From positions 1 to 39,246 of the forward strand of contig JAACFG010000009.1 of NCBI GenBank assembly GCA_009937605.1: a stretch of DNA of 39,246 nt, written 5' to 3'. The translations under genes were made by a program, and so were the position numbers. The notes below the pieces were generated by a model. That model worked only from the letters and a program-made list of their open reading frames with translations. It was not told where the DNA came from and made no database searches. Shown one piece after another: positions 1 to 39,246 of this stretch; positions within the stretch are counted from its first letter, which is position 1, and every line of letters starts with the position of its first letter. This stretch comes from Gammaproteobacteria bacterium. GTDB taxonomy: Bacteria; Pseudomonadota; Gammaproteobacteria; Steroidobacterales; Woeseiaceae.

Positions 1-64
1 CGCCTCGCGTGTTCCATCGGCGCCGCGTAATTTTGTCCCGGTGCCAGCTCGGCTATGGATTCGG
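1..64 (-). repeat. Structured repeat, copy B (cut by window edge)
   Basis: This stretch aligns without gaps to the reverse complement of 193-256, with about 50 of 64 positions identical by hand count. The first 15 bases and the segment from about 41 to 64 (ctcggctatggattcgg) are nearly identical between the copies; the middle differs. The middle still forms a hairpin, in a slightly different register: ggcgccg (19-25) with cggtgcc (39-45), including one G-T wobble. The left part of the element lies outside the window. Function unknown. Confidence 0.6.
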
Positions 65-175
65 CTACCTGTCCCCCGCCGTCGCTACAGCGTGTCCAGC
101 TTCCAGATCACCACCAATTTTTTTCCCAGGGGGAGGGTGGAACTCAGCCGGGTTGCTGACAAAGTTTGGAAACGG
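65..175. other. Non-coding spacer between repeat copies
   Basis: No convincing gene. The only structure I see is a weak inverted repeat, ccacc near 105-109 with ggtgg near 136-140, flanking a T-run and a G-run. Short open frames here lack ribosome-binding sites and recognisable products. Confidence 0.4.
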
Positions 176-280
176 CGCAGGAGAATGCCTTTCCGAATCT
201 ATAGCCGAGCTGGCACGACGATTAAACTACGTGCCAGAAACGGAACACGCGAGGCGTGTTCGGGAAGGCATTCTCCTGCG
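176..280 (+). repeat. Structured inverted-repeat element, copy A
   Basis: The ends (176-197 and 259-280) form a 22-bp inverted repeat with a single mismatch, which would be a G-U pair in plus-strand RNA. Inside are two more hairpins: ctggcacg (210-217) with cgtgccag (230-237), and gaacacgc (243-250) with gcgtgttc (254-261, loop gag). The last competes with the outer stem at 259-261. The shape is close to a three-way junction. It lies 14 bp beyond the polA stop and could affect polA transcript ends, but there is no U-tract. A REP-like or MITE-like element is the simplest reading; no target-site duplication is visible. Confidence 0.65.
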
Positions 281-293
281 ACGTATTGTGACC

Positions 294-2993
294 CTAGTGA
301 GCCTCATCCCAGTTCGATCCAGTACCGACATCAACTTTCAGTGCCACCGATAACTTCGCCGCCCCATTCATCAATTCGGTTACCTTACTCGTCACCGCAT
401 CAAGCTCATCGTCCCGAACTTCAAACACGAGTTCATCATGTACCTGCATGATCATCCGCGCACCCGGGCGGTCGGTGTTGAGCCAGTCGTGCACGGTGAT
501 CATCGCGCGCTTGATGATGTCGGCTGCCGTGCCCTGCATCGGCGCGTTGATTGCAGTGCGTTCGGCGTACTGGCGCCGTTGGGCGTTGCGGGCGTTAATT
601 TCAGGAAGGTACAGGCGCCTCCCGAAGACGGTTTCAACGAAGCCCTGTTCGCTGGCGCGGGTGCGGATGTCATCCATGTACTTTCGTACGCCCGGGTAAC
701 GGTCGAAATAGAGGTCGACATACTCCTGCGCCTCGTGGCGTGAGATGCCCAGCTGTTTTGCAAGGCCGAACGCGGACATGCCATACATCAGGCCAAAATT
801 GATCGCCTTGGCTGACCGCCGCTGGTCATCGCTTACCTCGTCAAGCGCCATCTCGAAGACCTCGGCGGCCGTCGCGCGATGCACGTCCTGTTCCTTCTCA
901 AATGCCGTGAGCAGGCCCTTGTCAGCAGACAGGTGGGCCATGATACGGAGCTCGATCTGCGAGTAGTCGGCTGCGAGCAGCGTGAAGCCTTCCGGCGCCA
1001 CAAACGCCTGGCGAATTCGTCGACCTTCCTCCGTACGTATGGGAATGTTCTGCAGGTTCGGGTCCGTAGACGACAGTCGACCGGTAGCAGCCACCGCCTG
1101 GTGATACGACGTGTGGATGCGCCCCGTCCGTTCGTTGATCTGCAACGGCAATTTGTCGGTGTACGTGCTTTTCAGTTTGCTGACGCTGCGGTAATCGATG
1201 ATCACAGCGGGCAGCTCGTAGTCGTTCGCCAGTTCGACGAGCACATCCTCGGCCGTCGACGGCTGGCCCTTCGGCGTTTTTCGAATAACGGGCAGCTCCT
1301 GTTTCTCGAACAGGATCTGCTGCAACTGCTTGGGCGAGCCAAGATTGAACGGGCCGCCGGCAAGCTCGTGCGCTTTTGCTTCGAGCTCGGCCATCTTCTT
1401 TGCGAGCTCGGTGCTCTGGGTCTGCAACATTTTGCGATCGACCAGCACGCCGGTTTCTTCCATGTCGAGCAGTACAGGGACGAGGGGCTGCTCGATGTCT
1501 TCGTAGACGGCTTTCAGGGATGGCACTTCGCAGAGTTGCTCCCACAAGGCTTCGTGAAGCTGCAACGTGATATCGGCGTCTTCGGCGGCGTAAGGCGACG
1601 CGGTCTCGAGATCGATCTGGTTGAAGGTCAGCTGTTTGGCGCCTTTTCCGGCCACGTCCTCGAAATGGATGGTCTCCTTGCCGAGGTAGAAGCGTGCTAC
1701 CGAGTCCATGTCGTGCCGCGTGGCGACACTGTTCAACACGTAAGACTCGAGCATCGAGTCGTATGCCATGCCGGCGAGTGCGATATCGTAGCGGGCAAGG
1801 ATGTGGGCGTCGTACTTCAGGTGGTGGCCCACCTTCTTACTGCTGTCGTCCTCAAGCCACGGCTTCAGTTTCGCGAGCACTTCGTCTCGCGGCAGCTGGT
1901 CGGGTGCTCCGGGGAAATCGTGTGCGAGAGGAATGTAACAGGCGTCGCCCTCGGCGACGGCCAGCGACAAACCGACAATTTCGGCGTTCATGTAATCGAG
2001 ACTATTGGTCTCGGTATCGAACGCGACGAGTGGCGCCTTGCCGACCTTGGCCAGCCAGGTATCGAAGGCAGCCCAGGTCAGGACTGTCTCGTAGTCAATC
2101 TTTTCCTGTTCCTTTTCGATGGCGGCGGTTTCCGGCACATCGTTAGCTGCTTCGTCAAGCTGTCGCAGGAGCGAGCGCAGTTCGTAGTGGCTGTAGAGTT
2201 TGCGTAATGCTTCGGTGTTGGCCTCGCTGGCCTCGAGGTTATCAATGCCAATCTCGAGATCTACATCCGTCTTGATCGTTGCGAGATTTCGTGACAGCTG
2301 CATTAGCTCGACATTGTCCCGCATGCTCTCGCCGACCTTGCCTTTGATTTCCTCGCCATGCTCGACAATGCCGTCAGCGCTGTCGTAGAGATTCAGCCAT
2401 TTGGCGGCCGTCTTGGCGCCGACCTTGGGGACGCCCGGAATGTTGTCCGAACTGTCGCCGACCAACGCGAGGTAGTCGATGATCTGCTCCGGGTACACGT
2501 CAAACTTGGCTTTCACAGCATCCCGGTCCAGACGCGAGTCGTTCATGGTATTGATCAGCGTGACCTTGTCCGTGACCAGTTGCGCAAGGTCTTTGTCGCC
2601 GGTGGAAACCAGGACGTTCAGTCCTTTCGTCTCGGCTTGCGCACACAAGGTTCCGATCACATCGTCGGCCTCAACGCCTTCGATGCGTAGCAAGGGCAGG
2701 CCCATCGCCGTGACAGCGTCGAGTATCGGCTGGACCTGCGAACGCAGATCGTCGGGCATCGGCGGCCGGTTCGCTTTGTAATCGGCAAACATCTCATCAC
2801 GGAAGGTTTTACCGGGCGCGTCGAACACAACGGCGACATGCGCCGGTTGTTCGTCGCGCAGCAGTTTGAGAATCATCGTTAACACACCGTGCATCGCACC
2901 CGTTGGTTCACCCTGTGAGTTGGTCAGGGAGGGCAGCGCGTGAAAGGCGCGATACAAATACGATGACCCATCGATCAGGACGAGGTCAGTCAT
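294..2993 (-). CDS. polA: DNA polymerase I
   Basis: Full-length PolA (899 aa), which fills Okazaki-fragment and repair gaps and removes RNA primers. Three domains are visible. The 5'-nuclease (about 1-290) has DGSSYLYRAFHALP at the N-terminus, EGVEADDVIG and GDSSDNIPGVPKVGAKTA. The 3'-5' exonuclease (about 300-490) has DTET near 324, HHLKYD and YAAEDAD, so the proofreading residues are kept. The polymerase (about 500-899) has motif A ADYSQIELR near 676, motif B RRSAKAINFGLMYG near 730 and motif C MQVHDELVFEV near 850. The ATG follows the lptM-like gene by 12 bases with only a weak Shine-Dalgarno. The stop is TAG. A structured repeat follows 14 bp downstream. Confidence 0.98.
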   Translation of the reverse strand: MTDLVLIDGSSYLYRAFHALPSLTNSQGEPTGAMHGVLTMILKLLRDEQPAHVAVVFDAPGKTFRDEMFADYKANRPPMPDDLRSQVQPILDAVTAMGLPLLRIEGVEADDVIGTLCAQAETKGLNVLVSTGDKDLAQLVTDKVTLINTMNDSRLDRDAVKAKFDVYPEQIIDYLALVGDSSDNIPGVPKVGAKTAAKWLNLYDSADGIVEHGEEIKGKVGESMRDNVELMQLSRNLATIKTDVDLEIGIDNLEASEANTEALRKLYSHYELRSLLRQLDEAANDVPETAAIEKEQEKIDYETVLTWAAFDTWLAKVGKAPLVAFDTETNSLDYMNAEIVGLSLAVAEGDACYIPLAHDFPGAPDQLPRDEVLAKLKPWLEDDSSKKVGHHLKYDAHILARYDIALAGMAYDSMLESYVLNSVATRHDMDSVARFYLGKETIHFEDVAGKGAKQLTFNQIDLETASPYAAEDADITLQLHEALWEQLCEVPSLKAVYEDIEQPLVPVLLDMEETGVLVDRKMLQTQSTELAKKMAELEAKAHELAGGPFNLGSPKQLQQILFEKQELPVIRKTPKGQPSTAEDVLVELANDYELPAVIIDYRSVSKLKSTYTDKLPLQINERTGRIHTSYHQAVAATGRLSSTDPNLQNIPIRTEEGRRIRQAFVAPEGFTLLAADYSQIELRIMAHLSADKGLLTAFEKEQDVHRATAAEVFEMALDEVSDDQRRSAKAINFGLMYGMSAFGLAKQLGISRHEAQEYVDLYFDRYPGVRKYMDDIRTRASEQGFVETVFGRRLYLPEINARNAQRRQYAERTAINAPMQGTAADIIKRAMITVHDWLNTDRPGARMIMQVHDELVFEVRDDELDAVTSKVTELMNGAAKLSVALKVDVGTGSNWDEAH

Positions 2994-3005
2994 GGTAGTG
3001 GGGCT

Positions 3006-3206
3006 TTATTCCTTGTCGTCGTCGTCGCCGTTTTCTTCCTGCTCTTCTTCAGCAGTCGATTCAGCAGTCGATTCAGCAGATGATTCAGCGGCCGGCGGTT
3101 GTACCTGGACCTCGCTTGGGTTGCCGGAGAGGTAGAGAGGGCCGCTCTGGCCGCAGCCAGCGACGATGAACAGGAGTGTGGCTAACAGTATGGACGGACG
3201 TTTCAT
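3006..3206 (-). CDS. lptM: LptM-like small lipoprotein
   Basis: A 66-aa lipoprotein. Residues 1-17 are a signal peptide with the lipobox IVAGC, so Cys18 should be lipidated. It is followed by GQSGPLYLSG, matching the CGxxGPLY motif of LptM (formerly YifL). In enterobacteria LptM helps mature the LptD/LptE outer-membrane LPS translocon. The rest is a low-complexity acidic tail ending in EENGDDDDKE, with tandem SAEST units. The gene lies between argH and polA on the same strand. Family assignment rests on the short motif alone, so the function is inferred. Confidence 0.75.
   Translation of the reverse strand: MKRPSILLATLLFIVAGCGQSGPLYLSGNPSEVQVQPPAAESSAESTAESTAEEEQEENGDDDDKE
3049..3084 (-). 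repeat. 12-bp tandem repeat in lipoprotein gene
   Basis: Three consecutive 12-bp units (tcagcagtcgat, tcagcagtcgat, tcagcagatgat on the plus strand) encode the SAEST repeats of the LptM-like lipoprotein. Because the unit is a multiple of three, copy-number change would lengthen or shorten the tail without a frameshift. Confidence 0.7.
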
Positions 3207-3263
3207 TTTATTGGCCGTTACAGGGACCTGTCGATTATAGAGGCCACCCGAGCCCCATGTGCG

Positions 3264-4448
3264 TCATTTTGCATATCGTTTGGCCACTTTCCGGTAGGCA
3301 TCGCGAAATGGCATATCCTCTTCGGTCACCAGCCGATACGCCTCAGCCGTGGCAAAGATACCTTCATCGAGCTCAATATTGTCCGGCAGGAACTCGAGCC
3401 CTTCGAGCAGGTAGGCCATGATGTCGACACTTTCGATCGCAAGGTCGATCGAGCGAAACACCGGTGACTTCAATCTCTGCAGGTCGCGGTGATACCCCGA
3501 TGGCAGTTTCGCGGTGATCATCATGGTTTCATCGAGGCACGCGTGAGCGGTAGCGGCTGCGGCGCGCAGCAGCTCGAGGACATCGGGGTTCCGTTTCTGC
3601 GGCATGATTGACGACCCCGTCGTGACCTGGGGTGCGAGCGACACGTAAGCAAACTCCTGCGTATAGAACAGCAACAGGTCGCTCGCCATTCGGGACAAGT
3701 CCTGCATCATGAGCGCGATCTCGAACAGCAATGCGCTCTCCGCCTTGCCGCGCGACAGCTGCGCGGCCGTGACGGGTTCCTGGGTGCCATCAAAGCCGAG
3801 CTTCTGCGTTGTGAGTTCGCGATCCAGGGGCAGCCCGGGCGTCCCATAGCCCGCCGCACTGCCGAGCGGGTTCTTGTTGATGCGCTTGTGAACGGCCTGG
3901 AGGCCCGCCTCGGCATCGGCAAAGCCCTCATCGAAGCCCCCACACCACAAATTTACGGATGATGGCATCGCGTGCTGCATGTGCGTATAGCCGGGCAATT
4001 CGACATCACCCTGGCGCCCGGCCAGCGTTGCTATCGATGAACGCAATCCACCGACGCGCCCGGCCAGGTCGAGCGCCGCGTCCCGCAGGTAAAGGCGCAA
4101 GGCAGTGAGTACCTGGTCATTGCGGGACCGTCCAAGATGCAGGCGCCCGCCAGCGTCACCAATGTCCGCAGTTAACCGGGATTCGAGCGCCGTATGCACA
4201 TCTTCGTCTTCGAGGCTGATCTGCCAGTCGCCATCGACGAAGCTCTGTTCGAGTGCCCGAAGTCCGTCGCAGATCGCACGACAGTCGTCGCCGGAGATAA
4301 GCTCCTGCGAGGCGAGCATCTCTGCGTGGGCAATGGAGCCCTGCACGTCGTAGGAAACCAGGCGGGCATCGAGCCGATGGTCTTCTCCTGCCGTGTAACG
4401 GAGTACGCGCTCGTCGAGCGGCAATCCCTTCTCCCAGAGTCGACTCAT
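3264..4448 (-). CDS. argH: Argininosuccinate lyase (short form)
   Basis: Splits argininosuccinate into arginine and fumarate, the last step of arginine synthesis. The fumarase/aspartase-superfamily signature GSSIMPQKRNPD is present with its catalytic serine loop. GYTHMQHAMPSS matches the substrate-binding TH motif, and LHLGRSRNDQV the conserved second region. At 394 aa it is clearly shorter than the usual 430-460. It stops just after PFRDAYRKVAKRYAK, so the last roughly 50 residues of the C-terminal helical domain are missing. The stop is clean and no frameshift is evident, so this may be a genuine short subtype. The start overlaps the argB stop by 4 bp (ATGA). It is the last gene of the arginine operon. 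Confidence 0.93.
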   Translation of the reverse strand: MSRLWEKGLPLDERVLRYTAGEDHRLDARLVSYDVQGSIAHAEMLASQELISGDDCRAICDGLRALEQSFVDGDWQISLEDEDVHTALESRLTADIGDAGGRLHLGRSRNDQVLTALRLYLRDAALDLAGRVGGLRSSIATLAGRQGDVELPGYTHMQHAMPSSVNLWCGGFDEGFADAEAGLQAVHKRINKNPLGSAAGYGTPGLPLDRELTTQKLGFDGTQEPVTAAQLSRGKAESALLFEIALMMQDLSRMASDLLLFYTQEFAYVSLAPQVTTGSSIMPQKRNPDVLELLRAAAATAHACLDETMMITAKLPSGYHRDLQRLKSPVFRSIDLAIESVDIMAYLLEGLEFLPDNIELDEGIFATAEAYRLVTEEDMPFRDAYRKVAKRYAK

Positions 4449-5374
4449 GAGCCTTCGCCCTGCTCTTCGGGCGACAACGCGGCGATGTCGTCGACGACCA
4501 GCGTCCCCGTCCCCTCATTTGTGAATACTTCGAGCAGGATACTGTCGGCGAGCTTGTGAGAAATGACGTGCACGCGCTGCACGCCGTTGGCAATCGCTGC
4601 GTCGATGGCCGCCGCCTTTGGCAGCATGCCATCTGCGAGTATGCCGTCGTCCTTGAGCTGCTTTAGATGTTTGCGGTCGATGTAGCTGATCAACGAGCCG
4701 GGGTCCTCAACGTCCTCGAGAATACCGGTCGCGCCAGTAACAAGAATGAGCTTCTCCGCGTCCAGTTCGGCCGCAATTGCCGCAGCGACCGTGTCGGCAT
4801 TGATGTTGAGCAAGGTACCCGACTCGTCACAGGACAGTGGGCTGACAACCGGCATCAGGCCATTGTCGAGCTGTTTCCTGAGTATGTCGGCGTCGACCGA
4901 ATCGATATCACCGACGAAGCCGTAATCGACAGCCTCCATACCATCGCGCTCAACAGGCGGCCGTTTGTGAGCACGGATAAGCCCCGCATCGACACCGCTG
5001 ATTCCAACTGCCGGAATCTGCAGGTCCCTGCAGGTTGCGAGAATGCGTGTGTTGATCTGGCCGTTCAGGATCATCGTTGCAACATTGAGGGAATCGCTGT
5101 TGGTTACGCGACGGCCCTCGACGAATTGCGTATCGAGACCCAGGTCATTCGCGAGCTGTGTCGACTGTGGTCCCCCGCCGTGGATTAACACTGCGCGAAT
5201 CCCGACCTGGTGAAGGATGCCGACCTGTTCGACAAGGGCCGCTGCCTGTACAGGATCTGCAAACACTTCGCCGCCAGCTTTGATGACGAACACTTTGCCT
5301 TTGAACAGCCGGATGTAGGGCGCGGCGTGTTTGAGCGCCGACACGACAATTGCGCGATCTCTTTTCGAGGTCAA
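4445..5374 (-). CDS. argB: N-acylglutamate kinase (ArgB)
   Basis: An amino-acid-kinase-fold enzyme of 309 aa that phosphorylates N-acetylglutamate, or possibly N-succinylglutamate. VFVIKAGGEVF supplies the nucleotide-site lysine (Lys32), LIHGGGPQS the glycine loop, VDYGFVGDIDSVD the substrate region, and GMLPKAA the second lysine. In E. coli ArgB the segment LLSDVSGI carries a catalytic Asp; here it reads LVTGATGIL with Gly instead. From memory, Bacteroides homologues also lack that Asp. The N-terminus resembles the kinase part of the Xanthomonas bifunctional synthase/kinase, but no GNAT synthase domain is attached. It overlaps argF' and argH by 4 bp on each side, implying translational coupling. 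Confidence 0.93.
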   Translation of the reverse strand: MTSKRDRAIVVSALKHAAPYIRLFKGKVFVIKAGGEVFADPVQAAALVEQVGILHQVGIRAVLIHGGGPQSTQLANDLGLDTQFVEGRRVTNSDSLNVATMILNGQINTRILATCRDLQIPAVGISGVDAGLIRAHKRPPVERDGMEAVDYGFVGDIDSVDADILRKQLDNGLMPVVSPLSCDESGTLLNINADTVAAAIAAELDAEKLILVTGATGILEDVEDPGSLISYIDRKHLKQLKDDGILADGMLPKAAAIDAAIANGVQRVHVISHKLADSILLEVFTNEGTGTLVVDDIAALSPEEQGEGS

Positions 5375-6378
5375 GGTTTTGCTCCAAGCATTTGGTGAAG
5401 TACAGCCATTTGGGCCAGCATGCGATTGCGAGCTTCCGGAATGACAATGCTGCGCGGTCCGTCGAGAATTTCATCGGCAACCACAACGCCACGCCGCACG
5501 GGCAGGCAGTGCATAAAGCGGCAATCGTCTTTCGCGTTCTCGAACCAGGGTTCGTCGACACACCAGTCGATGTGTTGTTCTCGCAGTTTCTGGTCAGCGA
5601 GTTTGTCGCCGTAGTGTTTCGTCGATGACCAGGATTTGGCGTAGATGATTTGTGCGCCCTCCATAGCTTCAGTCCGATCGGTGGTCTCGGTAACCGAACC
5701 CCCGGATTCTTCCGCGGCAAAGATGGCCTTCTGCATGATTGGGGCCGGCAACTCGAACCCCTCGGGGCGCAGGACCGTGACATCCATACCGCGTTTTGCC
5801 GCCATGTGCAGCGTCGCGGATGGCACTGCCAGCGGCAGGGCCCTCGGATGATAAGCCCAGCTCAGCACGAACTTGCTACCGTTTGTGGGCAGGTTCATAT
5901 CATCCATGGTCTTCCAGTCCGCGAGGCTCTGGCAGGGATGGTTCATCGCCGATTCCATGTTGATGTGGGGCGTATCGATAAGCTCGGTCAATGCATTGAA
6001 ACGGGTCTCAGCGAGGTCATTCTCGATTTTCTTGCGGTCGGCGAAAGCGCGAATGCCGATCGCATCGCCATAGGACGCGATGACCGGTACGGCTTCCCGG
6101 ATATGTTCCGCGGCGACGCCATCCATGACAATGCCATCGCGCACCTCCAGCCCGTGAATCGACATATCGGGCGAAATGACGAACGAACCGCCACCGAGTC
6201 GCACCATCGCCGCCTGGAAAGACGCAAGCGTTCGCAGCGACGGGCTCAGGAACAACAATGACAGCACCTTACCTTTGAGGGCTTCCGGCTCCGGAAACTC
6301 GTCGAGTCGGTTGGCGAGAGCAATCAGTTCGGCAATCTCTTCGTTCGAGAAGTCGGCAAGATCGTTAAACGCTTTCAT
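5371..6378 (-). CDS. argF': N-acylornithine carbamoyltransferase (acetyl- or succinyl-type)
   Basis: Carbamoylates an N-acylated ornithine, replacing the usual ornithine carbamoyltransferase. At 335 aa it matches the Xanthomonas acetylornithine (AOTC) and Bacteroides succinylornithine (SOTC) enzymes. Visible are the carbamoyl-phosphate loop SPSLRT (45-50), the domain motif NHPCQSLAD, and MHCLPVRR. The residue that decides acyl-group choice (Glu92 in Xanthomonas AOTC, Pro90 in Bacteroides SOTC) is Ala90 here, in MDGVAAEHI. The carboxylated lysine of AOTC (Lys302) is also absent: NRMLAQMAV replaces NRLHVQKAI. Both points favour succinylornithine. Start and stop overlap with neighbours as expected in an operon. 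Confidence 0.93.
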   Translation of the reverse strand: MKAFNDLADFSNEEIAELIALANRLDEFPEPEALKGKVLSLLFLSPSLRTLASFQAAMVRLGGGSFVISPDMSIHGLEVRDGIVMDGVAAEHIREAVPVIASYGDAIGIRAFADRKKIENDLAETRFNALTELIDTPHINMESAMNHPCQSLADWKTMDDMNLPTNGSKFVLSWAYHPRALPLAVPSATLHMAAKRGMDVTVLRPEGFELPAPIMQKAIFAAEESGGSVTETTDRTEAMEGAQIIYAKSWSSTKHYGDKLADQKLREQHIDWCVDEPWFENAKDDCRFMHCLPVRRGVVVADEILDGPRSIVIPEARNRMLAQMAVLHQMLGAKP

Positions 6379-6393
6379 CCAGGTGTCCTTTTT

Positions 6394-7578
6394 CTAGTTC
6401 ATGGTCGGCATGATGACCGCCAGGGTTTGTGACAGTAAGTCGACATGCTTCGCCTGCAACACGAGAGGCGCCAGTATGCGGAGTACATTGGGGTCGCTGC
6501 TGGTGCCTGTCAGAATGTCGTGCTCGAGTAACGCGTCTCTGACTTCGACTGCCGGCCGATCGCAAACAAGGCCAAGCAACAGGCCCATGCCCTGAATGCG
6601 TGTGACCGGGCCGGTGACGCATTGCTCCCGAATCTGGGCTTCGCGCTCGCGGACATTGCTCAGCAGATGCTCGTCCGATATCGCCTGTACGGTTGCCGCT
6701 ATGGCGGCAGCAGCAATCGGACCGCCACCGAAAGTAGTGCCAAGTGCGCCAGTCCCGAACAGGGCCGCAACTTCGCGCGTACACAGGACGGCGCCGCAAG
6801 GGATGCCGCCGCCGAGGGCCTTTGCACTGGTGATGATGTCGGGATCGATGCCATGCGCCTGCACGGCAAAGAAGTGCCCACAACGACCCATTCCCGACTG
6901 CACTTCGTCGGCTATCAGGATCGCCCCGTGTTTGCTCGTTTCGCTGCGCAGCGTCTCGATAAATTCAGTTGCAAGGTCATACGCACCTGCTACGCCCTGT
7001 ACAGGTTCGAAAATTACAGCGGCAATACTGTCGTCGATCATCGCCTTTGCAGCGGCGATGTCATCACGCGGAATGAAATCCACCTCGAATGGTTTGTTTG
7101 GGAAGCCGTACCATTTGTCGGCGTTCCAGGTGACCGTCGCGGCCGCTGCGGTCCTGCCATGAAATCCCCGGGTAATGGCAAGGACCTTCTTCCGACCGGT
7201 CGCCTTCAGCGCCATGCGTAGCGCGTTCTCATTAGCTTCAGCCCCGGAGTTTACGAAGAACACACGTTCGAGCGCTCGCGGCGCGACTCGAATGAGTTGT
7301 TCCGCAGCATCGGCCCGGATGTCGAGTGCCACCGCATTGCTCTGGAACAAGAGCTTGCTGCTCTGCTCCTGTATCGCTTGGACAAGGCGAGGGTGTCCGT
7401 AGCCGAGTGCCGCAACCGCGTGCCCGCCGTAGAGATCGAGAATGCGTCGGCCGTCGCGAGTGAAGATGTCACAGCCACTCGCGCGCTCAGGCACGAAGGG
7501 CAGCTGGCCGTACACTGGGACCGTGAGCGCGGCTTCGCGTATCCGCGGGTCCTGCATTTCCTCGTCAATCGTCGACAT
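6394..7578 (-). CDS. argD: N-acylornithine aminotransferase (ArgD)
   Basis: A class III PLP-dependent aminotransferase making N-acylornithine from the semialdehyde. Visible are FFVNSGAEANENALR (cofactor phosphate site), RGFHGRT, IADEVQSGMGR, and SAKALGGGIPCG with the PLP-binding lysine. I set the start at ATG 7578, which overlaps the argC stop as TGATG (394 aa). An in-frame ATG at 7587 would add three residues and cannot be excluded. The 15-bp gap to argF' is the widest inside this part of the operon. The enzyme class also uses succinylornithine in other organisms, so sequence alone does not tell the acyl group. Confidence 0.94.
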   Translation of the reverse strand: MSTIDEEMQDPRIREAALTVPVYGQLPFVPERASGCDIFTRDGRRILDLYGGHAVAALGYGHPRLVQAIQEQSSKLLFQSNAVALDIRADAAEQLIRVAPRALERVFFVNSGAEANENALRMALKATGRKKVLAITRGFHGRTAAAATVTWNADKWYGFPNKPFEVDFIPRDDIAAAKAMIDDSIAAVIFEPVQGVAGAYDLATEFIETLRSETSKHGAILIADEVQSGMGRCGHFFAVQAHGIDPDIITSAKALGGGIPCGAVLCTREVAALFGTGALGTTFGGGPIAAAAIAATVQAISDEHLLSNVREREAQIREQCVTGPVTRIQGMGLLLGLVCDRPAVEVRDALLEHDILTGTSSDPNVLRILAPLVLQAKHVDLLSQTLAVIMPTMN

Positions 7579-8639
7579 CAGGTCCATCCCGGCGCGGGCA
7601 TATCGAGCCCCGCCGTTTCAGGCAGGCTCCACAAACGGTTCATCCACTGCATTGCCCCACCAGCGGCCCCTTTGACGAGATTGTCGATCGCTGCCATGAC
7701 AACGACAGTGTCGCCGTCGGTCGCAACGCTGATATGGCACTGGTTGCTGGCGACGACGTTCTTGATGCGTGGCGTGCCGGCGACAACCTGGACAAACGGA
7801 GCGTCGGCGTAGGCATCTTCGTATACCTGTCGCAGCTCCGCCTCCGATGCGGTCGACTCTGCCTTGGCTTGCAGCGTTACATGAATGCCACGCGCGAACG
7901 GCCCGGAGTGGGGCACAAAATGCACAGTGGTTGCACGCCCGCTTGCCGCCTCGGCGAGTGCTTCGACCTCTGGCGCGTGTCTGTGCGCCAGCGGCTTGTA
8001 GGCGTAGAAATTGCTATTGCGCTCGGGATGATGCGTACCCGCTTGCGGCATCTTTCCCGACCCGGTGCTGCCCGTCACACCGCTGATGAACACCTCCGCA
8101 TTTGTCAGGCCGGACTTGATCAGCGGCACCGTGGCCAGGGTCGATGCTGTCGCGAAGCAGCCGGGGTGACCCACGTGTGCAACATCGCACTCACCCAGGT
8201 GCTCGGGTACTGCGCAGACGAAATGATCGAGCAGCTGCGGCGCGCCGTGCTCAGCTTTGTATATCGTTTCCCATTGATCCTGCTCGGCGAATCGAAAGTC
8301 AGCTGACGAGTCGACGACGTGTACATTGACGCCTTGCTTCTCGCAGGCGTCGATTGCGTTGGCGATCACGGCAGCCGACGCACCGTGTGGCGCTGCCGAG
8401 AAAAGCGCCAGATCGCTGTTTGAGTCGATATGGTCCAGCCACTCGTCGTGGGCTACGAAAGTCTGCCCGCTAAATGCCGTATCAAGGTGACCGAATACCG
8501 CGCCAATCGGTTTGCCTGCGGCGCTATCCGAGACCGCGGCCTTCAGCGCAAAATTCGGGTGCCCGGCAAGCAGTCGCAGAAGTTCACCTCCGACGTAGCC
8601 ACTTGCGCCAATAATTACCGTGGGTATGGAAGCGCTCAT
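7578..8639 (-). CDS. argC: N-acyl-gamma-glutamyl-phosphate reductase (ArgC)
   Basis: Reduces N-acylglutamyl phosphate to the semialdehyde with NADPH. The N-terminal Rossmann motif is IIGASGYVGGELLRLL. The catalytic cysteine sits in GHPGCFATAS, and TGSTGSGKMPQAGTHH is the conserved loop before the substrate region. At 353 aa it is slightly longer than the E. coli enzyme (334). The start overlaps the stop of the upstream P-loop gene by 4 bp (ATGA), and the stop overlaps argD. Confidence 0.95.
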   Translation of the reverse strand: MSASIPTVIIGASGYVGGELLRLLAGHPNFALKAAVSDSAAGKPIGAVFGHLDTAFSGQTFVAHDEWLDHIDSNSDLALFSAAPHGASAAVIANAIDACEKQGVNVHVVDSSADFRFAEQDQWETIYKAEHGAPQLLDHFVCAVPEHLGECDVAHVGHPGCFATASTLATVPLIKSGLTNAEVFISGVTGSTGSGKMPQAGTHHPERNSNFYAYKPLAHRHAPEVEALAEAASGRATTVHFVPHSGPFARGIHVTLQAKAESTASEAELRQVYEDAYADAPFVQVVAGTPRIKNVVASNQCHISVATDGDTVVVMAAIDNLVKGAAGGAMQWMNRLWSLPETAGLDMPAPGWT

Positions 8640-9691
8640 GCGGTCTCCTTCTTGAGCAAGTCCGCAATCATGTCGCCGAGTGCAACACCATTGGAGAGTG
8701 CGTTAATCGCTGGCAATGACGTGCGCTCATCGATTTGTTGGACACCAACATCATTGTCGGTCGCCGGTCCCGTCACAACCGCCGGTTCGATGCCGAATTC
8801 CTTGCGCAGGAGTTCTACACCACCCCACGCGGATACCGGGTCGTTGGCGCAAAGTACGACGGCGGTGAATGAGTCGCGAATAGCCTCGTCCAGGAGGATC
8901 GCCCCGACACCGTAGGCGCCGAGCAGGCCGTCGCCGAGTTCGAGGACAATGACATCGGGGTTTCTGTTCGCAAGTCCTGTCAGCAAAGCGCGGGTGAGCT
9001 CGGGGCCGTTGGCTTCCGTCGTCGTGACAATCCCGAAGTCCGAGAAAATCATCGTGTCGGCCGCGCCGGCGTCCTCCATGGCGAGCACGTCGCGTCGCAG
9101 CGAAACCCCTGTTGCCTTGCAGGCGGCGACCTGGAACCCAAGGTGCCGCAGGCGGCCGACAATGGCGCAGGCTGCGGCGGTCTTTCCGGAGTCCATGCAC
9201 GTCCCGGCCATGGCGATTACCGGTACGCCGTTCGTCTCGATTGGCGCATCGACATCCAGCGTATCCACGCCGGCTCGGGCGGGCACGCCAATGCGCTCGC
9301 CGAGATACGGAAAGCTGAGAACCGTACCCAATACTTCGCAATCGAAAGGCGGGCCAACGTCCGGATTCGCGGAATCACAGATGCCGAGCACTCCGCCGAC
9401 ATTCAGGACCTGGATTGTATTGCCAGGTTTGAGCTTCTTCGGCAAGTGTCCCGAATACCCCCGCAAGGCTTTGCGATGGCCGAGCGCGCCAACGATGACG
9501 TCGCCCTGGTTAATCGTGGCCATGCGACCCGAGGTCAACTCAAGCTGGTTGTAACGCGACTTGTTGTTGAGTATGCGGACGGCAATGAGAACGCCTTCCT
9601 CGCAGGGGATGTCTTTGGACAGGCGAAGTTCCGACGCGAGATCGTTGTGCTGCGCGACCGACGCGATCTTGTCTACGACGATGCTTTTCAT
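8636..9691 (-). CDS. P-loop protein in arginine operon (DUF1611-like)
   Basis: Not a standard arginine gene. The ATG at 9691 overlaps the argG stop (ATGA) and gives 351 aa; a longer reading frame upstream lies inside argG. The N-terminal half (about 1-150) is rich in small beta-type segments, such as GVLIAVRILNN and NQGDVIVGALGHRKALRGYSG. The C-terminal half starts with a Walker A motif, MAGTCMDSGKTAA, and resembles the dethiobiotin-synthetase/CobQ-like P-loop fold. The overall pattern suggests the DUF1611 family. One DUF1611 member, DgcN, has been reported as a D-glutamate N-acetyltransferase feeding arginine synthesis. Since no argA is present here, this protein may supply or help supply the N-acylglutamate. 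That role is inference, and the family assignment is moderate. Confidence 0.6.
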   Translation of the reverse strand: MKSIVVDKIASVAQHNDLASELRLSKDIPCEEGVLIAVRILNNKSRYNQLELTSGRMATINQGDVIVGALGHRKALRGYSGHLPKKLKPGNTIQVLNVGGVLGICDSANPDVGPPFDCEVLGTVLSFPYLGERIGVPARAGVDTLDVDAPIETNGVPVIAMAGTCMDSGKTAAACAIVGRLRHLGFQVAACKATGVSLRRDVLAMEDAGAADTMIFSDFGIVTTTEANGPELTRALLTGLANRNPDVIVLELGDGLLGAYGVGAILLDEAIRDSFTAVVLCANDPVSAWGGVELLRKEFGIEPAVVTGPATDNDVGVQQIDERTSLPAINALSNGVALGDMIADLLKKETA

Positions 9692-10902
9692 GCGCCCTTC
9701 TCGCCCGCGCGGGTTTGCAGCGATCCGGGCAGCGAAAGCACGCGGGCATAGCCCAGTGCATCGGCCGGCGTCCACTCGCCAGCCGACTCGCCGTAGACAC
9801 CTCTGGTCGCGGCAAGCAGCGAGTAGTCTGACTCAACGCCATCGATGAACAGCTGTCCCGGTCGCAAGGTGAACTTGACGGTGCCGGTGACACGTCGCTG
9901 CGACGAGGTCAGCATGGCCTCCACGTCGTCACACGCGAGATCGAGTTGCTTGCCTTCATGGACGAGGTCGCCGTAGATCGCAGCCACACTGTCCTTGATG
10001 CGCATTTGTTGCGCACTCAGCACAAGTTTTTCCAGTTCACGGTGCGCGGTAATAAGGGCGATTGCTGCCGGTGCTTCGAAGGCGACGCGACCCTTGGTGC
10101 CCAGCACGGTGTCGCCCAGGTGGATGCCGCGGCCAATGCCGTAGCCGCCCGCCAGTTCTTCGAGTGCTTCGATCAACGCGACCGGCGGCAATGCCTTGCC
10201 ATCGAGCGCTGCGGGTATGCCCTTGCTGAAACGCAATGTGTGTGTCGCCGGTTCCTTCGGGTTAGTGAATGCATCTTTCGACAGAACCCAGGCCGACTCG
10301 GGAATGGAGTCTTCCGACGTCAGTGTTTCCTGTCCGCCGATCGTGATTCCCCAGAGTCCCCGGTTGATGGAGTAGGCCGATCCCTGCGCGGGCAGCGGCA
10401 TATCGTGTTGCTCAAGGTAGGCGAGCTGCTCGTCGCGTACCCAGCTGTTGTCGCGCACCGGTGCGAGCACCTCAAGGCCCGGGTTCAGCGTCCGCAGTGC
10501 GACCTCGAATCGAACCTGGTCATTGCCGGCGGCCGTGCAGCCGTGCGCGACGGTCGTTGCGCCCCTTTCCTTTGCCAGCAGCGCCAGCTTTTCAGCCTGC
10601 AAACCCCGTTCAGCACCTACGCAGAGCGGGTAGGCATTGCCGCGCAATACGTTACCCGCGATGAGATGCTGGATAACCGTTTCAAAAAACTCCTGCTTGG
10701 CATCGATCAACAAGTGTTCAACTGCCCCAAGTGCCGTCGCGCGCTCCTCCAGCGCGACGGCGGCTTCTGCATCGATGCCGCCGGTGTCGACGCAAGCCGT
10801 GATGACATCGCGGCCATAGTTCTCCTTGAGCCAGGGCACACAAAATGACGTGTCGAGGCCACCGGAGAAGGCGAGGATGATAGGGGATTGGTCCGTGTTC
10901 AC
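9688..10902 (-). CDS. argG: Argininosuccinate synthase
   Basis: Joins citrulline and aspartate using ATP. The N-type ATP pyrophosphatase loop is ILAFSGGLDTSFC. Further on come AHGCTAAGNDQVRFE and SINRGLWGITIGGQETL, a wording shared with the Xanthomonas/Bacteroides branch rather than E. coli ArgG. I chose GTG 10902 (404 aa) because GGAG lies 6 bp before it. A TTG at 10914 is in frame, but its own next codon is that Shine-Dalgarno. The argR stop lies 14 bp upstream. After the acyl-citrulline is deacylated by an enzyme not encoded here, ArgG would act on free citrulline. Confidence 0.95.
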   Translation of the reverse strand: MNTDQSPIILAFSGGLDTSFCVPWLKENYGRDVITACVDTGGIDAEAAVALEERATALGAVEHLLIDAKQEFFETVIQHLIAGNVLRGNAYPLCVGAERGLQAEKLALLAKERGATTVAHGCTAAGNDQVRFEVALRTLNPGLEVLAPVRDNSWVRDEQLAYLEQHDMPLPAQGSAYSINRGLWGITIGGQETLTSEDSIPESAWVLSKDAFTNPKEPATHTLRFSKGIPAALDGKALPPVALIEALEELAGGYGIGRGIHLGDTVLGTKGRVAFEAPAAIALITAHRELEKLVLSAQQMRIKDSVAAIYGDLVHEGKQLDLACDDVEAMLTSSQRRVTGTVKFTLRPGQLFIDGVESDYSLLAATRGVYGESAGEWTPADALGYARVLSLPGSLQTRAGEKGA

Positions 10903-10916
10903 AAGGTTCTCCAAAT

Positions 10917-11369
10917 CTAGGATCGAGCTGCGCGTTCGATCCGCGTAATCAAATTCTTTTGTGCGTGCGCCGATTCGGTAGCCACAAATATCGTGTCGTC
11001 ACCCGCGATCGTGCCCACCATGCCGGGCCAGCCGCAGCGGTCAAACGCCAGCGCCACGCGCTGCGCTGCCCCGATAGCGGTATGGATAACAAGCAGGTTG
11101 GAGCCGGCGGGTGTGACACTGCGCAGAAGGTCGGCGATAGCAGCAACCTGCTCGTCGCTGGATGAGCTGGCTGCTGGAAGCTCGTAACCCCGGGCGGTCT
11201 TGATTGCCCCGATCTCACGCAAATCGCGACTCACGCTGGACTGCGTTGCTATGTGTCCAAGATCCTGGAGCGCACTGACAAGGGAGGCCTGCGTTTCCTC
11301 AGGCCCCTGAAGGAGCAGGTCGCGGATCGCCGCGCGCCTTTGAATCTGGTCGTCTGTTGTCGGAGGCAT
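10917..11369 (-). CDS. argR: Arginine repressor ArgR
   Basis: Arginine-responsive transcriptional regulator and first gene of the operon it should control. Start ATG 11369 (150 aa, family length about 150-156); a longer frame upstream runs through the operator region. The N-terminal winged helix covers about 1-70, with TQSSVSRDLREIGAIKT matching the ArgR recognition helix. The C-terminal hexamerisation and arginine-binding domain includes GAAQRVALAFDRCGWPGMVGTIAGDDTIF. Placement of argR inside the operon together with the palindromic operator indicates autoregulation. Confidence 0.95.
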   Translation of the reverse strand: MPPTTDDQIQRRAAIRDLLLQGPEETQASLVSALQDLGHIATQSSVSRDLREIGAIKTARGYELPAASSSSDEQVAAIADLLRSVTPAGSNLLVIHTAIGAAQRVALAFDRCGWPGMVGTIAGDDTIFVATESAHAQKNLITRIERAARS

Positions 11370-11390
11370 CGTATCGCCCAGGTACTGTCC

Positions 11391-11436
11391 TGAATAAATA
11401 TGCGCATAGTAGACTACTAATGCGCATAAATAGTCA
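11391..11436. promoter_or_regulatory. Palindromic ARG-box-like operator of the arg operon
   Basis: A 46-bp near-palindrome just upstream of argR. The left arm begins TGAATAAATATGCGCA. The right arm read on the minus strand begins TGACTATTTATGCGCA. Each arm begins with an ARG-box half (TGAAT or TGACT, four A/T, then AT), as in the E. coli ARG box TGAATWWWWATTCA. ArgR hexamers bind paired boxes, so this is the likely site of arginine repression. It may also touch the divergent esterase gene, whose start is 72 bp away. Confidence 0.75.
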
Positions 11437-11507
11437 AGCCCCTGGGGCGCACTATTCACAATTGAATGGGGTAAACTGCGCCGCTCTGGCGATATTGGAG
11501 CTCAAAA

Positions 11508-12182
11508 GTGGCATTACCTGAATGCGTGGAAGTGACTACGGGCGCGAGCCCGATCGGCAGCGTGATCTGGCTGCACGGACTGGGTGCCGACGGTCATGAC
11601 TTCGAGCCTATCGTCCCCGAACTCCATTTGCCGGCCGAGACGCCGCTGCGTTTCATATTTCCGCATGCGCCAGTGCGCCCCGTGACGATCAACGGCGGCA
11701 TGGCGATGCGTGCCTGGTACGACATTGTCAGTCTCGATGCGGAAGGACGTGCCGATGCCGCCGGTGTTCATGAAAGTACGGCATTGCTCGAAGAACTGAT
11801 CGCCCGCGAAATAGAGCGTGGTATTCCGGCCGACAGGATAGTTGTCGCCGGATTCTCGATGGGTGGTGCCGTGGCGATCAACGCGGCGCTGCACACGAAC
11901 GAGAAACTCGCGGGCCTGATGGCACTGTCGACTTACCTGCCGCTGCCGAGCGAGATTGAGGGTTCGAGCGGCAGCCGTGACCTGCCAGTGTTCATGGCGC
12001 ACGGTTCGTTCGATCCGATGTTGCCGATGCAGTGGGGTCAGATGTCCGCCGAGCGGCTGCAGGAAGCCGGTTTCACGATCGAATGGCATGATTACCCGAT
12101 GGCGCACGCCGTGTGTCCGGAAGAGATTCGCGATATCTCGACGTGGCTGACAAGAATATACGGCGTCAAAAAGTCAGGCTGA
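11508..12182 (+). CDS. Carboxylesterase / acyl-protein-thioesterase-like hydrolase
   Basis: An alpha/beta hydrolase of the phospholipase/carboxylesterase family (224 aa, close to the usual 220). VIWLHGLGADGHDF carries the oxyanion loop, GFSMGG the nucleophilic serine, HGSFDPMLP the aspartate and MAHAVC the histidine of the triad. No signal peptide, so cytoplasmic. The start is GTG 11508, with GGAG at 11497-11500. The natural substrate is unknown; relatives hydrolyse short acyl esters. It is divergent from the arg operon, and its 3' end overlaps the convergent kinase gene by 17 bp. Confidence 0.9.
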   Translation: MALPECVEVTTGASPIGSVIWLHGLGADGHDFEPIVPELHLPAETPLRFIFPHAPVRPVTINGGMAMRAWYDIVSLDAEGRADAAGVHESTALLEELIAREIERGIPADRIVVAGFSMGGAVAINAALHTNEKLAGLMALSTYLPLPSEIEGSSGSRDLPVFMAHGSFDPMLPMQWGQMSAERLQEAGFTIEWHDYPMAHAVCPEEIRDISTWLTRIYGVKKSG

Positions 12183-13518
12183 AAATAGCGCCGCCACTAT
12201 CGTTCGTACCTGCGCGGATGAATCCGCCGTGCGCAATCATGACCTGGCGGGCCAGGGCGAGCCCGACACCTGATCCGCTCTCCCTTGTCGTAAAGAAGGG
12301 AACGAAGATCTTCGTCGCGATATTTGTGGGGATGCCAGGGCCATTGTCGGCGACCTCGATGACGACATTGTGGCGACGGTTGAGACGGCCAGTCAGGCGC
12401 ACAACGGGCGCCGCAATCGATTCCTGCGCCTGCCAGGCATTACGCAGCAGGTTGATAAGCACGGGTTCCAGCAGGTCCCGGTCGGCGTAGACGTCAAGTT
12501 CGCTCGGGCTGACATTGACTGAGAATTCGACCTTATCGCGGGGGCACTCGGCTTCTGCCAGACGAACGACCGTCTGGAACAGATCGGCAAGGTTCACGCG
12601 CTTCTTCTCAGGTGGCGCAAGTCGAGTTATCTGCCTGTAGCTGTCTACGAATTGCACGAGGCTGTCGGACCGCCGCGCGACCGTTTCGATGGCGTCCCGC
12701 AAGTCCTCAAGGTCGTCTTCGACGGGTACATCCTTACGTGCTTTCTCGAGCACATCGTTAACAACATCAGCCGCTGTTTTCGCGAGCGATGTGACCGGCG
12801 TAATCGAATTCATAATTTCGTGCGTGAGGACGCGAACGAGGTCTTCCCAGGCTTCGGCTTGTGTGGCGTCCAGCTCGGACTGAATGTCCTGCAATGAGAT
12901 GAGCCGCTCGCTCTTGCCTGCGATGATCAGTTCGGTTGTCGCGAGCGTCAGCTTGTACTCGATGCCCTCCACAGAAAACGTCACGAGTTGGCGCATTCCA
13001 GGCACGGCTGACGCCACCGATTCGGCGAAACTGAAGCCGAACTTGCGCAGGTCTTTCAGCTTCGTCACATGCTCCGCACCGAACAGGCGGCGCGCCGCAT
13101 TGTTCTGCAAGGTAATTGACTCGTCTGCGTGCAAGGTCAAGAGTGGAACCGGGATGTGTTCAATTAAGGCGCGCGACCGGCGCATCTCCGATTCCTGGTC
13201 GGTGCTTCGATCTCGCATGCGCCGCAGAATGTCGGTAAAGGCTTCGCCGAGCGCCGGAAACTCGGAGCCGTCGTTTTCGAAATTAAACCGCTGTGAGTAA
13301 TCGGCGTAGCGGGCCGCTTCGAGAAAGCGAGCAACTTCACGATTTGTGCGGCTGACGTAGCGCCACAACTCGGCGACCGACAACCCGAGTGCGCTGCCGA
13401 CGAGCAATGTGGCGCTGTGGTAGCCCGGCTCCAACAGCAGCCAGACGAAGACAGTCAGCACCAGCCCGGTCGCGATCACACGCAGGATCAGGGCAATGAC
13501 GAAGCGCCTAAATATCAT
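12166..13518 (-). CDS. NtrY-like sensor histidine kinase
   Basis: A 450-aa membrane kinase. Two transmembrane segments (about 8-28 and 33-50) are joined by a very short loop, so there is little periplasmic sensor. A HAMP-like linker and a PAS-like domain (about 115-225) follow. The phosphoacceptor box is VLTHEIMNSITPVTSLA (near 235). The ATPase domain has NLLRNAWQA (N box), DNGPGIP (G1) and FFTTRESGSGVGLAL (F/G2). The gene is downstream of, and overlaps by 11 bp, the sigma-54 activator gene, its obvious partner. A membrane-embedded signal such as envelope damage or a lipophilic compound would fit the short loop; this is inference. Confidence 0.93.
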   Translation of the reverse strand: MIFRRFVIALILRVIATGLVLTVFVWLLLEPGYHSATLLVGSALGLSVAELWRYVSRTNREVARFLEAARYADYSQRFNFENDGSEFPALGEAFTDILRRMRDRSTDQESEMRRSRALIEHIPVPLLTLHADESITLQNNAARRLFGAEHVTKLKDLRKFGFSFAESVASAVPGMRQLVTFSVEGIEYKLTLATTELIIAGKSERLISLQDIQSELDATQAEAWEDLVRVLTHEIMNSITPVTSLAKTAADVVNDVLEKARKDVPVEDDLEDLRDAIETVARRSDSLVQFVDSYRQITRLAPPEKKRVNLADLFQTVVRLAEAECPRDKVEFSVNVSPSELDVYADRDLLEPVLINLLRNAWQAQESIAAPVVRLTGRLNRRHNVVIEVADNGPGIPTNIATKIFVPFFTTRESGSGVGLALARQVMIAHGGFIRAGTNDSGGAIFSLTF

Positions 13519-14896
13519 GCTTTTCCATGCGCCTGTAGAGCGATGCTCTCGTCAGACCAAGCTCATTGGCGGCGCGCGAAATATTGAATCCATGTTTGCG
13601 CAGCGCTTTGGAGATCGTTTCTTTCTCGAGGTGGTCGAGGTTCAGAATGGTTGGAATCGACGACGCCGTAGCCGGCTCCTGGGTGGTCTCGTTCGAATAG
13701 TCGAGTTGCAGGTCATGCGGCTCGATAACCTCGCTCGGCGCGAGAATGACCGCGCGCTCGACAGCGTGGCGCAGCGAACGCACGTTCCCCGGCCAGGCAT
13801 ATTCGAGCAACGCAGTCTCCGAGGCCGGCGTAAAAGACCGCCGCTTCCCCCCGTACTTGCGCGAAAATAACTCGAGGTAGTGCCGTGCGATCGGCATGAT
13901 GTCGTCCCTGCGATCGCGCAGTGGCGGCATTTCGATTTCGACGGTATTCAGACGAAACAGCAGATCAGGGCGAAAGTACTCGGGGTCCCGCAAGCGGGAG
14001 GGCGGGAGATTTGTCGCGGCAATGATGCGCACGTCAAAGGCTTCCGCCTGGTTCGAACCAACCGCCGTAACCTGCCGTTGTTCGAGTACGCTCAGTAGTT
14101 TCGCTTGCAGACTCAGCGGCAGGTTGCCGATCTCATCGAGAAACAGCGTGCCGCCATTCGCTGCCTGGATTCTGCCAATGCGGTCTTGATCTGCGTTGGT
14201 GAATGCGCCCTTGCGGTGTCCGAATAACTCCGATTCGAACAACGACTCACTGATCGATCCCATGTCGATCGACAGAAACACGTTCCGGGCCCGGGCTGAC
14301 TCCCTGTGCAGTTCGCGGGCGATGAGTTCTTTGCCGGTGCCGTTCTCTCCAAGGATCAGAACATTGGCGTCGGTCGGGCCGGCTCGCCGCACGAGATCCA
14401 TCACCGTCTGCAGTTGTGGCGACTCGCCGATGATGTCCCTGTCGGCTGGGCCTGCCTCACGCATCAGGACTTCATTCGTCTGCCGGAGCGTCTCGGTCTC
14501 TTCCCGGCTTTGCCGCAATTTGAGCGCCGCCGAAATCGTCGCGACGACTTTTTCGTTCTGCCAGGGCTTCGCGACGAAGTCAGTGGCTCCCTGCTTCATT
14601 GCATCGACCGCGGTATTGACGTTGCCATGTGCGGTAATCATCACGACGACGGCCTCTGGGTCGATCTCGAGAATTCGCCCGAGCCAGTAGAGACCCTGCT
14701 CGCCCGAGGATTCGCCCGGGCCGAAATTCATGTCCAGCAGAACGACGTCGATGTCATTGGTCGCGAGCAGCTCCGGCACCTGCTCGGGATTGCTGCAGGT
14801 GACGACACTGCCGAACTGGCGCCTGAGCAGCAGACGGCCAGCGGTCAGGATGTCGAGGTCGTCGTCGACGATGAGAATATTGCCGGTCTTGCTCAT
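13508..14896 (-). CDS. NtrC-family sigma-54-dependent response regulator (GAFTNA variant)
   Basis: Start ATG 14896 (462 aa) with AGGGG five bases upstream; an in-frame start at 14929 would run through operator sites. The receiver domain (1-125) has acidic pocket DDD 11-13 and phosphoacceptor Asp55. The AAA+ domain has Walker A GENGTGKE (near 182) and GGTLFLDEIG. The sigma-54-contacting loop reads GAFTNA (near 227) instead of the canonical GAFTGA. The C-terminal Fis-type HTH is NISRAANELGLTRASLYRRM. With the overlapping kinase gene it forms a two-component system. The sigma-54 promoter of the divergent efflux operon lies about 110 bp away and is its probable target. Confidence 0.95.
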   Translation of the reverse strand: MSKTGNILIVDDDLDILTAGRLLLRRQFGSVVTCSNPEQVPELLATNDIDVVLLDMNFGPGESSGEQGLYWLGRILEIDPEAVVVMITAHGNVNTAVDAMKQGATDFVAKPWQNEKVVATISAALKLRQSREETETLRQTNEVLMREAGPADRDIIGESPQLQTVMDLVRRAGPTDANVLILGENGTGKELIARELHRESARARNVFLSIDMGSISESLFESELFGHRKGAFTNADQDRIGRIQAANGGTLFLDEIGNLPLSLQAKLLSVLEQRQVTAVGSNQAEAFDVRIIAATNLPPSRLRDPEYFRPDLLFRLNTVEIEMPPLRDRRDDIMPIARHYLELFSRKYGGKRRSFTPASETALLEYAWPGNVRSLRHAVERAVILAPSEVIEPHDLQLDYSNETTQEPATASSIPTILNLDHLEKETISKALRKHGFNISRAANELGLTRASLYRRMEKHDI

Positions 14897-14912
14897 TGCA
14901 CCCCTCGATGAG

Positions 14913-14949
14913 TGTCCGAAATCGTACACTCACTGTCCGCAAGCGTACA
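14913..14949. promoter_or_regulatory. Paired operator sites for the response regulator
   Basis: Two copies of the imperfect palindrome TGTCCG-N4-CGTACA lie at 14913-14928 and 14934-14949. Their starts are 21 bp apart, two helical turns, which suits cooperative binding on one DNA face. A further half site CGTACA follows at 14960-14965. They sit 50-90 bp upstream of the sigma-54 promoter, the usual place for an NtrC-type enhancer. They also lie 17-53 bp upstream of the regulator's own start, suggesting autoregulation. Which protein binds is inferred from position. Confidence 0.75.
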
Positions 14950-15000
14950 GTTTTTCGGACGTACACATTTCTAAGACCAATAAAAACAATAACTTATGAT

Positions 15001-15017
15001 TTGGCACGCACCTTGCT
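15001..15017 (+). promoter_or_regulatory. Sigma-54 (-24/-12) promoter of efflux operon
   Basis: The sequence ttggcacgcaccttgct matches the RpoN consensus YTGGCACG-N4-TTGCW, with GG and GC separated by exactly 10 bp (GG 15003-15004, GC 15015-15016). Transcription would begin near 15027. This rules out the upstream in-frame ATG at 14996 as the adaptor gene's start. Confidence 0.9.
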
Positions 15018-15109
15018 ATCTATATCGACAAAGACACTGCGCGAGCGAGGACGATAGCGACATCGTGGACAAGATCAGGAAAATCAGTGAAGCCAGGGAG
15101 CCCGCAGGT

Positions 15110-16384
15110 ATGGGGGTTTCGGGCCAGGGAATGGATCGGCGCGTCGAGAAGAAGACGTCTTATGCACGCCTCGGCGGCTATGCGGCGGCCGGAATCGCTG
15201 CCCTGCTGTTTGCCTGGTGGTTCGTCGATACGCTTCTCGGTGGCCGCAGCCTGAGCGTCAACTCTCAGCGAATTACCGTTTCGGACGTGACAGTCGGTAC
15301 CTTCGAGGACTTCATTCCGCTGCGGGGCCGTCTCGTGCCGCGGAGCACCGTCTACCTCGACGCCATCGAGGGTGGCCGCGTCGAAGAGATTCTCCTCGAA
15401 GACGGAGCGATGGTCGAAGCGGGCGACATGATTGCGGTGCTTTCCAATACCAATCTGCAGCTCGAAGTGCTCGGCCGTGAAGCAGCCGTGACCGAGCAGC
15501 TCAACAACATGCGTACGATTGAGCTGCAACTCGAACAGAACCGGCTGGCGCACAAGCGCAATCTCGTCGAGATCGATTATCAGATCACACGCTTGAGCCG
15601 CGAAAGCGGCCGGCAGCGGGAGTTGATCGCGAAGAACCTCGTGTCGCAGTCGACACTTGATCAGCTCGAAGACGAACTGACCTATTATCAAAACCGCCGG
15701 GCGGTCACGCTTGAAAGCCAGGCTACTGACGCACGTATGCAGGAGCAGCAATTGCTGCAATTGCGCGATGCGGGCGCGCAGCTCGAGGCCGGGCTGGGTT
15801 TCGCCCGCCAGAACCTCGAGGACCTGAGTGTTCGCGCCCCGGTTTCCGGCAAGCTGTCCGGCTTCAACATTGAAATAGGCCAGTCAATCACGCGTGGCGG
15901 GCGCCTGGGTCAGATCGACGACCCGGATGGCTACAAGCTGAATGTCAGGATCGACGAGTACTATCTCGGTCGCGTTGATCTGCAGCAGGTCGCCATCGCC
16001 GAGCACAATCGCCGTGAACTCGGGCTGCAGATCTCGAAGATCTATCCGCAGGTCACGGACGGCCAGTTCGAAGTGGATATGCGTTTCAACGACGAGCCGG
16101 TTGGTCTGCGCCGTGGGCAAACACTGCAGGTCAGGCTCACGCTCGGCGACAACACCGATGCGGTACTCATTCCCAACGGCGCTTTCTACCAGGAGACAGG
16201 CGGGAACTGGGTATTCGTAGTTGCGCCTGATGGCAGCGAAGCGATCAGGCGGACTGTGCAACTTGGGCGCCGTAACACGAATTTCATCGAGGTACTCGAC
16301 GGGCTGGAGCCTGGCGAGAGAGTCATTACATCACCGTACACGAGTTTCGTCGGCATGGACCGGCTGAACCTCGACGACGAATAA
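15110..16384 (+). CDS. Efflux periplasmic adaptor (HlyD/MacA-like)
   Basis: A membrane-fusion protein linking an inner-membrane ABC transporter to an outer-membrane channel. I place the start at ATG 15110 (424 aa), with AGGGAG nine bases upstream and downstream of the sigma-54 transcription start. GTG 15065 and ATG 15131 are alternatives. One transmembrane helix (about 21-43) anchors it. Then come the first half of the lipoyl domain (GGRVEEILLEDGAMVEAGD), a long coiled-coil hairpin (about 105-235), and the second lipoyl half (DLSVRAPVSGKLSGF). Beta-barrel and membrane-proximal domains follow. No TolC-like outer-membrane gene is in the window. Confidence 0.92.
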   Translation: MGVSGQGMDRRVEKKTSYARLGGYAAAGIAALLFAWWFVDTLLGGRSLSVNSQRITVSDVTVGTFEDFIPLRGRLVPRSTVYLDAIEGGRVEEILLEDGAMVEAGDMIAVLSNTNLQLEVLGREAAVTEQLNNMRTIELQLEQNRLAHKRNLVEIDYQITRLSRESGRQRELIAKNLVSQSTLDQLEDELTYYQNRRAVTLESQATDARMQEQQLLQLRDAGAQLEAGLGFARQNLEDLSVRAPVSGKLSGFNIEIGQSITRGGRLGQIDDPDGYKLNVRIDEYYLGRVDLQQVAIAEHNRRELGLQISKIYPQVTDGQFEVDMRFNDEPVGLRRGQTLQVRLTLGDNTDAVLIPNGAFYQETGGNWVFVVAPDGSEAIRRTVQLGRRNTNFIEVLDGLEPGERVITSPYTSFVGMDRLNLDDE

Positions 16385-16407
16385 CGAGCATTGACAGGGG
16401 AACAGCC

Positions 16408-17088
16408 ATGCTGAAGCTACACAATTTGTACAAGGTATACCGCACCGACGAAGTCGAAACCGTGGCGCTGAACGGCGTCAATCTGGAAATCGAACAAGGC
16501 GATTTCGTCGCCATCATGGGCCCGTCCGGTTGTGGGAAGTCGACGTTGTTGAACATCGTCGGCATGCTCGACAACCCGAGCGAGGGCGACTATTTCTTTT
16601 TCGACGAAAACGTCGCGCCCTATAACGAGTCGGGCCGCGCCGCGATCCGCAAGCAGAATATTGGCTTCATCTTCCAGAGCTTCAACCTGATCGATGAACT
16701 TACCGTTGCAGAGAACATCGAGCTCGCGCTGCTGTATCACAACATGCCGTCGGCCGAGCGCAAGCAGCGGGTCGCGAACGTGATGGACCGCATGGGCATC
16801 GCGCATCGTGCGAGTCATATGCCAGGCCAGCTGTCCGGCGGGCAGCAGCAGCGTGTCGCGGTCGCGCGCGCCGTGGTTGGCGATCAGCCGCTTATCCTGG
16901 CCGACGAGCCCACGGGTAACCTGGACTCTGTGCACGGGCAGGAAGTCATGGAGCTTCTGCGTTCGCTGAACAAGGAAGGCACGACCATCGTAATGGTGAC
17001 GCACTCGCCGTCACACGCCGACTACGCGCATCGAACAGTGAATCTGTTTGACGGCCACATCGTCACCGAAAACACGCGCGCCGCATAG
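16408..17088 (+). CDS. ABC transporter ATPase (MacB/LolD type)
   Basis: A 226-aa nucleotide-binding protein that powers the adjacent FtsX-type permease. Visible are Walker A GPSGCGKST, the Q-loop IFQSFNLI, signature LSGGQQQRVAVARA, Walker B LILADEPTGNLDS and the switch histidine in THSPSH. It has no transmembrane part, unlike fused MacB. An SD-like AGGGG precedes the ATG by about 10 bases. It lies 23 bp after the adaptor and 32 bp before the permease, clearly co-transcribed from the sigma-54 promoter. Confidence 0.95.
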   Translation: MLKLHNLYKVYRTDEVETVALNGVNLEIEQGDFVAIMGPSGCGKSTLLNIVGMLDNPSEGDYFFFDENVAPYNESGRAAIRKQNIGFIFQSFNLIDELTVAENIELALLYHNMPSAERKQRVANVMDRMGIAHRASHMPGQLSGGQQQRVAVARAVVGDQPLILADEPTGNLDSVHGQEVMELLRSLNKEGTTIVMVTHSPSHADYAHRTVNLFDGHIVTENTRAA

Positions 17089-17120
17089 AGCGCAACGGTC
17101 GAATTCCAACGGGGAATACC

Positions 17121-19547
17121 ATGTTTTTGAACAACGTAAAAATCGCCCTGCGAAACCTGCGCAAGAACAAGCTGTTTGCGCTGGTTAACATTCTTGGTCT
17201 CGCGCTGGGCCTCACGATCTATGTGTTCGGCGGGCTGCTTGTCAAGTACGAGCGTACCCACGACATGTTCTTTGAGAACTCCGCGAACATCTACACGATT
17301 GGATCGATTGCGGCACCGGACCTGAACGTCGGCGTTGACAAGTTCAACGCGACGTTTACGACGGTCGGCCCGATCATCGAGGCCGAGCTCCAGGACGTAG
17401 AGCTCGTGGCCCGCAGCGTGATAAGCGAGTACTTGCTTTCGGTTGAGGACAAAAGCTTCTACGAAGGCATTCGATTTGCCGATGCTGCGTTCACTGAGAT
17501 CTTCGATTTCGATTACATACATGGCGACTCGACCGCGCTGCAGGATCCTTCCGGATTACTGCTTACGGAGTCTTCGGCGATCAAGTACTTTGGCCGGACG
17601 GACGTCATGGGCGAAACGATTACCTTTGACAACGAGTTTGATTTTCATGTCACGGCGGTCGTAAAGGACTTGCCGCTGAATTCGCATTTGGCCTCGTCTG
17701 TCGTTATGGATAATGGGTTCACATTCGTGGTTCCGATCAACGGACTCAACCGCATGCGCGAGTGGGATCTGGCAGGCAACTGGAACAACCTGTCGATTGG
17801 CAACATGACCTACGTCCTGCTGCCCGAGACACTGGGCGAAGATTGGCTGAATGCGCAGGTCGACGGCATCTATGAACGACTCGTGCCCGACGACCAGAAG
17901 CAGGTCATCGCGGATCTCACCGTTGCGCCGATGCAGCGTGCAAACCTGGCTATCTGGGACATGATCGGCATGCCGGTGATCGCGGTTGTCTCGCTGCTGA
18001 GCTTCCTGGTGCTCCTGGTCGCGTGCGTAAACTACACCAACCTGGCGACCGCGCAGTCCCTCGGTCGCAGCCGTGAGGTTGGAATGCGCAAGACGATGGG
18101 CGCCAGCCAGCGCCAGTTGCTTGCCCAGTTCCTGATCGAAAGTCTGGTGATTGCTTCTATCGCGATGATCGTAGCAATCGCGGCGCTGGAGATGATCATT
18201 CCGTTGTTCAACAATATGGCGAGCAAGAGCCTGAACCTCAACTACCTGGCTACGATGCCCTGGCTGGTAATCACGACCCTCATGGTCGGCCTGCTTGCGG
18301 GAATGTACCCCGCCTGGCTGATTACGCGGGCGAGCCCGATTGACGCGTTGCGCGATATGGCGCGCAAGGGTAAGAAGGGTGCAAGAATGCGCTCCATCAT
18401 GATCGGCGCACAATTCGCGATCTCGGCGTTTATGCTCGCTATCGTGTCGATCGTCTACATGCAGAATGAAAAGGTAAAGGAGTCGAGCTATGAGTTCCCT
18501 CGGTCCGAAATCTATACGATGGACCGCCTGTTTGTCGAAGGTATCCAGGATCGGCTCGACACACTGAAGCATGAGCTCGAGGCATTGCCGAATGTCTCCA
18601 GTGTTGCGTACTCCTCGCAGGTGCCGTTCGAGCAAAATAACTCGCAGCGGAGCGTCTCGCTGGAACCTGGTGACGAGGCCGGGCAGGTCAACCTGCACAC
18701 GATGGAAATGTCGCCGGATTTCCTCCGTACCTATGACATTCCGCTACTTGCCGGCCGGGGGCTGGACAAGAATATCTCGCAGGATGTCTGGAAAGAGGAC
18801 GCCGAGTCCGTCAATGTCGTCATCAACGAACTTACGGTTGAAAACCTGCAGTTCAATACGCCGGAGGCGGCGATCAACCAGCGCTTCTATCGGCTCGACG
18901 ATGACGGCAATAGCACCGAGTACATCGTCGTTGGTGTCGTCCCGACGCAGAATATCGTTGGCCTGTTCAATGAAGTGAAGCCCTGGATGTTCACCTACGA
19001 TCCGGAATCGCTTCGTATCGGCTCCATTCGCATTACCGGCGGCAACATCATGAGCACGGTGGAGCAGATTGAGGCCGCCTGGAAGCGCGTTGTTCCCGAG
19101 TACCCGATCCAGGGGCAGTTCCTCGACGCGGTGTTCGACGATGTCTACAACATCCTCAAGTATATGAACATGGCGCTCGCCGGCTTCGCATTCATAGCAC
19201 TGGCGCTGGCATCGGTAGGTTTGTTCGGACTTGCAGCCTTCATGGCCGCGCAGCGCACCAAGGAAATCGGCATGCGCAAGGTACTGGGTGCCAGCACGAC
19301 CCAGATCGCCCGCTTGCTCGTGTGGCAGTTTTCGACACCGGTCCTGTGGGCGTTGGCCGTCGCATTGCCGGCTGCCTACTTTGCCTCGTCCCAGTTTCTG
19401 AATTTCTTCGCCGAACGCCTCGAGTCACCGGTGTTGATACTCGTAGTTGCCGGCGCCCTGGCTGTCACACTGGCGTGGAGCACGGTGGCAGGGCACGCGA
19501 TCCGTATTGCTCGCTCTAACCCGATCCTGGCGTTACGTTACGAATAG
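17121..19547 (+). CDS. ABC transporter permease, duplicated FtsX/MacB architecture
   Basis: An 808-aa inner-membrane protein with eight predicted helices: about 18-40, 280-305, 336-362, 376-400, 425-447, 681-707, 733-757 and 771-795. Two FtsX units each have a large periplasmic MacB-core domain (about 45-275 and 450-680). SLGRSREVGMRKTMGA and QRTKEIGMRKVLGA are the paired coupling-helix motifs that contact the ATPase. Because both halves are in one chain, it probably works as a monomer with an ATPase dimer. Such transporters usually move substrates from the periplasm outward or extract lipoproteins or peptides. The substrate here is unknown. Confidence 0.93.
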   Translation: MFLNNVKIALRNLRKNKLFALVNILGLALGLTIYVFGGLLVKYERTHDMFFENSANIYTIGSIAAPDLNVGVDKFNATFTTVGPIIEAELQDVELVARSVISEYLLSVEDKSFYEGIRFADAAFTEIFDFDYIHGDSTALQDPSGLLLTESSAIKYFGRTDVMGETITFDNEFDFHVTAVVKDLPLNSHLASSVVMDNGFTFVVPINGLNRMREWDLAGNWNNLSIGNMTYVLLPETLGEDWLNAQVDGIYERLVPDDQKQVIADLTVAPMQRANLAIWDMIGMPVIAVVSLLSFLVLLVACVNYTNLATAQSLGRSREVGMRKTMGASQRQLLAQFLIESLVIASIAMIVAIAALEMIIPLFNNMASKSLNLNYLATMPWLVITTLMVGLLAGMYPAWLITRASPIDALRDMARKGKKGARMRSIMIGAQFAISAFMLAIVSIVYMQNEKVKESSYEFPRSEIYTMDRLFVEGIQDRLDTLKHELEALPNVSSVAYSSQVPFEQNNSQRSVSLEPGDEAGQVNLHTMEMSPDFLRTYDIPLLAGRGLDKNISQDVWKEDAESVNVVINELTVENLQFNTPEAAINQRFYRLDDDGNSTEYIVVGVVPTQNIVGLFNEVKPWMFTYDPESLRIGSIRITGGNIMSTVEQIEAAWKRVVPEYPIQGQFLDAVFDDVYNILKYMNMALAGFAFIALALASVGLFGLAAFMAAQRTKEIGMRKVLGASTTQIARLLVWQFSTPVLWALAVALPAAYFASSQFLNFFAERLESPVLILVVAGALAVTLAWSTVAGHAIRIARSNPILALRYE

Positions 19548-19550
19548 CAT

Positions 19551-20306
19551 TCAGGACGTGAATGAAAAGCGCGACTCGCCGGCCTTTTGGCCGGCCGGGT
19601 CGAAACGGCGCTCTGTGAAACGCCAGTTACCTTCCTTATCCCCGAGGACTGTAGTTGTGCAGCGTGTGCCGTAGTCGGGCATTACGATGAAAGGCGCCGT
19701 AATGGTATGGGCTGTCTCGAAATCGAGGCGGCCCTTTTCAACTTCCGAGACCGGCGCCTTCTCGCGATCATTCATCAGGCGCATCAGGCTCGTTTCGTTC
19801 ACATCGGATCGTGTTATCAGCGATGCAAGCTGTTCCCGTGTGTGCTCAACCTTGTGCCAGGGCCCGTCGAGAAGGGCATTGCTGAGGCCATACGTGCCGG
19901 GTCCGAGCGAACGAGTGCCGTCCTCGCGATTGGACAGGTAGGCGACTTCGCTGGCTGTGCCGACAATCAGGTTGAAGCCTGCGTACCCGGCTTCATCGAT
20001 CGAATCGAGATAATCGCCTGGAGCCAGCCCGCTGTCGAAAAAATCTGTGACCAGGTAGCCGCGAGACCGGTGCTTTGGCAACGGCGGTGCCGCATCGCGG
20101 AAGTTTGTGACCGTCGCAAATCGCCCACTTCTGTGCAGCGCCAGCCAGGTTCCACCCGCCTGCAGATCCCGTCCGCCGAGAATGTCAGGTTTGTCGGGCC
20201 ACCAATGGGCGCTCTTCGTTGGGCGCGCATGAAACTCATCGCGATTGGCCGCGAGGATAAACGGGTACTGATCGCTCTGACCTAACGAAATCGCGATCAG
20301 GCACAT
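19551..20306 (-). CDS. NRDE/TANGO2 family protein
   Basis: A 251-aa protein starting MCLIAIS with Cys2, and carrying the family motif NRDEFHARPT (about 22-31) and GGRDLQAGGTWLAL. Members are found from bacteria to human TANGO2. The N-terminal Cys and overall pattern recall Ntn-hydrolases, and haem trafficking has been proposed for eukaryotic homologues. The bacterial role is unsettled. Its ATG overlaps the nudC stop by one base (TAATG), so it is the last gene of the flhC-nudC-NRDE group. The last codons contain a perfect GC-rich hairpin. Confidence 0.9.
   Translation of the reverse strand: MCLIAISLGQSDQYPFILAANRDEFHARPTKSAHWWPDKPDILGGRDLQAGGTWLALHRSGRFATVTNFRDAAPPLPKHRSRGYLVTDFFDSGLAPGDYLDSIDEAGYAGFNLIVGTASEVAYLSNREDGTRSLGPGTYGLSNALLDGPWHKVEHTREQLASLITRSDVNETSLMRLMNDREKAPVSEVEKGRLDFETAHTITAPFIVMPDYGTRCTTTVLGDKEGNWRFTERRFDPAGQKAGESRFSFTS
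19578..19595. repeat. GC-rich hairpin at convergent gene ends
   Basis: A perfect 7-bp stem gccggcc (19578-19584) with ggccggc (19589-19595) and a tttt loop. It lies inside the last codons of the NRDE gene and 30 bp beyond the permease stop. It has no U-tract downstream, but its place between convergent genes would allow a role in ending the efflux-operon transcript. Confidence 0.35.
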
Positions 20307-21193
20307 TATCCGCCGCCACCGAGCCAGTGGTCGACGAGCCGCCTGGCGATCGATATTTTGAACGGCAGGCCGACCTCATCCGACTGCAGTTGTTTGCGCG
20401 TAAACCAACGCGCGTCCTCGAGTTCTCCGTCATTGAGGACAATCTCATCGGAGGTCGCCTCGGCGACGAATCCGAGCATCAGCGCAGATGGAAACGGCCA
20501 TGGCTGGGAACTGTGATAGGACACTGTGCCCACGCGAATGTTGGTTTCCTCGTACACCTCACGACGTACAGCATCCTCGAGGCTTTCGCCCGGCTCGACA
20601 AATCCGGCGATGGTCGAATAGCGTCCCTCCGGCCAATTCTCCTGTCGGCCAAGCAGGCATTTGTCGCCCTGTGCCACCAAGACGATGATCGCCGGGTCGG
20701 TGCGTGGGAAGATCTCCTTGTGGCAGTCCGGGTTGCAGCAACGCCGCGTATTGCCACCAGCTTCAGGTTGCGAGGCTGAGCCGCATTTGCCGCAATAGAG
20801 CGTGGCGTCATGCCAAAGAACCAGGGCCCGTGCGTGTGCGGCCAGGTTAGCCTCGTCCGGCGGCAGCACCGTTCCGAGGAAGCGCAGGTCCTTGAATTCG
20901 CCCAGTTCCAGGAATGGGGGGTCAAGGTCGCGGACTATTGGGACGGCGAATGCTGGCTGGTTGCGGAACAGCCCGAGGAAGATGACGTTGTCATCAGTGA
21001 TGAAGTCGCCAAGCTGTTCGCGAGTCAGCAGGACAGTCCCGGGCGGGTCCCCACCAACCAGGCAACGATCCCCCCAGACAGGCACAAAACGCGTCTCGCT
21101 CTTCGAGAGCGCTTCGGCCAGCCAATCGGGGTCCTTGCGCCGCTCGCCACTGCGATCGACGAATGCGCCCGCAAAAACATTATGGTTTTCCAT
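20306..21193 (-). CDS. nudC: NADH pyrophosphatase / NAD-RNA decapping hydrolase
   Basis: Start ATG 21193 gives 295 aa; the reading frame extends much further upstream through the flhC-like gene and is not real there. A zinc ribbon (CGKCGSAS to CCNPDC) precedes the Nudix domain. The Nudix box GFVEPGESLEDAVRREVYEE has the catalytic glutamates, and SQPWPFPSALM is the NudC-specific motif that recognises NAD(H). In E. coli NudC hydrolyses NADH and removes NAD caps from RNA. The start overlaps the end of the flhC-like gene by 14 bp. Confidence 0.95.
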   Translation of the reverse strand: MENHNVFAGAFVDRSGERRKDPDWLAEALSKSETRFVPVWGDRCLVGGDPPGTVLLTREQLGDFITDDNVIFLGLFRNQPAFAVPIVRDLDPPFLELGEFKDLRFLGTVLPPDEANLAAHARALVLWHDATLYCGKCGSASQPEAGGNTRRCCNPDCHKEIFPRTDPAIIVLVAQGDKCLLGRQENWPEGRYSTIAGFVEPGESLEDAVRREVYEETNIRVGTVSYHSSQPWPFPSALMLGFVAEATSDEIVLNDGELEDARWFTRKQLQSDEVGLPFKISIARRLVDHWLGGGG

Positions 21194-21764
21194 GCGCGAG
21201 GAGTGTACCGGAAGTCGCACTGATCTCGCAGGTTGGGCAAGTATTGTCATCGAGCGCGTAGGCATCCTGTACATAACGCAGAGAGCAGCTGCTGCAAGTG
21301 GCAAGGTAAAGCTCGTCGTTGTAAGAGATGCAATGGAAGAGGTTCCATGCCCACTCGAAATTGAGTTTCGCGTCGTCGTGCAGGAGCAGGTAGGTTTCGT
21401 AGGCACGGCATAGTCGATGCCCGAACTCCACGTCCGGGCGTGGCCAGCATGCGTGCACCTCGTCGTTCTCATCGATCCGGACGAGAAGGCCGGCACAGAA
21501 TAGTGCGACAAGCGTGGTCGCCTGCAATTGGCTCGCCGGATTCTTCACGTAGCGCTGGACCTGTCTTGGAGATTTGCCGCGGCGGCGCTTCACGCTGGTT
21601 TGCCCCCCGTTTCGAAAATAGGTCGAGAAGACCTTGCGAATACGGTCGTCCGATAAGCCCGTACACTCCCGTATGGTGCGCGTGCGTGCTTCGTGGCGAA
21701 TCATGCGAAGTGCCAGTTCGAACTGGCTGCGTTCTCCGGCATAGCGGTCGTCAGTGAGTCTCAT
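21180..21764 (-). CDS. FlhC-like transcriptional regulator
   Basis: A 194-aa protein resembling FlhC, the DNA-binding partner of the FlhD4C2 flagellar master regulator. A helical N-terminal part (about 10-120) has TIRECTGLSDDRIRKVF as a likely helix-turn-helix. The C-terminal four-cysteine zinc site is CSSC-N18-CPTC, the arrangement seen in FlhC. The SD AAGAGG lies before the ATG. No flhD neighbour is visible, although flhDC are normally adjacent. It is the first gene of a group with nudC and the NRDE gene, so its local targets may not be flagellar. Family call fairly firm; function inferred. Confidence 0.78.
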   Translation of the reverse strand: MRLTDDRYAGERSQFELALRMIRHEARTRTIRECTGLSDDRIRKVFSTYFRNGGQTSVKRRRGKSPRQVQRYVKNPASQLQATTLVALFCAGLLVRIDENDEVHACWPRPDVEFGHRLCRAYETYLLLHDDAKLNFEWAWNLFHCISYNDELYLATCSSCSLRYVQDAYALDDNTCPTCEISATSGTLLAHGKP

Positions 21765-21915
21765 TTATTGCCTCTTATGATAGAAAAAGACCATATATAG
21801 TATTACGATAGGGTATATCATCCATACATGGTCCTACAATCAAATATATAGTAAATCCAGGAACACACGAAAAAGGGCCGATTTACCGCAGATGAACCGC
21901 TGCGAGGGAGGTTAT
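21765..21915. promoter_or_regulatory. AT-rich divergent promoter region
   Basis: Clearly AT-rich against the GC-rich surroundings, between the flhC-like gene and a divergent unknown gene. It contains gaccat (near 21791) and its inverted partner atggtc (near 21827), possibly a regulator site. Several TATA-like hexamers make exact promoter choice impossible by eye. Confidence 0.45.
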
Positions 21916-22521
21916 ATGGAGTATGAGGGGCTTTCCCCGGATGACCTGGACAACGTTCGGGCACTGAATAGCGTTTGGCTCGAATTGCATCGCGGAAACG
22001 AGCCGGGCCTGTCCGCAATACGACGGGAACGCCTGGCCGCCACGCCGTTTCTTTTATTCTCGTTCTGCGAGCATGACGATGCGAGGTGGTCCGATCTGCT
22101 CGGCGAGCGGCGACAGCTCGACATGCTGGAGCGCGAGACGGTCGATACCGCGGCGCTGCGAGAGTTACAGGCAGCCGGGCTGGGGTTTCTTTGGGAGCTG
22201 GTTCGCCGGAATCCCTACGTTGCGAGAATAATCAGCAACGCGTCGTCGCGCTGGTGCGAGCGGATCGCGGCATCGACCCTGGTCAGGGTCCTCGAGTGCG
22301 CAAGGTTCAGGATGATTGAACCACGCTTCGAGGAAGACACGTCGCTCAAGCGTCGCCTGCTGGCTCGGGGTAGTGCACTGGAACGCGAAACGCGAGTTTT
22401 CACGCAGATCGGCGCCTTGCAGGCGATGCTGACGAGCGGCCAGGCTGTGCAATACGGACGCTTGCCTGCCGCCGCCTGCCGCATGCCGAAATCCGCAAGG
22501 CAAGTCGCCGACGAGGTGTGA
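21916..22521 (+). CDS. Hypothetical protein, divergent from flhC-like gene
   Basis: A 201-aa protein I do not recognise. I chose ATG 21916 over 21892 because GAGGGAGG lies directly before it. It is helical in character, without signal peptide or membrane segment. Notable features are conserved-looking Trp and Cys residues (SVWLELHRG, SFCEHDDARWSDLL, LGFLWELVRRNPYVARII, SSRWCERIA) and a basic C-terminus. It shares the AT-rich promoter region with the flhC-like gene, so joint control is possible. The codon pattern looks native and the stop lies 34 bp before the exporter gene. Confidence 0.75.
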   Translation: MEYEGLSPDDLDNVRALNSVWLELHRGNEPGLSAIRRERLAATPFLLFSFCEHDDARWSDLLGERRQLDMLERETVDTAALRELQAAGLGFLWELVRRNPYVARIISNASSRWCERIAASTLVRVLECARFRMIEPRFEEDTSLKRRLLARGSALERETRVFTQIGALQAMLTSGQAVQYGRLPAAACRMPKSARQVADEV

Positions 22522-22539
22522 CTGGGAGCGGCGCGCGGT

Positions 22540-22545
22540 TACAAT
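22540..22545 (+). promoter_or_regulatory. Possible -10 box, near-leaderless exporter mRNA
   Basis: TACAAT ends 10 bases before the yadG ATG, which has no Shine-Dalgarno. If used, transcription would start about 4 bases before the start codon. No good -35 is visible, so this is tentative. Confidence 0.3.
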
Positions 22546-22555
22546 ACGCCGCTCC

Positions 22556-23479
22556 ATGAAAGCCCTGACAATAAGAAACCTCACCAAGACCTACGCCAAC
22601 GGCAACCAGGCGCTCAAGGGTATCGATCTGTCGGTCGAGGCGGGCGACTTCTACGCGTTGCTTGGTCCGAATGGTGCGGGAAAGACTACGGCCATCGGCA
22701 TCATCTCCTCCCTCGTCAACAAGAGCGGCGGTAAGGTTGAGATCTTCGGCCACGACATCGACACCGATCTGGACGCTGCCAAGGAATGTCTCGGAATCGT
22801 ACCCCAGGAGATCAACCTGAATCTTTGGGAGACGGTCGGCAATACGATGATAAACCAGGCCGGTTACTACGGCCTGAGCGGCAAACTGGCAAAGGAGCGC
22901 ATTGAGAAGTATCTGCGCGAGCTGCGCCTGTGGGATCGTCGTAACGACAATGCGCGCAGCCTGTCGGGTGGCATGAAGCGCCGCCTCATGATTGCAAGGG
23001 CGCTCGTGCACGAACCGCGGCTGTTGATTCTCGACGAGCCGACTGCCGGCGTCGACATCGAGATTCGGCGATCGATGTGGAACTTCCTGCGCGATATCAA
23101 TGCGGCTGGCACGACGATTATCCTGACCACGCATTACCTGGAGGAGGCGGAGTCGCTCTGCCGTCACATCGCGATCATCGATGAGGGCACCATCATCGAG
23201 GATGCGACCATGAGCGAGATTCTGCGCCGCCTGCGCCGCGAGGTGTTCGTGCTCAGCATCGATGGCGAGCTGACAGAGGCGCCGGAACTGCGGGGTTTCG
23301 TCACGAGACTGCGCGATGACGGCGAACTCGAAGTCGAGAAAGGGCCCGAGACCAATATGAATTCCCTGTTCGCGGAATTGGAGCGGCGCGGGGTTCGTGT
23401 AGCCAGCCTGAGGAACAAGGCGAACAGGCTCGAGGAAATGTTCATGCACCTCGTCGAAAGCAAGGGAGATGCGAAGTGA
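22556..23479 (+). CDS. yadG: ABC-2 exporter ATPase, YadG-like
   Basis: A 307-aa ATPase for the adjacent ABC-2 permease. Visible are Walker A GPNGAGKTT, signature LSGGMKRRLMIARA, Walker B LLILDEPTAGVD and the switch histidine LTTHYLEEAE. The C-terminal 80 residues (after about 225) form the extra domain typical of YadG/DrrA-type proteins. The substrate in E. coli is unknown. The stop overlaps the permease start by 4 bp (ATGA-like), so the two are translated together. Confidence 0.93.
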   Translation: MKALTIRNLTKTYANGNQALKGIDLSVEAGDFYALLGPNGAGKTTAIGIISSLVNKSGGKVEIFGHDIDTDLDAAKECLGIVPQEINLNLWETVGNTMINQAGYYGLSGKLAKERIEKYLRELRLWDRRNDNARSLSGGMKRRLMIARALVHEPRLLILDEPTAGVDIEIRRSMWNFLRDINAAGTTIILTTHYLEEAESLCRHIAIIDEGTIIEDATMSEILRRLRREVFVLSIDGELTEAPELRGFVTRLRDDGELEVEKGPETNMNSLFAELERRGVRVASLRNKANRLEEMFMHLVESKGDAK

Positions 23480-24249
23480 ATCTCGCGCTGAACCTGGTCG
23501 CGGCCAAGACAATCATCCGCAAGGAAATGGTGCGAGTACTTCGCATCTGGGTGCAGACGATCGTGCCGCCTGCGATCACGATGACACTCTACTTCATTAT
23601 TTTCGGCAACCTGATCGGTCGTCGCATTGGCACGATGGACGGTTTCGATTACATGCAGTACATCGCGCCGGGTCTGATCATGATGTCCGTAATCACCAAT
23701 TCTTACGGCAATGTCGTGTCGTCCTTCTTTGGAGCGAAGTTCGGCAAGCATCTCGAGGAAATGCTCGTGGCGCCGATGTCCTACGCAACGATTATTATCG
23801 GCCATGTAGCCGGCGGCGTTCTGCGTGGGCTGCTCGTCGGCGCACTGGTTACGGTGATTGCCCTGTTCTTTACCCGACTCGAGGTCGCACACCCGTTCAT
23901 CACGATCTCGATCGTGCTGCTATCTTCGATTGTGTTTTCGCTAGCCGGTTTTATTAATGCCGTATTTGCCAAGAAGTTCGATGATATTTCAATTGTTCCG
24001 ACCTTCGTTCTGACGCCCCTGACCTACCTGGGTGGTGTGTTTTATTCGATCTCAATGCTTCCGGAGTTCTGGCAAAACGTCTCCAGGCTCAATCCGATCC
24101 TGTACATGGTCAATGCATTCCGCTACGGCATACTCGGGACCTCGGATATCGGCATTGGCCAGGCGTACATCATCCTGTTCGTGTTTGTTGTCCTGTTGTT
24201 TTCCGGTTGCATGTACCTGATGCGCCGCGGCATTGGAATTCGCGAATAA
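23476..24249 (+). CDS. yadH: ABC-2 exporter permease, YadH-like
   Basis: A 257-aa membrane protein with about six helices and the ABC-2 family pattern. Visible are an amphipathic N-terminus (IIRKEMVRVLRIWVQTIVPP), EEMLVAPMSYATIIIGHVAGG, and LTPLTYLGGVFYSISMLP with NPILYMVNAFRYGILG near the end. It starts with GTG at 23476, overlapping the ATPase gene. It works as a dimer with YadG. The substrate is unknown; relatives export drugs, polysaccharides or lipids. Confidence 0.93.
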   Translation: MNLALNLVAAKTIIRKEMVRVLRIWVQTIVPPAITMTLYFIIFGNLIGRRIGTMDGFDYMQYIAPGLIMMSVITNSYGNVVSSFFGAKFGKHLEEMLVAPMSYATIIIGHVAGGVLRGLLVGALVTVIALFFTRLEVAHPFITISIVLLSSIVFSLAGFINAVFAKKFDDISIVPTFVLTPLTYLGGVFYSISMLPEFWQNVSRLNPILYMVNAFRYGILGTSDIGIGQAYIILFVFVVLLFSGCMYLMRRGIGIRE

Positions 24250-24251
24250 TC

Positions 24252-24920
24252 ATGTGTGGCCGCTTCGCTTTTTACTCACCGAGCGAAGCCGCCGTTGCGC
24301 TGTTCGGCGTTTCCACATCCATTGCCATTGAACCTCGCTACAACATCGCACCAACGCAGTTCCTTGCAGCGGTTCGCAACGACGACAATCAACAGCGCGA
24401 GCTCGTCATGCTGCGTTGGGGCCTGGTGCCGTTCTGGGCCAAAGATCCGTCAATCGGCAACCGCATGATCAATGCGCGCGCCGAAACCGTCGCGGAAAAA
24501 CCCTCATACCGGGCAGCGTACCGGCACCGTCGTTGTGTCGTACTTGCAGATGGTTTTTACGAATGGCAACGGGAGGGTGATACCAAGACGCCCTATTTCA
24601 TTTCCCTCGCGAATGGCTCGCCGTTCGCACTGGCTGGTCTGTGGGAGAACTGGACCGACAAGGAGAGTGGCGAAAGTCTGCAGACGACGACCCTGATTAC
24701 GACCGCTGCAAACGACTTCATGACACCCCTGCACCACCGTATGCCCGTTATTCTCGAGTCGGGAACAGCAGGTGAGTGGCTGGCAGGATCGAACGATATG
24801 CTTGATGACGTCGCGGCGATCACGCCGGCACTGCAGGCCTGGCCGGTCGATCGGCGTGTGAATAACGCGCGCAACGAAGGCGCGGATCTAATTAACTCTG
24901 TTGGCGACATCCTGCGCTGA
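24252..24920 (+). CDS. yedK: SRAP domain abasic-site protein (YedK/HMCES)
   Basis: Start ATG 24252 so that Cys is residue 2 (MCGRFAFYS), as the chemistry requires: the N-terminal amine and thiol of Cys2 form a thiazolidine cross-link to abasic sites in single-stranded DNA. An in-frame upstream start inside yadH would destroy this. NARAET carries the DNA-binding Asn, ADGFYEW the catalytic Glu, and LHHRMPVIL the catalytic His. 222 aa, normal length. It follows yadH by 2 bp, so it is probably co-transcribed with it, and its end overlaps the convergent fatty-acid-kinase gene by 33 bp. Confidence 0.95.
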   Translation: MCGRFAFYSPSEAAVALFGVSTSIAIEPRYNIAPTQFLAAVRNDDNQQRELVMLRWGLVPFWAKDPSIGNRMINARAETVAEKPSYRAAYRHRRCVVLADGFYEWQREGDTKTPYFISLANGSPFALAGLWENWTDKESGESLQTTTLITTAANDFMTPLHHRMPVILESGTAGEWLAGSNDMLDDVAAITPALQAWPVDRRVNNARNEGADLINSVGDILR

Positions 24921-26726
24921 CGTAAACGGCCGAACCGATACAAGCAGTGTATGCGGCCCGCCGTGTACACCAATGCCGGTTCCGAGGCCGGTCACGACGA
25001 GCTTGCCCAAATCAGGCACCCGCTCTCGCAGGTAGTCTGCGAGCTCCAGCGCATCCTCTTCGCAGATCGCATGGCCTATACCGATTTCGACGGGCCCTTT
25101 CGGTAAGCGCCTGCCTATGTATCGGGCAAAGCGTTCGATGCGGTTGTGAGAGCCAATCATGAAGCCGCCCAGGCTTACACGACCATCTTGTGTCGTGCAG
25201 ATGATCGGATTAAGTCGCAGGAAATCGGCGATCGATTTCACCCAGCGTGGCAGGCGCCCGCCGCGTACCGCGTAGCGCAGGTCGCTGAGGATCGCATATG
25301 TCCGCGTCAGGGGAACCTGCTCGCGTACGGCGGCGAGTGTTGTTTCGACGTCAAGTCCGGCCTCGGCACACTCCGCAGCAAGGACGGCGAGCTGCCCTTG
25401 ACCCAGCGAAGCATTAAGCGAATCGACGACGTGTATCTTGCCCGGTGCATTCGTGCGATCGGCGGCCAGCACCGCCGCCTGGTATGTGCCGCTGGCAGCG
25501 CTGGTCAGGTTGATCGATATTACGTCGTCAAAATGGCTCGCGAGGAACTGGTACTGGCGGCGGAAATCGCCCGGTGCCGGCTGCGATGTGGTCGGGTGGT
25601 TCGGATTGACTTCGAGCTCTTCGTAGAACTCGTCGATCGTGATGCTGACCTTGTCCAGGTAGCCGTGATCGCCGAACTGAATCCGGCAGGGCACCATGTG
25701 GATATCGAGCCGCTCCATATCGGCATCGCCGATATCCGCACCGGAATCCACAATGACCGCGAAGCGACGTCTATCGTTGTGCGTCGCGTGTTGTTGTCGG
25801 TGCATGTCGTCGGCCTTTTCGGCACTCAGGTCGCCGAAGCGCCGCGCGGTGTCGAACACCGTTTCAGGCTCGTCAACGTGAATGTGAATCTTGGCCTTTC
25901 GCTTGGTGCCGGCCAGCACCAGGGAATCGCCCAACTCGGTCAGGGACTCTCGCAATTTGCGACGATCGATGTCGGTGCCCGTCACGATGCACTCCGTGCA
26001 GAAACGGAATCTGGAGTCGTTATCAGCCTCGGCAAAATCAACTGCAGGCTCAATATTCTGCGTGACAGAGGTGTCCGGCAGCGGTTCGATCGTTCCGTCG
26101 CGCAGGTAAACTTCCACGCCCGCGATGAGCTCGGCGAAGCCTTTTGCACCCGCGTCCACCACGCCCGCCTTGCGCAGTACGTCGAGCTGGTTTGGAGTAT
26201 TGGCGAGTGCCTCTTCGACGCGTTGCACTGCTGTAGCGACGACGGCCGGAAAAGTGCCCTCCCGAACAATGCTGACCTGGTGGGTCACGCTCTCCGCGAA
26301 AGCCGCAATGACCGACAGTATCGTGCCTTCGCGCGGTTTCGAGAGGGCATCGTGAGCATACTCGTTGCCCATGGTTACGGCTTTTGCAAAGGTGTAGGTC
26401 GTGAAGCGGGTGATCTCGCCCGCTGAATCGCTCATACCCTGGAAGAACTGCGCGAGGATCGCGCCGGAATTTCCTCGAGCGCTGTCCAGCAACGTATCCG
26501 CAACCGCCGCGAGCAGGGTGCCGAGGTGTTTCTCGCCCGGCTTGCCAAGCACGCCGAGGGCGGCACCCAGTGACAGGCTCAAGTTCGTTCCCGTGTCGCT
26601 GTCGGCAACCGGAAAGACGTTGATCCGGTTCAGGAGCTCCTGTTCCGCGAGGACTCGGTGAATCCCTGACGTCAGCGCCAGTGCGAGCGTGTCACCATCG
26701 AGGTACTTGCCGATTTCGTCTGACAA
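24888..26726 (-). CDS. Fused fatty acid kinase: DAK2 (FakA) plus DegV (FakB)
   Basis: A 612-aa two-domain protein. Residues 1-200 are a DAK2 phosphotransferase domain with NVFPVADSDTGTNLS, whose Asp42/Asp44 region binds Mg-ATP, and SARGNSGAIL. A middle domain follows (about 230-310). From about 315 to the end is a full DegV fold: AVIVDSGADI, the fatty-acid-site motif TSQPAPGDF, SAASGTYQAA, DSLNASLGQGQ and RGGRLP. In Firmicutes FakA phosphorylates fatty acids held by a separate FakB (DegV). Here both are on one chain, so acyl-phosphate formation may be intramolecular. It follows gspB by 12 bp. Confidence 0.9.
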   Translation of the reverse strand: MSDEIGKYLDGDTLALALTSGIHRVLAEQELLNRINVFPVADSDTGTNLSLSLGAALGVLGKPGEKHLGTLLAAVADTLLDSARGNSGAILAQFFQGMSDSAGEITRFTTYTFAKAVTMGNEYAHDALSKPREGTILSVIAAFAESVTHQVSIVREGTFPAVVATAVQRVEEALANTPNQLDVLRKAGVVDAGAKGFAELIAGVEVYLRDGTIEPLPDTSVTQNIEPAVDFAEADNDSRFRFCTECIVTGTDIDRRKLRESLTELGDSLVLAGTKRKAKIHIHVDEPETVFDTARRFGDLSAEKADDMHRQQHATHNDRRRFAVIVDSGADIGDADMERLDIHMVPCRIQFGDHGYLDKVSITIDEFYEELEVNPNHPTTSQPAPGDFRRQYQFLASHFDDVISINLTSAASGTYQAAVLAADRTNAPGKIHVVDSLNASLGQGQLAVLAAECAEAGLDVETTLAAVREQVPLTRTYAILSDLRYAVRGGRLPRWVKSIADFLRLNPIICTTQDGRVSLGGFMIGSHNRIERFARYIGRRLPKGPVEIGIGHAICEEDALELADYLRERVPDLGKLVVTGLGTGIGVHGGPHTLLVSVRPFTSAQDVANRVN

Positions 26727-26738
26727 GCGACGCGGTCC

Positions 26739-27386
26739 CTAGTCGCGCGGCAACACGAATGATGTGCCGTTGTAGCTCAGCACGACACCGTCCGTCGTAA
26801 TCTCTTCAACGATCGGGCCTTCCGCCAGCCGCGAACCCTCGACCTGCTTGTTCATGTTGATAAAGACGAAGCGGTCCTCGGGCGATTCCGCAAAGACATG
26901 AATATCGACATGCAATTCAGGGAGCGTCACAGTGCCATTGGCGAGAACTTCGAGGAAGGTAGGCAGTGAAGCGGTACTGGCGGATTGACGCCTGGCGGGA
27001 GTCGCAGGGGGCGGGGTGCTTGGCTGGGTATTTGTTGCGACATTTGTTACCGCCGAAGAAGCGGGGCTTGTTGCGGCAGGCTGTGGAGCAGGCGCTCGCG
27101 GTTCCTCGCGAGCCGGTACGTTCTGTCTTGCCTGGGCGACCTGGTCCGCGAAAGAGTCGTTGCTGACCACCGCTTGTTCGCTTGCGGCGGGTGTGACCGC
27201 GACCTCGGGTCGCAACAGCAGTCCGAGCAAGACAGTCAGGTTGATGGCCAACAACACACCGAGAACCCACAGCCAGCGCGGTGCACGCTGACGACGATTG
27301 CTTGTCGGTACACCAGCAAACTCGGCCGGTCCCTGTTGCTGACGGTCCGACTCCGATTTTTTCAATGCGTCAAGTATGAAAGACAT
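26739..27386 (-). CDS. gspB: GspB-like secretion assembly protein
   Basis: A 215-aa inner-membrane protein beginning MSFILDALKKSESDRQ, the characteristic GspB/ExeB start. A single transmembrane helix (about 38-58) is followed by a Pro/Ala-rich periplasmic linker (about 65-135). The C-terminal GspB domain (about 140-215) contains LPELHVDIHVFAESPEDRFVFIN. With GspA/ExeA it helps place the type II secretion secretin through the peptidoglycan. It lies 3 bp after the exeA-like gene. No other type II secretion genes are in the window. Confidence 0.92.
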   Translation of the reverse strand: MSFILDALKKSESDRQQQGPAEFAGVPTSNRRQRAPRWLWVLGVLLAINLTVLLGLLLRPEVAVTPAASEQAVVSNDSFADQVAQARQNVPAREEPRAPAPQPAATSPASSAVTNVATNTQPSTPPPATPARRQSASTASLPTFLEVLANGTVTLPELHVDIHVFAESPEDRFVFINMNKQVEGSRLAEGPIVEEITTDGVVLSYNGTSFVLPRD

Positions 27387-27389
27387 TCC

Positions 27390-29051
27390 TTAGTCCTGTG
27401 CCAGTCGCGCAGTTGAAAGCCGCGGTGTCCCTTCTACCGTGAGCAGGGAGTTGATGATGATCTGTGTTTGCTGACCGACGAGGCCGTCGACTTCGAGTCG
27501 ATGATCGCGCTGGAACGAACGAACGAGCTGTTCGAGCTCTGCATCGAACACTTCCGACTGTACATTGGTACTCGCGTAGCGAGCATCAACTGCGGCCAGG
27601 CTGTTGCGCAGCCATGCGACGTCGTCACCCTGGGAGCCAGGTCCGAGCCAAACGGCCGCGCCGATTGGCGGCCGCCATAGCAACATAAACTCCCCATACC
27701 AGGCATCCCTGATGTCTGAGACCGAATGCACCACACGGACGCCGCCAAACGACAGTTCGGCATTGCTGTCTGTTATCCCGGTCAGGACGACCTCGTGGTC
27801 GTTGCCGTCGTTGTCGACAAGTGTCAGGACTGCGGGTCGATCCATCTGGCGAAGTCCGCTCCACGACCCTCGCTCGAATAAACACGCCAGTCCGGCGTCG
27901 GCGGCCTGGGCACAAGCGTTGCGGCCACCTGTGCGGTATTCGAGACCCCATGTTTCGAACAACGCGGCCAGTGCGTAATTGCTACCGGTGACGTCGCCGG
28001 CCATCCGCAGTTGCTCGTCCAGCGTGGGTTCGATTTCGGGTTCCTGCTGTAGCACAGGTTCGGCGGCCATGGTTTCGGGTGCGGGTTCGGGCGGAGTCTC
28101 GACGACGGGTTCTTTCGCAACGACGATGGGCTGCACCGGCGTTTCGCGCTGGGTCACGGACCAGATACTTGCCGCAATGATTGCTACGCCAACGATACCC
28201 GCGGCGATCGCCGTGCGACGCACCCAGGGCGAGCGTTCGAATTCGCCGTGCACCTCGGCAGAGGCTTGCCTGATCAGCCGCGGATTAACGCGTCGTGATT
28301 CCTGCGCGTAGGCGCCAAGCAGTGCTCGATCGCAAATGACATTGACGACGCGTGGCACGCCTTGAGACAGGCGAAAGATTTCTCGCTTTGCGCCCGCGTC
28401 GAAAACCTCACCGAGTGCTCCGGCAACCTTCAGGCGATGCTCGATATAGCTTGCTGTTTCGTCTCGCGAAAGGGGTTCCAGGTGATAGCGCGCGGTAATG
28501 CGTTGTGCAAGTTGCCGCAGATCGTTGCGCGCCAGAAGGTCGCGCAGTTCTTCCTGGCCAATCAGGATAATCTGCAACAGCTTCTGTTTGGCGGTTTCGA
28601 GATTGGTTAGCAGGCGCACCTGCTCCAGTACGGCGGGAGTAAGATTCTGCGCCTCATCGACAACGAGGATCGTGCGGCGGCCCTCGGCGTGAGCCTTCAG
28701 GAGGTGCTGATTCAAGGCATCGGTCAGCGCCTTGACGCTGCCCTTGTTGTGCGGCACGTCGATGTGCAATTCCTCGCAGATCGTTGCCAGGAATTCGACG
28801 ACTGAGAGCTGCGGATTGAGGACAACCGCGACGTCGGCATTTTCCGGCATCTTGTTCAGCAACAGGGAGCGGACCAGCGTTGTCTTGCCGGTGCCGACCT
28901 CACCGGTCAGTTGGATAAAGCCGCCACTTTCCGTGACGCCATAGACGAGGTGCGCCAGTGCCTCGCCATGACGCTCACTCAGAAACAGATAACGCGGGTC
29001 AGGCGTTATCGCGAACGGTTTCTCGTGGAGTCCAAAAAAGCTGGTGTACAT
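27390..29051 (-). CDS. exeA: ExeA/GspA-like AAA ATPase with peptidoglycan-binding domain
   Basis: A 553-aa protein. The cytoplasmic AAA+ domain (1-265) starts MYTSFFGLHEKPFAITPDP. Walker A is TGEVGTGKTT (49-58), Walker B ILVVDEAQNL, and VPRVVNVICDRALLGAYA the sensor region. One transmembrane helix follows (about 275-295), then a Glu/Pro-rich linker. A periplasmic part contains a peptidase-C39-like segment (about 345-460) and a C-terminal peptidoglycan-binding domain (GSQGDDVAWLRNSLA to VRSFQRDHRLEVDGLVGQQT). It works with GspB in cell-wall passage of the type II secretion secretin. The dinB stop lies 42 bp upstream. Confidence 0.92.
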   Translation of the reverse strand: MYTSFFGLHEKPFAITPDPRYLFLSERHGEALAHLVYGVTESGGFIQLTGEVGTGKTTLVRSLLLNKMPENADVAVVLNPQLSVVEFLATICEELHIDVPHNKGSVKALTDALNQHLLKAHAEGRRTILVVDEAQNLTPAVLEQVRLLTNLETAKQKLLQIILIGQEELRDLLARNDLRQLAQRITARYHLEPLSRDETASYIEHRLKVAGALGEVFDAGAKREIFRLSQGVPRVVNVICDRALLGAYAQESRRVNPRLIRQASAEVHGEFERSPWVRRTAIAAGIVGVAIIAASIWSVTQRETPVQPIVVAKEPVVETPPEPAPETMAAEPVLQQEPEIEPTLDEQLRMAGDVTGSNYALAALFETWGLEYRTGGRNACAQAADAGLACLFERGSWSGLRQMDRPAVLTLVDNDGNDHEVVLTGITDSNAELSFGGVRVVHSVSDIRDAWYGEFMLLWRPPIGAAVWLGPGSQGDDVAWLRNSLAAVDARYASTNVQSEVFDAELEQLVRSFQRDHRLEVDGLVGQQTQIIINSLLTVEGTPRLSTARLAQD

Positions 29052-29093
29052 GGTTTCGTGCCAATTCGCGGCGGACCCTCGATTCTACCCTAA

Positions 29094-30260
29094 CTATTGT
29101 TGATCCAGTGTTCTCGCGCGCCCCAGAACGTCAGATCCAAAGCGGTCCCGGATCTGGTCAACGGTCTTGTCGATGACAGCCTCAGCTTCGTCACCCCCAA
29201 ACAAGTCCGGCTGCACGGCCGGGGCAAGATCACTGCCTCCTACGCCGAGCAGGCGAATCCGGGCCCCGGGGTTGCGGGCGAGCCAGGTCCCCAACAGCTC
29301 GCGTGCAACGGCATAGATCGGGTCTGTACCATTCGCTGGTGGCTGAAGCTTGCGCTGGCGAGTGAAGGTCTTGAAGCTCGCCTCGCGAATCTTGATCTGT
29401 ACTGTACCTGCGGCGAGGGCGGCTTTCCTGAGGCGCGATGCCGTGCGTTCTGTCAGGCGCAACAATTCGCGCTCCATATCGTCTCTCGAAGCGAGATCCG
29501 CATCGTAGGTTTCCTCGGCACTGATGGACTTCTCGGCGCGCGCCGGGACAACCGGCCGCTCGTCGATTCCGGCCGCCCGGTCGCGCGTCTTGCGCGTATA
29601 GCGCCCGAAGATCGGTTCCAGGACACGGTCTTCGGCCACGCGCAGATCTCTCACCGTGCGGATGTTCGCTACCGACAGGCGTTTCAGTGTCTTGCGACCG
29701 ACCCCGGGAATGACCGAGACAGGTAGCGGGTCGAGGCGTCGTTCGTAATCGCTCGGATTAATCCGCGTCAGGCCATCGGGCTTGTCGAGGTCCGAGGCGA
29801 TCTTTGCGACGAGTTTGTTTTGCGCAACGCCGACCGATGCGGTAAGTGAGGTTTCGTCCAGAATGCGTTGCTTGATGTCTGCTGCGATCACAGCCGGAGG
29901 TCCAAACAGGGATACGCTGGCAGTGACGTCCAGAAACGCCTCATCGAGCGACAGCCCCTCAACGAGCGGCGTGTAACTGCGGAAGATAGCGAAGACCTGT
30001 TTCGAAACGGCTTTGTAATGTGACATGTTCGGACGGACGCGCAGCAACTCCGGGCAACGCCGATAAGCGTCACGCATTGGCATGGCCGACCGGATTCCGA
30101 ATTCGCGTGCTTCGTAGCTGGCTGCGGCGACGACGCCGCGGTTGGTTGTTCCACCGACGACGAGTGGTTTGCCGCGCAGTTCGGGGTTGTCGCGCTGCTC
30201 AACCGACGCATAAAAAGCGTCCATATCAACATGCAGGATACTGCGTGTTGATCCGATCAT
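29094..30260 (-). CDS. dinB: DNA polymerase IV
   Basis: A Y-family translesion polymerase (388 aa from ATG 30260; longer in-frame starts lie inside ispA). SILHVDMDAFYASVE and SLDEAFLDVT carry the three catalytic acids. GVVAAASYEAREFGIRSAMP is the finger region, and VIPGVGRKTLKRL the thumb HhH motif. The little-finger domain follows. Near the end, QPDLFGG matches the beta-clamp-binding QxDLF type, though about 30 residues follow it, giving a longer tail than the 351-aa E. coli enzyme. It is 4 bp after ispA, an unusual operon partner. No LexA box was recognised. Confidence 0.95.
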   Translation of the reverse strand: MIGSTRSILHVDMDAFYASVEQRDNPELRGKPLVVGGTTNRGVVAAASYEAREFGIRSAMPMRDAYRRCPELLRVRPNMSHYKAVSKQVFAIFRSYTPLVEGLSLDEAFLDVTASVSLFGPPAVIAADIKQRILDETSLTASVGVAQNKLVAKIASDLDKPDGLTRINPSDYERRLDPLPVSVIPGVGRKTLKRLSVANIRTVRDLRVAEDRVLEPIFGRYTRKTRDRAAGIDERPVVPARAEKSISAEETYDADLASRDDMERELLRLTERTASRLRKAALAAGTVQIKIREASFKTFTRQRKLQPPANGTDPIYAVARELLGTWLARNPGARIRLLGVGGSDLAPAVQPDLFGGDEAEAVIDKTVDQIRDRFGSDVLGRARTLDQQ

Positions 30261-30264
30261 GGGT

Positions 30265-31155
30265 TTACTGACCGCGCTCAACGATGTAGCGCGCCAGCCA
30301 TTCGAGCGGTGCCGCTGACTGGCCGAAGGGCCCGAGATCGGCCAATGCGCTCTGGAGTAGTTCATCGCAGCGCGCGCGCGAGGCCTCGATGCCAAACTGG
30401 CCAGGGTAGGTGGCCTTGCCCAGCTTTTCGTCGGATCCCGATGGCTTGCCGATCACGTGGGTCTCGCCCTCGACGTCGAGGATGTCATCCTTGATCTGGA
30501 AGGCTATACCCACCGCATGCCCAAAAGCGTCGAGAGTCGCGGTGACGCTGTCGTCATCGTCTTCGCGGAACAGGCAGGGTGAAACGATGGCCGCGTGTAT
30601 CAATGCGCCTGTTTTCAGGGAGTACATATGCTCGAGTTCTTCGGCCGTGAGCGTCTGTCCCTCGGCGGCGAGGTCAATCGACTGGCCGCCCGTCATTCCA
30701 ATTGAGCCGCACGCGTCGGCGACAAGTTTGACGAGTGCATTCTTTCCGTTGGCCGATGCGCCCTCGATATTGGCAAGCACCGAGAAGGCGAGAGGCTGCA
30801 ATGCGTCCGCGGCCAGAATGGCGGTCGCCTCGTCGTACTTGATATGTACAGTCGGCTTTCCGCGCCGCAGATCGTCATCGTCCATGGCCGGCAGGTCGTC
30901 ATGGACGAGGGAAAACGCATGTATCAGCTCGATCGCGACGGCGGGCGCATCGAGCAAATTCGGGTCGACACCGAGGCACTCGCCCGCCGCATACACGAGC
31001 AGGGGTCGTACCCGTTTGCCGCCATTGAATACGGCGTAACGCATTGCCTCATGCAAACGCGTTGGAAGCTGTGATGCAGGAGGCAGCGCCTGGTCCAGGC
31101 ATGCATCCACACGCGCCTGGTAAGTCGAGATTCGATCTTTGAAATTTTCCGGCAA
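30265..31155 (-). CDS. ispA: Farnesyl diphosphate synthase (short-chain prenyltransferase)
   Basis: Condenses IPP with DMAPP and GPP to give FPP. I chose TTG 31155 as start (296 aa, E. coli IspA is 299). The frame continues upstream but only into the antisense of the decarboxylase gene, and no ATG or GTG is available near the family N-terminus (LPENFKDRISTYQARVD). Visible are GGKRVRPLLVYAA, the first Asp-rich motif DDLPAMDDDDLRRG, GMTGGQSIDLA and the second Asp-rich motif FQIKDDILD. It consumes exactly the products of the mevalonate genes transcribed divergently 115 bp away. Geranyl-PP as main product cannot be excluded. Confidence 0.93.
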   Translation of the reverse strand: MPENFKDRISTYQARVDACLDQALPPASQLPTRLHEAMRYAVFNGGKRVRPLLVYAAGECLGVDPNLLDAPAVAIELIHAFSLVHDDLPAMDDDDLRRGKPTVHIKYDEATAILAADALQPLAFSVLANIEGASANGKNALVKLVADACGSIGMTGGQSIDLAAEGQTLTAEELEHMYSLKTGALIHAAIVSPCLFREDDDDSVTATLDAFGHAVGIAFQIKDDILDVEGETHVIGKPSGSDEKLGKATYPGQFGIEASRARCDELLQSALADLGPFGQSAAPLEWLARYIVERGQ

Positions 31156-31226
31156 CGCTCTTTCCCGAGTATTTGGGCCATGTAGCCTACACCGAAACGA
31201 GCCACTGTGCGCGGGCGCCGCTGGGC

Positions 31227-31232
31227 TATAAT
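31227..31232 (+). promoter_or_regulatory. -10 box of the mevalonate operon
   Basis: A perfect TATAAT lies 38 bp before the decarboxylase ATG in the ispA/mvaD divergent region. The sequence 17 bp upstream (actgtg) is a poor -35, so an activator may be needed. A Shine-Dalgarno GAGGGA (31255-31260) lies 10 bases before the ATG. Confidence 0.5.
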
Positions 31233-31270
31233 TCGCGTCGTTCGCAAATACACTGAGGGACCGGAACGGC

Positions 31271-32233
31271 ATGCAGGGAAAGGCAATCGCACACCCGAAT
31301 ATTGCGCTCATCAAGTACTGGGGAAAGCGTGATATCGATCGCAACCTGCCCGCGGTAGGTTCGATCTCGATTACCCTGAGTGAGCTCCATACACGCATGC
31401 ATGTGGAGTTTGACAAGGCGCTGGCCACGGATGTGCTCACCGTCAATGACGAACCCGATGAGAGGATGCTGCCACGCCTTTCCGTCTGCCTGGACAACGT
31501 CGCCGGGGTCGATCGGCCGCGCGCCCGCATCGCGAGTAGCTGCAACTTTCCGATTGCTGCGGGCCTGGCTTCGTCCGCATCATCATTCGCGGCTTTGACC
31601 GTCGCAGCAGCCGGGGCAGCAGGAAAATCCTTCGATACTGCCCATTTGACCAGCCTGGCCGGTCAGGCATCCGGTTCCGCGGCGCGCTCTCTGCTCGGCG
31701 GTTTCGTCGAACTTGAGAATGTCGGCGAAGGCATCGCCTGCCACTCGCTATGCGGTGCGGACGACTGGCCTCTACGGGTGGTCGTGGCAATTACGGAGTC
31801 CGGACCGAAACCGGTCGGTTCCACCGAGGCCATGGAGATCAGCCGGCGTACGTCGCCCTTCTACGCCAACTGGGTCGACCAACAAGCACAGGACCTGGAC
31901 ACGGCTCGTGCCGCGATTGCGAATCGCGATTTTGAGACGCTGGCAGCGATTGCGGAACACAATTGCCTGAAAATGCATTCGATTATGTGGGCCTCGAGGC
32001 CGCCGATGGTCTATTGGAACGCGGCGACAATGCGATGCCTGCAAACGGTGCGCCAGCTGCAGGGCCAGGGCGTGGGCGTGTTCTTCACGATCGACGCGGG
32101 CCCACAGGTCAAAGCCGTGTGCCTGCCCGAGTACGCCAGTGAGGTCGAGGCGGCCATGCGTGCTACAACGGGTGTCGTCGACATCATGACGACAGGCCTT
32201 GGTGACGGTGCGCGCCTGGAGCGCCAGGAATGA
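31271..32233 (+). CDS. mvaD: Diphosphomevalonate decarboxylase
   Basis: ATP-dependent decarboxylation of mevalonate 5-diphosphate to IPP. It is a GHMP-fold enzyme of 320 aa. The N-terminal signature is AIAHPNIALIKYWGKRD with the conserved Lys. The phosphate loop is NFPIAAGLASSASSFAAL (92-109). GQASGSAARSLLGGF carries Arg139, and FFTIDAGPQVKAVCL carries the catalytic Asp275. Presence of the Asp, Lys and Arg set argues for a true decarboxylase rather than the mevalonate-3-kinase or phosphomevalonate-only branches. It is the first gene of the operon and overlaps the next by 4 bp (ATGA). Confidence 0.93.
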   Translation: MQGKAIAHPNIALIKYWGKRDIDRNLPAVGSISITLSELHTRMHVEFDKALATDVLTVNDEPDERMLPRLSVCLDNVAGVDRPRARIASSCNFPIAAGLASSASSFAALTVAAAGAAGKSFDTAHLTSLAGQASGSAARSLLGGFVELENVGEGIACHSLCGADDWPLRVVVAITESGPKPVGSTEAMEISRRTSPFYANWVDQQAQDLDTARAAIANRDFETLAAIAEHNCLKMHSIMWASRPPMVYWNAATMRCLQTVRQLQGQGVGVFFTIDAGPQVKAVCLPEYASEVEAAMRATTGVVDIMTTGLGDGARLERQE

Positions 32234-33135
32234 CAGTTGTCGCCAGCGCACCGGGCAAGATCGTTCTTTCGGGCGAATATGTTGTGCTTGATGGCGCGCC
32301 TGCTATAAGCATGGCGGTCGACCGGCGAGCGGTTGTGACGATGGAGGACAGCCCCGAGGGTCAATGCAACCTGGTTACGCCAGGTTTTCAGGGCAAGGAT
32401 AAATATCGAATCCTCGATGCAGTCTGCGGCGGCTCGCGCCCGGCGAAAAACATAGTGATGGATACACGCGCGTTCGCGGAGGGCAGTGAGAAGACAGGTA
32501 TCGGGTCGAGTGCCGCATTGACGGTGGCCCTCGTAGCCTGTCTCAGAGAATCGGGCGATGTACTGGAGACATCGTTGCTCGCGCATCGCGCATTCCAGGG
32601 TGGGAGAGGCAGCGGCGTCGATGTTGCGACGGCCGTCCGCGGCGGCCTCGTCGAGTACGAGATGCAATCGCAAGCCGCCAGGTCCCTGGCATGGCCGTCG
32701 GGCCTGTGCATGCGGGTCATCTGGAGCGGCATACCTGCGAGCACCGAGGCCAAGCTCGAGAAACTGGCCGCACAGGCCATTCGCCCTTCGCGTTCGGCGC
32801 TGCAGACGGCGGCTGCGCGTATGGCCGGAGCCTGGCGGTCTGGCGATGCTGATCGGATCCTGGCCGAGTACGTTTCCTATATCCGCGTGTTGCGGCAATT
32901 CAGTGTTGACCATGATCTCGGCATATTCGATGCTGGTCACGATCAACTTACGGACGCAGCAATGCTCAGCGATCTTGTTTACAAACCCGCGGGTGCCGGC
33001 GGCGGAGACATTGGGGTTCTGTTCGGCCCGGACGAGGCTGGTCTGGACGCATTCATCGCCGGCCACGGCGACCTGGTTCACGGTGTTCTCGATTGTGCGC
33101 TGGACCCTGTGGGTGTTCGGGCGTCGCCGCGATGA
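32230..33135 (+). CDS. mvaK2: Phosphomevalonate kinase
   Basis: Phosphorylates mevalonate 5-phosphate to the 5-diphosphate. A GHMP kinase of 301 aa: ASAPGKIVLSGEYVVLDGAPA (residues 5-25) is the first motif, KTGIGSSAALTVAL (about 88-101) the ATP phosphate loop, GGRGSGVDVATAVRGGL holds Asp131, and YKPAGAGGGDIGVLF the C-terminal motif. SGEYVVLDG and KPAGAGGGD favour phosphomevalonate kinase over mevalonate kinase, and the downstream gene already supplies the latter. Shorter than Gram-positive MvaK2 (about 360). Overlaps both neighbours by 4 bp. Confidence 0.9.
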   Translation: MTVVASAPGKIVLSGEYVVLDGAPAISMAVDRRAVVTMEDSPEGQCNLVTPGFQGKDKYRILDAVCGGSRPAKNIVMDTRAFAEGSEKTGIGSSAALTVALVACLRESGDVLETSLLAHRAFQGGRGSGVDVATAVRGGLVEYEMQSQAARSLAWPSGLCMRVIWSGIPASTEAKLEKLAAQAIRPSRSALQTAAARMAGAWRSGDADRILAEYVSYIRVLRQFSVDHDLGIFDAGHDQLTDAAMLSDLVYKPAGAGGGDIGVLFGPDEAGLDAFIAGHGDLVHGVLDCALDPVGVRASPR

Positions 33136-35276
33136 GCGATTCCCGAATTTCCGGTTTGTACCAACTTGGCGTCGACGAACGCGTTGCCAGGCTGCAGGAA
33201 ACGGGATGGCTGTCCGACGCCGACGCCAGTCGGTTGCGTGAAGGGCTTTGCGTACTCCCGGCAACCGCGGCCGACCGCATGATCGAAAACGTCGTTGGTG
33301 TGTTCGGCCTGCCATTTGCGATTGCCCCCAATTTTGTCGTCAATGGCCGCGAGCACATCGTTCCCCTCGTTGTCGAAGAGCCGTCCATCGTGGCCGGTCT
33401 CAGCAGCGCGGCCGGAATGGCACGTGCAGCGGGTGGATTCGAAGTCGCGAGTCGCGGTTCGCTGCTTATCGGGCAGATTCACGTAAGCAATATTCCTGAT
33501 GCCGACCATGCGATAGCTGCGCTGGCGAAGAACAAGCCGGCACTGCTCGAATCGGCCAACAAGGTTCATCCACGCCTGATTGCCCGCGGAGGCGGTGTGC
33601 GCGAGATCGAAACTCGCCTGTTTGAGCTGCCTGACGGCCGACCACTGATCGCTGTGCACGTGCTCGTCGATACCTGTGATGCGATGGGGGCCAACCTGGT
33701 TAATTCGATTTGTGAAGAAATCGCGCCGGATATTGCGGCCGCCTGCGATGCCGACGTGGCGCTCCGAATCCTGTCCAATCTTGCGGACCGCTCCCTCTAT
33801 ACGGCACGAGCGAGATTCACGTTGCCGTCGGAGGTTCGAGACGCAATCGTTACAGCAAACGACATTGCCCTTGTCGATCCATACCGCGCGGCGACACATA
33901 ACAAGGGCGTGATGAATGGGGTGGATGCTCTGGCAATCGCGACGGGAAATGACTGGCGCGCCATCGAGGCGGGTGCGCATGCCTACGCGGCCGCGGCCGG
34001 ACGCTACCAGGCCCTGACCCATTGGAGCGTTGCCGCAAACGGTGATTTGCTCGGCGAGATCAAGCTTCCGTTAAAAGTTGGAACGGTCGGAGGAACGCTG
34101 GCGAACAACCCGGCGGCGGCGTTGGGTCTCTCGCTAACGGGAGTCGCATCGGCCGGCGAACTTGCCGAGTTAATGGCCGCCGTCGGCCTTGCACAGAATT
34201 TTGCCGCGCTTCGTGCGTTGGCCACGCACGGCATTCAGGCAGGCCATATGAAACTGCATGCGCGCAGCGTTGCGGCATCGGCCGGTGCGCCGGACGACCT
34301 GTTTGATGACGTCGTTGCCCGGTTGATCGAGAGCGGCGAGATCAAAGACTGGAAGGCACGCGAAATTCTAGCTGCGCTGCAGGCACAGACCTCAGAGTCG
34401 AGTGAACCGACCGCGCTGGCTGCAGGAAAGGTGATCCTGCTCGGCGAACACGGCGTCGTTTACGGACGGCACGCACTCGCGTTACCAATCCCTGACGCTG
34501 TCAAAGTCACCCTGACCGAAGCTGACATGTTGATTCACAGTTTGCCGGCGGAGTTCGTGAATGGATTGCTCGACCAGCTGGGGGTCGACGACAGACAGTG
34601 GCAGATTAGTGTCGATTCGAGTCTGCCTTTTGGTAAGGGACTGGGTTCGTCGGCGGCGATTGCGGTGGCTATCGTACGCGCCTTCAATGAGCAACTTGAT
34701 CTCGGTCTCGACGATGCGCGGGTCAACGCGATCGCGTTTGAATGCGAGAAATTGGCTCACGGGACGCCCTCCGGTGTGGACAATACTGTCTCGACCTATG
34801 CGCAGCCAATGCTGTTTCGCAATGACGGAGGTCTCGAGGTCACGACGATCGAGGTCGGCGAAGAGCCGCCGTTGCTTATCGCCTGGGGTGATGAAAAGGG
34901 CAGGACAAGTGAGCTGGTTGCCGGCGTGCGTAGTCGTCGCGACGAAATGCCGGAGCACTTCGATGCGCTCTTTGATGAAATGGACAGTCTGAGCCTGCAG
35001 GGTGCGGAACTGCTGGGATCGGGCAGCTGGCAGGAACTGGGTGCGCTCATGAACGTCTGTCACGGCTTGCTGAACGCGATTGGTGTATCCACGCCAACGC
35101 TCGAGCGAATGGTCGCGCTTGCGCGACAGGCCGGTGCTGCTGGCGCGAAACTTACGGGGGCTGGCGGCGGTGGTTCAATCGTGGCTTTGTGTCCGGATGG
35201 CGTCGACGTCGTAGAAGAGGCATTGCGACAATGTGGGTACCAGACGCTGGTGCCCGGAAGGTATGACAGGAAATGA
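33132..35276 (+). CDS. HMG-CoA reductase / mevalonate kinase fusion
   Basis: Two successive pathway enzymes on one 714-aa chain; the start ATG 33132 overlaps the mvaK2 stop. Residues 1-415 are class II HMG-CoA reductase, very close to the Pseudomonas mevalonii type. Catalytic residues are Glu83 (VVEEPSIVAG), Lys258 (THNKGVMNG), Asp274 (ATGNDWRA) and His372 (AGHMKLHA). The last three equal P. mevalonii Lys267, Asp283 and His381 at a constant offset of 9. DTCDAMGAN is the nucleotide site, suggesting NADH use. A linker of about 12 residues (TSESSEPT) leads to mevalonate kinase (428-714). That has AGKVILLGEHGVVYG, loop LPFGKGLGSSAAIAV, Glu539 and Asp550 in CEKLAHGTPSGVDN, and KLTGAGGGGS. Both halves appear intact. 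I know of no well-described HMGR-MK fusion. Confidence 0.95.
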   Translation: MSDSRISGLYQLGVDERVARLQETGWLSDADASRLREGLCVLPATAADRMIENVVGVFGLPFAIAPNFVVNGREHIVPLVVEEPSIVAGLSSAAGMARAAGGFEVASRGSLLIGQIHVSNIPDADHAIAALAKNKPALLESANKVHPRLIARGGGVREIETRLFELPDGRPLIAVHVLVDTCDAMGANLVNSICEEIAPDIAAACDADVALRILSNLADRSLYTARARFTLPSEVRDAIVTANDIALVDPYRAATHNKGVMNGVDALAIATGNDWRAIEAGAHAYAAAAGRYQALTHWSVAANGDLLGEIKLPLKVGTVGGTLANNPAAALGLSLTGVASAGELAELMAAVGLAQNFAALRALATHGIQAGHMKLHARSVAASAGAPDDLFDDVVARLIESGEIKDWKAREILAALQAQTSESSEPTALAAGKVILLGEHGVVYGRHALALPIPDAVKVTLTEADMLIHSLPAEFVNGLLDQLGVDDRQWQISVDSSLPFGKGLGSSAAIAVAIVRAFNEQLDLGLDDARVNAIAFECEKLAHGTPSGVDNTVSTYAQPMLFRNDGGLEVTTIEVGEEPPLLIAWGDEKGRTSELVAGVRSRRDEMPEHFDALFDEMDSLSLQGAELLGSGSWQELGALMNVCHGLLNAIGVSTPTLERMVALARQAGAAGAKLTGAGGGGSIVALCPDGVDVVEEALRQCGYQTLVPGRYDRK

Positions 35277-35848
35277 ACGATCAGCACAGAATTGTCTCGT
35301 CGGAGAGCGAGGAACTCATACTCGTCGATCGAGCCGACAATGAGGTCGGTTTCGTCTCCAAGGCGGACGCCCACGATGGTGCCGGCATTCTGCACCGTGC
35401 CTTTTCATTGTTTCTGTTCAATGATAAGGGCGAACTCCTGGTGCAACAGCGCGCGCCAGGCAAGCGTCTTTGGGGCGGATACTGGTCGAACAGTTGTTGC
35501 AGCCATCCGCGGCGTGGCGAGTCCATGCAGATCGCGACATCGCGCCGCCTGCTCGATGAACTCAATATCGAGGCCGAGCTCGAGTACGTCTATCACTTCT
35601 GCTACGAAGCGCACTTCGGCGACGCGGGGTCCGAAAATGAGCTGTGCCATGTATACCTTGGCAAGGCGACCGAGCCTGTCCAGCCCAACGACAGCGAAAT
35701 TGCGGCGATCCGCTTCGTGTCAACCGTCGATCTCGACACCGAACTTGCGGATTATCCGGAGCGATTCACGCCCTGGTTCAAACAGGAGTGGGAAGCGTTG
35801 CAGAAGAACTACCGCGAGCAGCTGGGACGCTACTGCGATCAAACCTGA
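35273..35848 (+). CDS. idi: Isopentenyl-diphosphate isomerase, type I
   Basis: Interconverts IPP and DMAPP. A Nudix-fold enzyme of 191 aa: GILHRAFSLFLFNDKGELLVQQR opens the domain. SNSCCSHPRRGES holds catalytic Cys76 and the metal-binding His, and SENELCHVYLG holds the catalytic Glu123. The flavin-dependent type II enzyme, common with bacterial mevalonate operons, is not used here. An isomerase is essential in a mevalonate-only organism because the decarboxylase makes IPP alone. It overlaps the fusion gene by 4 bp and is the last gene of the operon, 3 bp from the convergent HMG-CoA synthase stop. Confidence 0.95.
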   Translation: MNDQHRIVSSESEELILVDRADNEVGFVSKADAHDGAGILHRAFSLFLFNDKGELLVQQRAPGKRLWGGYWSNSCCSHPRRGESMQIATSRRLLDELNIEAELEYVYHFCYEAHFGDAGSENELCHVYLGKATEPVQPNDSEIAAIRFVSTVDLDTELADYPERFTPWFKQEWEALQKNYREQLGRYCDQT

Positions 35849-35851
35849 CGG

Positions 35852-37336
35852 TCAGGCGATGTATTTGTAGTATTCGATGCCGAGATCGGCGAAATGCCGT
35901 TCGTCGTGGCAACCGACGCGTTCGATCACGAACTCATTATTTGGGGAATACTCGAGGTCAGTTACATGGCGCCCGTCATGCAGGGCTTTGTATTGCTCGA
36001 AGTTGAGATCGATTGCAGATTTCATGGCGTCACCGAAGCAAATCTTGCGCGTCGCTTCGCGCCAGCCCTCGGCCATGAAGAACGGGATGACTTCGGCAGC
36101 ATCCCCACTGCCATAACCCAGTGTCAGGACTTCTTCACCGACCTTGAGCGAGTCCTCTTCGAGTGCCTGCTCAAAACCAGCTGCCATCCAGGCGGGTAGC
36201 GCCGCCGTATAAAGATTTCCGAGGTCCAGCATCGTGTCGCTGCCCAGCTTCATCTTGTCGAGTATCTCGCGACGGAAGTGGCGCGAAGCTCGGAATGCGC
36301 GCAATGCGGCCATTGTCAGCGGGTAGGCCTCGTAGTGGAGCCTCTCAGGATCCGCAAAATTGGCGACTTCGGGTTTCGTGCGCATCTCCTCGAGCATCAG
36401 CTCGACGTCTATGCCAGCCTCGTAGCAATACGATGCGAGTTCCGCGCGGTCCTCGCCATTGCCATGGCTCAGAGCAAACAGGTAGGAAACGGCCCAGCCG
36501 GTCTCGGGCATACGCCGGTACGGGCGATGCATGAATACACTTCGCAGGGACCGCAGGTACTCACCGGGGTTAAGTTCGCGCTTTTCGTACATGTCCTGCA
36601 GCGCGTGCAGCGTTTCGTCGATATAACAGGTCGTGGAGAACTTGCCATTGAACACCGGGAAATCCTGCACCTGGTGCGATTCGGAACGGTCCTGACCGCA
36701 GAAGCGCAACATGGGCTTGCGGAAATCCATGATGCGGTAGTCCGAGGCCGAGCCCGAACCGACGAGATCGACGACCGCAAGTTGTGGATCTTCCTCAAGG
36801 AGCATGGCGACAGCGCCGGCGCCCTGGGTTGGTTCGCCTGAGCTACCGCGTGCGTACTCGGCGATATCGGCGCAGACGACGATCGCCTGTCCACCTGCAC
36901 CGTCGAGCGCGAGATGACGGATGGCGCCTTTCATGCCGTAGACACCGCCAAGGCATGCGTGCTTGAACTCAGGTACTTCGCAGCTGCGCGAAATTGGCGG
37001 CTTGCCGCGCGCAACCAATGCCTCATCAACCATGCCCTTGATAATGATCGCGCCAGCCGAATTGTCGGTGCTCGACTCGGTTCCCAGCCCTAAGAATTTG
37101 ACCCGCGTTGGGTCGATATCGTACTGGTCTATCAGGCGAAGGACGGCATTCGCGGCCATCGTGTAGACGCTGTGATTGGGGCCACGTACACGGAAACTGC
37201 GCCCCACAACCTCGCGAATCTTGGGCCACTGGTTTTCGGTCCAAGCACACCAGTCCTCCAGCCATACTCGATATGGCGGGATATAGGCCGCGAGGCCGCT
37301 AATTCCGATGGGACGTCTGGTGTTGGGCGTAGTCAT
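35852..37336 (-). CDS. mvaS: HMG-CoA synthase
   Basis: Condenses acetyl-CoA and acetoacetyl-CoA to HMG-CoA. Thiolase fold, with the catalytic triad visible as Glu87 (GLGTESSTDNSAG), Cys128 (FKHACLGGVYG) and His270 (VFMHRPYRRM). At 494 aa it is about 100 longer than the Firmicutes MvaS (388). The extra length appears mostly in the C-terminal half, after MLEEMRTKPEVANF. ALSHGNGEDRAELASYCYEAG resembles the usual SYGSG region. The opposite strand from the rest of the pathway means a separate promoter, so flux entry could be set independently. No strong Shine-Dalgarno precedes the ATG. Confidence 0.93.
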   Translation of the reverse strand: MTTPNTRRPIGISGLAAYIPPYRVWLEDWCAWTENQWPKIREVVGRSFRVRGPNHSVYTMAANAVLRLIDQYDIDPTRVKFLGLGTESSTDNSAGAIIIKGMVDEALVARGKPPISRSCEVPEFKHACLGGVYGMKGAIRHLALDGAGGQAIVVCADIAEYARGSSGEPTQGAGAVAMLLEEDPQLAVVDLVGSGSASDYRIMDFRKPMLRFCGQDRSESHQVQDFPVFNGKFSTTCYIDETLHALQDMYEKRELNPGEYLRSLRSVFMHRPYRRMPETGWAVSYLFALSHGNGEDRAELASYCYEAGIDVELMLEEMRTKPEVANFADPERLHYEAYPLTMAALRAFRASRHFRREILDKMKLGSDTMLDLGNLYTAALPAWMAAGFEQALEEDSLKVGEEVLTLGYGSGDAAEVIPFFMAEGWREATRKICFGDAMKSAIDLNFEQYKALHDGRHVTDLEYSPNNEFVIERVGCHDERHFADLGIEYYKYIA

Positions 37337-37394
37337 TGTATTTATTCACTATAACCCGGCGATTCTAGTGCGCCCGGCCTTGTCACTCAACACC

Positions 37395-37871
37395 TTATTC
37401 TACGTTTATTGCAATAACATCCGACATCAGGGGCGGGTCATGCGGGATATGCAGGTGGTCGCCGAGCAGCATTTGCAGCGTATGTTCGCCCGGTGGCAGG
37501 GAAATTTCGGTCACGGTGCTGCCGTCCCCGAAATGAATATGATTCTCATCTTTGGGGATCGGCATTCCAAGATCAGGAACCGCTGTGTCTATGAGCAGGT
37601 GGTGGTGGCCGGAATGCGGTGTGTCCTGGCCCGCCGGAGCAACAGTCATTCCCTCAATTCCGAAGACGACGCTGATGGGGTTGCTGACCGTCTCGCCATC
37701 AGCCGGGCTGATGAAGAACACCACTGCATCCGCTGCCGACGGGCTGCGAGATGGCATGTTAGCCGCGGTCTCGGGAACGGCCGCTTCGGCTGCAGGTTCA
37801 CTTGTGGGCCTGTCGCCGCATGCGGCAAGCGGAGCCAACAATACTAGCGCGAGCAGGATCTTGTTCTTCAT
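37395..37871 (-). CDS. DUF4399 lipoprotein
   Basis: Start ATG 37871 (158 aa), with GAGG seven bases upstream; a longer frame overlaps the DUF3667 gene and is unlikely. The signal peptide ends in the lipobox LAACG. A low-complexity Ala/Ser/Pro linker follows, then the DUF4399 domain (about 50-158) with SGHHHLLID, ENHIHFGDGSTV and LPPGEHTLQMLLGDHLHIPH. The many histidines suggest metal binding, but the family's function is not known. It lies 19 bp after the DUF3667 gene on the same strand. Confidence 0.9.
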   Translation of the reverse strand: MKNKILLALVLLAPLAACGDRPTSEPAAEAAVPETAANMPSRSPSAADAVVFFISPADGETVSNPISVVFGIEGMTVAPAGQDTPHSGHHHLLIDTAVPDLGMPIPKDENHIHFGDGSTVTEISLPPGEHTLQMLLGDHLHIPHDPPLMSDVIAINVE

Positions 37872-37890
37872 TGCTGTGCCTCGGGTAGCT

Positions 37891-38988
37891 TCAGACGGAA
37901 ACGAGCGCGAATAGCAGGGCACCCAGCATGGTGACCATTGCTCCGACTATGTAGGCGGACACCAGCGTAATGTACTTAAAAAAGGTAAAGATGTGCCCCT
38001 GCGCGTAGACCAGGCGCATCGCCTTGTACAGGTAGACAGGAATATAGAACGACGCGGCGACCAGGATGAGGATACCGATTGCCTCGGGCAGGTGAATCAG
38101 GCCGGCGAAACGGGAGAACAGGATCTGCAGCGTCAGTATCAGGAAGAAGAAAGAGTGAAAGTGCACGAAGAACAACAGGTGCTCGACAAAGTAGCGTCGT
38201 GACAACGGGTACAGCACCTTCAGTACCAACGCCATGACCGGCAGCAGAACGATAAGAGCGATCGGGATATTGTCCAGCACGAGGTTGAGGAGAGTCTTGC
38301 CTTCGTCAGCCCCGATGCGTTCGCAAGTGGCCTCAAGGCGTTCCTTGGTCAACCGGCGTTGGAGCCAGTCGGGCATATCTTCCCGCCCGCTGAATTCGCA
38401 CTCTCCGGTTTCAGGATCGATCTTGAAGTCGAACCCGCCCTCTTCGTCTCCGTAGAGCCTTACATTGACATCATCCTCGTCGTCAACAGCTTCTCTGGCC
38501 TCATCAGCCTGATCGGCCGAAATGATGCCTTCCTCAGACAGTTCCTCGAGAACCTCGTTTATGTCAGCTTCCGCTTCCTCCCATTCTTCCGCCTCTGCAG
38601 CTGCCTCTGCAGCCGCTTCCTCCGGCGTGGGTGGGGGTTCTGGTTCAAATAGCAGGCTCAGGTCGTCTTGCGGATCAAAAAATGCGACAACGAAGAAGAC
38701 GACACTGAGAACGAGATACATGCGGAACGGCGGCATGTACCGGGCGCGCTTGCCCTCGAGATAGTCGAGGGTCAGACGCCCGGGGCGGATGAGTAATGGG
38801 ATCAGTGTTCGCCACAACCGTGAGTCGACCTCGAACAGGTCGCCAAATGCGTCCTGCAGCAATTCCCACAGGCTGATCAGGCGCCCCCGCGCACGTTGTC
38901 CGCAGATACCACAGTACTGGCCCCGCAGCTCAGCGTCACAATTCAGACAATTCGGGTGGTCGGGAAGCTGCGGTGCTTTTCTCGGCAT
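37891..38988 (-). CDS. DUF3667 membrane protein with zinc ribbon
   Basis: A 365-aa protein. The N-terminal zinc ribbon has CLNC-N8-CGIC pairs (about 14-30), followed by RLISLWELLQDAFGDLFEVDSRLWRTLIPLLIRPGRLTLDYLEGKRARY, a DUF3667 hallmark stretch. Then comes one transmembrane helix (near 90-105). A strongly acidic Glu/Ala/Asp insert follows (about 110-180). Four to five helices occupy 235-365. The acidic insert is unusually long for the family by my recollection. Function unknown; members are inner-membrane proteins in many proteobacteria and Bacteroidetes. Confidence 0.88.
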   Translation of the reverse strand: MPRKAPQLPDHPNCLNCDAELRGQYCGICGQRARGRLISLWELLQDAFGDLFEVDSRLWRTLIPLLIRPGRLTLDYLEGKRARYMPPFRMYLVLSVVFFVVAFFDPQDDLSLLFEPEPPPTPEEAAAEAAAEAEEWEEAEADINEVLEELSEEGIISADQADEAREAVDDEDDVNVRLYGDEEGGFDFKIDPETGECEFSGREDMPDWLQRRLTKERLEATCERIGADEGKTLLNLVLDNIPIALIVLLPVMALVLKVLYPLSRRYFVEHLLFFVHFHSFFFLILTLQILFSRFAGLIHLPEAIGILILVAASFYIPVYLYKAMRLVYAQGHIFTFFKYITLVSAYIVGAMVTMLGALLFALVSV

Positions 38989-38991
38989 CGA

Positions 38992-39246
38992 TCAGGCTTT
39001 GCTGGTCTTCTTCTTGCTGCTTTTCTTGCTCGATGCCTTCTTTGCTGCAGGCTTCTTCTTGCTTGCCGCTTTCTTTCGAGCAGTTTTCTTCGCAGCTTTT
39101 CGCGGTGGCGTGACCGGTGTGCTCGCTCTACCGCCACCTACAAATTCGTCCGGCGCAAAGTCGTCGACGTCGAGCAATGCGGCAACCTTCTCATAGTAGT
39201 CGCGCAGGCTGTTCGCCTCGGCCTTGCTGATAACCTGGGCTTTTTC
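38992..39246 (-). CDS. Lysine-rich histone-H1-like C-terminus (partial)
   Basis: The 3' end of a gene whose start lies beyond the window; 84 residues are visible. The first part, EKAQVISKAEANSLRDYYEKV, is helical and charged, followed by AALLDVDDFAPDEFVGGG. The last 40 residues are a Lys/Ala/Ser repeat tail (KKTARKKAASKKKPAAKK and on to the end), as in bacterial H1-like or AlgP-type DNA-binding tails. Such tails usually bind nucleic acid without sequence preference. I cannot identify the upstream domain. The stop is 3 bp before the DUF3667 start, so the two genes are probably co-transcribed. Confidence 0.8.
   Translation of the reverse strand, partial: EKAQVISKAEANSLRDYYEKVAALLDVDDFAPDEFVGGGRASTPVTPPRKAAKKTARKKAASKKKPAAKKASSKKSSKKKTSKA

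Follow-up and report, generated by a model that had tools for sequence, protein, structure and literature searches.

The window, a stretch of 39,246 nucleotides from a marine bacterium, carries on its forward strand an open frame (33132..35276) that translates into 714 residues plus a stop, with zero internal stops. In HMM searches, residues 2-377 matched the reductase model TIGR00532 with 371.5 bits (cut-off 259.95), and PF00368 scored 318.8 bits on the same half (cut-off 27). Residues 430-686 matched the mevalonate kinase model TIGR00549 with 240.4 bits (cut-off 163.05) over profile positions 1-276 of 276. The initial annotation had read this gene as HMG-CoA reductase (HMGR) and mevalonate kinase (MK) fused in frame, and the single open frame with two full-length domains above curated cut-offs confirmed this reading. 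No thiolase family match, as would be expected of an MvaE-type thiolase domain, was found in the fusion protein by HMM search.

Family models, alignment and a structure model placed a class II HMG-CoA reductase half at residues 1-419 (33132..34388, +). Its catalytic residues E83 (33378-33380), K258 (33903-33905), D274 (33951-33953) and H372 (34245-34247) were common to all 52 aligned reductases, 12 of these fused. The GHMP-type mevalonate kinase half spans residues 427-714 (34410..35273, +) and includes K433 and S507. Kinase E539 (34746-34748), D550 (34779-34781) and K433 were invariant in alignments of 17 and of 37 fusions, and we take them to be the equivalents of E193, D204 and K13 of the rat kinase. 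All catalytic residues named in the initial annotation were thereby recovered in both halves. The predicted model contained both folds, and the mevalonate kinases 8teb, 4hac and 6mde were the top solved relatives of the kinase half both by sequence and by fold. The reductase half ended in a C-terminal flap domain (residues 367-419, 34230..34388, +; flap as in the available text of PMC10070635) consisting of three helices (367-383, 391-401 and 406-419). The last reductase helix ended at residue 419 and the first kinase strand started at 427, in agreement with the junction previously placed near 33132+1260. The short interdomain linker between them (residues 420-426, 34389..34409, +) was of low confidence, with values <50 at 421-424.

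The fusion gene lies between other genes of the mevalonate pathway. Upstream on the same strand are diphosphomevalonate decarboxylase (MVD, 31271..32233; TIGR01240 above cut-off) and a phosphomevalonate kinase-like GHMP kinase (PMK, 32230..33135). The latter matched TIGR01220 best, although its 68 bits fell short of the cut-off (165.7); TIGR00549, at 64.8 bits, likewise stayed below cut-off, and the assignment rests in addition on the conserved position in the operon. Downstream follows type I isopentenyl-diphosphate isomerase (IDI, 35273..35848, +; TIGR02150 and NF002995 above cut-off). Successive genes of this MVD-PMK-(HMGR=MK)-IDI operon overlap by 4 bases, and the same order was seen again in several phyla; in some families the fusion is located away from MVD and PMK. 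On the reverse strand, an HMG-CoA synthase-like protein of 494 residues (35852..37336) is convergent with the operon; it exceeded the gathering scores of PF01154 and PF08540 and scored 158.8 bits, below cut-off, against TIGR01835. A farnesyl diphosphate synthase-like gene (30265..31158, −; NF045485 above cut-off, start codon approximate) is divergent from the operon. The operon is biosynthetic, and with MVD, PMK and IDI as neighbours the earlier placement of a single-chain reductase-kinase in such a setting held.

A sequencing error hiding a stop near residues 415-430 had been named as a way in which the fusion could be spurious. No such stop was found, and the junction was open in 39 of the best 80 loci from a separate genome collection. 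Among 60 genomes surveyed, it was also open in 47 of the 48 with a strong match; in the remaining one (G006) the match broke off at residue 363. Because the same junction is open in many genomes, a sequencing artefact was ruled out. Stops were flagged inside the match in G127 (three TAA), G013, G201 and G024. Despite the flagged stops, both domains share one frame in G013 (L021) and G024 (L010), and in G127 (L178) the kinase shares a frame with all of the reductase but its start, which is broken off.

When the best 80 loci of the genome scan were checked frame by frame, 39 were one-frame fusions, 11 had separate neighbouring genes and 30 had no kinase in the fetched stretch. Tblastn coverage had implied extra fusions, but these were partly joined neighbouring genes and the frame-by-frame reading gave fewer. 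The 11 loci with adjacent unfused HMGR and MK genes belonged to Myxococcota and Bacillaceae. In Myxococcus, Corallococcus, Virgibacillus, Oceanobacillus and Lentibacillus the two genes are adjacent in the same order as in the fusion but, unlike it, form two frames and two proteins. Nor is the fusion a rarity of one genome: many members of the window's order have it, and it occurs in at least three other phyla; its carriers include Calditrichota, Acidobacteriota and cultured Cryobacterium strains.

Of 396 genomes in the window's order, 195 showed a strong match in families that bear the fusion, and DXR, an enzyme of the MEP pathway, exceeded its cut-off in none of these 195. The genome of the window (86.6% complete) had a single HMGR match, and no DXR match was found in it. 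Three f10 genomes (G237, G342 and G346) appeared to carry fusion and DXR together; their strong match spans the reductase only, with a TGA in the last stretch, and they were rejected as cases of coexistence. At least 8 genomes of fusion-carrying families had neither a strong match nor DXR, two of which (G153 and G228) are >90% complete. Fusion and DXR thus very nearly exclude each other in this order.

In a careful reductase tree, the fused reductases made up one side of a branch (support 100/99; 28 of 56 rows), which was recovered in 100% of 200 bootstrap trees. The fused kinases formed one clade at only 85/72 in a 38-row tree from which the long-branched L096 was left out; in a 55-row quick kinase tree they required two changes, and Myxococcota were not separated from them. 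Myxococcota appeared as sister of the fused reductases with a value of 86 in a quick reductase tree; because the careful tree gave no support, this relation is not claimed, and neither tree resolved the sister group. The single reductase clade, together with the presence of the fusion in Calditrichota, Acidobacteriota and Cryobacterium, suggests a single origin followed by transfer. Most likely, HMGR and MK genes lying next to each other became fused once, and the fusion then spread.

The initial annotation had also assigned the reductase to the P. mevalonii type, known from mevalonate breakdown, and this assignment was not upheld. Degradative class II reductases (P. mevalonii, Ruegeria and Burkholderia) resemble the reductase half in fold, catalytic residues and roughly 43-47% identity, but they have no kinase, carry Asp rather than His in the cofactor helix and fall outside the fused clade. 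The comparison set consisted of seven non-MvaE plasmid reductases, named degradative or unannotated (P. mevalonii itself was absent from the trees), and 0 of the 7 fell inside the fused clade. A group labelled DEGR in the careful tree comprised six rows picked after inspection of the quick tree, two gammaproteobacterial sequences included; the plasmid reductases L160, L161 and L165, which are named degradative, lay outside it in the quick tree. At the cofactor helix, the fusion protein has H146-P-R-L-I-A-R152 (33567..33587, +), which was compared with the NADPH-type motif in the available part of PMC13370337. The His of that motif was present in 94 of 96 fusions and its Arg in 94 of 96; at the third position, Ser in the motif, 92 of 96 had R, N or K and 0 had Ser. 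All seven plasmid reductases have Asp where the fusion has His, and Asp also occurs at this site in several Chloroflexi and archaeal reductases. The Ruegeria enzyme, as far as the accessible text of PMC12292504 goes, uses mainly NADH, accepts NADPH when D154 is changed to Lys and was assayed in both directions.

These data bear on whether the reductase half works in reverse and breaks down mevalonate, which we regard as highly improbable. Its naming model TIGR00532 bears a degradative label, and its closest solved structures in sequence and fold comparison include NAD-type enzymes, for example PmHMGR. However, this label is found on all sorts of class II records, even Enterococcus MvaE. HMG-CoA lyase or TRAP transporter genes were near 4 of the 6 annotated non-MvaE plasmid reductases whose regions were opened, whereas MVD, PMK and IDI flank the fusion. 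The Asp residues of the plasmid enzymes, their position outside the fused clade and the lack of a DXR match in the 86.6% complete window genome also argue against breakdown. Because the fused reductases form a separate clade and have His instead of Asp, the puzzle of a degradative enzyme in a biosynthetic operon largely goes away.

We consider it likely, judging from the sequence, that the protein is a bifunctional biosynthetic HMGR=MK in an operon that replaces the MEP pathway in the window lineage. The N-terminal class II reductase would use NAD(P)H, probably NADPH, to convert HMG-CoA to mevalonate; the C-terminal kinase would then use ATP to convert mevalonate to mevalonate 5-phosphate. The fusion would hold the two at 1:1, with the kinase carried at the end of the reductase's mobile flap. 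The reductase step can run both ways, so a kinase next to it that uses up mevalonate should pull the step forward, and a smaller loss of mevalonate by diffusion is a plausible benefit. Alternatively, the fusion may provide only 1:1 dosage and co-translation, with mevalonate diffusing freely and no kinetic gain, which is possible although we do not favour it. Bacterial HMG-CoA reductase is described as a dimer of intertwined chains whose active sites lie at the interface (PMC10070635, in the text available), and the monomer model, in which the linker is of low confidence, shows no path between the sites. On the other hand, the fusion was kept across many genomes, even apart from MVD and PMK, which seems to exceed what dosage would call for by itself.

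Variants of the chain bear on how the halves may cooperate. In two genomes of one genus (L032 and L033), PMK=HMGR=MK is read in one frame; PMK was absent from the fusion frame of L166-L172 (1043 to 1645 residues), which were rejected as triple fusions. Three relatives of the window (L043, L044 and L045) are missing the part that corresponds to flap helices 2-3 while retaining the GHM-LHAR motif and its catalytic His; their kinase motif lies 20-23 residues past LHAR compared with a median of 59. These short-flap variants, and the model in which the kinase comes right after the last flap helix, would fit a coupling in which flap movement hands over mevalonate or is altered by the kinase, and in which some proteins have the kinase in place of part of the flap. 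We think this unlikely: the short flap occurs in only 3 of 92 measured fusions, all in one genus, and may merely be tolerated, as class I HMG-CoA reductases have only the first flap helix (available text of PMC10070635). An assembly-line enzyme class, in which a kinase on the catalytic flap influences flap movement and takes mevalonate as it is formed, with PMK added in front in one lineage, seems unlikely. It is very unlikely that the halves are made or matured separately, by an internal start or proteolysis, so that the fusion is genetic only. Of 94 fusions, 21 had an ATG within the last 25 codons ahead of the kinase and 41 more a GTG or TTG, but 32 had no start codon there, and reductase and kinase have no intervening stop. 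In the window gene, ATG, GTG and TTG were all absent from the 30 in-frame codons preceding AAGKVILLGEH, so no separate start for its kinase is obvious.

As the initial annotation stated, the fusion is distinct from Enterococcus MvaE. Both join a class II HMG-CoA reductase to another mevalonate-pathway enzyme in one chain, but the partner in MvaE is an N-terminal acetoacetyl-CoA thiolase acting upstream in the pathway (PMC10070635 and PMC13001223, available parts), whereas the window protein carries the kinase that follows in the pathway, placed C-terminally and on the flap. Two MvaE reductases were far from the fused clade in the quick tree. IspDF of the MEP pathway is likewise a naturally bifunctional enzyme that serves the synthesis of isoprenoid precursors in bacteria, but it belongs to another pathway and catalyses steps that do not follow one another, unlike the consecutive steps of HMGR and MK (PMC13001223, portion available). 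No description of an HMGR=MK fusion was found in the open-access PMC literature, judging by titles and the beginnings of abstracts.

PMC13001223 (accessible part) describes HMG-CoA reductase as limiting the rate of the mevalonate pathway. With a natural, widely inherited fusion to the next enzyme, it can readily be asked whether flux gains when the two steps are joined, and the protein may be a part for metabolic engineering. Because cultured Cryobacterium strains carry it, work on the fusion does not depend on growing uncultured marine bacteria. Within one bacterial order, it marks where one of the two pathways, MEP or mevalonate, gives way to the other.

A single frame at window positions 33132-35276 (+), open for 714 residues, joins a class II HMG-CoA reductase (HMGR) to a mevalonate kinase (MK), as the initial annotation had proposed. 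That annotation also suggested that fusing the two enzymes would limit the loss of mevalonate by diffusion. HMGR was matched at residues 2-377 and MK at residues 430-686, each above its curated NCBIfam cut-off, and Pfam was concordant. In alignment, the reductase residues E83, K258, D274 and H372 were all present in the window protein, and the kinase residues (K433, E539 and D550) were invariant in 17 and in 37 aligned fusions. The predicted model (mean pLDDT 87.4, pTM 0.64) placed the reductase, including its three-helix flap, up to residue 419 and the kinase from residue 427, with linker residues 421-424 at pLDDT <50. Foldseek searches with this model returned HMGR structures at the top and mevalonate kinases for the second half.

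A sequencing artefact was excluded by the presence of the same one-frame junction in relatives and in a second genome collection. Strong matches were found in 48 of 60 genomes (the window genome and 59 relatives), and 47 of the 48 crossed the junction in one frame; the match in the remaining genome, G006, stopped at residue 363. In the separate collection, the best 80 of 579 confirmed loci, a ranking by likeness rather than a measure of frequency, comprised 39 with both domains in one frame, 11 with adjacent separate genes and 30 with no kinase in the fetched stretch. A contig end truncated the kinase at locus L086, and at locus L178 (genome G127) the reductase start was detached from the frame carrying the remainder of the fusion. 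Separate initiation of the kinase was also considered. ATG, GTG and TTG were absent from the 30 codons upstream of the kinase motif in the window gene. When the 25 codons before the kinase were scanned in 94 fusions, 21 contained ATG, 41 contained only GTG or TTG and 32 contained no start codon, indicating that a separate kinase start is not conserved.

Alignment matches at E ~1e-97 or better occurred in 198 of 396 sampled genomes of the window's order: 195 in families f1, f3, f4 (genus g17), f5, f6, f8, f12, f13, f15 and f16, and three in f10 that were reductase alone. Some of the 195 were interrupted by contig ends, as seen among six weaker matches that were re-examined: G233 and G252 retained only the reductase part, G077 and G192 only a junction-spanning stretch that enters the kinase, and in G154 and G309 the match was split over two contigs, one piece crossing the junction. 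The fusion was uncommon in the class and phylum samples, with nine full-length matches and a partial one (G574) in 369 genomes and one, the window's own, in 349; matches to the reductase half only numbered 18 (E 1e-96 or better) and 10 (E 1e-142 or better), respectively. Outside the phylum, single-frame fusions were labelled Calditrichota (four loci), Acidobacteriota (three), Planctomycetota (one MAG) and Nakamurella (one MAG), labels that may be wrong for MAG loci, and were found in three cultured Cryobacterium species, whose records are strains.

The MEP-pathway marker DXR was searched for in the same 396 genomes of the order and was matched in 185, above cut-off in 180. DXR above cut-off occurred in none of the 195 genomes with a strong match in the fusion-bearing families of this sample, and only G166 among them had any listed match (E 9.4e-4). 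At least eight genomes of these families (G025, G153, G203, G208, G210, G228, G293 and G328) had neither a strong fusion match nor DXR, as did G042 of family f7; incomplete assembly or another IPP source may account for these nine. Diphosphomevalonate decarboxylase (MVD) was present in all nine genomes tested, including some where it does not adjoin the fusion, and was followed by a phosphomevalonate kinase-like gene (PMK) in 8/8 MVD loci fetched, two of which (L186 and L188) are fusion operons themselves.

In the window, coordinates gave the order MVD, PMK, HMGR=MK, isopentenyl-diphosphate isomerase (IDI) with 4-base overlaps, the last two junctions being confirmed by sequence. The operon is flanked by a divergent farnesyl diphosphate synthase gene and a convergent HMG-CoA synthase-like gene at 35852-37336 (-). 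The product of the latter is unusually long (494 aa) and scored below the cut-offs of the five NCBIfam HMG-CoA synthase models matched. DUF4399 and DUF3667 proteins adjoin the cluster at 37395-37922 (-) and 37891-38988 (-). The PMK-like kinase, at 32230-33135 (+), did not reach the cut-off of any PMK model matched and scored nearly as well with a mevalonate kinase model; its putative substrate is assigned from gene context. The four-gene order also occurred in Gammaproteobacteria, Calditrichota, Acidobacteriota (L074) and the Planctomycetota MAG, and Cryobacterium had MVD-PMK-(HMGR=MK). At L034, L040, L042 and L174-L177 (f12, f13 and f15), the fusion lay beside IDI, with MVD-PMK at another genomic site.

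Both sampled genomes of genus g8 carried PMK, HMGR and MK in one open frame, a candidate PMK=HMGR=MK fusion (L033, 5665-9063 (+), 1133 residues; L032, 5561-9799 (-)), with no stop codon between PMK and the reductase start. Because a GTG with an upstream GGAG stands at that start, a separate HMGR=MK product may be made besides the three-enzyme chain.

The reductase half had been assigned to the degradative P. mevalonii type, an assignment that the phylogeny and the cofactor helix did not support. In a tree of 56 reductases, hand-picked from 162 of which 94 were in fusions (including copies from one genome), the 28 fused reductases formed one side of a branch (100/99) in every one of the 200 bootstrap trees. 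Six degradative-type reductases, delimited as a group after a quick tree was viewed, were separate (100/99). A 2026 preprint (PMC13370337) describes, in the passage concerned, Dx(V/L)xxxL as the NADH-type cofactor helix and (H/Y)xSxxxR as the NADPH-type. The helix was measured in 96 of 99 distinct fusions: H stood at the first place in 94 and R at the last in 94, and none had S at the third. Asp occupied the first place in the seven degradative-type (non-MvaE) plasmid reductases and in several Chloroflexi and archaeal ones. D154, reported to control NADH preference in Ruegeria HMGR (PMC12292504, in the part concerned), is taken as the same site as this H, by its offset from catalytic E91. From these residues, NADPH or dual cofactor use would be expected.

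No unfused group was supported as the closest in the 56-reductase tree. In the 91-row quick tree, all 48 fused reductases grouped together at 99, with Myxococcota nearest at 86. The fused kinases grouped weakly (85/72; 28 of 38 rows) and were inseparable from Myxococcota in a 55-row quick tree. Cryobacterium adjoined Salinisphaera in both the reductase and the kinase quick trees, suggesting transfer, and a single fusion with later transfer is the simplest reading. The adjacent separate HMGR and MK genes of Myxococcota and Bacillaceae could resemble the pre-fusion arrangement.

Fusions of consecutive enzymes are already known. The relevant passages of a 2026 review (PMC13001223) give MvaE and IspDF as double enzymes, with HMGR=MK absent there, and we found no account of an HMGR=MK fusion in the open-access full-text library searched. 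Within that scope, the pair is provisionally regarded as new and undescribed.

According to PMC10070635 (in the part concerned), bacterial HMGR forms an intertwined dimer, and a C-terminal flap shuts over its active site; in the window model the kinase is attached to this flap. At three loci of the window's genus (L043, 5734-7860 (-); L044, 5376-7439 (+); L045, 6262-8337 (-)), flap helices 2-3 were missing and the kinase followed directly. The spacing from LHAR to the kinase motif was 20-23 residues at these loci; among 99 distinct fusions it was measured in 92, with a median of 59, and the other seven had no match to the search motif. Whether the kinase influences the flap is therefore worth testing. 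A tunnel between the active sites was not indicated by the model, a monomer of limited power to exclude one. We think that the main effect of the fusion would be to co-localise HMGR and MK at a fixed ratio, with MK drawing the reversible HMGR reduction forward.
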